Assembly: GCF_004337475.1 (NCBI RefSeq)
Contig: NZ_SJZJ01000010.1
Location: forward strand, 1-64,000
Reading direction: 5' to 3'
Source of the DNA: Nocardioides jejuensis
GTDB lineage: Bacteria; Actinomycetota; Actinomycetes; Propionibacteriales; Nocardioidaceae
Length of the DNA stretch: 64,000 nucleotides
Positions 1-64,000 of the stretch are shown one piece after another (within the stretch, counting starts at the first letter, position 1; every line of letters starts with the position of its first letter). The notes beneath the pieces are model-generated. The model worked only from the letters and a program-made list of their open reading frames with translations. It searched no databases and had not been told where the DNA came from. A program made the translations under genes and the position numbers.

Positions 1-398
1 CGTCGCCCGAGGCGATCAGGTGCGGCAGGAACGCCTTGGTGCCGGTGATGACGCCGTTGACGTTGATGCCCATGATCCAGTCGAACTCCTCGAGGGTCAT
101 GTCCTCGAAGTCTCCGGTCATGGTGACGCCGGCGTTGTTGACGATGACGTTGACCCGGCCGAAGTGGCGCGCGACCTCGTCGGCGTACGCCAGGAAGGCG
201 GCGCGGTCGGCGACGTCGAGCTTCGCGCTGTGTACGTCGACGGCGCCGGCGTCCTTGGCCAGCGCGACCGTCTCGGCGAGGCCGGCCTCGTTGACGTCGG
301 AGATGGCGACGAGCGCACCCTGGCCGGCCGCGTGGACGGCGAGCGCCCGCCCGATGCCGGAGCCGGCACCGGTGATGACGACGACCTTGTCCTTGAGG
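1..398. repeat. Exact 398-bp direct repeat, copy A (copy B at 881-1278)
   Basis: Bases 1-398 match 881-1278 at every position by eye. Identity stops two codons inside the start codons (GA versus TT at 399-400 / 1279-1280), and the upstream sequences then differ completely. The other boundary lies outside the window. Confidence 0.95.
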
Positions 399-406
399 GA
401 CTTCAT
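1..406 (-). CDS. Short-chain dehydrogenase/reductase, second copy (partial, N-terminal 135 residues)
   Basis: This is an NAD(P)-dependent short-chain dehydrogenase of the Rossmann fold, cut by the left edge of the window. It starts at the ATG at 406-404, with an AGGAG Shine-Dalgarno about 8 nt upstream. The visible part carries the TGAGSGIG cofactor loop (residues 12-19) and the NNAG motif (90-93). It lies 49 bp downstream of a complete paralogue (456-1286). Bases 1-398 are identical to 881-1278, so the two proteins differ in the visible part only at residue 3 (Ser here, Asn in the other copy). It is the third gene of an operon that begins with a Baeyer-Villiger monooxygenase. The substrate is unknown; a role in oxidising or reducing alcohols or ketones linked to the monooxygenase is inferred. 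Confidence 0.85.
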   Translation of the reverse strand, partial: MKSLKDKVVVITGAGSGIGRALAVHAAGQGALVAISDVNEAGLAETVALAKDAGAVDVHSAKLDVADRAAFLAYADEVARHFGRVNVIVNNAGVTMTGDFEDMTLEEFDWIMGINVNGVITGTKAFLPHLIASGD

Positions 407-455
407 GCGGATTGCTCCTGAGCGTGGGGGAGAGGTGGGAGTGATGATGCCGGGA

Positions 456-1286
456 TCAGCGCCCGCCGGGAAGGACGAACTTCTTCCCCAGTGCGAAGAC
501 GTCCTGGTAGCGCGAGCCGGCGAACTTGGTCAGGTTGTGCAGCGCGTGGGCGTCGAGGCCGACGAGCAGGCGGGCCTGGTCCTTGCGGACGGCGCCCCAG
601 ATGATCTTCGCTGCCTTCGCCGGGTCCATGCGGCCCAGCTTCTCGAACGCCGCGTTGAGGGCGTCGGCGTTCTCGTGCGCGGTGGTGCGGCCGTTGCGGA
701 CGATGCCGGTCTTGATGCCGCCGGGGTGCACGCAGGTCACGCCGACCGGGTGCTTCGCGATCAGCATCTCCTCGCGCAGCGCCTCGGTGAAGCCGCGGAC
801 GGCGTACTTCGAGGCGTTGTACGCCGACTGGCCCGGCACCGAGAAGAGGCCGAAGATCGAGCTGATGTTGACCACGTGGCCGTCGCCCGAGGCGATCAGG
901 TGCGGCAGGAACGCCTTGGTGCCGGTGATGACGCCGTTGACGTTGATGCCCATGATCCAGTCGAACTCCTCGAGGGTCATGTCCTCGAAGTCTCCGGTCA
1001 TGGTGACGCCGGCGTTGTTGACGATGACGTTGACCCGGCCGAAGTGGCGCGCGACCTCGTCGGCGTACGCCAGGAAGGCGGCGCGGTCGGCGACGTCGAG
1101 CTTCGCGCTGTGTACGTCGACGGCGCCGGCGTCCTTGGCCAGCGCGACCGTCTCGGCGAGGCCGGCCTCGTTGACGTCGGAGATGGCGACGAGCGCACCC
1201 TGGCCGGCCGCGTGGACGGCGAGCGCCCGCCCGATGCCGGAGCCGGCACCGGTGATGACGACGACCTTGTCCTTGAGGTTCTTCAT
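456..1286 (-). CDS. Short-chain dehydrogenase/reductase, first copy
   Basis: This complete 276-residue SDR has the Gly-rich TGAGSGIG loop at residues 12-19, NNAG at 90-93, the catalytic Ser region around 142-143 and the YxxxK pair Tyr156/Lys160. That layout is of the classical SDR type. The ATG at 1286 was chosen because the residues following it match the canonical SDR N-terminus; a weak AAAGG lies upstream. The gene sits 14 bp after the monooxygenase stop codon and is followed by the near-identical second copy, so one transcript is likely. Pairing with a Baeyer-Villiger enzyme suggests interconversion of an alcohol with the ketone that the monooxygenase oxidises. The substrate cannot be read from the sequence. 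Confidence 0.93.
   Translation of the reverse strand: MKNLKDKVVVITGAGSGIGRALAVHAAGQGALVAISDVNEAGLAETVALAKDAGAVDVHSAKLDVADRAAFLAYADEVARHFGRVNVIVNNAGVTMTGDFEDMTLEEFDWIMGINVNGVITGTKAFLPHLIASGDGHVVNISSIFGLFSVPGQSAYNASKYAVRGFTEALREEMLIAKHPVGVTCVHPGGIKTGIVRNGRTTAHENADALNAAFEKLGRMDPAKAAKIIWGAVRKDQARLLVGLDAHALHNLTKFAGSRYQDVFALGKKFVLPGGR
881..1278. repeat. Exact 398-bp direct repeat, copy B
   Basis: This is the second copy of the exact repeat starting at base 1. It covers the first about 133 codons of the complete SDR gene. Confidence 0.95.
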
Positions 1287-1300
1287 GTGCGTGACGCCTT

Positions 1301-2791
1301 TCAGGCGGGGGTGGCGACGTACTGGTCGACGTCGAAGCGGGACAGGTGGTTGCGGAAGCTGAAGGTCTGGCCAGGCCAGAGGGTGGTGTTGTTGCCGAAC
1401 TCGTCGACGTACCAGCTGGCGCAGCCGCCGGTGAGCCACACGGTGGGCTGCATCTTGCGCTGGACCTCGTCGTTCCAGGCGTCCTGCGCCTCGATGGTCG
1501 GCTCGACCGCGGCCAGGCCCTCGCGGCGCAGCGTGCGGGCCGCGTCGACGATGTAGCGGACCTGCGACTCGATGATGAAGATGATCGAGCTGTGGCCGAG
1601 CGCGGTGTTGGGGCCGACGATCTGGAAGAGGTTCGGGAAGCCGTGGATCGTCGTGCCCTTGTAGGCGCGCATGCCCTTCTCGCTCCAGACCTCGGCCAGC
1701 GTGCGGCCGCCCTTGCCGGTGATGTGGCCGGCGATCGGCTGGTCGGTGACGTGGAAGCCGGTGGCGATGACCAGGACGTCGATCTCGCGCTCGACACCGT
1801 CCTTGTCGACGATCGAGTTCGGGCGGATCTCGGCGATGCCGGAGGTGACCAGGTCGACGTTGTCGGACGCGATCGCCGGGTACCACTTGTTGGAGACCAG
1901 GATCCGCTTGCAGCCGGCGCGGTAGTCGGGCGTCACGGCGGCCCGGAGTTCCGGGTCCTTGATCGCCTTGGCGATGTTCTGCTTGCCCTGCAGCTCGACG
2001 AGCTTGAGCAGCGCGGGGAACTTCGCGAACGCCGGCACGCGACCCTCGAGGGTTGCGTAGACGCCGGCGCGGACCGCGCGCTGGGCGCCCGGGACGTGGC
2101 GGAAGAGCGCCTTCTCCAGGCCCGAGAACTGGCGCTCGTTGCGGGGGATGATCCAGTTCGGCGTGCGCTGGTAGACGTCGACGCGGCCGGCGACCTTTTG
2201 CAGCTCGGGGACGAGCTGGATCGCCGAGGCGCCGGTGCCGATGACCGCGATCCGCTTGCCCTCGAGCGAGACGTCGTGGTTCCAGCGGGCGGAGTGGAAG
2301 GTGTCGCCGGCGAAGGAGTCGATGCCCTTGATGTCGGGGAGCGACGGCTCGGAGAGGCCGCCGGAGCCGGAGATCAGCGTCTTCGCGGCGTACGTCTGCT
2401 GCGTGCTGCCATCGACCGACGCGGTCGTCACGATCCAGCGCTGCCGGTCCTCGTCCCAGGCGCTGTTGAGGACAGCGGTCTCGAGGACGACGCGGTCGAG
2501 GACGCCGGCGTCCGTCGCGACCTTCTTCGTGTACTCCCAGATCTCCTGCTGCGGGGAGTAGACCTTCGACCACTCGGGGTTGAGCGCGAACGAGTAGCTG
2601 TAGAGCTGGCTCGGGACGTCGCACTCGGCACCCGGGTAGGTGTTGATGTGCCAGGTGCCGCCGACGTCGCTGTCCTTCTCGACGACCACGAAGTCGGTCT
2701 CGCCGGCCTCGTCGAGCTTGATGGCAGCGCAGAGGCCGGCGAAGCCGGCGCCGACGATGAGGTGGTCGACCTCGGTGATCTGGGATGTCAT
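1301..2791 (-). CDS. Flavin-containing Baeyer-Villiger-type monooxygenase
   Basis: This 496-residue FAD/NADPH-dependent monooxygenase inserts oxygen into ketones to give esters or lactones. It has the N-terminal FAD loop GAGFAG (14-19), the Baeyer-Villiger fingerprint F-x-G-x3-H-x3-W at residues 160-170 (F160, G162, H166, W170) and a second nucleotide loop GTGASA (185-190). Size and motif order fit class I BVMOs related to cyclohexanone and phenylacetone monooxygenases. The start at ATG 2791 puts the FAD loop close to the N-terminus; a longer in-frame extension would cross the divergent tetR promoter. It is the first gene of an operon with two SDR genes and faces a divergently transcribed TetR gene, its probable regulator. 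Confidence 0.95.
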   Translation of the reverse strand: MTSQITEVDHLIVGAGFAGLCAAIKLDEAGETDFVVVEKDSDVGGTWHINTYPGAECDVPSQLYSYSFALNPEWSKVYSPQQEIWEYTKKVATDAGVLDRVVLETAVLNSAWDEDRQRWIVTTASVDGSTQQTYAAKTLISGSGGLSEPSLPDIKGIDSFAGDTFHSARWNHDVSLEGKRIAVIGTGASAIQLVPELQKVAGRVDVYQRTPNWIIPRNERQFSGLEKALFRHVPGAQRAVRAGVYATLEGRVPAFAKFPALLKLVELQGKQNIAKAIKDPELRAAVTPDYRAGCKRILVSNKWYPAIASDNVDLVTSGIAEIRPNSIVDKDGVEREIDVLVIATGFHVTDQPIAGHITGKGGRTLAEVWSEKGMRAYKGTTIHGFPNLFQIVGPNTALGHSSIIFIIESQVRYIVDAARTLRREGLAAVEPTIEAQDAWNDEVQRKMQPTVWLTGGCASWYVDEFGNNTTLWPGQTFSFRNHLSRFDVDQYVATPA

Positions 2792-2822
2792 GCGTCGAGA
2801 GTAGGGAGTCTGTTGAACGAGC

Positions 2823-2840
2823 GTCAATAGCGTTGTTGAC
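2823..2840. promoter_or_regulatory. Candidate TetR operator between BVMO and tetR
   Basis: An 18-bp imperfect palindrome with arms GTCAA and TTGAC around an 8-bp centre (14 of 18 positions symmetric) lies in the 72-bp gap between the divergent monooxygenase and TetR genes. The position is typical for autoregulating TetR proteins. Binding is inferred. Confidence 0.5.
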
Positions 2841-2863
2841 TCGGGTTCAGTAAGATGCGCCAC

Positions 2864-3469
2864 ATGGCCACCCGGACCCGGCTCACGCCCGAGCAACGCC
2901 GCGAGCAGTTGCTCGCCTTCGGCGTCGCATGGATCGCGGACAAGCCCTTCGGCGAGCTCTCGCTCGACCTGCTCGCGGAGCACACCGGCGTCTCGCGCGG
3001 CCTGCTCTATCACTACTTCGGCGGCAAGCAGGAGTACCAGTACGCCGTCCTCCAGCGCCTCTCCGACGACCTCTTCGAGGCGACCGCGCCGGTCGACCAC
3101 CCGGACATGGTCCACCGCATGCGGGTCTCGCTGGAGAACTTCGTGGCCTGGGTGCGCAACCACCGCACGGCGTACGACGAGTTCGTGGCTGTCGCTCGTG
3201 GCGGCGGCAGCCCGGAGGTCGCCGAGATCTACGCGCGTGGCCGCAACGCCCTGACCGACCGCATCTTCGAGTCGGCCACGACCGAGGAGCTCGCGGTCTA
3301 CGGCATCGCCGACTCCGCCGCCACGCGCCTCTTCGCACGCGGCTGGGCCACGATGGTGGAGGACGTGGTGACGGCGTGGCTGGACGAGCCCGGGGACCTC
3401 ACCGAGGACCAGATGATCGATGCGTTCACCCTGTCGCTCGGCGGGATCCTCGGGCTCGTCGCCTCCTGA
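2864..3469 (+). CDS. TetR/AcrR family transcriptional regulator
   Basis: This is a TetR-family DNA-binding protein of about 201 residues. The N-terminus carries the three-helix HTH (about residues 30-52, ending in the LLYHYF signature), and the C-terminal ligand domain is variable. Two ATG codons are possible (2855 and 2864). The second gives the conventional short N-terminal tail and is preferred, but no strong Shine-Dalgarno decides between them. It is divergent from the BVMO-SDR operon with a palindrome in the shared promoter, so it probably represses that operon and itself, released by a ketone or related ligand. Confidence 0.9.
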   Translation: MATRTRLTPEQRREQLLAFGVAWIADKPFGELSLDLLAEHTGVSRGLLYHYFGGKQEYQYAVLQRLSDDLFEATAPVDHPDMVHRMRVSLENFVAWVRNHRTAYDEFVAVARGGGSPEVAEIYARGRNALTDRIFESATTEELAVYGIADSAATRLFARGWATMVEDVVTAWLDEPGDLTEDQMIDAFTLSLGGILGLVAS

Positions 3470-3471
3470 GC

Positions 3472-3530
3472 CGATACCGATCAGTACGGCCCCTCGGGAG
3501 GCCGGTCAGGGGCGCTACTGATCGGTATCG
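3472..3530. terminator. Shared hairpin between convergent genes
   Basis: Perfect 15-bp arms at 3472-3486 and 3516-3530 surround a 29-nt loop that holds a further 6-bp stem (3489-3494 with 3508-3513). It lies between tetR and the convergent glycosyltransferase and runs into the last codons of the latter. There is no U-tract. A bidirectional terminator is the likeliest role. Confidence 0.6.
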
Positions 3531-4705
3531 CGGCGGGGCCGGAAGATCCACCACCGCATCGCCACGAACCGCAGGCCGGTCGCGACGAGGTTCGCCACGG
3601 TCAGCACGGTGATCTCGACGCCGTGGGGCGCGCGCGGGGCGGCGGCGTCCAGCACCACGAGCGATCCGCTGGTCAGCAGCAGGCCGATGCCGAAGACCAG
3701 CAACCCCTGCCCGTGGTGCGCGGCCAGTGACTCCTTCCCGCGTACGCCGAAGGTCAGGTGCCGGTTGGCTGCCGTGTTCGCGACAGCCGTGAGCGCGAGT
3801 GCCAGCGCGTTGGCGGCCTGGGCCGGCACCAGCTGCCGGAGCAGCAGGAAGAGCAGCGCGTAGGCGAGGGTCGAAGCGAGTCCGACCAGGGCGAAGAGGC
3901 CGAGCTGGTTGCCGAGCCGTCCGCTCCGGCCGCGGACGTCGAGCTGCCGCCGGACGTCGGTGAGCGGGAGCCGACCGGTGAGCAGGCTCCAGCCCAGGCG
4001 GCCCATGCCCCGGAGGTCGTCGACTGCGGTCTGGACGATGTCGACACGCGAGTCGGGGTCGTCGACCCAGTCGACGGGCACCTCGTGGATCCGCAGGCCG
4101 GTCCGCTCGGCCAGCACGAGCAGCTCGGTGTCGAAGAACCAGGCGTCGTCCTCGACCAGCGGCAGCAGGGCGTCGGCGACGTCCCGGCGTACCGCCTTGA
4201 AACCGCACTGGGCATCGCTGAACCGCGCCCGCAGCGCGCCGCGGAGCAGCACGTTGTAGGTGCGGGACACGAACTCGCGCTTGGCGCCGCGGGTGACCCG
4301 CGAGCTCCGGTGGAGACGCGAGCCGATCGCGAGGTCCGAGTGGCCGCTGAGCAGGGGAGCCACGAGCGGGACCAGGGCGTTGAGGTCGGTCGACAGGTCA
4401 ACGTCCATGTAGGCGACGACGTCCGCATCGGAGTCGGACCACGCCCGCTTGAGCGCACGGCCCCGCCCCTTCTCGGGGAGCGTGAGCACGGAGACACCGG
4501 AGTGCTGGCGGGCCAGCTGGCGAGCGACGAGTGGGGTCGCGTCCGTGCTGGCGTTGTCGGCGATGGTGATCCGCCAGGCCCAGGGGAAGTCCCGCAGTGC
4601 GGTGGTCAGCCGTGCGACGGCCCCGGGGAGGGCGACCTCCTCGTTGTAGACCGGGATCACCCACTCTACGACCGGCTCGGCGGCTGGCGACTCGAGGGCG
4701 CTCAT
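3515..4705 (-). CDS. Family 2 glycosyltransferase fused to a GtrA-like membrane domain
   Basis: This 396-residue protein has a GT-A fold domain (about residues 12-240) with the metal-binding DVD motif at 101-103 and a QCGFKA stretch near 171, as in dolichyl-phosphate mannose/glucose synthases. It is followed by a four-helix GtrA-like domain (about 262-390). Such proteins charge polyprenyl phosphate with a sugar at the inner face of the membrane, and the GtrA part is thought to help flip the lipid-sugar. The gene overlaps the upstream YkcB/PMT-like gene by 4 bp (ATGA). That suggests this enzyme makes the lipid-linked sugar which the large membrane transferase uses outside. Confidence 0.9.
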   Translation of the reverse strand: MSALESPAAEPVVEWVIPVYNEEVALPGAVARLTTALRDFPWAWRITIADNASTDATPLVARQLARQHSGVSVLTLPEKGRGRALKRAWSDSDADVVAYMDVDLSTDLNALVPLVAPLLSGHSDLAIGSRLHRSSRVTRGAKREFVSRTYNVLLRGALRARFSDAQCGFKAVRRDVADALLPLVEDDAWFFDTELLVLAERTGLRIHEVPVDWVDDPDSRVDIVQTAVDDLRGMGRLGWSLLTGRLPLTDVRRQLDVRGRSGRLGNQLGLFALVGLASTLAYALLFLLLRQLVPAQAANALALALTAVANTAANRHLTFGVRGKESLAAHHGQGLLVFGIGLLLTSGSLVVLDAAAPRAPHGVEITVLTVANLVATGLRFVAMRWWIFRPRRDTDQ

Positions 4706-6762
4706 GAGGTGGCCAGGGTGAGGTCGTAGAGCGTCACGCCGTCGACCGTGGTGGCCGTGAAGGTGCTGCTCACCCAGGTGGCGATCTGGCTGGAGGCGTT
4801 GGAGCCACCGCTCTGGCTGCCGCCGCCCATACCCATGCCGCCGCCGATGAACCAGTGGATCTTGCCGTCGGCCACCAGCTGCTTGAACTCGGCGAGCGTC
4901 GGGCTCGGGTCGGAGCCGTTGAAGCCGCCGATCGGCATGACCGGCTTCTCCGTCGCGAGCTGGTAGCCGCTCGCGGAGTTGGACCCGACGGCTGCAGCGA
5001 CCCAGGTGTAGTGGTCGGCGTCCTGCAGCAGCAGCTTGGTCAGCGCGGCGCTCGGGGTCGAGCCGTTGAGCAGCCCGCCTGCTCCGCCGCCCATCCGGGA
5101 GCTCTCGCCGGCGCCGGGAAACTGCATGCCCTGCGGTGCGGTGCCCTGCGTCGTACCGGTGGTGCCGGGCTGGGCCTGTTGGCCCTGCTGGCCGGCGGTC
5201 ATGCCGGGAGGGGTGCCCATCTGGCCGCGCATGCCGCCGCCGGGACCGCCTATGCCGCCGGCGCCGTTCGGACCCGCAGTCGGGATCGAGCCGGTGTGCG
5301 GGGTGGCCGCCGTCGAGAGGGAGTACGCCGCCGGGCCGGCGAGGACGGCCGCGATCGCGATCGCCGCGATGGCCGGGGCCCAACGACCGGCGAGGCGCAC
5401 GGCGCCGAGGGCGGTGGCTGCGCCGAGACCGACGACCAGCACGACCCAGCGCAGCCACGGCTGCCAGTCGGTGCGGCCGAGCAGCTCGAACGCCCACACG
5501 CTGGAGAGCGCCGTGGCGGCGGCGAGCAATGCGCTGGCGACGAGGTGGTCGCGACGGGCCCACAGCACGTGCGCACCGATGGCGACGCTGGCGGCGATCG
5601 CCGGGGCGAGGGCCACCGCGTAGTAGGCGTGGAAGATGCCGGCCATGAAGCTGAACGTCAGCCAGGTGACGACCAGCCAGCCAGCCCAGACGGTCGCCGC
5701 CGCCGACGTACGCCGGGGGAGCGGAGCGATCTTCAGGGCGCGTGCGACGCGGGGGATCGCGAGGGCAAGGGTGGCCGCTGCGAGGAGCAGCGCGGCGGGG
5801 AGAAGCCAGGAGCCCTGGGCGCCGTTCTCGCTGTCGAAGAGGCGGAACAGGCCGGTCGAGCCCCACATGGAGCTGCCCCCGCCCATGCCACCGCCGCCGA
5901 CGGAGCCGGTCTCGTTGCCGCTGAGCCGACCGAGGCCGTTGTAGCCGAACGTGAGCTCGAGGATCGAGTTGCCCTGCGAACCGCCGATGTACGGCCGCAT
6001 GCTCGCCGGGACCAGCTCCACGATCGCGATCCACCAGCCGGCGGCGGCGATCATCGCGCCGAACGCGGCGAGCAGGTGGAGGATCCGCTTCCCGACGGTG
6101 ACCGTCGCGGACGCGAAGAGCAGGTAGGTCAGCGCCAGGGTCGGCAGGACGAGGAACGCCTGCAGCATCTTGGTCAGGTACGCCAGGCCGACGAGACCGC
6201 CGCCGAGCACCAGCCAGCGGACCGCGCGCGGCGACTCGGTCGCCCGCAGCGTCGCGTGGACCGCGCCGATCAGCAGCAGCACGAGGAGCGCGTCGGGGTT
6301 GTCGAAGCGGAACATCAGGACCGCGACCGGGGTCAGTGCGAGGACGGCGCCGGCGAGCAGGCCGGTCACGTGGCTGCCGGTGGCCCGCTTCACGGTCGCA
6401 TGGAGGAGGGCCACGGCGGCGACGCCCTCGATCGCCTGGGGTACGAGCAGTGACCAGGAGCTGAGGCCGAAGACCCGGATGCTCAACGCCATCGGCCACA
6501 GCGAGAGCGGCGTCTTGTCGACGGTGATCGAGTTCGCCGCGTCGGACGAGCCGTAGAAGAACGCCTTCCACGACTCCGAGCCGGCCTGCGCGGCTGCGGC
6601 GTAGAACGAGTTGGCCCAGCCGGACTCGCCCAGGCCCCAGAGGTAGAGCAGGGCGGTGGCAGCCAGGAGGCCGAGGAGCGTCGCGCGCTCCGTCGTACGC
6701 CGGCGGGCGGGGGTGGCCGCGTGTGTCGCGGTGGTCGTCGGTGCGGAGAGGACGGCGGTCAT
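4702..6762 (-). CDS. ArnT/PMT-family membrane glycosyltransferase (YkcB-like)
   Basis: This 686-residue integral membrane protein has about a dozen hydrophobic helices in the first 470 residues. Then comes a Gly/Met/Gln/Pro-rich linker, and a C-terminal extracytoplasmic domain beginning around residue 565. The N-terminal region (GLGESGWANSFY, then VDKTPLSLWP) matches the start of family 39-type mannosyltransferases of the YkcB group, which transfer sugars from a polyprenyl-phosphate donor. It starts at ATG 6762, two codons downstream of the stop of a small membrane protein, and overlaps the GT2-GtrA gene. The acceptor is unknown. Confidence 0.88.
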   Translation of the reverse strand: MTAVLSAPTTTATHAATPARRRTTERATLLGLLAATALLYLWGLGESGWANSFYAAAAQAGSESWKAFFYGSSDAANSITVDKTPLSLWPMALSIRVFGLSSWSLLVPQAIEGVAAVALLHATVKRATGSHVTGLLAGAVLALTPVAVLMFRFDNPDALLVLLLIGAVHATLRATESPRAVRWLVLGGGLVGLAYLTKMLQAFLVLPTLALTYLLFASATVTVGKRILHLLAAFGAMIAAAGWWIAIVELVPASMRPYIGGSQGNSILELTFGYNGLGRLSGNETGSVGGGGMGGGSSMWGSTGLFRLFDSENGAQGSWLLPAALLLAAATLALAIPRVARALKIAPLPRRTSAAATVWAGWLVVTWLTFSFMAGIFHAYYAVALAPAIAASVAIGAHVLWARRDHLVASALLAAATALSSVWAFELLGRTDWQPWLRWVVLVVGLGAATALGAVRLAGRWAPAIAAIAIAAVLAGPAAYSLSTAATPHTGSIPTAGPNGAGGIGGPGGGMRGQMGTPPGMTAGQQGQQAQPGTTGTTQGTAPQGMQFPGAGESSRMGGGAGGLLNGSTPSAALTKLLLQDADHYTWVAAAVGSNSASGYQLATEKPVMPIGGFNGSDPSPTLAEFKQLVADGKIHWFIGGGMGMGGGSQSGGSNASSQIATWVSSTFTATTVDGVTLYDLTLATS

Positions 6763-6763
6763 C

Positions 6764-7120
6764 TCAGGCCTCCTTCTCGTCGGTGCGCGGAAGGGTGGCG
6801 CTCTGCTGGCCGAGGCCGGCGCCGGGCGCGATCTGGCCGGGGTTTCCGGCGGGCACCTGGCCCATCTGGCCGGGGAGTTGGCCACCCATCTGGCCGCCCA
6901 TCTGGCCCGGCATCTGTCCGGTGCCGGGGAACTGGCCGCGGCCGCCGAAGCCGCCACGGCCGGTGCTGCTGTCATCGGCGGCTGCTGCGAGGGCCACGCC
7001 GCCGGCGCTGCCGAGGATCACGGAGGCGAGAGTGGTCGCCGCAACCGCGCGCCAGCCGAAGAGTCGGTCACGCCAGCCGACGGCGAGCTTGTCGGGGAGG
7101 GGGTTCAGGGGGTCGCTCAT
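6764..7120 (-). CDS. Small membrane protein with Gly/Met/Gln/Pro-rich tail
   Basis: This 118-residue protein has one hydrophobic helix (about residues 26-48) followed by a low-complexity tail built from repeats such as GQMPGQ and GQMGG. It is the first gene of the glycosyltransferase operon, with its stop codon 1 bp before the start codon of the YkcB-like gene. The tail resembles the linker of that transferase (also Gly/Met/Gln-rich), so the two may interact. I recognise no domain and assign no function. It is a real gene by codon use, start context and operon position. Confidence 0.72.
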   Translation of the reverse strand: MSDPLNPLPDKLAVGWRDRLFGWRAVAATTLASVILGSAGGVALAAAADDSSTGRGGFGGRGQFPGTGQMPGQMGGQMGGQLPGQMGQVPAGNPGQIAPGAGLGQQSATLPRTDEKEA

Positions 7121-7211
7121 GCAACGACCGTCGCGGGTCACCTCAGGCAGGAGCCCTGACCGGACTGTGCGCCACCTGTGAGTGGTGCGCGGCCGCCGAC
7201 CCGCCGCCCGC

Positions 7212-7239
7212 GCATCCGTGGCAGGACTGCCACGGATGC
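7212..7239. repeat. Palindrome 1 of a related pair
   Basis: A perfect 28-bp palindrome with 13-bp arms (GCATCCGTGGCAG and its complement) and a 2-nt centre. Its sequence is closely related to the palindrome at 7261-7292. Confidence 0.85.
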
Positions 7240-7260
7240 ACCTCGTGCCGCGCGGACCGG

Positions 7261-7292
7261 GTGCATCGGCGGCAGCACTGCCACCGATGCAC
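7261..7292. repeat. Palindrome 2 of a related pair
   Basis: A 32-bp palindrome with 15-bp arms and one mismatch. It shares the GCATC-N-G-N-GGCAG arm with the palindrome 21 bp upstream. As RNA each would form a hairpin in the 5' region of hrpA; as DNA each could bind a dimeric regulator. Confidence 0.85.
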
Positions 7293-7360
7293 GCCCTTCC
7301 GTGGGGTGACGCCGCGGGCGGCGAAAACCCGCTGGCGGCGTACGGGAGAATGGGCGCGCT

Positions 7361-10300
7361 GTGACTCTCTCCATCACGTATCCGGACCTGCCGGTCAGTG
7401 CCCGCCGCGACGACATCGCGGCGGCGATCCGCGACCACCAGGTCGTCGTCATCGCCGGCGAGACGGGCTCGGGCAAGACCACCCAGCTGCCGAAGATCTG
7501 CCTCGAGCTGGGCCGCGGGCTCGGCGGTCGCGAGGGCAAGCTGATCGGCCACACGCAGCCGCGCCGGATCGCCGCGCGGTCGGTCGCGGAGCGCATCGCC
7601 GACGAGCTCGGCACGGAGCTCGGCGACGTCGTCGGCTACCAGGTCCGCTTCACGGACCGCACGTCGGCAACGAGCCGCGTGAAGCTGATGACCGACGGCA
7701 TCCTGCTCGCGGAGATGCAGCGCGACCGCAAGCTCGAGAAGTACGACACGATCATCATCGACGAGGCACACGAGCGGTCGCTCAACATCGACTTCCTGCT
7801 CGGCTACCTCAAGCGGCTGCTCCCGCAGCGGCCCGACCTCAAGGTGATCGTCACCTCCGCCACGATCGACGTGGAGCGTTTCTCGCAGCACTTCGCCGAT
7901 CCGCGCACCGGGAAGCCGGCGCCGGTCATCGAGGTCTCCGGCCGCACGTTCCCGGTCGAGGTGCGCTACCGGCCGCTGATGCAGGACGATCTCGATGCCG
8001 AGGGCGAGCCCGTCGTCCGGGACCAGACCGAGGCGATCGTCGCCGCGGTCAAGGAGCTGTCGGCCGAGGGGCCGGGCGACATCCTCTGCTTCCTGCCGGG
8101 CGAGCGGGAGATCCGCGACACCGCGGATGCGCTCTCTGCGGCACTCGGCATCCGCAAGGACGACAAGCGCGGTCTGGTCGAGATCGTCCCGCTCTTCTCG
8201 CGCCTGTCTGCGGCCGACCAGCACAGGGTCTTCGCTCCGCACACCGGCCGCCGCATCGTCCTGTCGACCAACGTCGCCGAGACCTCGCTGACCGTCCCCG
8301 GCATCAAGTACGTCGTCGACGCCGGCGTCGCGCGCATCTCCCGCTACTCGGCGCGGACCAAGGTCCAGCGGCTGCCGATCGAGCCGATCTCGCAGGCTTC
8401 GGCGAATCAGCGGTCCGGCCGCTGTGGCCGTGTCTCCGAGGGCATCGCGATCCGGCTCTACTCGGAGGAGGACTTCCTCGGGCGGCCGGAGTTCACCGAT
8501 CCGGAGATCCTGCGCACCAACCTCGCCAGCGTCATCCTGCAGATGGCATCGCTGCGGCTCGGCGACATCGCCCGGTTCCCGTTCGTCGAGAAGCCCGACT
8601 CCCGCAACGTCCAGGCCGGCGTCCAGCTGCTCGAGGAGCTGGGCGCGTTGTCGGCGGCGGGCTCGGTCTCGGCCGACGGACGCTCACAGGGGCCGCGGCT
8701 GACCCGGCTCGGCCAGCGCCTCGCGCGCCTCCCGCTCGACCCGCGACTCGGCCGGATGATCCTCGAGGCCGAGCGACTCGGCTGTGTGCGCGAGGTGCTG
8801 GTCATCGCCGCGGCGCTGTCCCTGCAGGACCCGCGCGAGCGGCCCGGCGACGACCGGCCCGCCGAGCAGGCGCGCGCCGTGCAGCTGCACGCGCGCTTCA
8901 AGGTCGAGGGGTCGGACTTCCTGGCCTGGCTCCAGCTGTGGAAGCACATCAAGGACTCCCAGCGCGAGATGGGCTCGAGCGCCTTCCGGCGGATGTGCCG
9001 CGACGAGTTCCTCAACTACCTCCGCGTGCGCGAGTGGCAGGACTTCGAGTCGCAGCTGCGCCAGGTGGCCAAGGAGATGAAGGTCGAGCTCGGGCAGCCC
9101 GCCGATCTGCCCGACGCCGACGGCATCCACCAGGCGCTGCTCTCGGGCCTGCTCTCGCACATCGGTGCGCTGGAGGAGCGCGACAAGCGCGATACCGGGC
9201 CCGCCGCGAAGGGGAAGCGGCCCGGACCGCGGGAGTACCTCGGGGCGCGCGGCACCCGCTTCGCGATCTTCCCGGGCTCCTCGCTCAAGGGCTCGAGCCC
9301 GCAGTTCCTGATGGCCGGCGAGCTCGTCGAGACCGGCCGTCTCTGGGCCCGGCAGAACGCCGCGATCAAGCCCGAGTGGGCCGAGCGGCTCGGCGCCAAC
9401 CTGGTCAAGCGCATCTACTCCGAGCCGCACTGGTCACGGAAGCGGGCGGCCGTCACGGCGTACGAGAAGGTCACGCTGTACGGCGTCCCGCTGGTCGCCG
9501 ACCGCCCGGTCAACTACGGGAAGATCGACCCCGAGCTGAGCCGCGAGCTCTTCATCCGCCACGCGCTCGTGTACGGCGAGTGGCACAGCCGGCACCGTTT
9601 CCTCGCGGACAACAAGCGTCTGCTCGAGGAGGCGGAGGAGCTCGAGCACCGCGCCCGCCGCCGCGACATCGTGGTCGACGAGCACACGCTCTTCGACTTC
9701 TACGACGCCCGCGTGGGCAAGGAGTGCGTCAGCGGCGCGCACTTCGACACGTGGTGGAAGCAGGCGCGGCAGCGCGAGCCGAAGCTGCTCACCTTCGACC
9801 CGACGATGCTCACCCACGACACGGCCGGCGAGGTCGCCGCCAGTGACTTCCCGAGCGAGTGGCAGGGGAGCGAGGGCGGGCTGACGTTCAGCATCGGCTA
9901 CCACTTCGAGCCGGGCGCCAAGGACGACGGCCTCACCATCGACGTGCCGCTGGCGACGCTCAACCGGGTCGAGGCAGACGAGTTCTCCTGGCTCGTGCCG
10001 GGCCTGCGCGAGGAGCTCGTCACCTCGCTGATCCGCAGCCTGCCCAAGCAGCTCCGGGTCAGCCTCGTGCCGGCACCGAACCACACCCGCGCCTTCCTCG
10101 ACGCGGTGCCGCCCGGTGAGGAGTCACTCCTCGACGCCCTCGAGCGCCACGTCCGCGCCACCGTCGGCGTCGTGGTGCCCCGCGACGCATGGGACTGGTC
10201 CAAGGTGCCGGACCACCTGAAGCCGACCTACCGGGTCGTCGACGAGCAGGGTGGCGAGCACGGCCGCGGCAAGGACCTCGAGGCGCTCAAGGCGCCGCTC

Positions 10301-11203
10301 CGCCCGAAGTTCGCCGCCGCCATGGCGGAGGTCGCCGAGCAGTCCGGCATCAGCGTCACCGGCCAGACCGGCTGGACCTTCGACATCATCGAGAAGTCCT
10401 TCACCCAGACCCGGGCAGGCCACGAGGTGCGTGGCTTCCCCGCGCTCGTCGACGAAGGCAGCACCGTCGGGCTGCAGGTCTTCGGCTCCGAGGACGAGCA
10501 GCTGGCCCGTCACCGCCTCGGCGTACGACGACTGCTGCAGCTCGAGCTCCCGGACCCGACGAAGAGGATCGTCGACGGCTTCGGCAACCTCGAGAAGCTC
10601 GCGCTGGCCGGATCGCCTTATCCGACCGTGGCCGAGCTGCTCGAGGACTGCCGGGCGGCGGTGCTGCAGCAGCACGTCGACGCCCGCCCTCCGGCCCGCA
10701 CGCCGGAGGAGTACGCCACGCTCAAGGCCGCCGCGGGCGGTGATCTGGAAGCCCGCATCCGCGCCGTGCTCGACGACGTGATGCGGGTGCTGGAAGCAAC
10801 GCGCACGGTGGACCGCCTCCTCTCGGGTCGGGCTGACATGGCCACCCTGCCGGCGCTCACCGACATGAAGGCCCAGCTCGCGCGACTTGTGCACAGGGGC
10901 TTCGTCGCGGAGAAGGGCACCGCGTGGCTGCGGCGGATGCCGGTGCAGCTGATGGCGCTCCAGCAGCGCCGCGAGAAGCTCGACTCCCAGGTCAACCGCG
11001 ACCGGCAGCTGATGGACACGATCGGCGATCTGCAGGAGGCGTTCCTGCACCGCCTCGCCGCGCTGCCCGAGGGGCGGCCCGCCGGCGAGCAGCTCCGCCA
11101 CGTCGGCTGGATGCTCGAGGAGTACCGGGTCTCGCTGTGGGCGCAGCAGTACGGCACGGCGTTCCCGGTCAGCGACGCCCGGATCCGCAAGGCGCTCGGC
11201 TAG
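7361..11203 (+). CDS. hrpA: ATP-dependent RNA helicase HrpA (DEAH box)
   Basis: This 1280-residue cytoplasmic DEAH-box helicase is close to the length of E. coli HrpA (about 1300). Motif I GETGSGKT is at residues 33-40, DEAH at 134-137 and the SAT motif soon after. The QRSGRCGR motif VI is present, as are the OB-fold region and the long C-terminal domain of the HrpA group. It starts at GTG 7361, with GGGAG about 13 nt upstream. HrpA proteins unwind structured RNA and are linked to ribosome quality control and mRNA processing. The gene appears to stand alone; the next gene begins 29 bp later and may be read through. Confidence 0.96.
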   Translation: MTLSITYPDLPVSARRDDIAAAIRDHQVVVIAGETGSGKTTQLPKICLELGRGLGGREGKLIGHTQPRRIAARSVAERIADELGTELGDVVGYQVRFTDRTSATSRVKLMTDGILLAEMQRDRKLEKYDTIIIDEAHERSLNIDFLLGYLKRLLPQRPDLKVIVTSATIDVERFSQHFADPRTGKPAPVIEVSGRTFPVEVRYRPLMQDDLDAEGEPVVRDQTEAIVAAVKELSAEGPGDILCFLPGEREIRDTADALSAALGIRKDDKRGLVEIVPLFSRLSAADQHRVFAPHTGRRIVLSTNVAETSLTVPGIKYVVDAGVARISRYSARTKVQRLPIEPISQASANQRSGRCGRVSEGIAIRLYSEEDFLGRPEFTDPEILRTNLASVILQMASLRLGDIARFPFVEKPDSRNVQAGVQLLEELGALSAAGSVSADGRSQGPRLTRLGQRLARLPLDPRLGRMILEAERLGCVREVLVIAAALSLQDPRERPGDDRPAEQARAVQLHARFKVEGSDFLAWLQLWKHIKDSQREMGSSAFRRMCRDEFLNYLRVREWQDFESQLRQVAKEMKVELGQPADLPDADGIHQALLSGLLSHIGALEERDKRDTGPAAKGKRPGPREYLGARGTRFAIFPGSSLKGSSPQFLMAGELVETGRLWARQNAAIKPEWAERLGANLVKRIYSEPHWSRKRAAVTAYEKVTLYGVPLVADRPVNYGKIDPELSRELFIRHALVYGEWHSRHRFLADNKRLLEEAEELEHRARRRDIVVDEHTLFDFYDARVGKECVSGAHFDTWWKQARQREPKLLTFDPTMLTHDTAGEVAASDFPSEWQGSEGGLTFSIGYHFEPGAKDDGLTIDVPLATLNRVEADEFSWLVPGLREELVTSLIRSLPKQLRVSLVPAPNHTRAFLDAVPPGEESLLDALERHVRATVGVVVPRDAWDWSKVPDHLKPTYRVVDEQGGEHGRGKDLEALKAPLRPKFAAAMAEVAEQSGISVTGQTGWTFDIIEKSFTQTRAGHEVRGFPALVDEGSTVGLQVFGSEDEQLARHRLGVRRLLQLELPDPTKRIVDGFGNLEKLALAGSPYPTVAELLEDCRAAVLQQHVDARPPARTPEEYATLKAAAGGDLEARIRAVLDDVMRVLEATRTVDRLLSGRADMATLPALTDMKAQLARLVHRGFVAEKGTAWLRRMPVQLMALQQRREKLDSQVNRDRQLMDTIGDLQEAFLHRLAALPEGRPAGEQLRHVGWMLEEYRVSLWAQQYGTAFPVSDARIRKALG

Positions 11204-11232
11204 CCTCCGGCTACCGACCGGGGGAGATGCCG

Positions 11233-11931
11233 ATGCCGTTCCACTCGTTCCACCTCGCCGAGCTGCCCGCAGGCGTCGCGGCGCGCGCGTGGCTGCGGCC
11301 GCCGACACCTGAGCGGGTGCCCGGGCTGCGGCACGCCGAATGGCTCGCCGGCATGCGCCTCGGTGCTCCTGTCGTGTCGCTCGACCGCCTGCAGGTACGC
11401 CGGGTCGCGGTCTTCGCGGAGTGGGAGGACGAAGCGGCACTGGAGGCGTTCCTCGCCGACGACCCGATCGGGCGCGCGCTCGCGACGGGATGGCACGTGC
11501 GCCTGGAGTTCCTGCGGCGCTGGGGCCACGTCGCGGCGTACGACGGACTGCCGGACCGCGCGGGGGAGTGGGACGCCGAGGAACCGGTCGTCGCGGTCAC
11601 GCTGGCGCGGATGCGACTGGGCGAGGTCCCGCGGTTCCTCAGCTGGGGCAAGCCGGTCGAGCGCCAGGTGCGCGACGACCCGGCGACCACGCTGTCGCTG
11701 GCGGCGTTCCGGCCGCCGCGGACGATCGCGACCTTCAGCATCTGGCGCACCGTGCGGGTTATGGAGGCGATGGTGCTCGGCCGCGCCGGCGACCGTCGCC
11801 ACGTCGACGCGATGCGCGAGCGCGCCCGGCGCGACTTCCACCACGAGTTCGCGACGTACCGCTTCCGGCCGCTCTCCGAGCACGGCTCGTGGCAGGGCCG
11901 GACGGCGATCGTGCCTAGGCTGGGCGTGTGA
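11233..11931 (+). CDS. Spheroidene monooxygenase (CrtA)-like protein
   Basis: This 232-residue soluble protein has the N-terminus MPFHSFHLAEL and a region of alternating Phe/Trp/Arg residues typical of the CrtA-like family in actinobacteria. True CrtA enzymes oxygenate carotenoids, but no other carotenoid gene is in view, so the substrate is open. The ATG at 11233 is preferred to the one at 11227, because the GGGGGAG Shine-Dalgarno ends at 11226, directly against the earlier codon and 6 nt before the later one. It overlaps the next gene by 4 bp (GTGA), so the two are translated together. The family call rests on remembered resemblance only. Confidence 0.6.
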   Translation: MPFHSFHLAELPAGVAARAWLRPPTPERVPGLRHAEWLAGMRLGAPVVSLDRLQVRRVAVFAEWEDEAALEAFLADDPIGRALATGWHVRLEFLRRWGHVAAYDGLPDRAGEWDAEEPVVAVTLARMRLGEVPRFLSWGKPVERQVRDDPATTLSLAAFRPPRTIATFSIWRTVRVMEAMVLGRAGDRRHVDAMRERARRDFHHEFATYRFRPLSEHGSWQGRTAIVPRLGV

Positions 11932-12512
11932 GCCGCCAGCACCACCGTCCGATGTTTCCCGGCGACCGGTTCTTCGAGGCGATCGAACGGGGAGTGGATC
12001 CCGCGGCAGTGACGGAAGCAGCCGAGGTCGCGGCCGCCGTCCTCGTGCGCGGAGCCAGGGCTGCCGGGGACGAGGTCACCGCCCAGCGCGTGCTCACCCT
12101 CGCCGACACCGAGGGCATGGAGACGCTCGCGGAGCTCTGGTCGCACGCGCCGGCCCACACCCTGGCCGGCTGTCTGTGGCGGCTCTACCTGCTCCGCGGC
12201 TGGGTCCACACCGCACCGCTCTCCGCCGCCGAGGAGTACGACGCGGGGCATCGCGTCGCCGAGGTCGCCCGGGTGGTGGCCGGTGTCGAGGAGCCGCCGG
12301 GCCCCGACGAGGTGCGGCTGATGGTCGACGACGTCCTGCGGGGCATCGTCCGCACCGACTTCGCCGACGTGCTGCTGCGCGCTGCGGCGTTCGCCCGGGT
12401 GGTGGCGGTGGGGCGCGCCGCGCTGGGGCGGGGCAACGACACCGCGATCCTCACGCTGAGCGAGCAGCTGGAGGCTGCGGCGCACGCCGAGCTGGACCAC
12501 GGACTGGGCTGA
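11928..12512 (+). CDS. Uncharacterised helical protein (194 aa)
   Basis: This protein of unknown function is Ala-, Leu- and Glu-rich and predicted to be mostly helical, with no signal peptide or membrane segment. It starts at GTG 11928, inside the GTGA overlap with the upstream CrtA-like gene. Similar short actinobacterial proteins are sometimes labelled as RNA polymerase beta fragments in databases, but I see no RNA polymerase motif here and do not support that name. A stem-loop followed by a T-run at 12600-12621 probably ends this two-gene unit. Confidence 0.75.
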   Translation: MSRQHHRPMFPGDRFFEAIERGVDPAAVTEAAEVAAAVLVRGARAAGDEVTAQRVLTLADTEGMETLAELWSHAPAHTLAGCLWRLYLLRGWVHTAPLSAAEEYDAGHRVAEVARVVAGVEEPPGPDEVRLMVDDVLRGIVRTDFADVLLRAAAFARVVAVGRAALGRGNDTAILTLSEQLEAAAHAELDHGLG

Positions 12513-12599
12513 GCGGGCGCGAGCCCCGTCTCGGCTGCGCACGCGCCTCGTCCCGGCGAGGAATGTGTGCGCCGGACCGGGAGCGCCTCACGGCGCGTG

Positions 12600-12621
12600 G
12601 CCGCTCGCAGCGGCTGATTTT
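12600..12621 (+). terminator. Intrinsic terminator
   Basis: A 6-bp GC stem (GCCGCT/AGCGGC, 3-nt loop) is followed by TGATTTT. It lies 88 bp after the upstream two-gene unit. A second small stem (12553-12558 with 12570-12575) precedes it. Confidence 0.6.
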
Positions 12622-12703
12622 GGGACCCGGGGCTGCCACGGCCCGGCGCACCTCAGAAGTGTAGGTCAGCATCGGGCACCCGCGCCCGTCCTAAGGTCGT
12701 GAC

Positions 12704-13096
12704 GTGCAGCCCACTTATGCCCCTGAAGCAGACGGCCAGCCCGATCCCGGCGAGGTGGTCTGGGCCTGGGTCCCCTACGAGGAGGACGCGACGCGCGGCA
12801 AGGACCGGCCGGTCATCCTGCTGGCCCGCGAGGGCGACACGTGGATCGCGCTGCCGATGACGTCGAAGGACCACGACCGCGATGCCGCCCAGGAGGCCTC
12901 GGCCGGTCGTCACTGGATGGACGTCGGCACCGGCCCGTGGGACCACCGCGGCCGTCCGAGCGAGGTCCGGCTCGACCGGCTGCTACGCATCCCGCCCGAG
13001 GCAGTACGCCGCGAGGGCGCTGCGCTCGCGCCGGAGGTGTTCGCCGCGGTGGTCGCGGCGGCCGCGCCGTACCTCACACCCGACGCACCTGTCTGA
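12704..13096 (+). CDS. PemK/MazF-like protein without a visible antitoxin
   Basis: This 130-residue protein has the PemK/MazF-fold opening: a PGEVVWAWVPY strand followed by RPVILLA and WIALPMTSK. In this family the fold cleaves mRNA as a toxin or acts as a stand-alone growth regulator. It starts at GTG 12704, with AAGG about 8 nt upstream. No antitoxin ORF is visible in the 190 bp upstream or just downstream, which is unusual for a type II toxin. Its C-terminal half also differs from short MazF proteins. It may be a domesticated, non-toxic member. Confidence 0.7.
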   Translation: MQPTYAPEADGQPDPGEVVWAWVPYEEDATRGKDRPVILLAREGDTWIALPMTSKDHDRDAAQEASAGRHWMDVGTGPWDHRGRPSEVRLDRLLRIPPEAVRREGAALAPEVFAAVVAAAAPYLTPDAPV

Positions 13097-13159
13097 CAAC
13101 CGATCGCCCGCTAGGGTGGGGCGCGCTGGATTCGAAGACCGACGAGGAGGCCTGCGGCC

Positions 13160-14515
13160 GTGAGGCGTTCCGTTCTGGTGGCTGCGACGGCGATCGTCGC
13201 GACTGTCGTTGCCGGCTGTTCTTCCGATGCCTCGCCGGGCCCCACGCCGTCGCCGACGACGGCCAGTGGCACCCCGACCGGTGGCCCGACGAAGATCTCG
13301 TTCCTCGCCTACGGCGCTCCTGAAGAGGTCACCGCCTACCGCGCGATGGTGCACAGCTACAACGTGGCCAACCCGGAGGTGAAGGTCAGCCTCGTCGAGG
13401 TGGCCAGCGCCGACGCGGCGGTGCGCCAGCTGCGCGAGGGCCATGTCCCCGACGTCTTCCTGATGTCGCGCCGCGACCTGAGCGAGGTCGTCGACGCCGG
13501 GCTGAACCAGCACATCGACGAGCTCCTCGACTCGCGCGGCGTCGACTTCACTGACGACTACAAGCGCGACAGCATCCGTGCCTTCTCGCACGACGAGCAC
13601 CTCGAGTGCATGCCGTACGGCATCTCGCCGATGGTCATGTACTACAACACGAACCTCCTCGACTTCTCCGAGATGCGCGAGGCGAAGCTGCCGACGCCCT
13701 CGAGCCACGCGACGTGGACCTGGGAGCAGTTCGCCGCTGCCGCGACGTTCGGCAGCCGCTACGGCGCGAAGGGCGTCTACATCGACCCGACGCTGCTCGG
13801 CGTGGCGCCGTTCGTCTACTCCGGCGGCGGCTCGCTCTTCGACGACGACCGGGAGCCGTCGCGTCTCGACCTCGAGTCGGGCAGCAGCCTCGATGCACTC
13901 ACCAAGTCGATGGAGCTGCTCCGTCAGGGTGCAGTGACCCCGACCCCGCGCCAGCTGCGGTCGTCGAGCGCCCTGCAGATGTTCAAGGACGGCAAGCTCG
14001 CGATGATCGCCGGCTTCCGCACGCTGACTCCTGAGCTCCGCAAGGCCCCCGGGCTCAGTTTCGACGTCATGCCGATGCCCGCCCTGCCCGACGACCGGAC
14101 GGTCGGCGACGCGAGTGGCCTGTGCATCTCCGCCAAGGCGGTCAACACCAGCGCGGCCGCCGACTTCGTCGTCCACGCGATCGGCAAGGACGCCGTCAGC
14201 CAGGTGGCTGCCGCGGGCTACATGGTGCCGACCAACACCGCTGTCTCCGAGTCCGACGCCTTCCTCCAGAAGGACCGGATGCCGGCACACGCCTACGTCT
14301 TCAACCGCTCCGTCAAGGACATCGTGACGCTGCCGCTGATCGACGCCTGGCCGGCCCTGGAGAAGGCAGTCCACAGCGACATCTACCAGCTCTTCTACAA
14401 CCGCGTGATCGACATCGAGGCGCTGACGAAGAAGATCGACGAGGAGTCAAAGGCGATCCTGTCGCCACCCTCCCCGTCCGCGACGCCCACGCCGACGGCC
14501 TCTCCGACCAGCTGA
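13160..14515 (+). CDS. Extracellular solute-binding lipoprotein (sugar ABC type)
   Basis: This 451-residue protein has a signal peptide ending in a lipobox (VVAG-Cys, Cys20), then a Pro/Ser/Thr spacer and a family 1 solute-binding fold (about residues 45-430). Such proteins deliver sugars or polyols to an ABC permease at the cell surface. The start is GTG 13160, with a strong GAGGAGG at 13144-13150. No permease or ATPase gene is adjacent, so it is an orphan that must share a transporter encoded elsewhere. The C-terminus ends in a Ser/Pro/Thr-rich tail. Confidence 0.9.
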   Translation: MRRSVLVAATAIVATVVAGCSSDASPGPTPSPTTASGTPTGGPTKISFLAYGAPEEVTAYRAMVHSYNVANPEVKVSLVEVASADAAVRQLREGHVPDVFLMSRRDLSEVVDAGLNQHIDELLDSRGVDFTDDYKRDSIRAFSHDEHLECMPYGISPMVMYYNTNLLDFSEMREAKLPTPSSHATWTWEQFAAAATFGSRYGAKGVYIDPTLLGVAPFVYSGGGSLFDDDREPSRLDLESGSSLDALTKSMELLRQGAVTPTPRQLRSSSALQMFKDGKLAMIAGFRTLTPELRKAPGLSFDVMPMPALPDDRTVGDASGLCISAKAVNTSAAADFVVHAIGKDAVSQVAAAGYMVPTNTAVSESDAFLQKDRMPAHAYVFNRSVKDIVTLPLIDAWPALEKAVHSDIYQLFYNRVIDIEALTKKIDEESKAILSPPSPSATPTPTASPTS

Positions 14516-14551
14516 CCCGACGAGCCATGCTCCGGCAGGGCGTCGGTGGTC

Positions 14552-14593
14552 TGCTGTGTTGATGAGGTCACCAGTGACCTCATCAACACAGCA
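14552..14593. terminator. Bidirectional terminator, perfect 42-nt palindrome
   Basis: Perfect 20-bp arms (14552-14571 and 14574-14593) surround a 2-nt centre, between the converging solute-binding and RNase D-like genes. The stem is unusually long and perfect for a terminator and has no U-tract. Confidence 0.7.
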
Positions 14594-14625
14594 CGCGCGG
14601 ACCGGCCAACCCGGCGCTGACCGGG

Positions 14626-15903
14626 TCAGGCAGTCGGCTCGGGCGGCGCGACGTCGCCGGCGATGATCGCGTCGCGCAGGACTGGGCCGGTCAGCTCGAT
14701 CTGCCACGGCCGGGCGCCGTACGCCGACAGCTGCTCGCCGACGGCAGCCAGCAGCTCCTCGGGCTGACGCGTGCGCGGCGGCGTCCACAGCACGCGGCGC
14801 AGGAAGTCGGGGGTGAGCAGCTGCTCGACCGGCATGTGCACCTGCTCGCCGAGACCCGCGATCGCGTCGCGCGCGATCGTCAGGCGGCGGGCAGCGACCG
14901 GGTCCTTCTCGGCCCAGGCACGGGGGACCGGCGGGCCGTCGCCACGCAACGTGCGCGGCGGGAGCTCGGCCTCGGGGAGCGCGGCAGCCTCGCGGATTGC
15001 GGCGATCCACCGGGTGGAGTAGCGCTCCGCGCCACGTCCGTGGAAGCCCTTGAGCGCCAGCAGGGCTGCGCGGTCCTGCGGCATCGCGATGGCCGCCTCG
15101 ACGATCGCGGAGTCGGGGATGATCTTGCCCGGGGTCACGTCGCGCTCGGCGGCGATCTCGTTGCGGGCTTCCCACAGCAGCTTGACCGCGGCCAGCCCGT
15201 GCCGGCTGCGCACCCGGTGCATCTGCGACGTACGCCGCCAGGGGTCGACGCGGACCGTGGGCTTGAAGCCGAGGAGGTGCTCGAACTCCTGGTGCGCCCA
15301 GTCGCTCTTGCCGGCATCGTCGAGGGCGGTGGCCATCAGTGCACGCAGCTCGACGAGGACCTCGACGTCGAGTGCGGCGTACTCGAGCCAGGACTCGGGG
15401 AGCGGACGCCGCGACCAGTCGGCGGCCGAGTGCTCCTTGCGCATCCGCTGGCCGAGGAGCTCCTCGACGAGGGTCGCCAGGCCGACGCGCGGGTAGCCGA
15501 GGAGTCGGCCGGCCAGTTCGGTGTCGAACAGCGATGCCGGGTGCAGGCCGAGCTCGGCGAGGCAGGCGAGGTCCTGCGTGGCTGCGTGGAGGATCCACTC
15601 GGTGCCCTCGAGCGCGGCGACGAGCGGCGCCATGTCGAGGCCGATCGGGTCGACCAGCGCGGTGCCGGCGCCCTCGCGGCGCAGCTGCACGAGGTAGGCG
15701 CGGGCGGAGTAGCGGTAGCCCGACGCGCGCTCCGCGTCGATCGCGACCGGTCCGGTGCCGACCGCGAGCTGGGCGGCGTACGCCGCGAGCGCCTCGTCCG
15801 TGTCGATGACCGGGGTGAGGCCGTCGCGGAGGGTCAACAGGGGAGCGGGTGCGGCGACGGTCTCGTCGTCGGGCGCCTGGGATGAAGCGGGAGATTCAGT
15901 CAC
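14626..15903 (-). CDS. Ribonuclease D-like 3'-5' exonuclease with HRDC domain
   Basis: This 425-residue protein has a DEDD-type 3'-5' exonuclease domain (about residues 30-205: the IDAER, TQDLACL and YAALDVEVL motifs hold the acidic residues). It is followed by an HRDC domain (about 225-300) and a second helical domain. This architecture is that of RNase D, which trims tRNA and other structured RNAs. It starts at GTG 15903, only 2 bp after the stop of the DUF3000 gene, so the two are cotranscribed. The pair next to hemE is a conserved actinobacterial arrangement. Confidence 0.92.
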   Translation of the reverse strand: MTESPASSQAPDDETVAAPAPLLTLRDGLTPVIDTDEALAAYAAQLAVGTGPVAIDAERASGYRYSARAYLVQLRREGAGTALVDPIGLDMAPLVAALEGTEWILHAATQDLACLAELGLHPASLFDTELAGRLLGYPRVGLATLVEELLGQRMRKEHSAADWSRRPLPESWLEYAALDVEVLVELRALMATALDDAGKSDWAHQEFEHLLGFKPTVRVDPWRRTSQMHRVRSRHGLAAVKLLWEARNEIAAERDVTPGKIIPDSAIVEAAIAMPQDRAALLALKGFHGRGAERYSTRWIAAIREAAALPEAELPPRTLRGDGPPVPRAWAEKDPVAARRLTIARDAIAGLGEQVHMPVEQLLTPDFLRRVLWTPPRTRQPEELLAAVGEQLSAYGARPWQIELTGPVLRDAIIAGDVAPPEPTA

Positions 15904-15905
15904 GC

Positions 15906-16505
15906 TCAGCGCTGTCCTCGTCGGCTCGGCATCGCGGTGACGCCCTCGGGGACCGGCTCCAGGCCGGCCGCGGTGCAGAGCAGCTCGGCCCACGCCTCGA
16001 CGTGGGACGCGATGTCGAGCGAGTCCGGCGTCCAGGAGGCGCGGATCTCGAGCTGCGCGGAGCCCTCGTCCTCGGCCATGCCGCCGAAGTTCTCGGTCGC
16101 GACCCGGGTGACGGTGCCCGACGCCGCGTGGAACGACGCACCGTGCGCGTCGAGCGCCTCGGTCAGCCAGGCCCACCCGACCTCCGCCAGCAGCGGGTCG
16201 GTGATCATCGACGGGTCGATCTCGGCGCGTGCGTAGGCGACGCAGCGGTAGGTGCCGTCCCAGGCGTCGTTGCCGGCCGGGTCGTGGAGCAGGATGATCC
16301 GGCCGGTGCCCAGGTCCTCGTCATCGACCGTCACGTCGGCGCTCAGGGCAGCGGCGTACGGTGCGATCCGCTGGGGTGCCGGCATGTCCTCGCAGAAGAC
16401 CTCGCTGCGCAGCTTCGCGGACCGCATGCTCGCCACGGCGAGGCGGAACTCCTCGGGCTGAAGCGGCGCGCCCTGAGTCGGGGGCGTCTCCTGACGGACG
16501 ACCAT
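15906..16505 (-). CDS. DUF3000 family protein
   Basis: This 199-residue soluble protein of the actinobacterial DUF3000 family has unknown function. It opens with a helix (PEEFRLAVASMRSAKLR), followed by a mixed alpha/beta body rich in Asp/Glu. The start is ATG 16505; an in-frame upstream ATG (16550) would run into the hemE promoter and is less likely. It is the first gene of the unit with the RNase D-like gene and is divergent from hemE, 71 bp away. Conserved linkage to the haem and RNA-processing genes is its main clue. Confidence 0.88.
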   Translation of the reverse strand: MVVRQETPPTQGAPLQPEEFRLAVASMRSAKLRSEVFCEDMPAPQRIAPYAAALSADVTVDDEDLGTGRIILLHDPAGNDAWDGTYRCVAYARAEIDPSMITDPLLAEVGWAWLTEALDAHGASFHAASGTVTRVATENFGGMAEDEGSAQLEIRASWTPDSLDIASHVEAWAELLCTAAGLEPVPEGVTAMPSRRGQR

Positions 16506-16576
16506 GTCTGCCAGCGTAGGACTGGTCACACCTCGGCGATGCCCTGCCACGCCGCGTGACCTGCGAGGATTGCCCT

Positions 16577-17638
16577 GTGACTCCGACGACTTCCGCCACG
16601 TCCGCCAACCCGGCGTACGACTCTGCTTTCCTTCGTGCCGCCCGCGGTGAGTCCGTCCCGCACACGCCGGTCTGGTTCATGCGGCAGGCCGGCCGCTCGC
16701 TGCCGGAGTACCTCAAGGTGCGCGAGGGCGTCGGCATGCTCGAGTCCTGCATGGACGCGGACCTGATCACCGAGATCACCCTCCAGCCCGTACGCCGCTA
16801 CGGCGTCGACGCGGCGATCTTCTTCTCCGACATCGTGCTGCCGCTCAAGGCCGTCGGCGTCGACCTCGACATCAAGCCCGGCGTCGGTCCCGTCGTCGCG
16901 TCGCCGGTGCGCACGCTCGCCGACGTCGAGGCGATCCCGGACCTGACCCCGGAGGACCTGCCGTTCATCACGCAGGCCGTGCAGAACCTCGTCGCCGAGC
17001 TCGGCGCCACGCCGCTGATCGGCTTTGCCGGCGCGCCGTTCACCGTCGCCAGCTACCTCGTCGAGGGCGGTCCGTCGCGGGAGTACGCGAAGACCAAGGC
17101 GATGATGTTCGGCGCCCCCGACGTGTGGGACGCGCTGATGCGCAAGATCGCGCAGATCTCGGCCGGCTTCCTCGAGGTCCAGGTCTCCGCCGGCGCCTCG
17201 GCCATCCAGCTCTTCGACTCGTGGGCCGGTGCGGTCAACCGTGCCGACTACACGGCGTTCGTCCAGCCGTACTCGGCGCAGGTGCTCGCGCAGATCGGCA
17301 CCACCGGCGTCCCGAAGATCCACTTCGGCGTCAACTCCGGCGAGCTGCTCGACCTGATGGGGTCGGCTGGCGCGGATGTCGTGGGTGTCGACTGGCGAGT
17401 GGCCTTCGAGGACGGCATCAAGCGGATCGGTCCCGACCGCGCCGTGCAGGGCAACCTCGACAACACGCTCGTCTTCGCGCCCGACGAGGTCATGTTCCAG
17501 CGTGCGGCCGAGGTCATCGAGGCCGGCAAGGCTGCGAAGGGCCACATCTTCAACCTCGGCCACGGCGTCATCCCGTCGACGAACCCCGACCAGCTCAGGA
17601 AGCTGACCGACTTCGTCCACGAGTACCCGCGCGGCTGA
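16577..17638 (+). CDS. hemE: Uroporphyrinogen III decarboxylase
   Basis: This 353-residue cytosolic enzyme decarboxylates the four acetate side chains of uroporphyrinogen III to give coproporphyrinogen III. The signature PVWFMRQAGR near residue 35 contains the substrate-binding Arg residues, and the family FAGAPFTVASY segment and the GHGV motif near the C-terminus (NLGHGVIPSTNP) are present. It starts at GTG 16577, with GCGAGGA about 7 nt upstream. In related genomes hemE is followed directly by hemG and hemQ; here those lie about 10.8 kb away, with a sulfur gene block in between. Confidence 0.97.
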   Translation: MTPTTSATSANPAYDSAFLRAARGESVPHTPVWFMRQAGRSLPEYLKVREGVGMLESCMDADLITEITLQPVRRYGVDAAIFFSDIVLPLKAVGVDLDIKPGVGPVVASPVRTLADVEAIPDLTPEDLPFITQAVQNLVAELGATPLIGFAGAPFTVASYLVEGGPSREYAKTKAMMFGAPDVWDALMRKIAQISAGFLEVQVSAGASAIQLFDSWAGAVNRADYTAFVQPYSAQVLAQIGTTGVPKIHFGVNSGELLDLMGSAGADVVGVDWRVAFEDGIKRIGPDRAVQGNLDNTLVFAPDEVMFQRAAEVIEAGKAAKGHIFNLGHGVIPSTNPDQLRKLTDFVHEYPRG

Positions 17639-17655
17639 CCCTCACGGGCTCAGCC

Positions 17656-18561
17656 TCACGCGGCGCGCAACGAGCGCGCCTGGTGGATCAGGGCCTCGAT
17701 CAGGCCACGTGACGCATCGGCCGCGCCCTCGCGCTGGCGATGCAGGAGCAGCAGGCGTACGCCGACGGGGCTGTCGCGGATCGGCCGGGTCGTGATCAGT
17801 CCGGTCCGGGCGAGCGGGTCGCCGTCGACGCTGTAGTCGGGAAGCACGGTCAGGCCGATGCCCTCGGCGACCATCAGCTTGCCCATCTCGGCGCCGTCCG
17901 TCGTGTGCCACGTGCGCGGCAGATTGCCGCCGAAGAGCCGGTGGGCGTAGCGGTGCATGAGGTAGCCCGCGCGCATCCCGACAAAGGGCTCGTTGCGCAG
18001 GTCGTCGGCGCCGACGTCGTCCCCGTCTGCCAGCGGGTGGTCGGCGGGCAGGACCGCGACGGGACGCCCCCGCTTCAGCTCGTACGCCGCCAGGCCGGCC
18101 GGCACGTCGTCGCCGTCCAGGAGGTTGACGAGTCCGAAGTCGAGCGCGCCCTCGAGCAGGCCGAGCACGATCTCGTGCTGCTGCAGGGTCCGCAGCTCGA
18201 TCGACGTCTGCGGTCGGGCCTCGCGCAGACGCTGCACCGCGGGTAGCAGGAGCACGCTCGTCGCGGCGTGTACCGATCCGATCCGCAGGGTGTGGCTGGC
18301 CGCGGCCTCGCCGGCGGCGGCCGAGCGCAGCCGGTCGACCGCCTCGAGGACATCTGTCATCCGGGGGAGCAGCTCGCGGCCGGCTGTGCTCAGCCGCGCG
18401 CCGGAGCGCTGCCGCTCGAGCAGTTCGACACCCAGCTCGCGCTCGAGGCGGGCGAGCGCATCGCTCATCGCGGGCTGCGACACGTGCAGCCGCTCTGCGG
18501 CACGGCGTACGGATCCGTGCTCCGTCACGGCGAGGACGTACTGCAGCTGTTCGATGCGCAT
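17656..18561 (-). CDS. LysR family transcriptional regulator
   Basis: This 301-residue LysR-type regulator has the N-terminal winged HTH (about residues 1-60, with SVRRAAERLHVSQPAMSDAL) and a periplasmic-binding-like effector domain (about 90-295). It is divergent from the MetNIQ-type importer and flavoprotein operon, and its own promoter must share the 113-bp AT-rich gap before the leader peptide. It probably senses sulfur status, as CysB and Cbl do in other bacteria, and activates that operon. The 3' end converges on hemE with an 17-bp gap. Confidence 0.93.
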   Translation of the reverse strand: MRIEQLQYVLAVTEHGSVRRAAERLHVSQPAMSDALARLERELGVELLERQRSGARLSTAGRELLPRMTDVLEAVDRLRSAAAGEAAASHTLRIGSVHAATSVLLLPAVQRLREARPQTSIELRTLQQHEIVLGLLEGALDFGLVNLLDGDDVPAGLAAYELKRGRPVAVLPADHPLADGDDVGADDLRNEPFVGMRAGYLMHRYAHRLFGGNLPRTWHTTDGAEMGKLMVAEGIGLTVLPDYSVDGDPLARTGLITTRPIRDSPVGVRLLLLHRQREGAADASRGLIEALIHQARSLRAA

Positions 18562-18674
18562 CCGCGCTCCCGGTGATCGGGCGCGGCGAGGGGGTGATCA
18601 GGGATCCCGTCCACGCCGGGCTGGACAATGTATATCTGAATACTACTATTAAGTTTCGGAAGGAGGTCGACACC
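18562..18674 (+). promoter_or_regulatory. Promoter and LysR control region of the sulfur operon
   Basis: A -35-like TGGACA (18622-18627), a 16-bp spacer and a -10-like TACTAT (18644-18649) predict a start near 18656, 19 nt before the leader ATG. The AT-rich stretch TATCTGAATA overlaps the spacer and could be part of the LysR site. AGGAGG at 18661-18666 is the ribosome site of the leader peptide. Confidence 0.6.
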
Positions 18675-18752
18675 ATGACCCGCATCGCTCTGCAGCACGG
18701 CTCCCGCCACGTCTCCGCCGTACCGGCCGTCGACCTCTGTTGCTGTCGCTGA
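18675..18752 (+). CDS. Cysteine-rich leader peptide (25 aa) upstream of the MetNIQ-type operon
   Basis: A 25-codon ORF with a strong AGGAGG 8 nt before the ATG ends in VDLCCCR and a stop. Three consecutive Cys codons before Arg-stop are the hallmark of cysteine-responsive leader peptides in actinobacteria, where stalling of the ribosome at Cys codons when cysteine is scarce changes folding of the downstream leader RNA. The next gene starts 125 nt later, and the gap holds three short stem-loops. It is too short for usual gene callers. The function is inferred from context; no peptide evidence exists here. Confidence 0.75.
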   Translation: MTRIALQHGSRHVSAVPAVDLCCCR

Positions 18753-18784
18753 CGCGACCTCCCACCCCTGACGCAGCCCTTGAA

Positions 18785-18854
18785 GCCGACCCGGTCGGCC
18801 CCGTCGCTCGGGCGACACCTCGTTACGCCGGACGCCGCCGGACCCTGCTCCGGC
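18785..18854 (+). promoter_or_regulatory. Leader RNA with three stem-loops (putative attenuator)
   Basis: Three perfect small hairpins lie between the Cys leader peptide and the ATPase gene: 18785-18790 with 18794-18799; 18803-18807 with 18812-18816; and 18837-18842 with 18849-18854. None has a U-tract, so control could be by Rho or by ribosome access rather than intrinsic termination. Confidence 0.45.
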
Positions 18855-18877
18855 CTGCCCCCATCCAGGAAGCCCCC

Positions 18878-19906
18878 ATGATCGAGATCTCCGGACTCAC
18901 CAAGTCCTACGGATCGACCACCGTGCTCGACGGCATCGACCTGACCGTCGCCGACGCGCAGATCGGCGCGGTGGTCGGACCGAGCGGTGCCGGCAAGAGC
19001 ACGCTCGCCCGCACCATCAACCTCCTCGAGCGCCCGACGAGCGGCACCATCGCGGTCAACGGACGGGACCTGACCGCGCTCTCCGGCAGCGAGCTGCGCG
19101 CGGCCCGCCGCGAGATCGGCACGGTCTTCCAGTCCGCCAACCTGCTCCGCCGGCTCACCGCCGCGGAGAACGTCGCCCTCCCGCTCCGCCACCACGGTGT
19201 CCCTGACAACCAGGTGCGCCGCCGGGTCCACGAGCTGCTCGAGCGGGTCGGGATGCTGCACCGCGCCAACCACTACCCGTCGCAGCTCTCGGGCGGCCAG
19301 CGCCAGCGGATCGGGATCGCGCGCGGCCTGGCGCTGAAGCCGTCGGTGCTCCTGAGTGACGAGGCGACCTCCGGCCTCGACCCCGACACCACGCTGTCGA
19401 TCCTCACGCTGCTGCGGGAGCTCCGCGACGACCTCGGCGTCACGATCCTCGTCATCACCCACGAGATGGACGTCGTCCGGGGCATCGCCGACCAGGTCGC
19501 CCGGCTGGACCATGGCCGGATCGTCGAGCGCGGCGCGGTGGCCGACGTCGTACGCGGGTCGGACTCGGACCTGTCGCGTGCGCTCCTGCCGCTGCCGCCC
19601 GCCGTTCCCGCGCCGGCGGGGCACCGCACCTGGAGCCTCCGGTACGACGCCGCGGCGGTCTCGCCGTTCTGGGTCGCGCAGGTCGGCCGTGAGGTTGGCA
19701 CCGACCTTGCTGTGCTCTCCGCCCTCGTCGAGGAGACCGGCCGAGCGAGCGTCGGGCGGGTGACGATCGGCGTCGCGCCCGGGGTCGACGAGCGCCGGCT
19801 CGAGCAGGCCCTGATCACGCACGGGCTCGTCGTCGAGCAGCGCGCGACGCTGCGCGCCGTCACTCCTCGCACTCCGGGCACTCCGGGCGCGGAGGCGGTT
19901 GCATGA
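18878..19906 (+). CDS. metN: Methionine-type ABC importer ATPase (MetN-like)
   Basis: This 342-residue ABC ATPase has Walker A GPSGAGKS (34-41), the signature LSGGQRQR, a Walker B region with LLSDEATSGLDP and a switch His in ITHEMD. A C-terminal NIL-type regulatory domain (about 260-335) fits the MetN group. It powers import of methionine or related organosulfur compounds. The start is ATG 18878, and the gene overlaps metI by 4 bp. The Walker B Asp-Glu pair is followed by Ala rather than the usual Pro (DEA instead of DEP), which is common in MetN. Sulfur-source import is inferred from the operon. Confidence 0.93.
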   Translation: MIEISGLTKSYGSTTVLDGIDLTVADAQIGAVVGPSGAGKSTLARTINLLERPTSGTIAVNGRDLTALSGSELRAARREIGTVFQSANLLRRLTAAENVALPLRHHGVPDNQVRRRVHELLERVGMLHRANHYPSQLSGGQRQRIGIARGLALKPSVLLSDEATSGLDPDTTLSILTLLRELRDDLGVTILVITHEMDVVRGIADQVARLDHGRIVERGAVADVVRGSDSDLSRALLPLPPAVPAPAGHRTWSLRYDAAAVSPFWVAQVGREVGTDLAVLSALVEETGRASVGRVTIGVAPGVDERRLEQALITHGLVVEQRATLRAVTPRTPGTPGAEAVA

Positions 19907-20574
19907 TCGCGCTGATCTCGACGCCGTGGCCGGACGTCCCCTCGCTGCTCGGTCCGGCGCTCGGCGAGACGGTCCGCCTCGTCGCCATCGTGATGACGGT
20001 CGTCGTGGCCCTCGGCCTGCCGCTCGGCCTGCTGATCTTCAACACCTCGCCGCTCGGCCTGGCGCCGCACCGCCTGCTGCACGTGTCGGTCAGCTGGATC
20101 TCGAACCTGGGTCGATCGCTGCCCTTCCTCGTCCTCATGGCGGCGGTCATCCCGGCCACCAAGGTGCTCTTCGGCACCACCGTCGGCTTCCAGGCAGCGC
20201 TGCTGCCGATGGCGATCGCCGGCGTCGCCTTCTTCTCCCGGATCACCGAGAACGCCGTCCGCGAGGTGCCGCGCGAGCTGCTCGACGTCGGTCTGGCCGG
20301 TGGCTCCACCCGCTGGCAGATCGTCACCGGCATCCAGCTGAAGGAGGCCGTGCCGGGCCTCGTCGCGGGCTTCACGATCAACCTGATCGCGATGATCGAG
20401 TACTCCGCGATCGCCGGTGCGATCGGCTCCGGCGGGGTCGGCTACCTGGCCGTCAACTACGGCTACCGGCGTTTCGACCAGAACATCATGCTCGCCTGCA
20501 TCGTCGTCCTCGTCGCGATCGTCCAGGCCCTCCAGTTCAGCGGTGACCGCGCCGTCCGCGCCCTCACCCGCTAG
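19903..20574 (+). CDS. metI: Methionine-type ABC importer permease (MetI-like)
   Basis: This 223-residue inner-membrane permease has about five to six hydrophobic helices and the EAA-type loop around ELLDVGLAGGSTRWQIVTG, the contact site for the ATPase. Size and sequence fit MetI. It starts at ATG 19903 inside the metN stop (ATGA) and is followed 57 bp later by the binding protein gene. Together the three genes form a complete importer. Confidence 0.93.
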   Translation: MIALISTPWPDVPSLLGPALGETVRLVAIVMTVVVALGLPLGLLIFNTSPLGLAPHRLLHVSVSWISNLGRSLPFLVLMAAVIPATKVLFGTTVGFQAALLPMAIAGVAFFSRITENAVREVPRELLDVGLAGGSTRWQIVTGIQLKEAVPGLVAGFTINLIAMIEYSAIAGAIGSGGVGYLAVNYGYRRFDQNIMLACIVVLVAIVQALQFSGDRAVRALTR

Positions 20575-20631
20575 TGCGCTCGGCGCTTCACGTCACCGCT
20601 TCGACGTACCTCTCCCCGAAGGAAGAAACCC

Positions 20632-21558
20632 ATGTCCCTGACTGACAAGAACCTCCCCGATGCGTTCGACGAGATCGACCTCGGCGGCCGCAACCGCGGC
20701 AAGCTGGTGATCGCCGTCGTCGCGCTGGTCGCGATCATCGCGGCCGCCCTCGTCGCATGGCGCGTTGCCGCTGGCGACGACGACACCACGACGGCCGGCG
20801 GAAGCCACTTCGGCAACGACTTCCAGATCGCCTACCAGGCCAGCTCGGCCTCCGAGAAGGCGTTCCTCGACTACCTCGGCAAGGAGATCGCGCCGAAGCA
20901 CGGCGTCACGATCACCCCCGTCGGCATCGAGGACGGCAACCAGCTCGACCAGGCGACCGCCGACGGCAAGTACATCGCGAACATCTACCAGCACAAGCAC
21001 TGGCTGAAGCAGGTCACCGACTCCACCGGCTGGGATCTCAAGGCCCTCGGCCCGGTCTTCCAGTGGTCCTACTCGATCTACTCCGAGAAGTACGACAGCT
21101 TCGACAAGCTGCCGAAGGGCGCCACGATCGCGCTGCTCAACGACCCGGCCAACACCGCCCAGGCGCTGTGGATCCTCGAGCGCGCCGGCGCCATCACCTT
21201 CAAGGACGGCGTCAACCCCGCCGAGGCGACCGAGCAGGACATCGCGACCAACCCGAAGGGTCTGAAGTTCCAGTACATCGAGTACGGCGCCGGCCCGCGC
21301 TCGCTGCCGTCCGTCGACGCGGTCATCGACTACAACATGAGCTTCGTCGACGCCGGCACCCCGGACTCCGAGCGCATCCTCGCTCCCGACGCCCCGAAGG
21401 ACTTCGCCGGCCAGCTGGTCATCGGCGGGAAGTACCTCGACGACCCGCAGGTGAAGGTCCTCAAGGAGATCTTCTTCGACCCGGCGGTCCAGGAGTACCT
21501 GAAGACCAACGACAACCCGGCGCTCAAGGGCCAGCTGGCCCCTGTGTCGGCGAGCTGA
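20632..21558 (+). CDS. metQ: NlpA/MetQ-type substrate-binding protein with N-terminal membrane anchor
   Basis: This 308-residue binding protein of the MetQ/NlpA family (fold about residues 60-305) supplies the MetNI importer. Unlike classical MetQ lipoproteins it has no lipobox Cys. Instead it has a cytoplasmic N-terminal tail (about 22 residues, acidic) and one hydrophobic helix (about 24-45). It is therefore probably held in the membrane by a signal-anchor. The start is ATG 20632, with a GAAGGAAGAAA ribosome site. Motifs such as NQLDQATADGKYIANIYQHK align with the MetQ ligand cleft. The ligand could be methionine, a sulfone or a sulfonate. Confidence 0.88.
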   Translation: MSLTDKNLPDAFDEIDLGGRNRGKLVIAVVALVAIIAAALVAWRVAAGDDDTTTAGGSHFGNDFQIAYQASSASEKAFLDYLGKEIAPKHGVTITPVGIEDGNQLDQATADGKYIANIYQHKHWLKQVTDSTGWDLKALGPVFQWSYSIYSEKYDSFDKLPKGATIALLNDPANTAQALWILERAGAITFKDGVNPAEATEQDIATNPKGLKFQYIEYGAGPRSLPSVDAVIDYNMSFVDAGTPDSERILAPDAPKDFAGQLVIGGKYLDDPQVKVLKEIFFDPAVQEYLKTNDNPALKGQLAPVSAS

Positions 21559-21571
21559 ACGGGGTCCTGAC

Positions 21572-22792
21572 ATGACCGTGACCACGAACGCCACGAAGCC
21601 GGTCGTCCGCCCCGGCACTCCCGAGTGGACCGCCCTCCTGGTCCGGATCGCCGAGGGCGCCGCCGAGCGCGAGCGCGACCGTACGGCGCCGCACGAGGTG
21701 ATCGGCTGGCTGAAGGACGCCGGCGTCGGCCGGCTCCGGCTACCGGTCGAGCTCGGGGGAGCGGGGCTCAGCATCCCGGAGCTCTTCGCGGCCCTGATCG
21801 ACCTGGCTGAGGCGGACTCGAATGCGCCGCACATCCTGCGGACCCACTTCTGGTTCACCGAGCAGCACCTGCAGGCGATCGCCGATCCGGCGTTCAAGGC
21901 CCGGCTGCAGCTCGCGGCGGAGGACAAGCTGGTCGGCAACGGGTTCAGCGAGCAGAGCCGCAAGCCGGTCGGTCTCTACTTCGACACCGCCTTCACCGTG
22001 GACGGTGACGGCTTCCGCCTCAACGGCACGAAGTTCTACTCGACCGGCAGCATCTACTCCGACTACACGCAGATCTGGGCAGCCGCGCCCGACGGGCGGA
22101 TCGCCGGAGCGGTCATCCCGATTGACCGCGACGGCGTCTCGATCCTCGATGACTGGGACGGCTTCGGCCAGCGCCTCACCGGCACCGGCACTACCCAGCT
22201 CGACAACGTGCGGGTCGAGGCCGAGGAGTTCTTCGACCTCGGCGAGCCCGACCCGGCCGAGCCGGTGCCCGGCTACCAGGGAGCCTTCCTGCAGCTCTTC
22301 CTGCAGGCGGTCACGGCCGGCATCCTGCGCAGCGTCCGCAACGACGCGGTCGCGCTGCTGAAGCGCCGCGCCCGCAACTACAGCCACGCGGGCTCGCCCC
22401 AGGGGCCGGCTGCAGACCGGCAGGTGCTGCAGGTGGTCGGCGAGATCTCGGCCGACGCGTTCGCCGCCGAGGCGATCGTGCTGAAGGCCGCCGAGGCGCT
22501 CCAGGTGGCTGCCGACTCGGTGGTCGACGGCGTCCCGACGGCGGAGGCGGCGGATGCCGCCCAGCTCGCCGCGGCGCAGGCCAAGGTCGCGATCGACCGC
22601 TTCTCGTACGCCGCGGCAGCGCGCCTCTTCGACGTCGGCGGTACCTCGGCGACGCAGGCGGTCCACAACCTCGACCGCCACTGGCGCAACGTCCGCACGA
22701 TCTCCACCCACAACCCGACGTTCCTCAAGGCGTCGGCGGTCGGCGACCACCTGGTCAACGGCACCGGGTTCCCGGCCAACGCCTACTTCTGA
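21572..22792 (+). CDS. Acyl-CoA-dehydrogenase-fold flavin monooxygenase (SfnB/DszC-like), paralogue 1
   Basis: This 406-residue flavoprotein has the acyl-CoA dehydrogenase fold, with N-terminal helical, middle beta (about 130-230, GNGFSEQS and FSTGS-type motifs) and C-terminal helical domains. The SfnB/DszC subgroup uses reduced flavin to oxidise sulfur compounds rather than acyl-CoA. It lies 13 bp after the binding-protein gene and before a second paralogue, so it shares the Cys-leader operon. It probably helps release sulfur from an imported organosulfur compound. The exact substrate is unknown. Confidence 0.85.
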   Translation: MTVTTNATKPVVRPGTPEWTALLVRIAEGAAERERDRTAPHEVIGWLKDAGVGRLRLPVELGGAGLSIPELFAALIDLAEADSNAPHILRTHFWFTEQHLQAIADPAFKARLQLAAEDKLVGNGFSEQSRKPVGLYFDTAFTVDGDGFRLNGTKFYSTGSIYSDYTQIWAAAPDGRIAGAVIPIDRDGVSILDDWDGFGQRLTGTGTTQLDNVRVEAEEFFDLGEPDPAEPVPGYQGAFLQLFLQAVTAGILRSVRNDAVALLKRRARNYSHAGSPQGPAADRQVLQVVGEISADAFAAEAIVLKAAEALQVAADSVVDGVPTAEAADAAQLAAAQAKVAIDRFSYAAAARLFDVGGTSATQAVHNLDRHWRNVRTISTHNPTFLKASAVGDHLVNGTGFPANAYF

Positions 22793-22832
22793 CCCCTCCG
22801 CCTCACCTTCAACGACGAAAGCGAGCACCGCC

Positions 22833-24083
22833 ATGACCATCTCCGTGAACGAGGCGCTCAAGGCCTCTCCCTGGACCGGCCAGCCGGTCCCGACCACCGC
22901 CGAGGGCTGGATCGCCCGCGCGGCCGAGGTCGCCGGCATCCTCGCCGCCGACGCGGTCGAGCGTGACCGCGCCCAGGCCGTGCCGCAGGCCGAGGTCGAC
23001 CTGCTCAAGGCCGCCGGCCTGGTCACGCTGCTCGGCCCGGCCGCACACGGTGGCGCCGAGCAGCCGTGGACGACCGCCTACAAGGTGATCCGCGAGGTCG
23101 CCTCGGGAGACGGGTCGATCGGCCAGCTGCTGGCCTACCACTACCTGTGGGCCTGGGCTGTCCGCCTCGTCGGCACCGCCGACCAGGTCGCGGCAGTCGA
23201 GGAGCTCTACACGACGAACAACTTCTTCTTCGGTGGTGCAGTCAACCCGCGTGACAACGACCTGCTCATCACCGACCTGGGCGACGAGATCGAGTTCAAC
23301 GGCCGGAAGACCTTCTCGACCGGCTCGAAGATCAGCGACCTCACGGTGCTGGAGGGCGTCCTGGAGGGCACCGAGAAGCACATCTTCGCGATCGTGCCCA
23401 GCAAGCAGGACGGCATCGTCTACAAGGACGACTGGGACAACCTGGGGCAGCGCCTCACCGAGTCGGGCGGCGTCGAGATCTCCGGCGTACGCGTCCCGTG
23501 GGCGGCTGCTGCCGGCTACGTCGACAAGGAGTTCGCGCCGTTCGAGCCGCTGAACTACGCGACCCTCAACCTGCCCGCCATCCAGCAGGTCTTCACGGAG
23601 TTCTACCTCGGCATCGCCCAGGGAGCCCTCAAGGCCGGCACCGCCTACACGCAGGAGGTCACCCGGGCGTGGCCGTACGGCGGCGACAACAAGGAGACGG
23701 CGGGCGAGGAGTGGTACATCCTCGAGGGCTACGGCCGCCTGCAGGCCGACCTCTGGGCCGCCGAGGCGCTGGCCGACGCGGCAGGGGAGGAGCTCTCGGG
23801 CCTCCTCCACGCCGAGCGTGAGTCGGTCACCCCCGAGCAGCGTGGCCACGCGGCCGTCCGGGTCGCCGCCGGCAAGCTCAAGGCGATCGACATCGCCCTG
23901 GAGGCCGGCACGAAGGTCTTCGAGCTGACGGGTGCCCGCGCAACCAGCAACAAGGTCGGCCTGGACATCTTTTGGCGCAACATCCGCACGCACTCGCTGC
24001 ACGACCCGGTGGCGTACAAGCGCCGCGAGGTCGGAGAGTTCGCGCTGCTGAACAAGCTGCCCGAGCCCACCTGGTACACGTGA
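22833..24083 (+). CDS. Acyl-CoA-dehydrogenase-fold flavin monooxygenase (DszC-like), paralogue 2
   Basis: This 416-residue member of the same fold as its neighbour is only distantly similar to it. It has a distinctive stretch NNFFFGGAVNPRDNDL in the active-site region, as in dibenzothiophene-type DszC enzymes, then the middle beta domain and C-terminal helices. It needs a flavin reductase, which is available downstream at 27847. It starts at ATG 22833 and is the last gene before a strong terminator (24135-24167). Substrate candidates are sulfones, sulfoxides or aromatic thioethers; this is inferred. Confidence 0.85.
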   Translation: MTISVNEALKASPWTGQPVPTTAEGWIARAAEVAGILAADAVERDRAQAVPQAEVDLLKAAGLVTLLGPAAHGGAEQPWTTAYKVIREVASGDGSIGQLLAYHYLWAWAVRLVGTADQVAAVEELYTTNNFFFGGAVNPRDNDLLITDLGDEIEFNGRKTFSTGSKISDLTVLEGVLEGTEKHIFAIVPSKQDGIVYKDDWDNLGQRLTESGGVEISGVRVPWAAAAGYVDKEFAPFEPLNYATLNLPAIQQVFTEFYLGIAQGALKAGTAYTQEVTRAWPYGGDNKETAGEEWYILEGYGRLQADLWAAEALADAAGEELSGLLHAERESVTPEQRGHAAVRVAAGKLKAIDIALEAGTKVFELTGARATSNKVGLDIFWRNIRTHSLHDPVAYKRREVGEFALLNKLPEPTWYT

Positions 24084-24134
24084 GCCGCTGCCGGCAACAG
24101 TGATAGGTCCTGCCTGTCACCGGATCGGTTCTTC

Positions 24135-24167
24135 GGGTGGGGCCCGTGGTTGGAGAGGGCCCCGCCC
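24135..24167 (+). terminator. Terminator of the first sulfur transcription unit
   Basis: 11-bp arms (24135-24145 and 24157-24167, one G-U pair) surround an 11-nt loop. The hairpin is directly followed by the AT-rich promoter of the next unit. Confidence 0.65.
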
Positions 24168-24213
24168 GCATTAAAGTCGAGTTAATCAATCTAGTTAAAC
24201 GAAGAGGTTCCCC
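24168..24213 (+). promoter_or_regulatory. AT-rich promoter with the conserved CATT-AAAGTCGAGTWA motif (copy 1)
   Basis: CATTAAAGTCGAGTTAATC begins at 24169, just after a terminator and 45 bp before the sfnG start codon. The motif recurs before the cysteine dioxygenase leader (30627) and before the cytidylyltransferase gene (38167). GAAGAGG at 24201-24207 is the ribosome site. Confidence 0.55.
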
Positions 24214-25353
24214 ATGACCACCACACCCGCCACCGAGCCGTTGAAGTTCGCGTACTGGGTCCCCAACGTCAGTGGGGGCCTCGTCGTCAGCAACATCGAG
24301 CAGCGCACCGACTGGGGCTACGACTACAACGTCAAGCTCGCCAAGCTCGCCGAGAACAACGGCTTCGACTACGCGCTCTCCCAGGTCCGTTACACCGCGT
24401 CGTACGGCGCCGACCAGCAGCACGAATCCACGTCGTTCAGCCTCGGCCTGCTGACCCAGACCGAGCGCCTGAAGGTCATCGCCGCGGTGCACCCCTACTT
24501 CTGGCACCCCGCCGTGCTTGCCAAGTGGCTGATCACCGCCGACCACATCTCGGGTGGCCGCGCGGCGGTCAACGTCGTGTCCGGTTGGTTCAAGAACGAG
24601 GCCGTGGACCTCGGCGTCCGGTGGCTCGAGCACGGCGAGCGCTACCGCCAGTCTGAGGAGTTCATCCGGGTGCTCCGGGGTCTCTTCGACTCGGCGGAGA
24701 AGGGTCCCTTCACCCACCAGGGCGACTTCTTCCAGGTGCACGACTTCCAGCTCAAGCCGGGTCCGGTGACGTCCGAGGGTCGCCCGCACCCGGAGATCTT
24801 CCAGGGCGGCAACTCGACCGCCGCCCGCGCCCAGGCCGGCAACGTCGCCGACTGGTACTTCTCCAACGGCAAGGACTTCGACGGCTTCACCGAGCAGTAC
24901 CTCGAGGTGAACCAGAACGCTGCGCTCGCCGGTCGTGAGGGTGCGGTGAAGTTCGGCCTCAACGGCTTCCTCGTCGCCCGCGACACCGAGAAGGAGGCGC
25001 GTGACGTCCTCGAGGAGATCATCGCCAAGGCGAACCCCGAGGCAGTCGAGGGCTTCCGCTCCGCGGTCCAGCAGGCCGGCCCGAGCACGGGCGATGGCAA
25101 GGGCATGTGGGCGGACTCCACCTTCCGCGACCTGGTCCAGTACAACGACGGCTTCCGCACCGGCCTCGTCGGTACGCCGGAGCAGGTCGCCACGCGCATC
25201 GTCGAGTACAAGAAGCGCGGCGTCGACCTCTTCCTCCTCGGCTTCCTGCACTACCTCGAGGACGTGGAGTACTTCGGCGCGAAGGTCCTGCCGATCGTGC
25301 GCGAGCTCGAGGCCGACCTCGAGAAGACCGGCGACCCGGTGGCGGCCCGATGA
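24214..25353 (+). CDS. sfnG: Dimethylsulfone monooxygenase (SfnG-like, luciferase family)
   Basis: This 379-residue TIM-barrel flavin monooxygenase opens with LKFAYWVPNVSGGLVVSNIE, and the NVVSGWFK and GGNSTAARAQAG segments are diagnostic for SfnG. SfnG uses FMNH2 and oxygen to convert dimethylsulfone to methanesulfinate and formaldehyde, a step in growth on dimethyl sulfide, DMSO or DMSO2 as sulfur source. It is the first gene of a second sulfur operon and overlaps the SfnB-like gene by 4 bp. FMNH2 would come from the flavin reductase at 27847. Confidence 0.93.
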   Translation: MTTTPATEPLKFAYWVPNVSGGLVVSNIEQRTDWGYDYNVKLAKLAENNGFDYALSQVRYTASYGADQQHESTSFSLGLLTQTERLKVIAAVHPYFWHPAVLAKWLITADHISGGRAAVNVVSGWFKNEAVDLGVRWLEHGERYRQSEEFIRVLRGLFDSAEKGPFTHQGDFFQVHDFQLKPGPVTSEGRPHPEIFQGGNSTAARAQAGNVADWYFSNGKDFDGFTEQYLEVNQNAALAGREGAVKFGLNGFLVARDTEKEARDVLEEIIAKANPEAVEGFRSAVQQAGPSTGDGKGMWADSTFRDLVQYNDGFRTGLVGTPEQVATRIVEYKKRGVDLFLLGFLHYLEDVEYFGAKVLPIVRELEADLEKTGDPVAAR

Positions 25354-26564
25354 CCCTCGCCGCCTGGCCGGCGACCCGGGTCCCGGTCCTGACCGCCGAC
25401 GAGGCGCTTCGGGTGGCGCGCGAGCTCTCGCGCGACCTCGCTGCCTCGGCGTCCGTCCGGGACCGGGACCGGGCCCTGCCGCTGGCCGAGCTCGAGGCGG
25501 TCACCGCGTCGGGCCTGCTGGCGATCACCGTGCCGGCGGCGTACGGCGGTGCGGACCTGCCGGTCCGGGTCGTGGCGGAGGTGATCCGTCTGCTCGCGGC
25601 CGGTGACCCCAACGTCGCGCAGATCCCGCACAGCCACTTCGCCTACGTCAACGCGCTGCGCGAGCAGGGAGCGCCGGAGCAGCAGGCGTTCCTCTTCGGC
25701 GAGGTGCTGGCCGGTCGTCGGTTCGGCAACGCGCAGTCGGAGATCGGCACGAAGCACGTGCGCGACATCCGGACCACGCTGACGCCCGACCCGGGTCTCC
25801 CCGGGGCGTGGAGGCTGAACGGACTCAAGGGCTACGCCACCGGTGCGCTGCTCGCGCACTGGATCCCCGTGCTCGCCCGTCTCGACGTCGACGGGCCGCT
25901 GCACGTCGCCTGGGTCGAGCGGCACGCGCCCGGCGTGACCGTCGTCGACGACTGGGACGGCATGGGCCAGCGCACCACCGCCAGCGGTTCGGTGCGGCTC
26001 GAGGACGTGGCAGTAGCCGCGGACCGGGTCACGCCGTACCACCTGACGTTCGAGCGGCCCCAGACGTACGGCGCCTTCGCGCAGCTGCTGCACGCCGCGA
26101 TCGACGCCGGCATCGCCCGGGAGGCGTTGACCGAGGCGGCGGCGTTCGTCCGCACGAAGTCGCGTCCCTATCCGGACGCGCTCGTCGAGCGTGCGGCGGA
26201 CGACCCGCTCGTGGTCCAGGCGCTCGGTCAGGTCGAGGTGCAGGTGCGCGCCGGCGAGGCGTTGGTCCGCGAGGCCGCTGCTGCCGTCGACGAGGCGAAC
26301 CGGGATCTCACGCCGTCGGCGACGGGGGCCGCGAGCCTGGCCGTCGCGGCCGCGCGTGCGGCCACGACCGAGGCCGCCCTCGCCGCCGCAACGCGGCTCT
26401 TCGAGGTCGCGGGCACCCGCTCGGCGCTCGGTGCGCTCAACCTCGACCGGCACTGGCGCAATGCCCGCACCCACACGCTCCACGACCCCGCCGCGTGGAA
26501 GGTCCAGCACCTCGGTCGCTGGGTCGTCGACGGGGTTTTCCCGCCCAACCACGGACAGCTCTGA
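25350..26564 (+). CDS. SfnB-family sulfur acquisition flavoprotein, paralogue 3
   Basis: This 404-residue protein with the acyl-CoA dehydrogenase fold has the SfnB-like N-terminus and a conserved QIPHSHFAYV active-site stretch. SfnB family members accompany SfnG in dimethylsulfone utilisation clusters, but their reaction is not settled. The start ATG 25350 overlaps the sfnG stop. It is the third such flavoprotein in this block, each clearly divergent from the others. Confidence 0.88.
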   Translation: MTLAAWPATRVPVLTADEALRVARELSRDLAASASVRDRDRALPLAELEAVTASGLLAITVPAAYGGADLPVRVVAEVIRLLAAGDPNVAQIPHSHFAYVNALREQGAPEQQAFLFGEVLAGRRFGNAQSEIGTKHVRDIRTTLTPDPGLPGAWRLNGLKGYATGALLAHWIPVLARLDVDGPLHVAWVERHAPGVTVVDDWDGMGQRTTASGSVRLEDVAVAADRVTPYHLTFERPQTYGAFAQLLHAAIDAGIAREALTEAAAFVRTKSRPYPDALVERAADDPLVVQALGQVEVQVRAGEALVREAAAAVDEANRDLTPSATGAASLAVAAARAATTEAALAAATRLFEVAGTRSALGALNLDRHWRNARTHTLHDPAAWKVQHLGRWVVDGVFPPNHGQL

Positions 26565-26588
26565 TGGACATCTCGGAAGGCGATACCC

Positions 26589-27797
26589 ATGTCTGACCTC
26601 ACGTTCCACTGGTTCCTGCCGACGAACGGCGGTGACAGCCCCCAGGTCGTCGGCGGCGGCCACGGCCTGCCGGCCGAGCCTTCGGTGCGGCCCGCCTCCG
26701 TCCCCTACCTCGGCCAGGTGGCCCGCTCGGCCGAACAACTCGGCTTCGAGGCGGCGCTGACGCCGACTGGCGCCTGGTGCGAGGACGCCTGGCTCACGAC
26801 CGCGATGCTGGCCCCGCTCTCGGAGCGGTTGAAGTTCCTGGTCGCGTTCCGCCCCGGTCTGGTCTCGCCGTTGCTCGCCGCCCAGATGGCCGGCACGTTC
26901 CAGAACCTCACCGGCGGGCGGCTGCTGCTCAACGTCGTCGTCGGCGGGGAGAGTCACGAGCAGCGTGCGTACGGCGACTTCCTCGACAAGGACGAGCGGT
27001 ACGCCCGGTGCGGCGAGTTCCTCGACGTCGTCCGCCGGCTGTGGGCGGGGGAGAGCGTCACCTTCCAGGGTGAGCACCTCGCGCTGGCCGACGCGACCCT
27101 GGCGCAGCGGCCCGACCCGCTGCCGGAGATCTACTTCGGCGGCTCGTCGCCGGCTGCGCACGACGTCGCCGCGGAGCACGCCGACGTCTATCTGACGTGG
27201 GGTGAGCCGCCCGCGGCGGTGGCGCGCAAGGTCGAGGACATGCGCCGCCGTGCCGCCGAGCGTGGCCGTGAGCTGCGCTTCGGCATCCGCCTGCACGCCA
27301 TCGCCCGCGACACGCACGAGGAGGCGTGGGCCGAGGCCGACCGCCTGCTCAACGGCATCTCCGACGAGCAGATCGCCCGGGTGCAGGCGGGGCTGCGCCG
27401 CAGCGAGTCCGAGGGCCAGCGCCGGATGCTCGACCTCAACCGTGGCTCGCGCGACGGCCTCGAGGTCCACCCCGGCCTGTGGGCCGGCATCGGCCTGGTG
27501 CGCGGCGGTGCAGGCACGGCGCTGGTCGGGTCGCACCAGGAGGTCGCCGACCTCATCGAGGAGTACGCCGCCGTCGGCATCTCCGAGTTCATCCTCTCCG
27601 GCTACCCGCACCTCGAAGAGGCCTACCGCTTCGGCGAGGGCGTCCTTCCCGAGCTGGCCCGGCGCGGACGCTGGTCGCACCCGGCTCCGTCGCCGCTCGG
27701 GTTGCGGGGTGCCGCCGTCCCGTTCGGGGCGCCGTCCGCGGCATCAGCCGTGCCGGTGTCCCTCGTCTCCCAGGACCGCCAGGAGGTCCCCGCATGA
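26589..27797 (+). CDS. ssuD: Alkanesulfonate monooxygenase (SsuD/MsuD-like, luciferase family)
   Basis: This 402-residue FMNH2-dependent luciferase-family enzyme starts HWFLPTNGGDS and has the conserved AFRPGLVSPLLAAQM and NVVVGGES segments of SsuD. SsuD cleaves alkanesulfonates to sulfite and an aldehyde. Downstream of SfnG it would convert the C1 sulfonate or sulfinate product to sulfite. It starts at ATG 26589, with GGAAGG 8 nt upstream. The C-terminus is extended by about 30 residues beyond the usual end. It overlaps a tiny ORF by 4 bp. Confidence 0.93.
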   Translation: MSDLTFHWFLPTNGGDSPQVVGGGHGLPAEPSVRPASVPYLGQVARSAEQLGFEAALTPTGAWCEDAWLTTAMLAPLSERLKFLVAFRPGLVSPLLAAQMAGTFQNLTGGRLLLNVVVGGESHEQRAYGDFLDKDERYARCGEFLDVVRRLWAGESVTFQGEHLALADATLAQRPDPLPEIYFGGSSPAAHDVAAEHADVYLTWGEPPAAVARKVEDMRRRAAERGRELRFGIRLHAIARDTHEEAWAEADRLLNGISDEQIARVQAGLRRSESEGQRRMLDLNRGSRDGLEVHPGLWAGIGLVRGGAGTALVGSHQEVADLIEEYAAVGISEFILSGYPHLEEAYRFGEGVLPELARRGRWSHPAPSPLGLRGAAVPFGAPSAASAVPVSLVSQDRQEVPA

Positions 27798-27850
27798 TCA
27801 CCCCACTCGACCACTCGCTGCGCTCGCGCTCGATCGGGGACCCCGCATGA
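27794..27850 (+). CDS. Micro-ORF (18 aa) coupled at both ends by ATGA overlaps
   Basis: An 18-codon ORF starts in the ATGA of the ssuD stop and ends in the ATGA that opens the flavin reductase gene. It encodes MITPLDHSLRSRSIGDPA, which has no recognisable domain. The arrangement would let ribosomes pass from ssuD to the reductase by reinitiation. It could be only a translational bridge or a remnant. It is not called by usual criteria, so confidence in a functional peptide is low. Confidence 0.4.
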   Translation: MITPLDHSLRSRSIGDPA

Positions 27851-28416
27851 CACTCGCTCCCGTCCCGGACATCACCGAGGCGCTGCCCGCGCTCGACGCT
27901 GCGACGCTCCGCCACGCCTTCGGCCACTACCCGTCGGGCGTCGTCGCTGTCGGCGCGCACGTCGACGGGCAGCTCGTCGGCATCGCGGCGTCGTCGTTCA
28001 CCTCGGTCTCGCTCGACCCGCCGCTCGTCTCGGTCGCGGTCTCGCGCACGAGCAACACCTGGCCGGCGTTGCGGGAGGCCGGTGAGATCGGTGTCTCCGT
28101 GCTGGCCGACCACCACGACGTGGTCTGCCGTCAGCTCGCCGGACCGGCCGACCAGCGGTTCGCGGGTCTTCGCTTCTCGGTCTCCGGTGGAGGGGCGGTG
28201 CTGCTGCGCGAGTCGGTGTCGACGTTCACGACCGTGCTCCACGACGAGATCGAGGCGGGTGACCACGTGATCGCGCTGCTCCGGGTGGTGTCCGTCGACG
28301 CCGGCGAGGGGGAGCACCCGCTGGTCTTCCACCGGTCGGCGTTCGCGCAGCTGGATCGTGGTGGCCTCGACCCGGCCCGGCTGAATGGCCGGATCAACGG
28401 CCAGCCGGTCGACTGA
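27847..28416 (+). CDS. Flavin reductase-like protein
   Basis: This 189-residue protein of the flavin reductase-like (HpaC/SsuE-type fold) family has RHAFGHYPSGVVAVGA, SFTSVSLDPPLVSVAVS and a C-terminal strand pair. It reduces FMN or FAD with NAD(P)H and supplies reduced flavin to two-component monooxygenases. Located at the end of the sfnG-ssuD operon, it probably serves all five sulfur monooxygenases of the block. The start at ATG 27847 is coupled to the preceding micro-ORF. Confidence 0.92.
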   Translation: MTLAPVPDITEALPALDAATLRHAFGHYPSGVVAVGAHVDGQLVGIAASSFTSVSLDPPLVSVAVSRTSNTWPALREAGEIGVSVLADHHDVVCRQLAGPADQRFAGLRFSVSGGGAVLLRESVSTFTTVLHDEIEAGDHVIALLRVVSVDAGEGEHPLVFHRSAFAQLDRGGLDPARLNGRINGQPVD

Positions 28417-28441
28417 CGGGGGCCGTCGATACGCTGGCGGC

Positions 28442-29803
28442 GTGAAGAAGGTCCTCGTCATCGGCGGCGGTATCGCCGGGCTCACCGCGGCGTGGGACCT
28501 CTCCGTCGACCACGACGTCACCGTCCTCGAGGCGAGTGACCGTGTCGGCGGCAAGCTCCGCCTCGAGAAGGTCGCCGGTGCCCGGGTCGACGTCGGCGCC
28601 GAGGCCATGCTCAACCGGCGGCCCGAGGGCGTCGCGCTGGCCCGCGAGGTCGGGCTCGCGATCGAGCACCCGGCGATTGCGTCCTCGCGGCTCTGGGTGG
28701 GTGATGAGCTCAAGCCGCTGCCGCGTTCGCTGATGGGCGTGCCGCTCGATGTGTCCGAGCTGGCTGCGTCGGGGGTCCTGTCACCTGCCGGGATGGAGCG
28801 CGTCCTGGCCGAGCCGGACATCGCACCGTCCGACCTGACCGCCGACGTCTCGGTTGGGGCGCTGGTGGGGGAGCGCTTCGGCGACGAGGTCGTCGACCGG
28901 CTCGTCGAGCCGCTGCTCGGAGGGGTCTACGCCGGCCGCGCCCGCGAGATCTCGGCCCGGGCTGCGGTCCCGCAGCTCGTCGCGATGGCGGCCCGCGGAT
29001 CGCTGACCGCCGCGGCTGCCGCCCTGCCCGTGTCCGATGTGCCTGTCTTCGCCGGCATCCCCGGAGGCATGGGACGCCTGCCCGAGGCGCTGGCGTCCTC
29101 GGCCCGCTTCGCGGTCCGCACAGGTGCGTCCGTCGAACGCATCTCGCGCGCCGGCTCCGGATTCCGTGTGCACGTCGACGGTGAGCTCCTCGAAGCGGAT
29201 GCGGTGGTCGTCGCCACCCAGGCGGCGCCGTCCGCTGTGCTGCTGATGGACCTGGTGCCCGATGCAGCGGCCGCCCTCGCGCGCATTGAGTCGGCGGACG
29301 TCGTCGTGGTGACGTTCGCGGTCCGCGAGGTCGAGGCCCGGCCTCTCCTGGAGCTGGGTGCCTCCGGCTTCCTCGTGCCGCCGGGGGAGCGGCGCGCGAT
29401 CAAGGCGTCGACCTGGTCCTTCGCCAAGTGGGACTGGGTCCGCGCGGCCGGCCGCGGAGCGGGCGCCTACGGCGAGGACCTGCTCTACCTCCGCACCTCT
29501 CTCGGCCGGCACCGCGAGCGCGTGCTGCAGCTGACGGACCACCACCTCGAGGTCGGCTCGCTCGCCGACCTGCACGCCGCGACCGGCGTCCGGCTCGAGC
29601 CGGTCGCCACGCACGTGCAGCGCTGGCAGGCCGGTCTCCCGCAGTACGCCGTCGGCCACCTGGACGTCGTCGCCGGCATCCGCGCCGAGGTCGAGGCGGT
29701 GCCGGGGCTGGCGGTCTGCGGTGCGGCGTACGACGGGGTCGGCATCCCGGCGGTCATCGGATCGGCCCGCCGTGCGGCCGCGCAGGTGCGGTCGGCAGAA
29801 TAG
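28442..29803 (+). CDS. hemG: Protoporphyrinogen/coproporphyrinogen oxidase (HemG/CgoX)
   Basis: This 453-residue FAD enzyme of the haem pathway opens at the N-terminal dinucleotide loop [11 protein letters not shown] (about residues 8-18) and ends with the C-terminal FAD segment [22 protein letters not shown]. In actinobacteria with HemQ it oxidises coproporphyrinogen III to coproporphyrin III. The start is GTG 28442; upstream in-frame residues belong to the tail of the previous gene's region. It lies 25 bp after the sulfur operon and 5 bp before hemQ. It may be cotranscribed with either, so haem synthesis may be coupled to the sulfur block. Confidence 0.94.
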
Positions 29804-29808
29804 GGGCC

Positions 29809-30564
29809 ATGACCGACGCTCCCGTGCAGCCGACTGACGCAGATCCGCAGGCGCACATCCAGTCCAACGCCGCGAAGATCAACGAGCTCAACGCGACGAT
29901 CCGCTACACGATGTGGAGCGTCTTCAAGCTCGAGTCGGTCTACGGCGACACCGACGAAGGCGTGCGCGAGGCCGAGGCGGTCGAGCTCCAGCGCCTCCTC
30001 GAGGACCTTGCTGCTGCCGACGTCACGACCCGCGGTGTCTACGACGTCGCCGGTCTGCGTGCCGACGCCGACGTCATGTTCTGGATCCACGCGGCCACGG
30101 CCGAGGCGCTGCAGTCGGCGTACCACCGGATCCGTCGGACGGCGTTCGGTCGCCGCCTCGCGCCGGTCTGGTCGCAGATGGCGCTGCACCGCCCGGCGGA
30201 GTTCAACCGCTCGCACCTGCCGGCGTTCCTTGCCGATGAGCGGGCCCACGGCTACGCGGCGGTCTACCCGTTCGTGCGCTCCTACGAGTGGTACCTCCTC
30301 GACGACAAGGAGCGCCGTCGCCTGCTCGCCGAGCACGGTGGCATGGCCCGCGACTACCCCGACGTCCGCGCCAACACGGTGCCGGCGTTCGCGCTCGGCG
30401 ACTACGAGTGGATGCTCGCCTTCGAGGCCGACGACCTCTCGCGCATCGTCGACCTGATGCGCCACCTGCGTGGCTCCGAGACCCGCCGCCATGTGCGCGA
30501 GGAGGTGCCCTTCTACACCGGGCGCCGCGTCGAGGTTGCGGACCTGATCACCGCCCTGCCCTGA
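29809..30564 (+). CDS. hemQ: Coproheme decarboxylase (HemQ, chlorite-dismutase-like)
   Basis: This 251-residue protein with the chlorite-dismutase fold oxidatively decarboxylates coproheme to haem b, the last step of the coproporphyrin-dependent pathway. Diagnostic segments are RYTMWSVFK near the N-terminus, SEWYLL-like [10 protein letters not shown] and the [19 protein letters not shown] region. It begins at ATG 29809, 5 bp after hemG. A terminator at 30577-30609 closes the unit. Confidence 0.95.
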
Positions 30565-30576
30565 TCGCAGCTGCCG

Positions 30577-30609
30577 CGACCGCCGTTCCCCGGGAGGGGG
30601 CGGCGGTCG
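30577..30609 (+). terminator. Terminator after hemQ
   Basis: Perfect 9-bp arms (CGACCGCCG, 30577-30585, with 30601-30609) have additional C/G pairing inside the loop and are followed by TTGCATTT. Confidence 0.7.
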
Positions 30610-30626
30610 TTGCATTTCGGCGAGCG

Positions 30627-30663
30627 CATTGCAAAGTCGAGTAAAATCATCTACATTGAATAC
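30627..30663 (+). promoter_or_regulatory. Promoter of the cysteine dioxygenase unit with the AAAGTCGAGTWA motif (copy 2)
   Basis: -35-like TTGCAA (30629-30634), a 17-bp spacer and -10-like TACATT (30652-30657) predict a start at about 30664, the A of the leader peptide ATG. The motif AAAGTCGAGTAAAATC overlaps the -35 element and fills the spacer. Confidence 0.6.
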
Positions 30664-30705
30664 ATGTTGCCGAGGATGACACCGCGCCGGTCTGGCTGTC
30701 GTTGA
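30664..30705 (+). CDS. Probable leaderless leader peptide (13 aa) of the cysteine dioxygenase gene
   Basis: A 14-codon ORF begins at the predicted transcription start and ends Gly-Cys-Arg-stop, a shorter version of the Cys-Arg-stop ending of the leader peptide at 18675. A perfect 12-bp GC hairpin (30764-30793) follows before the ribosome site of the dioxygenase. Leaderless cysteine-sensing leader ORFs are known in mycobacteria; this one has only one Cys codon, so the assignment is less sure. Confidence 0.5.
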   Translation: MLPRMTPRRSGCR

Positions 30706-30763
30706 CGGACCTCTCCGCGCCGTACGCCGCGCGCGGAATCCACCCCCTGTCACCCGGCAACCC

Positions 30764-30793
30764 GGGGCCCGCGCCCGCCACGGCGCGGGCCCC
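30764..30793 (+). promoter_or_regulatory. Strong hairpin between leader peptide and cysteine dioxygenase
   Basis: A perfect 12-bp stem made only of G and C (30764-30775 with 30782-30793) and a 6-nt loop end 10 nt before the CCAGGAG ribosome site. It has no U-tract. It fits an attenuator or translation-control element. Confidence 0.6.
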
Positions 30794-30815
30794 ACTCACC
30801 CCTCCAGGAGTTCCG

Positions 30816-31331
30816 ATGAACCTCTCCCTCCCGACGTCCGACCAGTTCCGCGCTGCGCAGGCGCGCACCTCGCAGGGTCGCCCGACCCGTGCCCGCCTCG
30901 ACCACCTCGTCCGCGTCATCGAGGACAACGCAGATCGCGCGGACCTGCGCGAGCTCGCCCCGGTGCTCGCGCCGGATGCGACCGAGCGGGAGTTCCTCCT
31001 GCTCGAGGAGACCGACGAGCACCAGCTCTGGTTGATCACCTGGCCAGCGGGCGCCAGCACGGGGTGGCACGACCACGGCTCGGCGTCCGGGGCGTTCACG
31101 GTGCTCGAGGGTCGTCTCGTCGAGCAGAACTGGGGCGGCGGCCTCAAGCTCGCCCAGGTGACCAGTAACTCGATCCGCGTGCACGGCGCCGGTCACGTGC
31201 ACGACGTGCAGAACCGCAGCGGCGGCCCGGTCATCTCCCTCCACGCGTACGGCGCGCGGCTGGACGCCATGAACCACTACGAGTTCCTCGGCGACCGGAT
31301 CCGCCTGATCTCGGCGGAGACGGGTCGCTGA
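30816..31331 (+). CDS. Cysteine dioxygenase family protein
   Basis: This 171-residue cupin-fold iron enzyme has the metal-binding HDHG (His85, His87) and a third His in GHVHD (127 or 129). Bacterial cysteine dioxygenases convert cysteine to cysteine sulfinate; related thiol dioxygenases use other thiols. It starts at ATG 30816, with CCAGGAG 6 nt upstream. It is preceded by a leader peptide, a strong hairpin and the motif shared with the sfnG operon. A role in lowering excess cysteine or feeding sulfinate metabolism is inferred. Confidence 0.9.
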   Translation: MNLSLPTSDQFRAAQARTSQGRPTRARLDHLVRVIEDNADRADLRELAPVLAPDATEREFLLLEETDEHQLWLITWPAGASTGWHDHGSASGAFTVLEGRLVEQNWGGGLKLAQVTSNSIRVHGAGHVHDVQNRSGGPVISLHAYGARLDAMNHYEFLGDRIRLISAETGR

Positions 31332-31346
31332 GTCAGGTCCTCAGTC

Positions 31347-31386
31347 GCTGAGGTGTCGCTCTTCAGTCCTCGGGCGACGCCTCAGC
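31347..31386. terminator. Hairpin between convergent genes
   Basis: 13-bp arms (31347-31359 and 31374-31386, one G-U pair) lie between the cysteine dioxygenase gene and the convergent 70-residue gene, overlapping the latter's stop. Confidence 0.65.
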
Positions 31387-31594
31387 GGCCGATGGCTTCC
31401 TTGCCCTTGGCCAGGGCGGTGGCGGCGATGTCTGCGGCCGATGCGGCGATGCCGCTGGCGCCGCCGGAGACGTCGCCCTTCAGGGCCTCGCCAGCGTGGT
31501 AGATCATCTCGGCGGCGTTGTCGGTCGCGTTGGCGGCGATGTCGCGCGCAGCGTCCAGTGCGGCGTCGAGCGTCTCGCGGGGGTCCATGCCCAT
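31382..31594 (-). CDS. Small Ala-rich helical protein (70 aa)
   Basis: This 70-residue soluble protein is strongly Ala-rich, with repeated small helical segments and a short Gly/Ser break in the middle. It has no known motif. The ATG at 31594 is preferred to the internal Met at 31588, because an AGGAGG lies 9 nt upstream. It stands between the cysteine dioxygenase and msrB genes, 71 bp before the msrB stop. It is probably a real small gene of unknown role, perhaps stress-related. Confidence 0.75.
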   Translation of the reverse strand: MGMDPRETLDAALDAARDIAANATDNAAEMIYHAGEALKGDVSGGASGIAASAADIAATALAKGKEAIGR

Positions 31595-31665
31595 TGTCGG
31601 ATTCCTCCTGATCGGGATCTCGCGCCGAGCGTAGGTCGCGAACGCCCCGAAGGGAATGGCTGACC

Positions 31666-32067
31666 TCAGCTGGAGCGCGGCTCGAGCGTCAGGGCGATCG
31701 AGTTGATGCAGTAGCGGTCACCTGTGGGGGTGCCGTAGCCGTCGGGGAAGACGTGCCCGAGGTGGGACCCGCAGTTGGCGCACCGCACCTCGGTGCGCTT
31801 CATGCCGTGGCTGGTGTCCTCGATGTACTCGATCGCCTCCGACTCCGGCTGGTAGAACGACGGCCAGCCGCAGCCGGAGTGGAACTTCGTGTCGCTGCGG
31901 AAGAGCTCGGCCTGGCAGGCCTTGCAGCGGTAGACACCGGTCGTCTCGGTGTCGGTGTACTCACCGGTGAACGCCCGCTCCGTGCCCGCCTTGCGGAGCA
32001 CCTGGTACTCCGCCGGGGAGAGCTGCTCGCGCCACTCGTCGTCGCTCTTGGAAACCTCGTAACCCAC
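31666..32067 (-). CDS. msrB: Peptide-methionine (R)-S-oxide reductase
   Basis: This 133-residue MsrB reduces methionine-R-sulfoxide in proteins. It has both Zn-binding CxxC pairs (C48/C51 and C96/C99) and the catalytic Cys120 in RYCINS. The GTG at 32067 gives the usual MsrB length. Its place next to the hem genes matches the mycobacterial arrangement I remember. No MsrA is nearby. Confidence 0.95.
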   Translation of the reverse strand: MGYEVSKSDDEWREQLSPAEYQVLRKAGTERAFTGEYTDTETTGVYRCKACQAELFRSDTKFHSGCGWPSFYQPESEAIEYIEDTSHGMKRTEVRCANCGSHLGHVFPDGYGTPTGDRYCINSIALTLEPRSS

Positions 32068-32105
32068 GCCCCGAGAGTACGCCGCAGCCCCAGCCGCTGG
32101 GGAGG

Positions 32106-33140
32106 TCAGGCAACCACCAGCTCGACGGGTACGCCGAGGAACCGCCCGTAGCGCTCTGCCTCGACGTCGAGCGCCGCCAGTGCCCGGCGGTCGAGTGGTC
32201 GCCCGGCCGTCACCGTCACGGCCGCAGACCGGGCGCCGACCTTGCGGGTCCATGATCCGGCGAGCGCCCCGTCGGTGAAGAGCAGGCCGGTGGCCCGGAG
32301 GAAGGCGCCGACGTCGCCGTCGATGCCGGCGTAGTCCTCCGGGGAGCGGGTGTAGGAGATGGCCTCGTCGAAGTTGGCGAGCAGCATTGCGGCCGGCACG
32401 TCGACCTCCGCGACGGGCTCCGTGGCGAAGAGCTCGCCGTCGATCGGCTCCAGCTCCCCGAGCTCGAACGCGCGGCGCGCCTGGGTCACCGTGAGCGTCG
32501 ACCACCACGCCAGATCCTGCGGGGTCACGGGGCCGTGACCCCGCGTGTAGGTGCGTGCCAGCCAGGCCAGGCGCTCGTCCGGGGTCCGTCGGGACGCGGG
32601 GAGCGAGGCCGCGACGTAGGTGTGGTGCTTGCCGCGCAGCGGTCCGCTGTGGATCTCGCCGGTCAGCTCGGCCTCGATCATGACGTGGGCCATCGAGTTG
32701 CCGACGCGCACAAAACCCGCCTCGGTGAGCCGTGCCTCGACCTCGGGTCGCGTCAGCGGCCCCTCCGCCCGGATGGCCTCGATGGCCAGCCCGGCCCAGT
32801 GCTCGCTCGCCTCCGGAGTCAGCCCGAGGCTGCGGTTGCCGCTCGCCATGACCTGGCGCACGCGGGGAGCGGTCACCTCGAGGAGGTCGCGCAGGTCGGC
32901 GTGGAGGACGTGGTGCCAGGTCGGCCGCAGCACGTGCGTGCGCACGAACGCCCCGCCCGCGAACGCCTCCTCGACCTCGGCCAGGGTCGCATCGCAACGC
33001 CGGCCGATAGCCCACAGCGACATGTCGTGCAGCTGGGACTGGACGGCGCCGAGATGCCCGACCACCTCGCCGGGGCCGCCAAGTGGCGCACCGACGAGGT
33101 GCTGCGGCCCGAGTCGGCAGGAAGCGAGCGATGCCCTCAT
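32106..33140 (-). CDS. Winged-helix DNA-binding domain protein (HTH_42 / AlkZ-like)
   Basis: This 344-residue protein of the winged-helix family includes AlkZ and YcaQ DNA glycosylases, which unhook interstrand crosslinks. Visible segments are HLGAVQSQLHDMSLWAIGRR and RPTWHHVLHADLRDLL near the N-terminus, where the catalytic QxQ-type pocket lies (Gln34 and Gln36 in AVQSQ). A lesion-repair role is plausible beside the LigD polymerase but unproven. The start is ATG 33140, and the gene is divergent from the ligD gene. Confidence 0.82.
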   Translation of the reverse strand: MRASLASCRLGPQHLVGAPLGGPGEVVGHLGAVQSQLHDMSLWAIGRRCDATLAEVEEAFAGGAFVRTHVLRPTWHHVLHADLRDLLEVTAPRVRQVMASGNRSLGLTPEASEHWAGLAIEAIRAEGPLTRPEVEARLTEAGFVRVGNSMAHVMIEAELTGEIHSGPLRGKHHTYVAASLPASRRTPDERLAWLARTYTRGHGPVTPQDLAWWSTLTVTQARRAFELGELEPIDGELFATEPVAEVDVPAAMLLANFDEAISYTRSPEDYAGIDGDVGAFLRATGLLFTDGALAGSWTRKVGARSAAVTVTAGRPLDRRALAALDVEAERYGRFLGVPVELVVA

Positions 33141-33218
33141 GCGGCGATCGTGCCACCGACCACTGACAGCCGCGGGTGACACCCCGCGTCCGTCGGCACC
33201 GGCCAGTAGGTTGGCCCC

Positions 33219-34304
33219 ATGGCCAAGGAGGCGTACGTCGAGGCGGGTGGCCGCGAGGTCAGGATCTCGAGCCCGGACCGGGTGATCTACGAGGCGACCG
33301 AGCACACGCCGCCGATCACGAAGCTCGACGTCGCGCAGTACTTCGCTGCCGTCGGTGACGCGATGCTCGACTGGGTGCGCGATCGCCCGGTCGCGCTCGA
33401 GCGCTGGCCGGGTGGCTGGCGTGAGGGCATGACGCTCTCGGTCGGGCCGATGGGCCAGCAGCAGGGAGACGGCTTCTACTCGAAGCGTCTTCCCAAGGGT
33501 GCTCCCGACTGGCTGGTCACCACGCGGGTGCACAGCCCCAACGGTCGACCCATCGACGAGCTCTGCCTGACGGGCGCCGATCCGATCGTGTGGGCGGCCC
33601 ACATGGGCACGCTGACGTTCCACCCGTGGGCGGTCACGAGCGCCGACCTCGATCACCCCGACGAGCTGCGGATCGACCTCGACCCGCAGCCGGGCACGAC
33701 GTTCACCGACGCGGTCCGGGTGGCCGGTCTGGCGCGCGACCTGCTCGAGGAGCTGGGCCTGACCGGCCTGCCGAAGACCAGCGGCAACCGTGGCGTCCAC
33801 ATCTTCGTGCCGATCCGGCCGCAGTGGACCTTCGAGGAGGTCCGGCACGCCGCGCTGGCGTTCGGCCGCGAGCTGGAGAAGCGCGACGGTGGCGTCACCA
33901 CCGCCTGGTGGAAGGAGGAGCGCGGCGAGCGGATCTTCGTCGACTTCAACCAGAACAACCGCGACCGCACCATCGCCAGCGCCTACTCGCTGCGCCCGCT
34001 GGCGGGTGCGCCCGTGAGCACCCCCGTCACGTGGGACGAGCTCGCGGAGGTCACCGACCCGAAGCAGTTCAACCTCGTCACCGTCCGCGAGCGCGTCGCG
34101 CGCGGCGCCCACCCGTCGTACGCCGGAGGGCCGGGCGACCTGCGCCCGTTGCTTGATCTCTGGGAGGCGGACGGCCGCGAGGCCAACTGGCCGCCGGACT
34201 ACCCGAAGATGCCGGGGGAGCCGCCGCGCGTGCAGCCCTCGAAGAAGGTCGCGGAGCACTGGGACGAGCAGGGCAACCGGATCGAGCAGTCCTCAGCCGA
34301 GTGA
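33219..34304 (+). CDS. ligD: LigD polymerase domain protein (stand-alone)
   Basis: This 361-residue archaeo-eukaryotic primase-type polymerase is encoded here without ligase or nuclease domains. Motif RIDLDPQPG holds the metal-binding Asp pair, with the SGNRGVHIFVPI and DFNQNNRDRTIASAYS segments typical of LigD-Pol. It fills gaps and adds nucleotides at DNA double-strand breaks, working with Ku and a ligase. No Ku gene is in the window; an ATP-dependent ligase lies at 36977. The start is ATG 33219. Its 3' end overlaps the convergent tetR gene by 12 bp. Confidence 0.93.
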   Translation: MAKEAYVEAGGREVRISSPDRVIYEATEHTPPITKLDVAQYFAAVGDAMLDWVRDRPVALERWPGGWREGMTLSVGPMGQQQGDGFYSKRLPKGAPDWLVTTRVHSPNGRPIDELCLTGADPIVWAAHMGTLTFHPWAVTSADLDHPDELRIDLDPQPGTTFTDAVRVAGLARDLLEELGLTGLPKTSGNRGVHIFVPIRPQWTFEEVRHAALAFGRELEKRDGGVTTAWWKEERGERIFVDFNQNNRDRTIASAYSLRPLAGAPVSTPVTWDELAEVTDPKQFNLVTVRERVARGAHPSYAGGPGDLRPLLDLWEADGREANWPPDYPKMPGEPPRVQPSKKVAEHWDEQGNRIEQSSAE

Positions 34305-34919
34305 GTCGAGGATCGGGCCGAGCCCGCGCCAGACGGTGTCCATGTGGAGCTCGACGATCTCCTCGAGGCTGACCTCGGGGTGGTGCTGCCACCAGCGGGT
34401 CAGCGCCTCGCCGGCGCCGGAGATGGCGTGGGCGTAGGCGTTCGCCCGCAGGGCCGGCTCCTCGGGCGCGGCGGCCGAGACGAGCAGGGCGATCTTCTCC
34501 GACGTCTCGAACCGCTGCCGGGTCGCCTCCTCGGCGACCGCGCCGGCTACGGCCGTGCCGCCACCGAAGAGGAGCTCCCACAGGTGCATGTGGTCGCGGA
34601 CGAAGTGGAAGTAGCCCTCGATGCCGCCGCGGAGCTGCTCCTCCGGCGAGGCGTCAGCCGGGACGCGGTCGATGATCGCCGCGTCGAGGGCGGCCCGGGC
34701 GCGGGTCAGGACCTCGAGGTAGAGGGCGTCCTTGTCCCGGAAGTAGTGGTAGATCAGCGGCCGGGTGATGCCGGCGTGGGCAGCGATGTCCTCGAGCGAG
34801 GTGCCCTGGTAGCCGTTCTCGATGAAGACCTCGGCCGCAGTCTCGACGATCTGGCTGCGCCGGTCCTCCGCGGAGAGCCGTCGACGGCTTCCGGTGGGGG
34901 AAAGGATTCGCTCGGCCAC
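34293..34919 (-). CDS. TetR/AcrR family transcriptional regulator
   Basis: This 208-residue TetR regulator has its HTH at about residues 35-62 (SLEDIAAHAGITRPLIYHYF) and a helical effector domain. It starts at GTG 34919. It is divergent from a secreted lipase gene; the 99-bp gap contains a GTTGAC-N6-GTCAAC palindrome (34951-34968) that is a likely operator. It probably controls the lipase, with a fatty acid or related ligand as inducer; the ligand is inferred. Confidence 0.9.
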   Translation of the reverse strand: MAERILSPTGSRRRLSAEDRRSQIVETAAEVFIENGYQGTSLEDIAAHAGITRPLIYHYFRDKDALYLEVLTRARAALDAAIIDRVPADASPEEQLRGGIEGYFHFVRDHMHLWELLFGGGTAVAGAVAEEATRQRFETSEKIALLVSAAAPEEPALRANAYAHAISGAGEALTRWWQHHPEVSLEEIVELHMDTVWRGLGPILDSLG

Positions 34920-34950
34920 GGGGTCGGATTCTAGGCCTGGCCCATTGACA

Positions 34951-34968
34951 GTTGACACTCTCGTCAAC
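34951..34968. promoter_or_regulatory. Candidate TetR operator upstream of the lipase
   Basis: Perfect inverted repeat GTTGAC-N6-GTCAAC lies midway between the divergent tetR and lipase genes. TTGACA immediately upstream (34945-34950) could be the -35 box of the lipase promoter, but no good -10 follows. Confidence 0.55.
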
Positions 34969-35018
34969 AAGAGTGCCCCGGATGTCGTGACGCGCACGAC
35001 ACAACGTGTGGAGGCGAC

Positions 35019-36338
35019 ATGCAGGGACGGGCGACGCGGCGTACGGGCATCGGATCGGTGCTGACGGCGATCCTCATGATGCTGGCGCCGCTGCTGCTTC
35101 CGGCGCCGGCCACGGCGGCCGCGGTGCCGGACCCGTTCTTCAGCTACACCGGCACCAAGCCGCTCGCGGACTACGCCCCCGGCGCGATCCTCAAGACGCG
35201 CACGATCCCCTACTCGCTCGCGGGGATCCCGCTCCCGGTCCAGGTGAAGCAGATCGTCTTCCGCACGACGAACCAGCGTGGCCGCGCGGCCGCCGGCGTG
35301 ACGTCCGTGCTCGAGCCGATCACCGGCCAGACCTCGAAGGTCATCGGCTACCAGTCGTTCTACGACTCGCTCAACCCCGAGGACGGCCCGTCGCGCGCGA
35401 TCGCCGGCGGCACCAACCCCGGCGGCCTCGCGGCCCACTTCGAGACCGCGATGATGACGCAGTTCCTGCTCCAGGGCTATGCGATCGTCATCGCTGACAC
35501 CCAGGGGCCGACGGCCGACTTCGCCGCCGGCCCCGAGTACGGCATGGTCACGCTCGACTCGATGCGCGCCGCGCTGAAGGCGACCGGCACCGGTATCGCG
35601 CCCGGCGCCAAGGCCGGCCTGATCGGCTACTCGGGCGGTGCGATCGCCACCAACTGGGCCTCCGTGATCGCTCCGTCGTACGCGCCGGACATCAACAAGC
35701 GCCTCGTCGGCGCCGCCGAGGGCGGCGTCCTGGTGCGCCCGTCGGCCAACCTGAAGTACGTCGACGGCAGCCTGGTGTGGGCGGGCGTCATGCCGATGGC
35801 GGTCATCGGCGTCTCGCGTGGCTTCGGCATCGACCTCACGCCGTACCTCAGCGATTACGGCAAGCAGGTCGTGGCGAAGCTCGACAAGGCCCCGATCACC
35901 CAGGTTCTCGGCCAGTACCCGGGCCTGACCTGGAAGAAGCTGGTGAAGCCTGCGTACGTCGACCCGGCGTCGATCCCGATCTTCGTCTCCACCGTCGACA
36001 AGCTGAACCTCGGCACGCGACCGAACCCGACGATCCCGATGTTCATCGGTCAGGGCACGCTGGGCGAGGCCGAGGGCACCCTGGCCAGCAAGGCCGGCCT
36101 CGGCTCGGGCGACGGCGTGATGCTCGCCGGTGACGTCCGCTCGCTCGCGCGGAAGTACTGCGCGGCCGGTGTGCGGGTCGTGCACCACGAGTACCCGCTC
36201 AGCCACTTCACCTCGGTGCCGGTCTGGCTGCCGCAGGCGACCTCGTGGCTGACTGCCCGCTTCGGCGCGACCCAGGCGCCGACGAACTGCTCGACCATCA
36301 AGGCCGGCAACCCGCTGACGCCGCTCAAGGCGGCCTGA
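35019..36338 (+). CDS. Secreted lipase (secretory lipase family)
   Basis: This 439-residue secreted alpha/beta hydrolase has a signal peptide ending ATA/AAV (about residue 34). The nucleophile elbow is GYSGG (Ser in the LIGYSGGAIATNW segment), and the catalytic Asp/His are expected near the C-terminus (HHEYPLSHF contains candidate His). The family includes Candida and actinobacterial extracellular lipases that hydrolyse triacylglycerols. It starts at ATG 35019, with GGAGGCG 3 to 9 nt before the start. It is regulated by the divergent TetR, if the operator call is right. Confidence 0.92.
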   Translation: MQGRATRRTGIGSVLTAILMMLAPLLLPAPATAAAVPDPFFSYTGTKPLADYAPGAILKTRTIPYSLAGIPLPVQVKQIVFRTTNQRGRAAAGVTSVLEPITGQTSKVIGYQSFYDSLNPEDGPSRAIAGGTNPGGLAAHFETAMMTQFLLQGYAIVIADTQGPTADFAAGPEYGMVTLDSMRAALKATGTGIAPGAKAGLIGYSGGAIATNWASVIAPSYAPDINKRLVGAAEGGVLVRPSANLKYVDGSLVWAGVMPMAVIGVSRGFGIDLTPYLSDYGKQVVAKLDKAPITQVLGQYPGLTWKKLVKPAYVDPASIPIFVSTVDKLNLGTRPNPTIPMFIGQGTLGEAEGTLASKAGLGSGDGVMLAGDVRSLARKYCAAGVRVVHHEYPLSHFTSVPVWLPQATSWLTARFGATQAPTNCSTIKAGNPLTPLKAA

Positions 36339-36356
36339 CCGGGCTGGTCGAGGGCG

Positions 36357-36914
36357 TCAGACGCCGCTGATGCCCTCGCCTCCCCCGGCGGACTGCTCGA
36401 CGATCGACTCGTGCTCGAGCAGGTGCAGGACGGGCACGTCGAGCTTGCGGCGGGCCTTCGACGTCCAGTCGAGGTGGAAGAACTCCGCGACCAGGTGGGG
36501 TCGGGTCAGGATGATCGCCTCGCGACCGTCGGTCGTGGTGATCGCGGAGACGAGCGCGCTGATCGGCGGCTCCTCGACCGTCGTGCCCTCGGCCTCGACG
36601 CCGCCGGCGCGCAAGAGCTCCAGGCTGGTCGCGAGCGCGTCCTTCGAGCGCTGCAGGCACTCCTCGCGGACCTCGGCGATGTCGAGGTCGGAGTAGGCGT
36701 ACGACGGGATCGCGACGTTCTCTCCGGCGCCAAGCGCACCGAGGGTCGCCTCGACGCGGGCTGCGGCGTCCTCGACGGGGATGAGCACGTGATACTTCAC
36801 CCGCTGGTCGGTCTCCAGCTCCTCGTGGAGCGCGATCACCTCCTGCGCGTCCACCTCGGAGAGGGCCTGCTCGGCGAGCAGCACCACGTCGTACGTCGGT
36901 CCGGTTGCAGCCAT
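36357..36914 (-). CDS. Uncharacterised alpha/beta protein (universal-stress-like)
   Basis: This 185-residue cytosolic protein has alternating strands and helices (YDVVLLAEQAL, VKYHVLIPVED, ISALVSAITTTDGREAIILT). The pattern recalls the universal stress protein fold, but the ATP-binding G-x2-G-x9-G motif is not seen. It starts at ATG 36914, with GGAGG in the upstream ribosome site. Function is unknown. It converges with the lipase gene, with an 18-bp gap. Confidence 0.78.
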   Translation of the reverse strand: MAATGPTYDVVLLAEQALSEVDAQEVIALHEELETDQRVKYHVLIPVEDAAARVEATLGALGAGENVAIPSYAYSDLDIAEVREECLQRSKDALATSLELLRAGGVEAEGTTVEEPPISALVSAITTTDGREAIILTRPHLVAEFFHLDWTSKARRKLDVPVLHLLEHESIVEQSAGGGEGISGV

Positions 36915-36976
36915 GTCGATCGCCTCCTGCTTCCACTCTAGGGCGGGGCCGGTCCCGCGGACAGGGGTCGGACGGC

Positions 36977-38110
<1,134 letters not shown>

Positions 38111-38166
38111 GGCGTCGAGCCTAGGGCCCGGCGCCGACAGCGGGGGAGCGTGGCGTTTCGACCTTT

Positions 38167-38210
38167 CATTAAAAGTCGAGTAACTTGGTTTGGAAACAAT
38201 GCAAAGGAGT
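38167..38210 (+). promoter_or_regulatory. AT-rich promoter with the AAAGTCGAGTWA motif (copy 3)
   Basis: CATTAAAAGTCGAGTAACTT begins at 38167 in the 105-bp divergent gap between the DNA ligase and cytidylyltransferase genes. AACAAT (38195-38200) is a possible -10, and AAAGGAG (38203-38209) is the ribosome site. Confidence 0.5.
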
Positions 38211-38215
38211 TCGCC

Positions 38216-38647
38216 GTGGGTCCGCTCATCGGTTACGTCCCGGGGGTCTACGACCTCTTCCACGTGGGTCACCTCAACCTGCTGCGCCAGGCGCGCGAGC
38301 AGTGCGATGTGCTCGTGGCCGGCGTCGTCACCGACGAGATGTGCGAGCTGGCCAAGGGCGTGACGCCGACGGTCCCGCTCGCCGAGCGTCTGGCGATCGT
38401 CGACGCGATCGGCATCGTCGACGCGGTCTACGCGGAGGACACGCCCTCGAAGGCCGACGCCCACGCGGTCGTCGGCTTCCACCGGATCTTCAAGGGCGAC
38501 GACTGGCGCGGCACCGACAAGGGCGACCGGCTCGAGCGGCAGATGGGGCTGCTCGGTGTCGAGGTCGTCTACTTCCCCTACTCGCTGCAGACCTCGTCGA
38601 CCGCCTTGCGCCGCGCGCTCAAGCTGCGCGACGGGCGTGCGTCATGA
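38216..38647 (+). CDS. Glycerol-3-phosphate cytidylyltransferase-like nucleotidyltransferase
   Basis: This 143-residue cytidylyltransferase has HVGH at residues 16-19 and the C-terminal TSST motif in place of ISTT. The family (TagD, and choline- or ethanolamine-phosphate types) joins CTP with a phosphorylated alcohol to give a CDP-activated unit for teichoic acids or other surface polymers. It starts at GTG 38216, with AAAGGAG 6 nt upstream. It overlaps the LicD-fusion gene by 4 bp, so the two work together. The substrate may be glycerol-3-phosphate or phosphocholine; this cannot be told from sequence. Confidence 0.9.
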   Translation: MGPLIGYVPGVYDLFHVGHLNLLRQAREQCDVLVAGVVTDEMCELAKGVTPTVPLAERLAIVDAIGIVDAVYAEDTPSKADAHAVVGFHRIFKGDDWRGTDKGDRLERQMGLLGVEVVYFPYSLQTSSTALRRALKLRDGRAS

Positions 38648-40227
38648 CGGTCAGCGTCGACGCCGACGGCCTCGCGGTCCTCGACCCGGACCTGCTGGCG
38701 ATCCCGCTACTGGTCTCGTTCGACGGCGCGTGGGTCTGGTCGACGACGCCCGCACGCGACGGCGTACGACGGGTCGGTGGGGGCATCGTGGTGCCGTGGC
38801 CGCCGGCCCTGACGGCGTACCTGGATGGTCGGACGCAGGTCGAGGTGGCCCGCACCGACGGCTCCGTCGTGTACGACGCCGAGCTGGTGCTGGGCTCCGG
38901 GGAGGGCCGGATCAGCGTCGTCGACGCCTCCGGTCACCCGCTGTCGATCGACAAGGTCGGCCACCTGACGCGGGCGTTCGCCGAGACCTCTGACGGCGTT
39001 CGCGAGGAGATCCTCGTCGGCACGCAGAAGGCGCTGGCGGACCTGCGTGACCTGGCCGGTGTCGAGGCCTACCTCAACTACGGGGCGCTGCTTGGTGCCG
39101 TGCGCGACGGCCGCATGCTCGGCCACGACAGCGACACCGACGTCTGCTACCTCTCGGCGTTCCATGAGCCCGTCGACATCATCCGCGAGTCCTACCGGGT
39201 GGAGCGCGTGATGCGCGACCGCGGCTGGGACGTGCTCCGGATGTCCGGCGGCGACATCAAGCTGCTGCTGCCGCTCAGCGACGGCCGGGTCTGCCACATC
39301 GACGTCTTCGTCGCCTTCCATGCGGTCGGGCGCTTCTTCCAGCTCGGCAACAGGAGTGGGCAGCTCCTGCGGGAGAGCATCCTTCCGGTCTCGACGATCA
39401 CGCTGCAGGGCCATGAGTTCCCGGCTCCCGCGGACCCGGAGGCGATGCTCGCCTTCATCTACGGGCCGGGCTGGCGGGTCCCCGACCCGTCGTTCCGCTA
39501 TGCCGATCCGCGCGACGGGATCCGCCGGCTGGACGGCTGGCTGCGCGGCTTCCGCACCGAGATGCCGGCGTGGTCGGAGCACCACCTGGCGCACCTCGGA
39601 CAGCGGGAGACGCCGTCCGAGTTCGGTCAGGTCGTCGCCGGCCGGCTGCCGGCCGACGCCCTGGTCGTGGACCTCGGGGCCGGGCGGGGGAGGGATGCAC
39701 TGCACTTCGCGCGACGGGGGCACGAGGTGCGTGCCTACGACTTCTCCCGCCCGGCAGTCCAGGCCGTACGCCGCCGTGCCCGACGCGCGGGTCTGCCGGT
39801 CACGCCCGAACGGCTGATCCTCGACGAGCTCCGCTTCGTCGCGTCGATCGGCGCCCAGCTCGCCCGGCTCCGCCCCGAGCTCTACTCGCGCCAGCTCGTC
39901 GGCTGCCTCACCCCGCACGCCCGCGCCCATCTCTGGCGGCTCGCCCGGATGGCGACCGCCGGTGGCGGCGCCTTCCACCTGGAGTACGCCGCCACCGGGC
40001 CGGACCGGCTGCCCGCTCCCGGCCCGGGCCGACTGGTCCGCCGCCTCGACCCCGACCTCGTCGCCCGGGAGATCGCCGCCTCGGGCGGCGTCATCGACGA
40101 CCACCAGCTCCTCGCCACCGGTGAGGACCCGCGGGTCGCGCGGCTGCAGGTGCGGTGGCCCCGCGGCGTACGAGATCTGTCCGACCTGTCCGTCCTCGAG
40201 GAGGAGTCCCATGTCCGAGTTCACTGA
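38644..40227 (+). CDS. LicD-like nucleotidyltransferase-fold protein fused to a SAM-dependent methyltransferase
   Basis: This 527-residue protein has three parts. The N-terminal about 115 residues have no known domain. Then comes a LicD-family region with GALLGAVRDGRMLGHDSDTD at 147-166, which holds the acidic pair of the fold that transfers phosphocholine or similar units to glycans. A C-terminal class I methyltransferase carries VDLGAGRGRD at 342-351. The upstream cytidylyltransferase would make the CDP-substrate. A combined transfer and methylation of a surface glycan is inferred. This fusion is not one I recognise as standard. Confidence 0.82.
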   Translation: MTVSVDADGLAVLDPDLLAIPLLVSFDGAWVWSTTPARDGVRRVGGGIVVPWPPALTAYLDGRTQVEVARTDGSVVYDAELVLGSGEGRISVVDASGHPLSIDKVGHLTRAFAETSDGVREEILVGTQKALADLRDLAGVEAYLNYGALLGAVRDGRMLGHDSDTDVCYLSAFHEPVDIIRESYRVERVMRDRGWDVLRMSGGDIKLLLPLSDGRVCHIDVFVAFHAVGRFFQLGNRSGQLLRESILPVSTITLQGHEFPAPADPEAMLAFIYGPGWRVPDPSFRYADPRDGIRRLDGWLRGFRTEMPAWSEHHLAHLGQRETPSEFGQVVAGRLPADALVVDLGAGRGRDALHFARRGHEVRAYDFSRPAVQAVRRRARRAGLPVTPERLILDELRFVASIGAQLARLRPELYSRQLVGCLTPHARAHLWRLARMATAGGGAFHLEYAATGPDRLPAPGPGRLVRRLDPDLVAREIAASGGVIDDHQLLATGEDPRVARLQVRWPRGVRDLSDLSVLEEESHVRVH

Positions 40228-40471
40228 TCGTGCCCGCGGCAAGGCCCGCTCGGCCGCCCGTCGCGCCCGTGACCGCTACCAGGCGGTCCAGTCGAGCCGC
40301 GTCGTCGAGGTGCGCCTGCGCGCCCTCGAGGACGAGGCGCAGGAGGCACGTCAGCTGCAGCGCCGCGTGGCGGAGCTGACCGATGTGGTGACCGAGCTGC
40401 TGATCCCGATCCACCTGCGCGACGACGCGCGGGTGGAGGAGGTATTGGAGCGCTACCGCGCCCGCCTCTGA
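40211..40471 (+). CDS. Small coiled-coil protein (DUF6752-like)
   Basis: This 86-residue, highly charged protein has a basic N-terminal tail (RARGKARSAARRARDR) and a Leu/Glu/Gln-rich helix that likely forms a coiled coil (residues 35-65). It resembles DUF6752 proteins of Nocardioides-type genomes. It overlaps the fusion gene by 17 bp in another frame and probably is translated with it. An interaction or scaffold role with the envelope-decorating enzymes is inferred only. Confidence 0.78.
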   Translation: MSEFTDRARGKARSAARRARDRYQAVQSSRVVEVRLRALEDEAQEARQLQRRVAELTDVVTELLIPIHLRDDARVEEVLERYRARL

Positions 40472-40495
40472 TGACGTGTTGGCTACGGTGAGGCC

Positions 40496-40936
40496 GTGGC
40501 CAGCGTCGTCCAGCACAGCGTCGAGATCGATGCACCCGTCTCCGTCGTCTTCGCCTACGTCGACGACCACGAGCGCACCAAGGACTGGATGTACGGGCTC
40601 CACGAGATCCGGCCGGTCACCGAGGAGACGCACGGCGTCGGGGCGACGTACGACGGCGTGATGAAGCTCGGCGTCACGCTCACCTCGCGGATCCGGTGCT
40701 CCGCCTGGGTGCAGGACGAGCTGCTCGAGATCGAGTCCGTGAGCGGCATCCGCAACACCCAGCGGTGGACGTTCACCGACCTCGGCGACGGACGGACCCG
40801 GCTGGAGGCATGGATCAGCTACACGCTGCCGGGCGGACCGGCCGGCAAGGCGATCGCCGCAGCCGTGAAGCCCGTCATCGGGATCGCGATCCGGCACACG
40901 AGCGAGGCCCTGGTCCACGCGATCGAAGGCCTCTGA
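40496..40936 (+). CDS. SRPBCC (START-like) family protein
   Basis: This 146-residue protein has the START-like fold: an N-terminal strand-helix with VVQHSVEIDAPVSVVFAYV, a long C-terminal helix, and a pocket that binds a hydrophobic ligand. Actinobacterial members are often polyketide cyclase-like or lipid-binding. The GTG at 40496 matches the usual family N-terminus; no strong ribosome site decides it. It is the last gene before the tRNA gene. Confidence 0.85.
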   Translation: MASVVQHSVEIDAPVSVVFAYVDDHERTKDWMYGLHEIRPVTEETHGVGATYDGVMKLGVTLTSRIRCSAWVQDELLEIESVSGIRNTQRWTFTDLGDGRTRLEAWISYTLPGGPAGKAIAAAVKPVIGIAIRHTSEALVHAIEGL

Positions 40937-40978
40937 GTGCGCACTGCGGCGACCGGGGTCCTAGGGTTGGACCCGCTT

Positions 40979-41057
40979 TCCCCAGTTGGTCTGCCGGTAG
41001 GGCCCGCCTGACTTTGAATCAGGACAAGCGACGCAGGTTCGACTCCTGCCTGGGGAG
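40979..41057 (+). tRNA. tRNA-Gln (anticodon TTG)
   Basis: The acceptor stem pairs TCCCCAG (40979-40985) with CTGGGGA (41050-41056), with discriminator G. The anticodon stem CCTGA/TCAGG encloses loop CTTTGAA with anticodon TTG at 41014-41016, and the T-arm is GCAGG TTCGACT CCTGC. The D-stem is GGTC/GGCC with one wobble, and the variable loop is about 9 nt, longer than usual for a class I tRNA. No CCA is encoded. Synteny near glmU agrees with a tRNA-Gln, which I recall in that place in other actinobacteria. Confidence 0.85.
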
Positions 41058-41063
41058 CCGAAA

Positions 41064-41104
41064 CGCCGACGGGCCCGGAGCATGTGCTCCGGGCCCGTCT
41101 GGCG
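41064..41104. terminator. Terminator hairpin after tRNA-Gln
   Basis: A perfect 15-bp inner stem (41068-41082 with 41085-41099) plus 4 outer pairs. It follows the tRNA by 7 nt, before the convergent membrane protein gene. No U-tract. Confidence 0.7.
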
Positions 41105-41140
41105 TGATGTGGTCGCGCGCTGCGTCAGGCGGCCGCTGGG

Positions 41141-42193
41141 TCAGGCGCCCGACGTCGCGCGACCGGCGAGGGCGTTGCGGGCCAGGACGATCAGCAGGCC
41201 CACCGAGGCGAACGCCGCGAGCACCAGCAGCGGCAGGCCGTCGGAGGCGTCGGGGAAGTAGAGCCGGTCCCGGACGAACGACGCTCCGGCGCCGGGAGGA
41301 AGGAGGCGGCCGATCGTCCGTCCCGCGTGCGGCAGCATCTCGGGCGCGATGGAGGAGCCCGAGATGATCAGGCCGAGGGTGAAGTAGAGGGCACCGATGA
41401 GCGCACCGGCGCGGCCGAAGAGCGCCACAGCAGCCGCGGTGGAGGCGGTGATCGCCAGCGAGACCAGCGAGAACGCGACGAAGAGGCCGCCGTGGTCGGC
41501 TCCCTTGCCGACGCCGTAGAACGACATCGCGAGCAGGGCAACACCGCCCGACAGCAGGGCGTAGACGACCAGCAGGGCAGCGTGCCCGATGCCCCGCATG
41601 GCCGACCTGCCCACGCGCTTGCCGAGCTGGCCCAGCGCCATGGAGGCGATCGAGGCGCCCAGGCTGAGCGCCTGGATCAGGAAGCCGAGGGAGCTGCCGG
41701 AGCTGTCCTCCTTCGGCAGCGGGACGAGGTCGACGATGGTCGGCGTCTGCGCCAGCTGCGCGGCGGTCGCTGCGGGAACCGGCCGTCCTGCGGCGGTGAC
41801 CTGGCTGGCGGACGCGCCGATCCGGCGTTCGAACTCCTGGGTGTACATCGCCTTGAGCAGGTTGGCGACGGCCGGCGACGCGGCCGAGGCGACGTACAGC
41901 GTCGGGCCCTTCGCGTCGTGCACGTAGCCGCCGTACGCCTTGCGCTCCTTGATCGCCGCGGTCAGGGATTCAGCGGAGGAGTACTGCTCCACGCTGAAGG
42001 AGCCGTCCTTCTCCAGCGGCGGGATGATTGCGGCGCGCTCCTCGGCGGGGGCGGAGATGCCGACCGGAAGGTGGTGCGGCTTCGGAGCGTGGGCCATCGC
42101 CAGGTAGTAGCAGCCGAGCAGCAGCTGGATCGCGGCTCCGGCGAGCGCGACCGCGAGGCCGAGCTTCGACAGCGTGCGGCGTTGGTGGTTCAT
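41141..42193 (-). CDS. YhgE/Pip-like integral membrane protein
   Basis: This 350-residue membrane protein has one N-terminal helix (about 12-32), a large extracytoplasmic domain (about 35-165) and then five to six C-terminal helices. This is the topology of YhgE/Pip and related ABC-2-type membrane proteins, some of which take part in export or host and phage contact. It starts at ATG 42193, with GGAAGGAG upstream. No partner ATPase gene is adjacent. Function is not assigned. Confidence 0.75.
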   Translation of the reverse strand: MNHQRRTLSKLGLAVALAGAAIQLLLGCYYLAMAHAPKPHHLPVGISAPAEERAAIIPPLEKDGSFSVEQYSSAESLTAAIKERKAYGGYVHDAKGPTLYVASAASPAVANLLKAMYTQEFERRIGASASQVTAAGRPVPAATAAQLAQTPTIVDLVPLPKEDSSGSSLGFLIQALSLGASIASMALGQLGKRVGRSAMRGIGHAALLVVYALLSGGVALLAMSFYGVGKGADHGGLFVAFSLVSLAITASTAAAVALFGRAGALIGALYFTLGLIISGSSIAPEMLPHAGRTIGRLLPPGAGASFVRDRLYFPDASDGLPLLVLAAFASVGLLIVLARNALAGRATSGA

Positions 42194-42249
42194 GAGGCTC
42201 CTTCCGGGCGAGCGTCGCCCGACGCCCGCCAGCAAGGTAGCGCCCCCGC

Positions 42250-43179
42250 TCAGCGTGCGGCGAGGACCTTCGCCACCACGCCCGCGATGGCGTCGTCGAC
42301 CGCGGCGGCGTCCTCGAACGTGACCATGTGGCCGGCCCGCTCGACCAGCACGAGACGGGCGCCGGGGATGGACCGTGCCAGGCGGCGGCTGACGGCCACC
42401 GGGATGACCAGGTCGCTGCGGCCGGACAGCACGACCGTCTCGGTCCGGCCCAGCTCCGCAACGCCGGCGCGGGCGTCGTACGCGAACATGGCGGCGAGGT
42501 AGTCGGCGAGGACGTCGAGCGGGTTGGCCTCGACCATCTCCGCGAACGCGCGACGGTGGACCGCCAGCGCCCGGCGGTCATGCATCACCCACGCGGCGAG
42601 GTCGAAGGGCAGCCTCCCGGCCAGGCGTACGACGGGGCGCACGCGCTGCAGGGAGCGGAGCAGGCAGGGGCCGGCGAGCCGGGCGACGCGCTCGAGTCCG
42701 TGCAGGTCGATCTCGCGCCCCGACCGCGCACTCGCGATCAGGACCGTGCCGCGCACCCGGCCGCCGATCAGGTCAGGACGCAGTCCGGCGAGCGCCTGGA
42801 CGACCATGCCGCCCATGCTGTGCCCGACGAGTACGACGGCACCCGGAGCCGCCTCGACGAGCTCCGCGAGGTCCAGGGCGAGCTGGTCCAGCGACGCCGT
42901 GCCGCGAGGGCCGCGCGGGCCGCGCGGGCCGCGCGCGCTGCGCCCGAACCCGCGCTGGTCGAAGTAGATGCGCCGGACGTTGCCGCCCGCTGCGTCGAGG
43001 GTGGCGCGCTGGTGGCGGAAGCTGGTCAGGTTCAGCGTGTAGCCGTGGACGAAGATCACCGAGACGGCCGCGTCGACGGGCCCGTCCGCCTCCACGTCCA
43101 GCCGGGTGCCGTCGGCCGTCCGGAACTCGAAGTGGTCGGTGCCCACGACGGGGACCAGCCGCAGCGGGCGCGAGGTCAC
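42250..43179 (-). CDS. Alpha/beta hydrolase
   Basis: This 309-residue hydrolase has the oxyanion region FVHGYTLN, the nucleophile elbow GHSMGG and a C-terminal catalytic His in ERAGHMVTFED. A cap region (about 170-230) suggests an esterase, lipase or lactonase. Its GTG start overlaps the stop of the thioesterase gene (GTGA), so both are in one operon. A tract of 9-bp repeats (about 42907-42940) adds an RGPRGPRG stretch to the protein, unusual for the family. Confidence 0.9.
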   Translation of the reverse strand: MTSRPLRLVPVVGTDHFEFRTADGTRLDVEADGPVDAAVSVIFVHGYTLNLTSFRHQRATLDAAGGNVRRIYFDQRGFGRSARGPRGPRGPRGTASLDQLALDLAELVEAAPGAVVLVGHSMGGMVVQALAGLRPDLIGGRVRGTVLIASARSGREIDLHGLERVARLAGPCLLRSLQRVRPVVRLAGRLPFDLAAWVMHDRRALAVHRRAFAEMVEANPLDVLADYLAAMFAYDARAGVAELGRTETVVLSGRSDLVIPVAVSRRLARSIPGARLVLVERAGHMVTFEDAAAVDDAIAGVVAKVLAAR

Positions 43180-43628
43180 GACCGGATGCCCTCCGCGGCC
43201 GCCTTGATCACCGCAGGGATGGCGGTGGGGCGTCGCGTCTCGGGGTCGGCGTACACGACGGAGAAGCGGGAAACCGCGGCGGGCGAATCGCTGCCGGAGA
43301 CGAAGAAGCCGACCTGGTAGCGGATGCTCGAGCTGCCGGTGTGCAGGCAGCGCAGGCCGAGCCGCAGCTGGTGGGTCGGCAGGATCTCCTGCAGGTAGAG
43401 GCACCCGGTCTCGACGACGAGCCCGACGGCGGGCAGGTGGTGCGGCGGCATCCCGGCAGCGTCGGCCACGAAGTCGTTGATGAGGGTGTCCATCATCAGG
43501 TACTGCACGGCGTTGTTGAGGTGGCCGTAGCGGTCGATGTCGGCCCACCGGATCGGGTAGTCCCGCTGGTGCGGGAAGAGGTCGATCCGGAGGTCGCGCG
43601 GGGCGATCTCCTGGGTCTCCTGGGTCAC
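43176..43628 (-). CDS. Acyl-CoA thioesterase (hotdog fold, 4HBT-like)
   Basis: This 150-residue hotdog-fold thioesterase has the WADIDRYGHLNNAVQYLMMDTL helix, which carries the catalytic Asp of the 4-hydroxybenzoyl-CoA thioesterase type. It hydrolyses acyl-CoA. It lies between the dehydrogenase and the alpha/beta hydrolase, with 4-bp overlaps on both sides. A small catabolic pathway acting on an alcohol or aldehyde and then an acyl-CoA ester is inferred. Confidence 0.9.
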   Translation of the reverse strand: MTQETQEIAPRDLRIDLFPHQRDYPIRWADIDRYGHLNNAVQYLMMDTLINDFVADAAGMPPHHLPAVGLVVETGCLYLQEILPTHQLRLGLRCLHTGSSSIRYQVGFFVSGSDSPAAVSRFSVVYADPETRRPTAIPAVIKAAAEGIRS

Positions 43629-44752
43629 GAGTCCTCCATCACGATGAGCTGGCGCAGGGCGGCACCGGCATCGAGCCGGTCCAGCGCCGTGTTGAGATCG
43701 GCCAGCGTGATCCGGTCGGAGACGAGCTCCTCGACCGGGAGCTGGCCGGCACGCCAGAGTTCCACGAACCGGGGGATGTCGCGGCGCGGCACCGCGTTGC
43801 CGAGATAGCTGCCGACGATCGTCCGGCCCTCGGCGACCAGCGCGAGCGGGGAGACCGCAGCGCGGGCGTCGGGGTGGGGAAGGCCGACCGTGACGGTGCG
43901 TCCGCCCGGAGCGGTGAGGGCGATCGCGGTCTCGAACGCGCGGACCGAGCCCGCGGCCTCGATGACCAGGTCGCCCTTGAAGCCGGCCGGGTCCTCGGCA
44001 GCCTCCGCGGGGGTGGCTGCCCGTGCGGCGCCGAGCCGCAGCGCGGTGGCGATCTTGTCGGCCTGCATGTCGACGGCGCAGACCTCGACGTCGTCGAGCG
44101 CCAGCGCGGTGAGGACGGCGGCCATGCCGACACCGCCGAGCCCGACGACGGTCACGCGGCCACCGGGCCGCACGCCGCCGGTGTTGAGCACCGCTCCGCC
44201 CCCGGTCAGGACGGCGCAGCCGAGCAGCGCCGCCACCTCGGCCGGGACGTCAGCAGGCACCGGCACGACGGAACGCCGGTCGACCACCGCGTACGTCGCG
44301 AAGGCGCTCGCGCCCAGGTGGTGCAGGACCGGCTCCTCCCCGCGCAGGAGCCGGGTCCCGCCCGAGAGCAGCTCGCCCGTGCCGTTGGTCGCCGAGCCGC
44401 GCGTGCAGGGACGGATGCCGTCGGTCGCGCACGCCTCGCACTCGCCGCACCGCGGGAGGAAGGTCAGCACGACCCGCTGACCGACGGGGAAGAGGTCCTG
44501 GTCGGCCGAGAGCGCGCCTGTCGCCACGACCACGCCCGCTGCCTCGTGGCCCAGGAGCATCGGCACCGGTCGCGGCCGGTCGCCGTTGACCACCGACAGG
44601 TCGGAGTGGCAGAGACCTGCCACCTCGATCCGAACCAGCAGCTCCTCCGGGCCGGGGTCAGCAAGGTCGAGCGAACTGACCTCGAGCGGTGCCGACTCGG
44701 CGTACGGGCGGGGGAGGTCGCGCTGTGAGAGGACGGCGCCGGTGATCTTCAC
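43625..44752 (-). CDS. Zinc-dependent alcohol dehydrogenase family protein
   Basis: This 375-residue medium-chain dehydrogenase has the catalytic Zn Cys in AGLCHSD, GHEAAG, the four-Cys structural Zn lobe (CGECEACATDGIRPC) and the NAD(P) loop GLGGVGMAA. The family oxidises alcohols, including benzyl- and aryl-type ones. The start is ATG 44752; it overlaps the thioesterase gene by 4 bp and opens the three-gene operon. Confidence 0.93.
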   Translation of the reverse strand: MKITGAVLSQRDLPRPYAESAPLEVSSLDLADPGPEELLVRIEVAGLCHSDLSVVNGDRPRPVPMLLGHEAAGVVVATGALSADQDLFPVGQRVVLTFLPRCGECEACATDGIRPCTRGSATNGTGELLSGGTRLLRGEEPVLHHLGASAFATYAVVDRRSVVPVPADVPAEVAALLGCAVLTGGGAVLNTGGVRPGGRVTVVGLGGVGMAAVLTALALDDVEVCAVDMQADKIATALRLGAARAATPAEAAEDPAGFKGDLVIEAAGSVRAFETAIALTAPGGRTVTVGLPHPDARAAVSPLALVAEGRTIVGSYLGNAVPRRDIPRFVELWRAGQLPVEELVSDRITLADLNTALDRLDAGAALRQLIVMEDS

Positions 44753-44795
44753 GCAGCCGACTATGGCACGGCGTGCTGATGCCCTCGGCGGTCGC

Positions 44796-45119
44796 TCACG
44801 GCTCCTCGAAGCCGGGCTTGCACGCGTTGCCCGGGTTGAGTCCGATGGAGGTCAGGAACGCCTTGCCCTCGGGGGAGACCTGGCCCCAGTTCTGCGTGCG
44901 GGTGAAGCCGTCGGCGTCGGGGACGTCCGGGTCGCCGCTGTAGGCATCGTTGCGTCCGGAGAACGCGCAGATCGAGGCGCCGTGGAGGGTGCCGTCCGGC
45001 TGCTTGAGGCTCTTGCCATTGCCGGTGATCTCGCCGGCCTGGGCGGCGGTCGCGCCGAGGGTGACGAGGGCGATGGCGGTGACGAAGCCAGCGGCGAGCG
45101 GGCGCGTGATGGAGTGCAT
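44796..45119 (-). CDS. Small secreted protein (107 aa)
   Basis: This 107-residue protein has a Sec signal peptide (cleavage after AQA, about residue 27). The mature domain has two Cys residues (CAFSGRND and NACKP) that could form a disulfide, with a GQVSPEGKAFLTSIGL segment. It is like a small actinobacterial secreted family of unknown function. It starts at ATG 45119, with GGAGGGAC upstream. It stands alone between the dehydrogenase operon and the two-component system. Confidence 0.85.
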   Translation of the reverse strand: MHSITRPLAAGFVTAIALVTLGATAAQAGEITGNGKSLKQPDGTLHGASICAFSGRNDAYSGDPDVPDADGFTRTQNWGQVSPEGKAFLTSIGLNPGNACKPGFEEP

Positions 45120-45271
45120 GGGGAAGTCCCTCCCGGTCAACGGGCGCCGGCCGGGTGTCGGCGTCGGGTGGTCCGACGCTAGGCAGCGGGGGCGTCCCGG
45201 CACCATGACGCGCCGGGGTGGTCAAGCCCGAGGGCACCCCGGCGTACGCGCTCTGGGGGCAGACTCGCCCC

Positions 45272-45937
45272 ATGCGCATCGGACTCTGCGAGGACGACCC
45301 GGCCATCCGCCGGGTCGTGACCTCTGCCCTGCGGCTCGCCGACCACGACTGCGAGGTCGCCCACGACGGTCGCGAAGCGCTCGCGGTCTTCGCGGCCGAG
45401 CCGCACCCCGACGTCGTGATCCTCGACATCGGGCTGCCGGACGCCGACGGCCGCGACATCTGCCAGGCGCTGCGCGCGGCGGGGGTCCATGCGCCGGTGC
45501 TCTTCCTGACTGCGCTCGGCCAGGTGCACGAGAAGATCGCCGGCTTCGCGGCGGGTGGCGACGACTACCTGCCGAAGCCCTTCGACGTGAAGGAGCTCGT
45601 CGTTCGCGTGGAGGCGCTGGGTCGGCGCGCGACGCGGCCGGCGGCGCCTCCGACCGGCTCCGGGCTGCGCCTCGACCCGGCCCGGCACGCGCTCGTCTTC
45701 GACGGCGCCGAGGTCGGCCTGACGCCGACCGAGTACCGCATGCTCGGCGCCATCGCCGCCCGCCCCGGTGAGGTCGCACGACGGCGCGAGGTGATCGCGG
45801 CCGGTTGGCCGGACGGCGCGATCGTCGCCGACAACACCGTCGACGCGTACGCCGCCCGGATCCGGCGCAAGCTGAAGAAGGTCGGGGCGCCGGTGCAGCT
45901 CGAGGCGATCCGTGGCGTGGGGTTCACCCTCCGATGA
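45272..45937 (+). CDS. Response regulator, OmpR/PhoB type
   Basis: This 221-residue regulator has a receiver domain with phosphoacceptor Asp52, acidic Asp8/Asp9 and Lys102 (KPFD), and a winged-helix DNA-binding domain (about 130-220). It overlaps the sensor kinase gene by 4 bp, so they form a two-component pair. The start is ATG 45272. The next gene downstream, on the other strand, is a membrane protein of a type often linked to such pairs. Confidence 0.95.
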   Translation: MRIGLCEDDPAIRRVVTSALRLADHDCEVAHDGREALAVFAAEPHPDVVILDIGLPDADGRDICQALRAAGVHAPVLFLTALGQVHEKIAGFAAGGDDYLPKPFDVKELVVRVEALGRRATRPAAPPTGSGLRLDPARHALVFDGAEVGLTPTEYRMLGAIAARPGEVARRREVIAAGWPDGAIVADNTVDAYAARIRRKLKKVGAPVQLEAIRGVGFTLR

Positions 45938-46650
45938 GGACCGTGGGTTTCCGCCGCCGGGTCGTGCTCGCGACCCTCTGCCTGGTCACAGCGATGATGA
46001 TCGGCCTGATCCTGGTCACGCAGGTCGTCATGGAGCTCACCGAGGCCGACCCCCAGCGGCGTACGTCGTTCGACGTGCTCGCGGTGACCGCCGTGCTGAG
46101 CGTCGGCGCCATCGTGCTGGTCGGCCTGGTCACGTGGCGCGTCGCGACGAACGCCGAGCACGAGGTGCACGAGGCCCTGGTCGCCGAGCAGCGGCTCACC
46201 GCCGAGCTCGCGCACGAGCTGCGTACGCCGCTGACGGCGCTGCAGGGTTCGGCCGACCTGGCCCTGCTCCGTGGCATCGCCGACGAGGAGCTCGCGGAGG
46301 ACGTGCAGGAGATCGCAGCGGCCTCGCGGCGCCTCGGGTCGGTGATGGCGACGTTGCTCGACGGCGCCGACCGCGCCCGGCACGGTGCGGACCGTGCGGA
46401 GACGATCCTGCAGGCGATCGCGCCGCTGCTCGACAACGCCCTGCAGCACGCATCCTCGACCGTCACGGTGACGGTCGAGGATGACGGGCCGGGCGTCGAC
46501 GCGGGGGTGGACGTCTTCGCCGCGGGGGAGACGGCACGAGCCGACGGGCACGGGCTGGGACTGCCCATCGCCCGCCGACTCGCGCGGTCAGTCGGTGGCG
46601 AGGTCGAGCTCGCGGGGCGCAGCCGCTTCGTGCTCCGGGTGCCCCGCTGA
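45934..46650 (+). CDS. Compact sensor histidine kinase
   Basis: This 238-residue membrane kinase has two hydrophobic helices (about 9-32 and 48-70) with only a short loop outside. The His phosphoacceptor is His94 in AHELRTP, and a short ATPase domain has the N box LLDNALQHA and GHGLGLPIARR. It has no HAMP domain. The sensing loop is about 15 residues, so it may sense the membrane itself or a partner protein. The ATPase domain is shorter than usual, with little sequence between the N and G boxes. Confidence 0.9.
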   Translation: MRTVGFRRRVVLATLCLVTAMMIGLILVTQVVMELTEADPQRRTSFDVLAVTAVLSVGAIVLVGLVTWRVATNAEHEVHEALVAEQRLTAELAHELRTPLTALQGSADLALLRGIADEELAEDVQEIAAASRRLGSVMATLLDGADRARHGADRAETILQAIAPLLDNALQHASSTVTVTVEDDGPGVDAGVDVFAAGETARADGHGLGLPIARRLARSVGGEVELAGRSRFVLRVPR

Positions 46651-47412
46651 GATCTCGTCCTCCGGGTGGTCCAGCGGGCTGTCCGACCTGGTGATCGCGA
46701 TGTAGCTGACCAGCAGCGCGAAGAGGACCAGGCCCACCGCAGTGACCGGGCCGGTGCCCCAGCCCAGGCCGCCGTGCTGCGGGCGGACTGCCATGCCGTC
46801 GGCGATCGAGGCGCCGAGCGGGCGGGTCAGGGCGTAGGAGATCCAGAAGCAGATGACTGCGTCGGCGCCGCGCTTCCACGCGACGAGCGGGACCAGGATC
46901 AGCGCGCCGAAGAGGACGACCGACCACGCGAAGCCCATGTGGAGGTTCGCGGCGGTGGTGTCACCGAGCGCAGTGCCGAGGCCGAAGGTCAGCAGGACCG
47001 TGCCCCAGTAGAAGCGCTCGCGGCGCGGCGTGATGATCGAGTGCACGGAGAAGGTGCCCTCGCTCCGGCGCCACCACGCGAGCAGGGCGACCAGCGCGAC
47101 GGCGTACATGATCGAGTCGAACCAGTACGGCGTACCCAGCGCCACGTGCGGACCGTCGGCGATCATCGTGCCGAACACGGCGACCATCAGGACCGTCATC
47201 CAGTAGCGGACGGGGTGGTAGGTGTTCGCGCGGAGCTGCACGGTGATCGCGGCGAAGAAGCCGAGGACGCCGACCAGGCCGGCGATCACCAGGCTCTTGG
47301 TGCCCATGTAGTCGGCGGCGGTCTCGCCGATGCCGGTGGTGAGGAGCTTGACCACCCAGAAGAGCGCGAAGACCTCCGGGACCTTGGGGTGCGGGAAACG
47401 TCGTGTCGTCAT
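46588..47412 (-). CDS. COG4705-like membrane protein
   Basis: This 274-residue integral membrane protein has about seven helices, including the VFALFWVVKLLTTGIGETAADY opening that is typical of the COG4705 group. Function is unknown. It is found next to two-component genes in other genomes. Its 3' end overlaps the histidine kinase tail by 63 bp, an unusually long convergent overlap. It starts at ATG 47412; the region between it and glmU is 88 bp. Confidence 0.82.
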   Translation of the reverse strand: MTTRRFPHPKVPEVFALFWVVKLLTTGIGETAADYMGTKSLVIAGLVGVLGFFAAITVQLRANTYHPVRYWMTVLMVAVFGTMIADGPHVALGTPYWFDSIMYAVALVALLAWWRRSEGTFSVHSIITPRRERFYWGTVLLTFGLGTALGDTTAANLHMGFAWSVVLFGALILVPLVAWKRGADAVICFWISYALTRPLGASIADGMAVRPQHGGLGWGTGPVTAVGLVLFALLVSYIAITRSDSPLDHPEDEISAGHPEHEAAAPRELDLATD

Positions 47413-47500
47413 GGCACCGAGGTTCGCGTCCGGCGCCTGAATTCATCCTGACTGTCGTGCGTCACATCCTTGGTCGGTACGACCGCCTAGGCTGCTGCGC

Positions 47501-48886
47501 GTGACTTCCAGCGATCTGACCGTCATCGTCCTGGCCGCCGGTGGCGGCACCCGGATGAAGTCCAAGACCATGAAGGTCCTGCACCGCATCGGCGGCCGCA
47601 GCATGATCGGCCACGTGCTCACCGCCGTGCAGGCGACGTCGCCGACGCGGATCGTTGCGGTCATCGGCACGCAGCGCGAGCAGGTCGGCCCGCACGTCCT
47701 CTCGCATGCTCCGGACGCGGTGCTGGCGGTCCAGGAGACTCAGGACGGCACCGGTCACGCCGTCCGCGTGGCGATCGAGTCGCTGGACGCGGTGCCGACC
47801 GGCACCGTCGTGGTGGTCACCGGCGACACCCCGCTGCTGCGCGGTGAGTCGCTGCAGGCGTTCGCCGCCTCCCACGCGTCGTCCGGCGCCGCGGTCTCGA
47901 TCCTGACCGGCACGGTCGCGAAGCCGTTCGGCTATGGCCGGATCGTCCGCAACGCCTCCGGCGGAGTGGACGCGATCGTCGAGGAGAAGGACTGCACCGA
48001 GGCGCAGCGCGAGATCGCGGAGATCAACAGCGGGATCCTGGCGTTCGACGCGGCCTTCCTGGTCGGAGCGCTCGGCCGGCTGACCAACGACAACGCCAAC
48101 GGCGAGTACTACCTGACGGACACGGTCAAGATCGCTCGTGGAGACGGCCTCGAGGTCGCGGCGCACCAGGTCGACGACGTCCGCGAGACCGAGGGCGCCA
48201 ACGACCGCGCCCAGCTCGCCGAGCTCGGCCGGATCCTCAACCAGCGCATCGTCACGGGCTGGATGAAGGAGGGCGTCACGGTGATGGACCCCGCCACGAC
48301 CTGGATCGAGGCGGACGTGGTCCTCGAGCGCGACGTGACGATCCTCCCCGGCACGCAGCTCCTCGGCGCGACCCTGGTCCGCGAGGACGCCGTGATCGGT
48401 CCGGACACCACGCTCGAGGACTGCGAGATCGGCGCCGGCGCCCGCGTCGTACGCACGCACGGGCAGCTCGCCGTCATCGGCATGGAGGCGAACGTCGGCC
48501 CGTTCTCCTACCTGCGCCCGGGCACCGTGCTCGGGGCGGCCGGCAAGATCGGCGCCTTCGTCGAGACCAAGAACGCCCAGATCGGCAACCGCTCCAAGGT
48601 CCCGCACCTCTCCTACGTCGGTGACGCGGAGATCGGCGAGGACACCAACATCGGAGCCGGCACGATCTTCGCCAACTACGACGGCGTCAACAAGCACCGC
48701 ACGGTCGTGGGGAGCCGGGCCAGGACCGGGTCGAACAACACGTTCGTGGCCCCGGTGACCATCGGCGACGACGCGATGACCGGTGGCGGCACGACCGTCC
48801 GCAAGGACGTTCCGTCCGGTGCGCTCGCCGTCTCGGCAGGGCCCCAGCGCAACCTGGAGAACTGGAAGGCCCGCAAGCAGTCCTGA
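47501..48886 (+). CDS. glmU: Bifunctional GlmU: N-acetylglucosamine-1-phosphate uridyltransferase / glucosamine-1-phosphate acetyltransferase
   Basis: This 461-residue enzyme makes UDP-GlcNAc for peptidoglycan and other polymers. The uridyltransferase domain (about 1-240) has the LAAGGGTRMKS motif near the N-terminus. The left-handed beta-helix acetyltransferase domain (about 250-450) has its hexapeptide repeats and the KNAQIGNRSKVPHLSY segment. It starts at GTG 47501 and shows no strong ribosome site. It is followed by the prs, rplY and pth genes, a conserved actinobacterial order. Confidence 0.97.
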   Translation: MTSSDLTVIVLAAGGGTRMKSKTMKVLHRIGGRSMIGHVLTAVQATSPTRIVAVIGTQREQVGPHVLSHAPDAVLAVQETQDGTGHAVRVAIESLDAVPTGTVVVVTGDTPLLRGESLQAFAASHASSGAAVSILTGTVAKPFGYGRIVRNASGGVDAIVEEKDCTEAQREIAEINSGILAFDAAFLVGALGRLTNDNANGEYYLTDTVKIARGDGLEVAAHQVDDVRETEGANDRAQLAELGRILNQRIVTGWMKEGVTVMDPATTWIEADVVLERDVTILPGTQLLGATLVREDAVIGPDTTLEDCEIGAGARVVRTHGQLAVIGMEANVGPFSYLRPGTVLGAAGKIGAFVETKNAQIGNRSKVPHLSYVGDAEIGEDTNIGAGTIFANYDGVNKHRTVVGSRARTGSNNTFVAPVTIGDDAMTGGGTTVRKDVPSGALAVSAGPQRNLENWKARKQS

Positions 48887-48889
48887 CCG

Positions 48890-48949
48890 CGAGACCCGGG
48901 TTTTGGCGCGCCGAGACCCGGGTTTTGACGTCTCGAGACCCGGGTTTCG
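48890..48949. repeat. Three tandem 16-bp repeats with a 22-bp period
   Basis: Copies at 48890-48905, 48912-48927 and 48934-48949 read CGAGACCCGGGTTTTG, CGAGACCCGGGTTTTG and CGAGACCCGGGTTTCG. Each contains the palindrome ACCCGGGT and they repeat every 22 bp, about two helical turns. They lie directly after the glmU stop, 99 bp before prs. Related CCCGGGTTAACACCGGGT follows at 48977. Confidence 0.9.
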
Positions 48950-49047
48950 GGTGAGGTGTCTCACCTGAGGCTCTCCCGGGTTAACACCGGGTGGCCGGGA
49001 AGGGCAGAATCGTCCCGGCGACGACGGAAGCAACGAGGGAGCGACGC

Positions 49048-50028
49048 GTGACGTCCTACACCAAGACCACCGAGAAGAACCTGATGGTCTTCAGCGGCCG
49101 AGCACACCCCGAGCTCGGGGAGGCGGTTGCGGCGCAGCTCGATGTCTCGCTGGTCCCGACCTCGGCGTACGACTTCGCCAACGGCGAGACCTACGTCCGC
49201 TTCGAGGAGTCGGTCCGCGGCTGCGACGCGTTCGTCATCCAGAGCCACACGGTGCCGATCAACTCCTGGATCATGGAGCACCTGATCATGGTCGACGCGC
49301 TCAAGCGCGCCTCCGCCAAGCGGATCACCGTGGTCATGCCGTTCTGGGGCTACTCGCGCCAGGACAAGAAGCACCGTGGTCGTGAGCCGATCTCGGCCCG
49401 CCTGGTCGCCGACCTCTTCAAGACCGCCGGCGCCGACCGCATCATCACCGTCGACCTCCACGCCGACCAGCTCCAGGGCTACTTCGACGGCCCCGTCGAC
49501 CACCTCCACGCGCTGCCGCTGCTGGCCGACTACATCAAGGAGAAGTACGGCGACGCCGACCTCGCCGTGGTCTCCCCGGACGCCGGCCGGATCAAGGTCG
49601 CCGAGAAGTGGGCCGCGCGCCTGGGCGGCGTACCGCTGGCGTTCATCCACAAGACCCGCCGCACGGACGTCGCCAACGAGGTCGTCGCGAACCGCGTCGT
49701 CGGTGACGTCAAGGGCAAGATCTGCGTCCTGACCGACGACATGATCGACACCGGCGGCACGATCGTGAAGGCGTCCGAGGCGCTGATGGCCGACGGCGCC
49801 GCCGGCGTGATCATCGTCGGCACGCACGCGATCCTCTCCGACCCCGCCGTCGACCGCCTGAAGAACTCCTCGGCCATCGAGGTCGTCGTCACCGACACGC
49901 TCCCGATCCCGGAGGAGAAGCGGTTCGACAAGCTCACCGTGCTGTCGATCGCGCCGCTCCTGGGCCGTGCGATCCGCGCGGTCTTCGAGGACGGCTCGGT
50001 CACCTCGATGTTCGACGGCCACGCCTGA
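49048..50028 (+). CDS. prs: Ribose-phosphate pyrophosphokinase
   Basis: This 326-residue enzyme makes PRPP from ribose-5-phosphate and ATP for nucleotide, His and Trp synthesis. The catalytic flexible loop PFWGYSRQDKK, the VDLHADQLQGYF segment and the PRPP loop TDDMIDTGGT are all present. It starts at GTG 49048, with GAGGGAG upstream. It follows glmU, separated by a tandem repeat array, and is followed by a terminator-like hairpin at 50132-50170. Confidence 0.97.
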   Translation: MTSYTKTTEKNLMVFSGRAHPELGEAVAAQLDVSLVPTSAYDFANGETYVRFEESVRGCDAFVIQSHTVPINSWIMEHLIMVDALKRASAKRITVVMPFWGYSRQDKKHRGREPISARLVADLFKTAGADRIITVDLHADQLQGYFDGPVDHLHALPLLADYIKEKYGDADLAVVSPDAGRIKVAEKWAARLGGVPLAFIHKTRRTDVANEVVANRVVGDVKGKICVLTDDMIDTGGTIVKASEALMADGAAGVIIVGTHAILSDPAVDRLKNSSAIEVVVTDTLPIPEEKRFDKLTVLSIAPLLGRAIRAVFEDGSVTSMFDGHA

Positions 50029-50037
50029 CCCGCTGAT

Positions 50038-50067
50038 TTGTTGCCGGACCTGGGCGGACCGTACGAT
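50038..50067 (+). promoter_or_regulatory. Candidate promoter for the first rplY gene
   Basis: TTGTTG (50038-50043), 18 bp, TACGAT (50062-50067), just after the prs stop. It would give an about 150-nt 5' leader containing GAGCAGCTGCTC (50089-50100) and the hairpin at 50132-50159. Confidence 0.45.
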
Positions 50068-50131
50068 TCGGTTATTGCCTAGGCGAGGGAGCAGCTGCTC
50101 CGTGATCGACGGGGCCGACTGACTCTGTCGA

Positions 50132-50170
50132 GAGCGTCGCGCTGTCGTGCGCGGCGCTCTTCTTCGTTTC
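50132..50170 (+). terminator. Terminator or attenuator between prs and rplY
   Basis: 11-bp stem (50132-50142 with 50149-50159, one G-U pair) followed by TTCTTCGTTT. This is one of the few hairpins in the window with a real T-rich tail. It ends the prs transcript or attenuates rplY. Confidence 0.75.
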
Positions 50171-50219
50171 GGGCACATCCAGCCCGGGCCACAACGGCCC
50201 CCGAGAACGAGGAGCCACC

Positions 50220-50654
50220 ATGGCCGTCGAGATCAGCAACAACATCACCGCCGAGATCCGCAACGAGTTCGGCAAGGGCGCTGCCCGCCGCGCCCGTCGT
50301 GCTGGCCTCATCCCCGCCGTCGTCTACGGCGTCGGCGAGCCGGTCCACATCAACCTCCCGGGCCACGCCACCACGATGCTCCTCCGCAAGAAGGGCACCC
50401 AGGCCGTCGCGATCCTCGACATCGACGGCAAGGAGGTCTACGCGCAGACCAAGGCCGTCCAGGTTGACCCGATCCGCCGCGTCATCGAGCACATCGACTT
50501 CATCGTCGTCGACGCCGCCGCCGGCAAGGAGGCCATCGCGGTCGCCGAGGCCGCGGTCGTCGCCGCCGAGGAGGCCGCCCTGGCCGACGCCGCCGGCGAG
50601 GTTGTCGCCGAGGCCGAGGCTGTCGTCGCCGAGGCCGAGAACGCCGACGCCTGA
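50220..50654 (+). CDS. Short ribosomal protein L25-like protein (paralogue 1)
   Basis: This 144-residue protein has an L25 N-terminal domain (residues 1-95: FGKGAARRARRAGLIPAVVYG, then VQVDPIRRVIEHIDFIVVDA) that binds 5S rRNA in the family. An Ala/Glu/Val-rich tail (about 100-144) replaces the second CTC domain. It starts at ATG 50220, with GGAG 8 nt upstream. It is followed by a full-length L25/CTC gene. Tandem L25 genes are unusual; it may be an alternative ribosomal protein or a regulatory copy. Confidence 0.9.
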   Translation: MAVEISNNITAEIRNEFGKGAARRARRAGLIPAVVYGVGEPVHINLPGHATTMLLRKKGTQAVAILDIDGKEVYAQTKAVQVDPIRRVIEHIDFIVVDAAAGKEAIAVAEAAVVAAEEAALADAAGEVVAEAEAVVAEAENADA

Positions 50655-50731
50655 TTCAGCCTGAGGGGCTCTTTGCCCCAGGTGTTTGGTGCGCGAGTGG
50701 CGCAACCATTGCGCCGCTCACGCACCACAGC

Positions 50732-50763
50732 ACGCGCCCCACGTCGTACGACGTGGGGCGCGT
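50732..50763. terminator. Perfect 32-bp palindrome between the two rplY genes
   Basis: 15-bp arms (50732-50746 and 50749-50763) surround a 2-nt centre, followed by CGCATTT. It probably ends the first rplY transcript and thus separates the two copies. Confidence 0.7.
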
Positions 50764-50892
50764 CGCATTTCCGGGGTGGCATTCGGGACGTTGGGGGAGG
50801 TGCTGGACGAACGTGTCCCCGGACTCTGGCCGCGGTCACCACACGGGTGGCATGGTGGGCAGCCACGACATCCAACCGTGAGGAAGAAAGAA

Positions 50893-51537
50893 ATGTCCGA
50901 GGCAAACATCACCGCGGAGCTCCGTAACGAGTTCGGCAAGGGCGCATCCCGTCGGATCCGCCGCGATGGCAAGATCCCGGCGGTCATCTACGGCCACGGC
51001 GAGGACCCGATCCACGTGACCCTCCCGGGCCACCAGACCACGATGGCGCTGCGCCACATGGGCACCAATGCGGTGCTCGAGCTCGCCATCGACGGCAAGA
51101 GCCAGCTCGCGCTGACCAAGGCGATCCAGGTCGACCCGCTCAAGCGGCTCATCGAGCACATCGACTTCGTCGCCGTCCGCAAGGGCGAGAAGGTCCACGT
51201 CGACGTCCCGGTCCACACCACCGGCGATGCCGCCAAGGAGACCCTCGTCGTCCTCGAGAACGCGACCGTGCAGGTCGAGGCCGAGGCCACGCACATCCCC
51301 GAGGGCATCGAGGTCGACATCGAGGGTGCCGAGGCTGGCACCCAGATCCTCGCCGGCGCGCTCACCCTGCCGAAGGGTGTCTCGCTGCTCTCCGACCCCG
51401 AGTTGCTCGTCGTTCACGTGACGGCGGCGCAGACGGCTGCCCAGGCCGAGGCCGAGCTGGCCGAGGCGGAGGCCGAGGCGGGCATCGAGCACGACGCCCC
51501 GCAGGCGGAGGCCGAGGAGGCCGCTGCCGAGGAGTGA
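50893..51537 (+). CDS. rplY: 50S ribosomal protein L25/general stress protein Ctc
   Basis: This 214-residue protein has the L25 5S rRNA-binding domain (residues 1-90), the TL5/CTC beta domain (about 95-180) and an acidic Ala/Glu tail. It stabilises the central protuberance of the 50S subunit. It starts at ATG 50893, with a GAGGAAG ribosome site. It is the full-length partner of the short L25-like protein upstream and precedes pth, the usual arrangement. Confidence 0.96.
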
Positions 51538-51562
51538 CGCATGGTCGCCCGACATGCATCGT

Positions 51563-51598
51563 CATGCGCCTCGCACCCCTGGTGGTGCGGGGCGCATG
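51563..51598. terminator. Hairpin between rplY and pth
   Basis: 15-bp arms (51563-51577 and 51584-51598, one G-U pair), 6-nt loop, then TCGTTCCC. It lies 26 bp after rplY and 23 bp before pth. Confidence 0.6.
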
Positions 51599-51620
51599 TC
51601 GTTCCCGGGATACTGGCGCC

Positions 51621-52202
51621 ATGAGTGACGACGTGTGGCTGGTGGTCGGCCTGGGCAACCCGGGCGAGAAGTACGCCGGGCACCGGCACAACATCGGCTA
51701 CATGGTCACCGACGAGCTGGCCTCGCGCATGGCCGGCGGCTTCAAGCGCCACAAGTCCGGTCGCGCCGACGTCGTCGAGGGTCGTTTCCGGCCGGGTGGT
51801 GCACGCATCGTGCTGGCCCGGCCGCACACGTACATGAACGAGTCGGGCGGCCCGGTCAAGGCGCTCTGCAGCTTCTACAAGATCGAGCCCGACCACGTCA
51901 TCGCGATCCACGACGAGCTCGACATCGACTTCGGCACGCTCCGGCTCAAGCTCGGAGGTGGCGACAACGGGCACAACGGGCTCCGCTCGATGCGCTCCAG
52001 CCTCGGCACGGGCGACTTCTACCGGGTCCGCGCCGGCATCGGCCGTCCCCCGGGTCGTCAGGACGTGGCGGACTTCGTGCTCTCCAACTACTCGGGCACG
52101 GAGCGCAAGGAGCTCCCGTTCCAGATCGACAACGCGGCTGACGCGGTCGAGGGCATCGTCGCCGACGGCCTCGAGAGGTCGCAGCAGCGCTTCAACTCCT
52201 GA
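51621..52202 (+). CDS. pth: Peptidyl-tRNA hydrolase
   Basis: This 193-residue enzyme releases peptides from stalled peptidyl-tRNA. It has GLGNPGEKYAGHRHNIGY with the catalytic His in the N-terminal motif, PHTYMNESG and GDNGHNGLRS, all diagnostic. It starts at ATG 51621. It ends the glmU-prs-rplY-pth translation and cell-wall block. Confidence 0.97.
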   Translation: MSDDVWLVVGLGNPGEKYAGHRHNIGYMVTDELASRMAGGFKRHKSGRADVVEGRFRPGGARIVLARPHTYMNESGGPVKALCSFYKIEPDHVIAIHDELDIDFGTLRLKLGGGDNGHNGLRSMRSSLGTGDFYRVRAGIGRPPGRQDVADFVLSNYSGTERKELPFQIDNAADAVEGIVADGLERSQQRFNS

Positions 52203-52212
52203 CGCCTCGTGC

Positions 52213-52259
52213 CTTGAGTGCGCGGGTCTCCGCGCAATACATCAACCAGCGCACTCAAG
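52213..52259. terminator. Terminator between convergent pth and the AMIN-like gene
   Basis: Perfect 11-bp arms CTTGAGTGCGC (52213-52223) and GCGCACTCAAG (52249-52259), with a 25-nt loop. Confidence 0.6.
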
Positions 52260-52263
52260 CCGC

Positions 52264-52773
52264 TCAGGACGCGTGCCGGAAGTCGAGCACGATCCGCTGC
52301 GGGTCGTGGAGGGCGAAGATCCGGTACGGGTTGCGGCCGTCGAGGCCGAACGCGAACGACACGTAGCCCTCGAAGTCACCGGTGAAGGCCACCGCCTTGA
52401 GCGCCGGCAGGTGCGGCCGGGCCAGTTGCGGTCCGGTGTAGCAGGACGAGCCGTCGGAGCGGTGCGCGTACGCCGGGAAGAGCACCAGGTCGGCGCCGGC
52501 CCGGATCGGCACCGTTGCGCCGGATCCGTCGTACGTGTGGGTGTGCGCGTAGCGGACCTTCCAGCCGGGGATCTTGCCGGTGATCGTGATGACCACGCGG
52601 TCGAAGTTGCTGTGCTGGGCGTAGCGCAGGCCGGTGACCAGCGGGTGCCGGGCGTCGGGGTTGCTCCAGCTCGAGTTGGTGGTCTGCCAAGACGGCAGGG
52701 CAGTCGCCGGGGGAGCGCTGAGGGTGACGGCGAGGAGGCCCGAGGCCAGCGTGACGAGGAGGCGGCGGATCAT
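52264..52773 (-). CDS. Secreted AMIN-like domain protein
   Basis: This 169-residue protein has a signal peptide (about 1-26, cleavage after ATA) and a domain that resembles the AMIN-like family. That family is thought to bind cell-wall components and is common in actinobacterial secreted proteins; it typically ends with a strand such as RIVLDFRH here. It starts at ATG 52773, with AAGGAG upstream. It is divergent from cysQ, 82 bp away. The role is unknown, probably envelope. Confidence 0.78.
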   Translation of the reverse strand: MIRRLLVTLASGLLAVTLSAPPATALPSWQTTNSSWSNPDARHPLVTGLRYAQHSNFDRVVITITGKIPGWKVRYAHTHTYDGSGATVPIRAGADLVLFPAYAHRSDGSSCYTGPQLARPHLPALKAVAFTGDFEGYVSFAFGLDGRNPYRIFALHDPQRIVLDFRHAS

Positions 52774-52855
52774 GGCGGAACTCCTTTACGGGGAAGTGGT
52801 CTGCCTGTTCGACGCCTGTCGGGTGCGGCAGGTTGACCGGGCTAGGGTTGCCCGC

Positions 52856-53650
52856 ATGTCTGACTTCACGGCACCGCTCCCGGCCGACGCTGCTACCGAC
52901 GACCACGTCCTCGCCACCTGGCTCGCCACGGTCGCGGGCGAGCGTCTGCTCGAGGTCCGCTCGACCTCGGGGCTGGAGGGCAAGGAGCTCAAGGACGCCG
53001 GAGACCAGGCCGCCCACGAGCTGCTCATGGAGCTCGTCGCGGAGCACCGTCCCGACGACGCCGTCCTCTCCGAGGAGGCGCTGGAGACCGCCGAGGACAA
53101 GACCGCCCGCCTGCGTGCCAGCCGCGTCTGGATCATCGACCCCCTCGACGGCACCCGTGAGTTCTCCGAGGTCCCGCGCGAGGACTGGGCCGTGCACGTC
53201 GCGCTCTGGCAGGACGGCGACCTCGTCGCCGGTGCCGTCGCGCAGCCTGCTCTGGGGGAGACCTTCAACACCGGGACGCCGCTCGTCGTCCCGCCGTCGA
53301 CGTCGGAGCGGATCCGGATCGCGGTCAGCCGCAGCCGTCCGCCGGCGTTCGTCGAGGCGCTGGCGAAGGAGCTCGATGCCGAGCTGGTCCCGATGGGTTC
53401 GGCGGGCGTCAAGGTGCTGAGCGTCGCCCGTGACATCTCGGATGCCTACGTCCACGCCGGTGGCCAGTACGAGTGGGACTCCGCGGCGCCGGTCGCCGTC
53501 GCCCGTGCGGCCGGACTCTTCACCTCCCGCGTCGACGGCTCGGAGCTGAAGTACAACCAGGAGGACGTCTACCTCCCGGACCTGATCGTGTGCCGCCCCG
53601 AGCTCGCCGAGCGCATCGTCGCCTTCGTGAAGGCGCACGGCACCGACTGA
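52856..53650 (+). CDS. cysQ: 3'(2'),5'-bisphosphate nucleotidase
   Basis: This 264-residue inositol-phosphatase-fold enzyme has the WIIDPLDGTREF metal-binding motif and GQYEWDSAAPVAVARAAG near the C-terminus. CysQ removes PAP formed in sulfate assimilation. The start at ATG 52856 has no ribosome site; TAGGGT lies 8 nt upstream, so it could be leaderless. It is followed by a strong GAAA-loop terminator. It links to the sulfur theme elsewhere in the window but is not near the sulfur block. Confidence 0.94.
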   Translation: MSDFTAPLPADAATDDHVLATWLATVAGERLLEVRSTSGLEGKELKDAGDQAAHELLMELVAEHRPDDAVLSEEALETAEDKTARLRASRVWIIDPLDGTREFSEVPREDWAVHVALWQDGDLVAGAVAQPALGETFNTGTPLVVPPSTSERIRIAVSRSRPPAFVEALAKELDAELVPMGSAGVKVLSVARDISDAYVHAGGQYEWDSAAPVAVARAAGLFTSRVDGSELKYNQEDVYLPDLIVCRPELAERIVAFVKAHGTD

Positions 53651-53682
53651 CAGCGCGCGGCCCAGCCCGCCCACCGCTTCAC

Positions 53683-53714
53683 AGCAGATCCCCTTGGAAA
53701 CAAGGGGATCTGCT
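53683..53714 (+). terminator. Terminator of cysQ
   Basis: A perfect 14-bp stem (53683-53696 with 53701-53714) closed by a GAAA tetraloop and followed by GCATTT. Confidence 0.8.
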
Positions 53715-53907
53715 GCATTTCGGCCTGCGCGCACCAGTTGTATCTGCGGACCTGAGATCGAAGCCACGTGCGACTTCGCCGTGTGGGACGCCGCTGTTTT
53801 CCGGCTGTCCACCTTGTGCGGAGTGTCCGTTACGAAACGGTTGTCACGGTGCCTCTCGTTATTGGCTGCGCTCGGACACGCACGCCCGAATCGTCAGGAA
53901 GAGCTGC
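53715..53907 (+). promoter_or_regulatory. Upstream region of the pst operon
   Basis: This 193-bp region holds a perfect small palindrome CCGTT-ACGA-AACGG (53827-53840) and three TGTC(C/A) repeats spaced 18 bp (53806, 53824, 53842). I see no classical PHO-box direct repeat of 11 bp. AGGAAGAG (53896-53903) is the ribosome site for pstC. Confidence 0.35.
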
Positions 53908-54960
53908 GTGACCATCCTTCGTACCGAGGTGCTGCCCTCGTCGCGTCCCGACGTGGACCAGCGACCGCGCAAGATCTCGAGGAAGCCGTCCGGCGTCGAC
54001 GCCGTCTTCGCGCACTCCTCCCGTGCCGTCGGCGCCACCGTCCTCGTCATCACGGGCGGCGTCGGCCTCTTCCTGGCGCTCCAGGCGATCCCGACCCTCC
54101 GCGACTACGGCACGAGCTTCTTCACCGAGGAGCAGTGGTCGCCGGACACCAACCAGATCGGCATCGCGGGCGTCCTCGTCGGCACGGTCTCGGTCGCCCT
54201 GGTCGCGATGTTCTTCGCCTTCCCGCTCGCCCTGGCGAGTGCGCTCTACATCTCCGAGTACGCGCCGGCGAAGCTGAAGCCGACGCTGGTCTCGATGATC
54301 GACCTGATGGCCGCCGTGCCCTCGATCGTCTACGGCCTGTGGGGCTTCTTCCTGGTCATGCCGCACGCGGGTCAGGTCGCGGTCGGCATCCAGAAGCTGC
54401 TCGGCTGGATCCCGATCTTCCGGGTCACCACGATCGACGCCTCGGGCGCGGTCGTGACGGCCGACCCGCACGCCGCAGTGGTCGACGCGACCCGCTACGT
54501 CTCGAGCGCCTTCTGCGCCGGCATCGCGGTCTCGATGATGGTCATGCCGATGGCCTGCGCGGTCATGCGCCAGGTCTTCTCGCAGACGCCCCCGGGGGAG
54601 AAGGAGGCCGCGCTCGCGCTCGGCTCCACCCACTGGGGCATGATCCGCGCGGTCGTCCTGCCGTTCGGCCGCGGCGGCATCATCGGTGGCACGATGCTCG
54701 GCCTGGGCCGCGCGCTCGGCGAGACCATCGCCGTCGTCCTCATCGTCTCTCCGGCGTTCGACATCAAGCCCCGCATCCTCGAGATCGGTACGGCGACGGT
54801 GTCGTCGCTCATTGCCGCCCGCTTCGGCGAGGCGACGGCCGCCCAGCTCTCGGCGCTGCTCGCCGCCGGCCTGGTGCTCTTCCTGCTCACGTTCGTCGTC
54901 AACACGCTGGCCGCCCTGATCGTGGCGCGCAGCCGCTCCGGAGCGGGGGCTGACGCCTGA
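53908..54960 (+). CDS. pstC: Phosphate ABC transporter permease PstC
   Basis: This 350-residue permease has about six membrane helices, preceded by a 40-residue basic cytoplasmic tail, and the EAA loop GEKEAALALGSTHWGMIRAVVLP that docks to PstB. It starts at GTG 53908, with AGGAAGAG 4 to 5 nt upstream. The stop shares a base with the pstA start (TGATG). It is the first gene of the high-affinity phosphate uptake operon. Confidence 0.95.
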   Translation: MTILRTEVLPSSRPDVDQRPRKISRKPSGVDAVFAHSSRAVGATVLVITGGVGLFLALQAIPTLRDYGTSFFTEEQWSPDTNQIGIAGVLVGTVSVALVAMFFAFPLALASALYISEYAPAKLKPTLVSMIDLMAAVPSIVYGLWGFFLVMPHAGQVAVGIQKLLGWIPIFRVTTIDASGAVVTADPHAAVVDATRYVSSAFCAGIAVSMMVMPMACAVMRQVFSQTPPGEKEAALALGSTHWGMIRAVVLPFGRGGIIGGTMLGLGRALGETIAVVLIVSPAFDIKPRILEIGTATVSSLIAARFGEATAAQLSALLAAGLVLFLLTFVVNTLAALIVARSRSGAGADA

Positions 54961-56186
54961 TGACCGCCGTCGCTGAGGCTGCCGAGCTCGTCTCCGGCAC
55001 CACGCACCGTCCCGTGCGCGACCCGCACGCGCCCGCGCCGCGTCCGCTCGCCACGCTCGGCAAGCCGACCGCCGAGGACTCCTTCCGTAACTGGGGCTCG
55101 CTCGCGGGCGCGGCCGCGCTCGCCTGGCTGCTCTGCGAGCGCCTGCTCCCGCTGCCGGGCGTCGCCTGGTTCCTCGTTGTCTGGTTCCTCTTCAGCGTCG
55201 TCCTCGGCGCGCTCGTCGCCCTCATGCGCGGCGGGGTGCCGGACATGGTCGACATGGTCGCCCGTCGGGTCATCCTGTGGGCGTTCCTGCTGATCGTCGG
55301 AGCGCTCGCCAGCGTCATCGGCTTCGTCTTCCTGCGCGGCTGGCACCCGTTGGTCCACCTGAACTTCTGGACCGACGACATGGCCGGAGTCGGCCCGAAG
55401 GACGGCATGGACAAGGGTGGCGTCCTGCACGCCATCGTCGGCTCGCTCATCGAGCTCGGCATCGGCCTCGCGATCACCGTGCCGCTCGGCATCGGCACCG
55501 CGGTGTTCATGAACGAGATCGGTGGCCGCTTCGCCGCCGTCGTCCGCACGGTGGTCGAGGCGATGACCGCCCTGCCGTCGATCGTGGCCGGCCTCTTCAT
55601 CTACACGGTCTGGCTGCTCGCCCTGGGGCAGCAGCGTTCCGGCTTCGCGGCCTCGCTGGCGATCGCGGTCATGATGCTGCCGATCATCGCCCGTGCCTCC
55701 GACGTCGTGCTCCGCGTCGTCCCGGGCAACCTGCGCGAGGCCTCCCTCGCCCTCGGCTCGAGCCGCTGGAAGACCGTCTGGCACGTCGTCCTGCCGACGG
55801 CCCGCCCGGGTCTCGCGACCGCCGTCATCCTCGGCCTCGCACGGGGCGTCGGCGAGACCAGCCCGGTCCTGCTCACCTCCGGCGCGGCCAACGCACTCAC
55901 GCTCGACCCGCTGAAGCTGATGAGCTCGCTGCCGCTCTACATCTTCACGCTGGTCCGCTCCGGTGAGCCCGCGTCGATCGACCGCGGCTTCGGTGGCGCC
56001 GCCGCCCTGCTGCTCCTCGTCCTCACCCTCTTCATCGCGGCGCGACTGATCGCCCGCCCGCAGAGCGCGAAGCCGCGCCGCCGCCCGATCCGCGGCACCG
56101 CGTCGTTCGCCCGCCGCCTCATCGTCCTGAACCGCGCCACGCACACCGTGGGCCCGGTCGACCTGAACCAGGAGACCTCTTCATGA
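54960..56186 (+). CDS. pstA: Phosphate ABC transporter permease PstA
   Basis: This 408-residue permease has an extended N-terminal region (about 90 residues, with extra helices) relative to common PstA. It carries the conserved EAA-loop region REASLALGSSRWKTVWHVVLP and the GVGETSP segment. It overlaps pstC and pstS. With PstC it forms the membrane channel for phosphate. Confidence 0.95.
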   Translation: MTAVAEAAELVSGTTHRPVRDPHAPAPRPLATLGKPTAEDSFRNWGSLAGAAALAWLLCERLLPLPGVAWFLVVWFLFSVVLGALVALMRGGVPDMVDMVARRVILWAFLLIVGALASVIGFVFLRGWHPLVHLNFWTDDMAGVGPKDGMDKGGVLHAIVGSLIELGIGLAITVPLGIGTAVFMNEIGGRFAAVVRTVVEAMTALPSIVAGLFIYTVWLLALGQQRSGFAASLAIAVMMLPIIARASDVVLRVVPGNLREASLALGSSRWKTVWHVVLPTARPGLATAVILGLARGVGETSPVLLTSGAANALTLDPLKLMSSLPLYIFTLVRSGEPASIDRGFGGAAALLLLVLTLFIAARLIARPQSAKPRRRPIRGTASFARRLIVLNRATHTVGPVDLNQETSS

Positions 56187-57766
56187 CCCGCCGTACGCCG
56201 TTGCTGGCCGCCGTCCTCGCGATCCTGACGGTCTTCTCGCTCAACTCCTCCGCGCAGGCCGTCACCTACTCCGCGATCGCCGGCACGGGCTCGTCCTGGT
56301 CGTACAACATCGTGCGCCAGTGGATGTCTGACGTGAACTCCAACGGCATCACCGTGGACTACACGCCCAACGGATCGACCCAGGGCCGCAAGGACTTCGC
56401 GAACTACACCAACGACTTCGCGATCTCCGAGATCCCGTACCAGGGCGTCGATGAGTCCGGCCAGGTCGACAAGTCCGACCGCCCGTACGCGTACCTCCCG
56501 ATCGTCGCCGGCGGCACGGCGTTCACGTACCAGCTGAAGATCGGCAACACGATGGTGCGCAACCTGCGCCTGTCGGGGGAGACGCTGACCAAGATCTTCA
56601 CGAACCAGATCACCAACTGGAACGACCCGCAGATCAAGAAGGAGAACGGCGGCCGCACGTTCCCCGACCTCGCGATCACCCCCGTGGTCCGCGCCGACGG
56701 CTCGGGTACGACGGCCCAGTTCACCGCCTGGATGGCCGACCAGTACCAGTCGCTCTGGAAGTCCTACTCGGGCCGCACCGGGCTGACGTCGTTCTACCCG
56801 AAGAAGGGCCGCATGCTCGGCGCCGCGGGCTCCGACCAGGTGATGAACCAGATCGCCGCCTCCACCGGCAACGGCACCATCGGCTACATCGAGTACTCGT
56901 ACCCGCTCAACAAGACCGCGGCCGACGGCAAGCCGTTCCCGGTCGTCAAGGTCCTCAACAAGGGCGGCTACTACGTCGAGCCGACCGAGTACAACGTCGC
57001 CGTCGCGCTGACGAAGGCCCGGATCCGGACCGACCTCCCGCAGAACGACCCGCTCTACCTGACCCAGGACCTGCGCGGCGTCTACACGTTCAACGACCCG
57101 CGGGCGTACCCGATCTCGTCGTACTCGTACATGATCATCCCGATCTCCGGCACCGACCGGACGATGACGACGGCGAAGCGCCAGGCGCTCTCCGACTTCC
57201 TCTTCTACGGTCTCTGCTCCGGCCAGTCGAAGGCGGGCCCGTACGGCTACTCGCCGCTGCCGCTCAACCTTGTCCAGGCCGGCTTCGACCAGGTCAAGCG
57301 CCTGGGGAAGGCCGACCCGAAGGTCGACCTGACCAACAAGGACGTGAAGTCCTGCGGCAACCCGACGTTCGACGGCAAGAACCCGAACAAGAACGTCCTG
57401 GCCGAGAAGGCCCCGATGCCGGCGGCCTGTGACAAGGCGAGCGCCGCGCCCTGCGGCACCGACACCGGCACGAACACGCCGTCGACGGACGACAAGAACG
57501 CGCCGACCACGCCCGGCACGACCACCGCTCCGGGAGCCGGCCCCGCGCCGGTCGCCGGAGCAGTCGATCCCGAGACCGGAGCGGTCATCGCCGCCAGCAC
57601 TGCCACGGCAGGACAGCCGGTGTCGGCCGTCGCGACCCCGCTCAGCTCGGACCGGCCGGGCCAACTGCTGCCCTTCGCCGTCGTCGACGCCGGGCTGCTG
57701 GTCGCCCTGGTCACCGCCCCCGGCATGTACGCCGCGTTCCTCCGCCGCCGGAAGGGTGTCCTCTGA
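56183..57766 (+). CDS. pstS: Phosphate-binding protein PstS with C-terminal membrane anchor
   Basis: This 527-residue secreted binding protein has a signal peptide ending SAQA (about residue 26) and a phosphate-binding fold with ADGSGTT at 171-177. A Thr/Pro/Ala-rich linker (about 410-480) and one C-terminal helix (about 497-520) with an RRRK tail follow. It lacks a lipobox Cys, so the anchor at the C-terminus replaces lipid anchoring. It overlaps pstA by 4 bp. It delivers phosphate to PstCA. The C-terminal anchor is not an LPxTG motif. Confidence 0.9.
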   Translation: MTRRTPLLAAVLAILTVFSLNSSAQAVTYSAIAGTGSSWSYNIVRQWMSDVNSNGITVDYTPNGSTQGRKDFANYTNDFAISEIPYQGVDESGQVDKSDRPYAYLPIVAGGTAFTYQLKIGNTMVRNLRLSGETLTKIFTNQITNWNDPQIKKENGGRTFPDLAITPVVRADGSGTTAQFTAWMADQYQSLWKSYSGRTGLTSFYPKKGRMLGAAGSDQVMNQIAASTGNGTIGYIEYSYPLNKTAADGKPFPVVKVLNKGGYYVEPTEYNVAVALTKARIRTDLPQNDPLYLTQDLRGVYTFNDPRAYPISSYSYMIIPISGTDRTMTTAKRQALSDFLFYGLCSGQSKAGPYGYSPLPLNLVQAGFDQVKRLGKADPKVDLTNKDVKSCGNPTFDGKNPNKNVLAEKAPMPAACDKASAAPCGTDTGTNTPSTDDKNAPTTPGTTTAPGAGPAPVAGAVDPETGAVIAASTATAGQPVSAVATPLSSDRPGQLLPFAVVDAGLLVALVTAPGMYAAFLRRRKGVL

Positions 57767-60207
57767 TGCGGACCCTGATCCGGATCCTGCTCGCCTGCGT
57801 CGCGCTCGCGGCGACGGCGCTGCTCGGCATGGCACCGGCTGCTGATGCCTCGGGCACGGACGCCTTCACCGCGACGAAGACGGTTACCCGCACCGTCGAC
57901 GGCGCGACGACGTCCAAGGACGTCACGGTCAGCGTCGACCACACGCTCAACCTGCGCGGTCGCGAGCGCCTGCAGATCTCGTGGAGCGGCGCGGTCGGCA
58001 CGAGCGCCCAGGCCACGAACCCCTACGGCGCGACGGGTCTGACCCAGGAGTACCCGATGGTGATCATGGAGTGCCGCGGCACCCCGGACACCGTCAAGCC
58101 GGAGACCTGCTACACCTCGAGCATCGCCCAGCGCTCCGCGGGCACCTTCGACGGCGACTCCGCGATCTGGCGTCGCGACCCCGCGTGGGCCGGTGCCACG
58201 GCGCCCACGGACCCCTGCAAGACGCCGAACAACTACACCGTCCCGTTCATCGCGGCCAACGGCAAGAAGTTCGACTACTGCACCGACCAGGACGTCGCGC
58301 CCGAGTCGCTGCTGCCCGCCGAGCTGCTCGGCTACACCTCCAAGGAGGGCACGGGCGCCGCGAGCTTCGAGGTCCGCACGGACGTCGAGAACGAGTCGCT
58401 CGGCTGCAGCCACACCACCGCGTGCTCGCTCGTCGTCGTCCCGATCATGGGCACGAGCTGCGACGCCCGGAAGGGTGACGACCTGCAGTTCGCCTACTGC
58501 TCGGCCAATCGCACGTACGCCGCAGGCACGGGCTACGGCGAGTTCGAGGGCACCCCGGCGGTCAAGGGCAACTACTGGTGGACCGCGTCGCAGTGGAAGA
58601 ACCGAATCACGGTCCCGCTGACGTTCGCCCTCCCGGCCAACACCTGCGACCTCCTCGACAAGCGTCCGCCGGTCGGCTTCTACGGCTCCGAGCTGCTCGC
58701 GCAGGCCTCGCTGCAGTGGTCCCCGGCGTACTGCCTGGACCAGAAGCGCTTCAAGTACCAGCACAACCAGATGGGCGACGCCTCCGGCTTCGACCTGATG
58801 CTCCACGACCAGGCGGCGGGCGCGCTCGTCTCCTCGCAGCACGACGCCGGCGCTGACCAGGTGGCGTACGCGCCGACCGCGGTCACCGGCTTCGGCATCG
58901 GCTACGTCATCGACCGTCCGGCGTACGACGAGAACGGCAACCCGCAGGTCGGCGGCGAGGTCCACTCGCTGAAGCTCGACGCGCGGCTGCTGGCCAAGCT
59001 GCTGACGCAGTCCTACACGGGCAACGCCGTGGGCGCGCAGCACCCGGGCATCGAGAGCAACCCGGTCTCGATCAACGAGGACCCGGAGTTCCAGAAGCTC
59101 AACCCGGACGCGCCGCGCGTCGGCCGTATCGAGGGCGCCACCCTCCTGAGCCTCTCCGAGGCGTCGGACACGGTGGAGCAGCTGACGGACTACATCGCGC
59201 ACGACAAGGACGCGATGGCGTTCATCAACGGTGCCAAGGACCCCTCCGGCATGGTCGTGAACCCGAGTTACAAGGGCTACAAGCTCCCGACCCAGACGTG
59301 GGAGCTCAAGGACTCCTTCGTCGGCAACACGGACTGCTGGAAGGCGAACCCGTCGCCGTTCTTCTCGCTGATGGCCGCCCCGGTCAGCCGGATGTACACG
59401 ATCACGCAGGCCCTCATCGACGCGCAGCCGAACATCCAGACGCGGTGCGAGGAGCAGGTCAACGCCGCGACCAAGTGGAAGCTCGGCAAGATCGACCGCC
59501 AGGGCTACGGCAACCGCTTCATGCTCGGTCTGGTCAGCCTCGGTGACGCCGAGCGCTACGGCATCGACGTCGCGAAGCTCGAGACGACCGACGGCACGTT
59601 CGTCGCGCCGACGCACGACTCCGAGTCCGCGGCGGTCGCGCTCATGAAGCAGAAGGGGGCCCGCCAGCCGTTCACGCTCGACCAGGCCGCGGTGAAGAAG
59701 TCCGCCACGGCGTACCCGGGCACGATGGTCGTCTACACGGCCGCGAAGACCTGCGACGTGAAGGCCGACGTCGCCGACCACGTGGCGAGCTTCGTGCGGA
59801 TCGCGACGACCGAGGGCCAGGTGCCCGGCTCCGGCAACGGCCGGCTGCCCGACGGCTTCCTGCCGATCGTGAAGACCGGTGCGACCGCGCCGCTGTTCAA
59901 GGCCGCGCAGCAGACCGCTGACGCCGTCGCGGCGCAGAAGTGCGCGGTCCCGGCCGTCACCCCGGCCACCGGCGGTACGACGACGCCGGCGGCCATGGCT
60001 CCTGCCGCCGTCACTCCTCCGGCTGCATCCGGGCCCGACAAGGCGGCGGCCACCACGCCCACCGCGACCACCCCGGTCTCGATGGGCACGACCAAGGCGC
60101 CCACCGCGGCGGTCGGCTTCGTCCTCCTCCCGGTGCTCTTCGCGCTCGCCCTCGCCGGTGCGCTCGCCTCCGTCGTCGCCCGCGTCCTCGTCGCGAGTCG
60201 CTCATGA
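57766..60207 (+). CDS. Large surface-anchored protein of the pst operon (813 aa)
   Basis: This 813-residue secreted protein has a signal peptide (1-29), a Cys-containing body (at least 14 Cys, probably disulfide-linked) and a Pro/Ala/Thr-rich tail. A final helix (about 785-807) anchors it in the membrane. Parts such as ADQVAYAPTAVTGFGIGYVIDRP and GMVVNPSYKGYKL recall solute-binding folds, but I see no clear domain. Its ATG shares a base with the pstS stop, so it is cotranscribed and coupled. It may help phosphate capture at the surface; this is inferred only from position. Confidence 0.8.
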   Translation: MRTLIRILLACVALAATALLGMAPAADASGTDAFTATKTVTRTVDGATTSKDVTVSVDHTLNLRGRERLQISWSGAVGTSAQATNPYGATGLTQEYPMVIMECRGTPDTVKPETCYTSSIAQRSAGTFDGDSAIWRRDPAWAGATAPTDPCKTPNNYTVPFIAANGKKFDYCTDQDVAPESLLPAELLGYTSKEGTGAASFEVRTDVENESLGCSHTTACSLVVVPIMGTSCDARKGDDLQFAYCSANRTYAAGTGYGEFEGTPAVKGNYWWTASQWKNRITVPLTFALPANTCDLLDKRPPVGFYGSELLAQASLQWSPAYCLDQKRFKYQHNQMGDASGFDLMLHDQAAGALVSSQHDAGADQVAYAPTAVTGFGIGYVIDRPAYDENGNPQVGGEVHSLKLDARLLAKLLTQSYTGNAVGAQHPGIESNPVSINEDPEFQKLNPDAPRVGRIEGATLLSLSEASDTVEQLTDYIAHDKDAMAFINGAKDPSGMVVNPSYKGYKLPTQTWELKDSFVGNTDCWKANPSPFFSLMAAPVSRMYTITQALIDAQPNIQTRCEEQVNAATKWKLGKIDRQGYGNRFMLGLVSLGDAERYGIDVAKLETTDGTFVAPTHDSESAAVALMKQKGARQPFTLDQAAVKKSATAYPGTMVVYTAAKTCDVKADVADHVASFVRIATTEGQVPGSGNGRLPDGFLPIVKTGATAPLFKAAQQTADAVAAQKCAVPAVTPATGGTTTPAAMAPAAVTPPAASGPDKAAATTPTATTPVSMGTTKAPTAAVGFVLLPVLFALALAGALASVVARVLVASRS

Positions 60208-61196
60208 GCACCGTCGTCAGCGGCCGGCGGATCGCCGAGCCCGGGCCCGTCAAGGGCCGCCGGTTCCGTCTGCCCACCCGCGCGCCCCGCACGCCCCGCC
60301 CCGCACGTCAGCCGCGCCCGAAGGTCCCGCTCACGCGGGAGCAGGAGCGCCTGGTGCTGATGTCGTCGGTGCTGACGATGGTCGCGATCGTCTGCCTGTG
60401 GTCGCTCGCGCAGATGCTCCTGCTCGGCCGGCTCTCCGAGGACCGGTCGCAGGGCCTGCTGTACCCGGAGTTCCGCCACGAGCTGGCCGCGCAGACCGCG
60501 CCGACGGGTCCGACCACCGTCGACGCCGACGGCAAGACCGTCGCCGTTGCCCCTGGTGAGCCGGTGGCCGTCGTCTCCGCTCCGGAGATCGGTCTGTCCC
60601 AGGTCGTCGTCGAGGGCACGGCCCCCAGCGACCTCCTCGCCGGACCGGGCCACCGTCGTGACACGGTCCTCCCCGGCCAGGAGGGGACGTCCCTGGTCTA
60701 CGGCCGCGCGACGACGTACGGCGGCCCGTTCGGCAAGATCGAGGACCTGCGCGCCGGTGACCACATCTACGTCGTCATCGGCCAGGGCCGCGTGGACTTC
60801 ACCGTCCTCGGTGTCCGGTACGACGGCGACCCGCTGCCGCCCGCGCCCGCCGCGGGCAAGGCGCGACTGGTCCTGACGACCGCGGAGCAGCTGCGCTGGG
60901 GCATGAGCCCCGGCCGTGCCGTGTACGTCGACGCGGAGGCGCCCAAGGCGTACCCCGCACCCTCCGGACGGCCTGCCGCCGTCCCTGAGCCCGAGCTGGC
61001 CATGCAGACCGACTCCGGAGCGATGCCGCTCCTGGTCCTCTGCCTGGCCGGACTCGTGGCGGTGACGCTCGGGGTCATCGCCGCCCGTCAACGTTGGTCG
61101 GCAGCGCTGGTCTGGGTGGTCGCCACCCCGATCGTGATCGCGCTGTCGTGGGGGACCACGGATGTGGTGATGAGGCTGTTGCCCAACCTGATCTGA
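60204..61196 (+). CDS. Degenerate class-E-like sortase homologue
   Basis: This 330-residue membrane protein has a basic N-terminal tail, one helix (about 51-76) and an extracytoplasmic sortase-fold domain (about 125-245: VVEGT, GPGH, ATTYGGPF, LRAGD, VLGVRYDG), then two C-terminal helices. The catalytic His of the GHRTTYG motif is Arg168, and the catalytic Cys of the TLxTC motif is Ala227. It cannot be a normal sortase. It overlaps the 813-residue protein gene by 4 bp. A scaffold or binding role for the C-terminally anchored proteins is inferred. Confidence 0.82.
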   Translation: MSTVVSGRRIAEPGPVKGRRFRLPTRAPRTPRPARQPRPKVPLTREQERLVLMSSVLTMVAIVCLWSLAQMLLLGRLSEDRSQGLLYPEFRHELAAQTAPTGPTTVDADGKTVAVAPGEPVAVVSAPEIGLSQVVVEGTAPSDLLAGPGHRRDTVLPGQEGTSLVYGRATTYGGPFGKIEDLRAGDHIYVVIGQGRVDFTVLGVRYDGDPLPPAPAAGKARLVLTTAEQLRWGMSPGRAVYVDAEAPKAYPAPSGRPAAVPEPELAMQTDSGAMPLLVLCLAGLVAVTLGVIAARQRWSAALVWVVATPIVIALSWGTTDVVMRLLPNLI

Positions 61197-61255
61197 CGTT
61201 CGACACCCGTTGTTACACCGCCCTGCAACAACATCCCTTCACCAGGAGAACAGCA

Positions 61256-63160
61256 ATGTCCATCCGCACCACCTTTGCGGGTATCGCCACGGTCGCGGCC
61301 AGCGCCACCGTGCTCACCATCGCCTCGCCGGCCATGGCCGACTACACCGCGGCTCCGAACGACTCCGTCCAGGGCCAGGCCGCCACCGGCGACGTCCTGG
61401 GCTTCGGCTCCGACACCACCGAGATCTCGGTCTTCAAGGTCGCCGACGCCTGGAACAAGCAGGCCGTCGCCCCGGCGTTCAAGATCGCCACCTACCAGGC
61501 GGGCGCCCAGCCGACCTCGGGTCCGGCCAACACGATCACGCTGCCCAACGGCACCGTCATCAACCGCCCGAACGGCTCCGGCCAGGGCAAGGCCGTCCTC
61601 TTCGGCGCCAGCAACCAGGCCGAGGCCGACTTTGCGCGCTCCTCGGGCTCGCTGAGCACGGGCGCCGGCTCGGAGCAGGCCGCCGGCCTCCTCCAGATCC
61701 CGTTCGCCGTCGACACGCTCGGCATGGGCGTCTCGTCGACCGCCACCAACGCTCCGGCGTCGCTGACGATCGACCAGATCTACAAGATCTACTCCGGTCA
61801 GGTCACCGACTGGTCGCAGGTCGGCGGCAAGGCCGGCACCATCAAGGCCTCCGCCCTCCAGGGTGGTTCGGGCACGGGCAAGTTCTTCAAGGACGCGCTC
61901 ACGGCGTACGCCCAGGGGCGCGGCACGACGTTCTCCTACGGCCCGGCGATCGACACGACGTGGCAGGAGCACTCCGACACCAACGTCAAGGACGACCCGA
62001 ACGCGATCGCGCCGTTCTCCATCGGCCGCGCCGGTCTCCTCGGTGGCACCGTCCACATCGAGTCGGGCTGGTCGAAGAAGCGCGCCGTCTACAACGTCGT
62101 CCGTGGCTCGCAGAGCACCGACGCCGGCCTGAAGTGGGGCGCGGACAGCAACGTCCTCGAGTCGCTCTTCGGCACCGACGGCTTCTTCTGTGACCCGGCC
62201 AACGCTGCCGCGATCGCTGCCGGTGGTCTCCAGCAGATGCTGAAGCCGGCTGACGGTGGCGCCTGTGGCCAGGCCATGACGTCGGCTCCGGCCGCGTCGC
62301 AGCTGGTCTCGGAGAAGGTCGCCACCACGACGACCGTCGCCGACACCGGTGACACCGCTGGCACGCTCGGCGTCACCGCGACCGTCGTCGGCGACGGCGT
62401 CACCGCCCCGGCCGGCACCGTCGACTTCTTCGTCGACGGCTCCGCCACCGCGGCCGTGTCCAACGTGGCCGTCACCGATGGCAAGGCCGTCGCCGCGATC
62501 GACGGTCTGACCGCCGGCGCGCACCAGGTCGTCGCCAAGTACGCGAAGTCCTACGGCACCGCGTTCATCAACTCGGAATCGGCCTCGACGGCTGCCAACG
62601 TCCGCACCGCGTCGTCGGTCGCGCTGGCCACCTCGCCGGCCACCGGCAAGTACGGCACGGCCCGCACGCTGACCGCCACCGTCACGGGCGCCACCACCGG
62701 CACCGTCGCGTTCAAGGTCGGCACCTCGGCCGCGGTCAACGCGGTCGTGACCAATGGCGTCGCCACCTACACGGTGCCGGCTTCGAAGTCCGCCGGCACG
62801 TACGCCGTCTCGGCGACGTACCTGCGCACGGACGCGGTCGCCAGCTCGTCGGCGTCCGCCAGCCTGGTCGTCGCCAAGGCCTCGCCGGTCATCTCGGAGT
62901 CCTTCCCGACGGCCACCTCGGTCGGCGTCGCCGGCAAGGGCACGATCAAGGTCGCCATCTCGGGCAGCACCGTCTACCCGACCGGCACCGTGCGGGTCTA
63001 CCTGGGCACCAAGCTGCTCAAGTCGGCCACGCTCAGCTCCGGAAAGGTCGTCGTGACCCTGCCGAAGCTCACCAAGGGCGCCCACACGCTCACGATCAAG
63101 TACCTCGGCTCCACCAACGTCAACGCGGGCTCCAAGTCCTTCTCGATGACGCAGCGCTGA
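61256..63160 (+). CDS. PstS-like binding protein with C-terminal Ig-like domains
   Basis: This 634-residue secreted protein has a signal peptide ending SPAMA (about residue 28) and a PstS-like fold with GFGSDTTE near 50 and GGSGTGKFF near 200. Three Ig-like beta-sandwich domains follow (about 360-450, 455-545 and 550-634). No lipobox or C-terminal helix is seen, so it may be released or held by its Ig-like domains. It starts at ATG 61256 with AGGAGA upstream. It is the second binding protein of the operon and lies just before pstB. Confidence 0.88.
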
Positions 63161-63166
63161 TCCACC

Positions 63167-63206
63167 GTTCCGTCCCCGCCGGCGTCCGCGTCGGCGGGGG
63201 CGGAAC
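63167..63206 (+). terminator. Strong hairpin before pstB
   Basis: An 18-bp stem (63167-63184 with 63189-63206, two G-U type pairs) closed by a 4-nt loop, 7 bp after the binding-protein stop and 34 bp before pstB. No U-tract follows. It may lower pstB expression relative to the binding proteins or stabilise upstream RNA. Confidence 0.6.
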
Positions 63207-63240
63207 ACCCCCAGCCTTCTCCCACACGAAACGCAGGACC

Positions 63241-64000
63241 ATGACGAACCCGACGATCGACGAAGACCGCCCGACGCAGACCATCCCGGTCGTCGGCGCG
63301 CCCCTCCTTGGCACCGGCCTGCCGGCGCCGTCGGCCGACCGCACGGTCGCTCCCGCACCCGGCGGCCTCGCCGAGCTCGAGGCACGCGACATCACGGCCT
63401 GGTTCGGCGACCGCATGGTCCTCGATCGTGTCTCCCTGACCATGCCCGCCGGCGGCATCACCGCCCTCATCGGCCCCTCCGGCTGCGGCAAGTCCACCTT
63501 CCTGCGCATTCTCAACCGCATGCACGAGCTGGTGCCGTCGGCCCAGCTCGCGGGCCAGGTGCTCCTCGACGGCACCGACATCTACGACCCGCAGATGCGG
63601 CTCATGGACGCCCGCCGTTCGATCGGCATGGTCTTCCAGAAGCCGAACCCGTTCCCCGCTATGTCCATCCGCGAGAACGTGCTCGCCGGCCTGAAGCTCA
63701 CCGGCACCAAGGCCTCGAAGGCCGACAAGGACGACCTCGTCGAGTCCTGCCTGATCAAGGGCGGCCTCTGGAACGAGGTCAAGGACCGCCTCGACGCCCC
63801 CGGCGGCGGCCTCTCCGGTGGCCAGCAGCAGCGTCTGTGCATCGCGCGCTCGCTCGCGATCAAGCCGCGCGTGCTGCTCATGGACGAGCCGTGCTCCGCG
63901 CTCGACCCCACCTCGACCCGCGTGATCGAGGAGACGATGCTCGAGCTCGCCAACGAGGTCACGATCGTCATCGTCACGCACAACATGCAGCAGGCTGCGC
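63241..64000 (+). CDS. pstB: Phosphate ABC transporter ATPase PstB (partial, 3' end outside window)
   Basis: The ATPase of the phosphate importer is open at the right edge of the window. About 253 residues are visible: an N-terminal extension of about 45 residues not seen in ordinary PstB, Walker A GPSGCGKS at 78-85, [16 protein letters not shown] (Q loop), LSGGQQQR signature, [12 protein letters not shown] (Walker B) and VTHNMQQAA (switch His). It starts at ATG 63241. It hydrolyses ATP to drive phosphate import. Confidence 0.95.

Follow-up and report, generated by a model that had tools for sequence, protein, structure and literature searches.

The window analyzed here is the whole 64,000-nt stretch of Nocardioides jejuensis contig NZ_SJZJ01000010.1. 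Near its end, a single run of Pst-type transporter genes encloses a gene for a sortase-like protein that lacks catalytic residues, hereafter the pseudo-sortase. The features are as follows.

53929..54960, plus strand: PstC-like permease (BPD_transp_1, E = 1.1e-9; PstC homologues in related loci)
54960..56186, plus strand: PstA-like permease (BPD_transp_1, E = 8.8e-15); its start overlaps the PstC-like stop
56183..57766, plus strand: PstS-like protein ending in a membrane helix and a basic tail (PBP_like_2, E = 2e-41; TIGR00975, E = 4.3e-53)
57766..60207, plus strand: BIG813, 813 aa, PstS-like with an added N-terminal region and a membrane helix at the C terminus (AF2, Foldseek)
60082..60096, plus strand: MGTTK, site of a degenerate sorting-like motif before the BIG813 membrane helix (MPxT in some Nocardioides)
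60204..61196, plus strand: pseudo-sortase, open reading frame of 330 aa; its own ATG overlaps the BIG813 stop codon
60342..60437, plus strand: pseudo-sortase membrane helix 1, about residues 47-78 (hydropathy; AF2 helix 45-95)
60513..60941, plus strand: sortase beta-barrel, residues 104-246 (AF2 strands; Z to 4d70 and 5go5)
60705..60707, plus strand: Arg168 (codon CGC) at the catalytic His site; Arg or Lys in 86/86 members
60882..60884, plus strand: Ala227 (codon GCG) at the catalytic Cys site
60918..60920, plus strand: Ala239 (codon GCC) at the catalytic Arg site
61008..61091, plus strand: pseudo-sortase membrane helix 2, about residues 269-296 (hydropathy; AF2 helix 273-295)
61095..61193, plus strand: pseudo-sortase helix 3 and C terminus LLPNLI, residues 298-330 (AF2, hydropathy)
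61256..63160, plus strand: PstS-like protein with Big_3_5 Ig-like repeats (PBP_like_2, E = 3.5e-10; Big_3_5, E = 2.7e-23)
63241..63999, plus strand: PstB-like ATPase, continuing beyond the window end (match C10:63376-64137; TIGR00972, 340.3 bits)

The GTG start of the PstC-like gene was picked by homology in a reading frame that is open from 53473, and the PstB-like score lies 3 bits below the curated cut-off of 343.2. PstC, PstA, PstB, and PstS-type receptor genes occur together, which identifies the run as a Pst-type ABC importer; a second Pst set is present in the same genome, on C5. The similarity to PstS and PstB suggests that the substrate would be phosphate. The PstS-like protein at 56183..57766 retains the PstS motif RADGSGTT (residue 170). 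BIG813 has no Pfam match and an AF2 model with a mean pLDDT of 64, in which residues 302-722 superpose on PstS3 (4lvq) with Z 29.7, rmsd 2.5, and 307 aligned residues and thus adopt a PstS fold. Its version of R.DGSGT, the PstS phosphate-ligand signature, is degraded, reading LSEASDT in the profile alignment. The PstS-like protein at 61256..63160 has no terminal membrane helix and is presumably secreted. The PHO-box-like pattern GTTCA-N6-GTTCA matched the window six times when up to two mismatches were allowed; the mean for shuffled sequence was higher, at 18. The run resembles the PstSCAB phosphate importer in its gene content but differs from it by its three PstS-like proteins, two membrane-anchored and one with Ig-like repeats, and by the pseudo-sortase. 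To our knowledge, neither the extra PstS-like proteins nor the pseudo-sortase belongs to the canonical PstSCAB system.

The initial annotation had read the product of 60204-61196 as a sortase fold with its motifs preserved and both catalytic residues lost, and had called for structure prediction and superposition on SrtE; both bear that reading out. Pfam Sortase (PF04203) matches the protein at E = 3e-11 and 43.6 bits (cut-off 26.6). The AF2 model (pLDDT 81, pTM 0.71) superposes on 4d70 (Z 17.9), 5go5 (Z 14.3), and 5cuw (Z 13.9), and the best 50 PDB entries listed are all sortases. By fold, the protein is thus a member of the sortase superfamily. Its top solved relative by sequence is SrtE 5go5 (E = 4.4e-11), and this alignment sets 'vygRatty' over 'vagHrrty' and 'lttAe' over 'lttCe', placing Arg168 and Ala227 at the catalytic His and Cys positions, as the annotation had aligned them by eye. 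With class E sortases (SrtE1 of Streptomyces coelicolor, 5cuw; SrtE of S. avermitilis, 5go5), the pseudo-sortase shares the fold, the N-terminal membrane helix, and the active-site-flanking motifs GPGH, PGQ.G, and YG.PF, but unlike them it carries two additional membrane helices C-terminal to the sortase domain. Its LLPNLI ending is conserved in alignment A1, all 17 rows of which match the NCBI class E model NF033747 at E ≤ 0.001; the window's protein scores 56.7 bits with this model against a cut-off of 160 and so falls outside class E as the model defines it. The catalytic residues of class E SrtE are His251, Cys320, and Arg329, and Tyr229 is the proposed signal reader (PMC5148588); all four residues are substituted in the pseudo-sortase.

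These substitutions extend across the family. Among 86 distinct members (the window's protein included, two L129 rows set aside beforehand), the His, Cys, and Arg columns hold none of the triad residues, whereas all three are kept in 10/10 intact sortases, a nonrandom comparison set made up of nine lower-scoring matches of the same searches and one sortase from the window's genome. The His site is Arg in 81 members and Lys in 5; the Cys site is Ala in 67, Ser in 13, Thr in 3, Gly in 2, and Val in 1; the third site, the Ala239 column, never holds Arg. Arg238 was considered as a surviving triad Arg and rejected, since the Arg column of the intact sortases (R in 10/10) corresponds to residue 239. 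The position after GxGH, where class E sortases have an aromatic residue proposed to read LAxTG, is aromatic in 0/86 members, 59 of which have Arg there, versus Tyr or Phe in 9/10 intact sortases. Copies from a 394-genome sample, read as far as their contigs reach (fragments G340 and G350 lack the His site), behave likewise: Arg occupies the His site in 18/18 additional copies, Cys is absent from the 17 that cover the Cys site, and the 16 that cover the Arg site lack Arg. L158, a deep member in a pst locus that scores 121 bits with the class E model, keeps the triad Arg but neither His nor Cys. Judged from these alignments, the triad loss is fixed while the fold is kept, and the loss of both His and Cys, whose fixation the annotation had proposed to check, is seen throughout the 86. 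Searches for orthologues covered 293, 394, and 396 genomes; in the 293-genome set, residues were read in retrieved loci among the matches listed. The threshold separating the family from ordinary sortases in the 394 genomes (E = 1e-39) was set post hoc, in a gap from 7e-40 to 3e-28, and one intact sortase of the phylum sample, G898, scores better than it, at 5e-44. Locus counts are not counts of independent events, and the L025 and L039 proteins are identical over the aligned stretch.

Phylogenetically, the family is of single origin. In a full-length tree built without the catalytic columns (L129 and L130 excluded, near-copies removed, 104 rows reduced to 82), all 71 family rows lie on one side of a branch with support 100/97; an earlier tree of the sortase domain alone (98 rows) supported the grouping at 65. 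The closest intact rows are the three-helix sortases L157, L159, and L161 from other actinobacterial classes. They share the three-helix plan and have similar C-terminal ends (LLPANY, LLPSNF, and ALPGNY versus LLPNLI) but differ in their intact triad, in class E scores above the cut-off (176.6, 188.9, and 174.2 bits), and in the absence, at the thresholds applied, of any pst-type gene from the locus. Among the genomes searched, proteins of this build with intact His and Cys, a result that would have contradicted the annotation, all lay away from pst loci and branched apart from the dead clade. Because of that position, these proteins look like the ancestral enzyme. Since the nearest intact three-helix sortases lie outside pst loci and L158 retains its Arg, the probable course of events is that a Pst operon took up an active class E-type sortase, which lost its triad afterwards. 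The annotation's claim of a pseudo-enzyme is therefore well supported by the triad loss in 86/86 members, by the later copies that cover the sites, among which only L158 keeps the Arg, by purifying selection (below), and by the single clade. Family copies were found in pst loci across the actinobacterial phylum, and a search of a plasmid collection gave no match.

The linkage to pst genes is close. A pst-type gene lies within 5 kb of 93/95 pseudo-sortase copies (94 distinct), the remaining two being at contig ends, versus 0/13 loci of intact sortases. At least two kinds of pst gene occur within 5 kb in 84/95 copies, and a same-strand pst gene lies at most 300 bp away in 79/95. The score limits behind these counts were set post hoc; that for PstB, 290 bits, excludes other ABC ATPases of 100-205 bits. 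Such ATPases occur near several loci, including those of intact sortases. Among 394 genomes, 49 have both the pseudo-sortase and BIG813, 4 have only one and 4 only the other, and 337 have neither. Given that the operon is inherited as a block, this linkage does not point to which partner matters.

The receptor tails offer a further indication. The annotation held that the partners carry a terminal membrane helix and lack LPxTG; this is true of both upstream neighbors (56183-57766 and 57766-60207) but not of the downstream PstS-like protein (61256-63160), which lacks such a helix, and in related loci an LPxTG/LAxTG protein does adjoin the pseudo-sortase. A strict sorting-signal scan of the operons gave seven matches among 87 copies, corresponding to five distinct neighbors: the L067 match was discounted as BIG813's own LAKTA, and those of L041 and L093, a duplicate contig of equal length with identical protein ends, were counted once. 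These neighbors may be substrates of another sortase. BIG813 tails were compared after a 70% identity filter and removal of L089, L119, L144, one L145 ORF, and very short tails (110 reduced to 80). In the 26 nonredundant Nocardioides-like tails, a subset selected by locus number once the motif had been noticed, [LM]PxT occurs in 14 (shuffle mean 1.3; 0/2000 shuffles reached this count), never followed by Gly (0/14); the residue after MPxT is Q, E, T, or A. MPxT is limited to some Nocardioides partners, other clades have different juxtamembrane motifs (TPxD in 15/80 tails), tails without any sorting-like motif are frequent, and no MPxT-like motif was found in the tail of L158. Tail binding may therefore not be the general role. 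Still, the operon linkage and the degenerate MPxT tails make the annotation's proposal, binding to tail-like segments or to the transporter, plausible.

The fold, the triad loss, selection, the single origin, the pst linkage, and the start overlap with the receptor gene are read directly from sequence. In our assessment, this catalytically dead, three-helix descendant of a class E-type sortase rather probably serves a multireceptor Pst-type importer as a dedicated nonenzymatic membrane subunit or assembly factor. Its three helices would pack near PstC and PstA, and its sortase domain, on the outer membrane face, would hold the extended membrane-proximal tails of the receptors, BIG813 foremost. 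The anchored receptors would so be kept beside the permease, neither cleaved nor tied to the cell wall; without nucleophile and base, what remains of a cut-and-paste enzyme would be a holder. A narrower version, which we regard as possible if doubtful, is a noncutting latch: the dead groove would read the Gly-less, sorting-like tails (Nocardioides MPxT), enzyme and signal having degenerated in step to give a permanent docking pair by which receptors stay at the permease.

That the gene is a decaying, functionless relic of an old sortase is hardly credible: the whole triad is indeed gone, but dN/dS is 0.04-0.25 in 28 of the 30 pairs listed, those with dS of at least 0.1, which indicates purifying selection, no internal stop codon occurs among the family matches listed from 394 genomes, and the gene is retained in pst loci across the phylum. 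An active enzyme with another nucleophile or base, such as Ser or Thr at or beside the Cys site, is very improbable. Thr or Ser occupies position 226 in 82/86 members, yet the same holds for 9/10 intact sortases, and the prevalence of Ala at 227 combined with the loss of His and Arg argues against catalysis.

The former active-site pocket might instead bind phosphate or another anion and signal to the importer. Anion binding could be the task of the basic residue conserved at the His site, Asp243 is present in 82/86 family members but in 0/10 intact sortases, and the setting is that of a phosphate importer. However, the upstream PstS-like protein already retains a phosphate-binding motif, and the role of the basic residue may be structural or lie in binding a peptide carboxylate, so we consider such a sensor unlikely. 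Less likely again is a chaperone or quality-control factor, not a permanent subunit, keeping the cell's real sortases away from the membrane-proximal tails of the receptors. The same genome does encode a class E-like sortase (C12, 148 bits, cut-off 160) and a class F sortase (C18, 210 bits), both with His and Cys; the Nocardioides BIG813 tails resemble sorting signals minus Gly, and the five LAxTG/LPxTG neighbors fit as well. The frequency of motif-free tails, however, means that many partners would need no shield.

A likeness to the WxL/WxLIP surface-protein operons of Firmicutes is seen in some Microbacteriaceae-type loci, where a weak WxLIP_PGBD match and proteins whose ends resemble WxL domains lie beside the pseudo-sortase. 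That match scores 23.7 bits, below the cut-off of 27.3, Pfam found no WxL domain in these loci, and the window differs in having no such gene. The literature matches listed, mostly outside subscription papers, include no account of an inactive sortase encoded within a pst operon.

Sortases are known as enzymes. If the nonenzymatic role is correct, the pseudo-sortases would form a pseudoenzyme lineage that extends across the actinobacterial phylum, is fixed in its inactive form, and is tied to one kind of transporter, with its active relatives, an intermediate, and its new context all visible. Such a lineage would also point to a subunit not previously suspected in a textbook nutrient importer. 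Pseudo-sortase genes, which sortase models still match, should be left out of sortase counts.

The protein encoded at 60204-61196 on the + strand (330 aa) should be called a pseudo-sortase and not a class E sortase. Structure prediction and comparison with SrtE bear out the initial annotation's view of a preserved sortase fold. The Pfam Sortase match reaches 43.6 bits (cut-off 26.6), and an AF2 model from 17 sequences (pLDDT 81, pTM 0.71) has its beta-barrel at residues 104-246, preceded by a long N-terminal helix and followed by two helices at the C-terminus. Structural matches shown for this model, including those from a Foldseek search, were sortases (4d70, Z 17.9, rmsd 2.8, 152 aligned; SrtE 5go5, Z 14.3). 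Work on SrtE1 gives His251, Cys320 and Arg329 as catalytic residues and proposes Tyr229 as the reader of the sorting signal (PMC5148588). As the annotation had claimed, Arg168 falls in the catalytic His column and Ala227 in the Cys column of an alignment with 5go5, these single-residue placements being based on sequence. The loss of catalytic residues is a real finding.

It is also fixed across the family and no quirk of one gene. We aligned 86 distinct members, the window's included, together with 10 intact sortases. Both His and Cys are replaced in 86/86 members: the His site holds Arg (81) or Lys (5), and the Cys site Ala (67), Ser (13), Thr (3), Gly (2) or Val (1). No member has Arg at the triad-Arg site; all three residues are kept in 10/10 intact sortases. 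The residue after GPGH is aromatic in 9/10 intact sortases versus 0/86 members, 59 of which have Arg there, and Asp243 is present in 82/86 members and in no intact sortase. Among the 18 remaining copies of a 394-genome sample, read later, Arg occupies the His site in all 18, Cys is found in none of the 17 reaching its site, and the triad Arg in none of 16. Of 30 pairs listed, the 28 with dS of at least 0.1 had dN/dS values from 0.04 to 0.25; the other two gave 0.82 (dS 0.008) and 0.21 (dS 0.055).

The same genome carries another, unrelated sortase-like protein without Cys (L129, G000:C18:1-12000, 4274-4963). It scores 100.8 bits with the class F model (cut-off 166) and reads LISTGGP and TGYIS, versus LITCGG and AGHVD in its upstream neighbor (3596-4270; 210 bits).

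The closest named relatives belong to Nocardioides. The pseudo-sortase gene lies within an operon-like run:

to 54960, + strand, PstC-like permease
54960-56186, + strand, PstA-like permease
56183-57766, + strand, PstS-like protein with C-terminal membrane helix
57766-60207, + strand, BIG813, a PstS-like protein of 813 aa
60204-61196, + strand, sortase-like gene, 330 aa
61256-63160, + strand, PstS-like protein with Ig-like repeats
last of the run, extending beyond the window end, + strand, PstB-like ATPase

Since stops and starts overlap at 54960, 56183, 57766 and 60204, these proteins are probably made together. The genome has a second set of PstS-, PstC-, PstA- and PstB-like genes (L149, G000:C5:8000-20000, 4352-8467); its PstB exceeds the TIGR00972 cut-off, which makes the set in the window an additional one.

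The dead gene is closely linked to pst genes. At score limits set by us, 93 of its 95 copies (94 of them distinct, counting fragments) lie within 5 kb of a pst-type gene; two or more kinds were found in 84 and three or more in 70, and 79 have a same-strand pst-type gene within 300 bp. In the two exceptions, L102 and L151, the contig ends no more than 45 bases from the gene. At the same limits, no pst-type gene adjoined intact sortases (0/13 loci). In the 394 genomes of the class, where the family was defined by E < 1e-39 plus one C-terminal fragment (G340), the pseudo-sortase occurs in 53, BIG813 in 53, both in 49 and neither in 337. In the four BIG813-only genomes the contig stops 0.3-2.2 kb beyond the last pst gene found, and in one (G503) the start of the sortase gene is visible at the edge. 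Of the four sortase-only genomes, three show the gene on a short contig or as a fragment, and G420 (L119) carries a divergent set. Twelve of 396 genomes sampled phylum-wide match at E <= 1e-30; of these, G898 and G994 have intact sortases and G662 one dead and one intact.

Where the family came from is suggested by three loci from other actinobacterial classes. L157, L159 and L161 encode class E sortases (176.6, 188.9 and 174.2 bits; cut-off 160) with an intact triad, three predicted membrane helices, among them the pseudo-sortase's extra C-terminal pair, and a similar ending; no pst genes were found beside them at the limits used. In a full-length tree (82 rows, 300 columns, catalytic columns excluded) rooted on one-helix sortases, 71 dead rows fall on one side of a single branch (support 100/97), these three are their nearest neighbors, and one-helix sortases lie outside. 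An earlier tree of the sortase domain gave this split a support of only 65, and L119 and L160, on long branches, are unsurely placed. L158, the dead row that branches deepest, comes from a pst locus; in it Arg takes the place of the catalytic His and Ser that of the Cys, but the triad Arg is retained. It scores 121 bits with the class E model versus 57 for the window protein. Judging from these sequences, the simplest history would be that a pst operon captured a three-helix class E sortase, which then lost His and Cys and, last, Arg.

BIG813 has no Pfam match, but residues ~300-725 of its model (pLDDT 64) align structurally with PstS (PstS3 of M. tuberculosis, 4lvq: Z 29.7, 307 aligned). The PstS ligand motif R.DGSGT is LSEASDT in BIG813 and RADGSGTT in the upstream PstS-like protein; thus BIG813 may not bind phosphate as usual, and may be a non-binding or differently binding receptor. 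Both proteins do end in a membrane helix, as first annotated, followed by basic residues. Ahead of this helix, [LM]PxT occurs in 14 of 26 nonredundant Nocardioides-like BIG813 tails, a subset picked by locus number once the motif had been seen, versus 1.3 expected when these tails are shuffled; as the tails are related, this value shows that the motif is retained, not that it arose independently many times. All 14 carry Met (MPATQ, MPATE, MPPTT and similar) and none the following Gly of LPxTG. The window's BIG813 reads MGTTK there, other clades keep other motifs (TPxD in 15/80 tails), and L158 has no motif of this kind. A dead enzyme holding an uncleavable signal would fit in Nocardioides, not as a general rule.

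No pseudo-sortase in a pst operon was described among the literature matches listed. We consider it somewhat probable, and the best reading, that the protein is a subunit of the importer or helps to assemble it; tail binding, anion sensing and shielding of its partners from real sortases are candidate roles.

The neighbors of the gene vary. In five distinct loci (L041, L046, L094, L104, L110) it adjoins a gene for a protein whose tail carries LAxTG or LPxTG. In Microbacteriaceae-type loci BIG813 and the sortase gene are not adjacent but have extra surface proteins between them; one of these matches WxLIP below the cut-off (23.7 versus 27.3 bits). At L044 (4834-7890), L053, L062, L076 and similar loci, where a weakly WxLIP-like protein adjoins the pseudo-sortase, a protein ends close to LTLTLVSK. 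Such endings resemble WxL domains; Pfam found no WxL domain in these proteins. An actinobacterial WxL-type system joined to the Pst operon is possible. At L054 (8952-11533; G009, same order), a PPC-domain protein and a lytic transglycosylase-like protein separate the pseudo-sortase from the next PstS-like gene. Given this variation, the system looks like a surface-exposed uptake complex whose composition varies by lineage, and whose substrate we infer to be phosphate or a phosphate compound.
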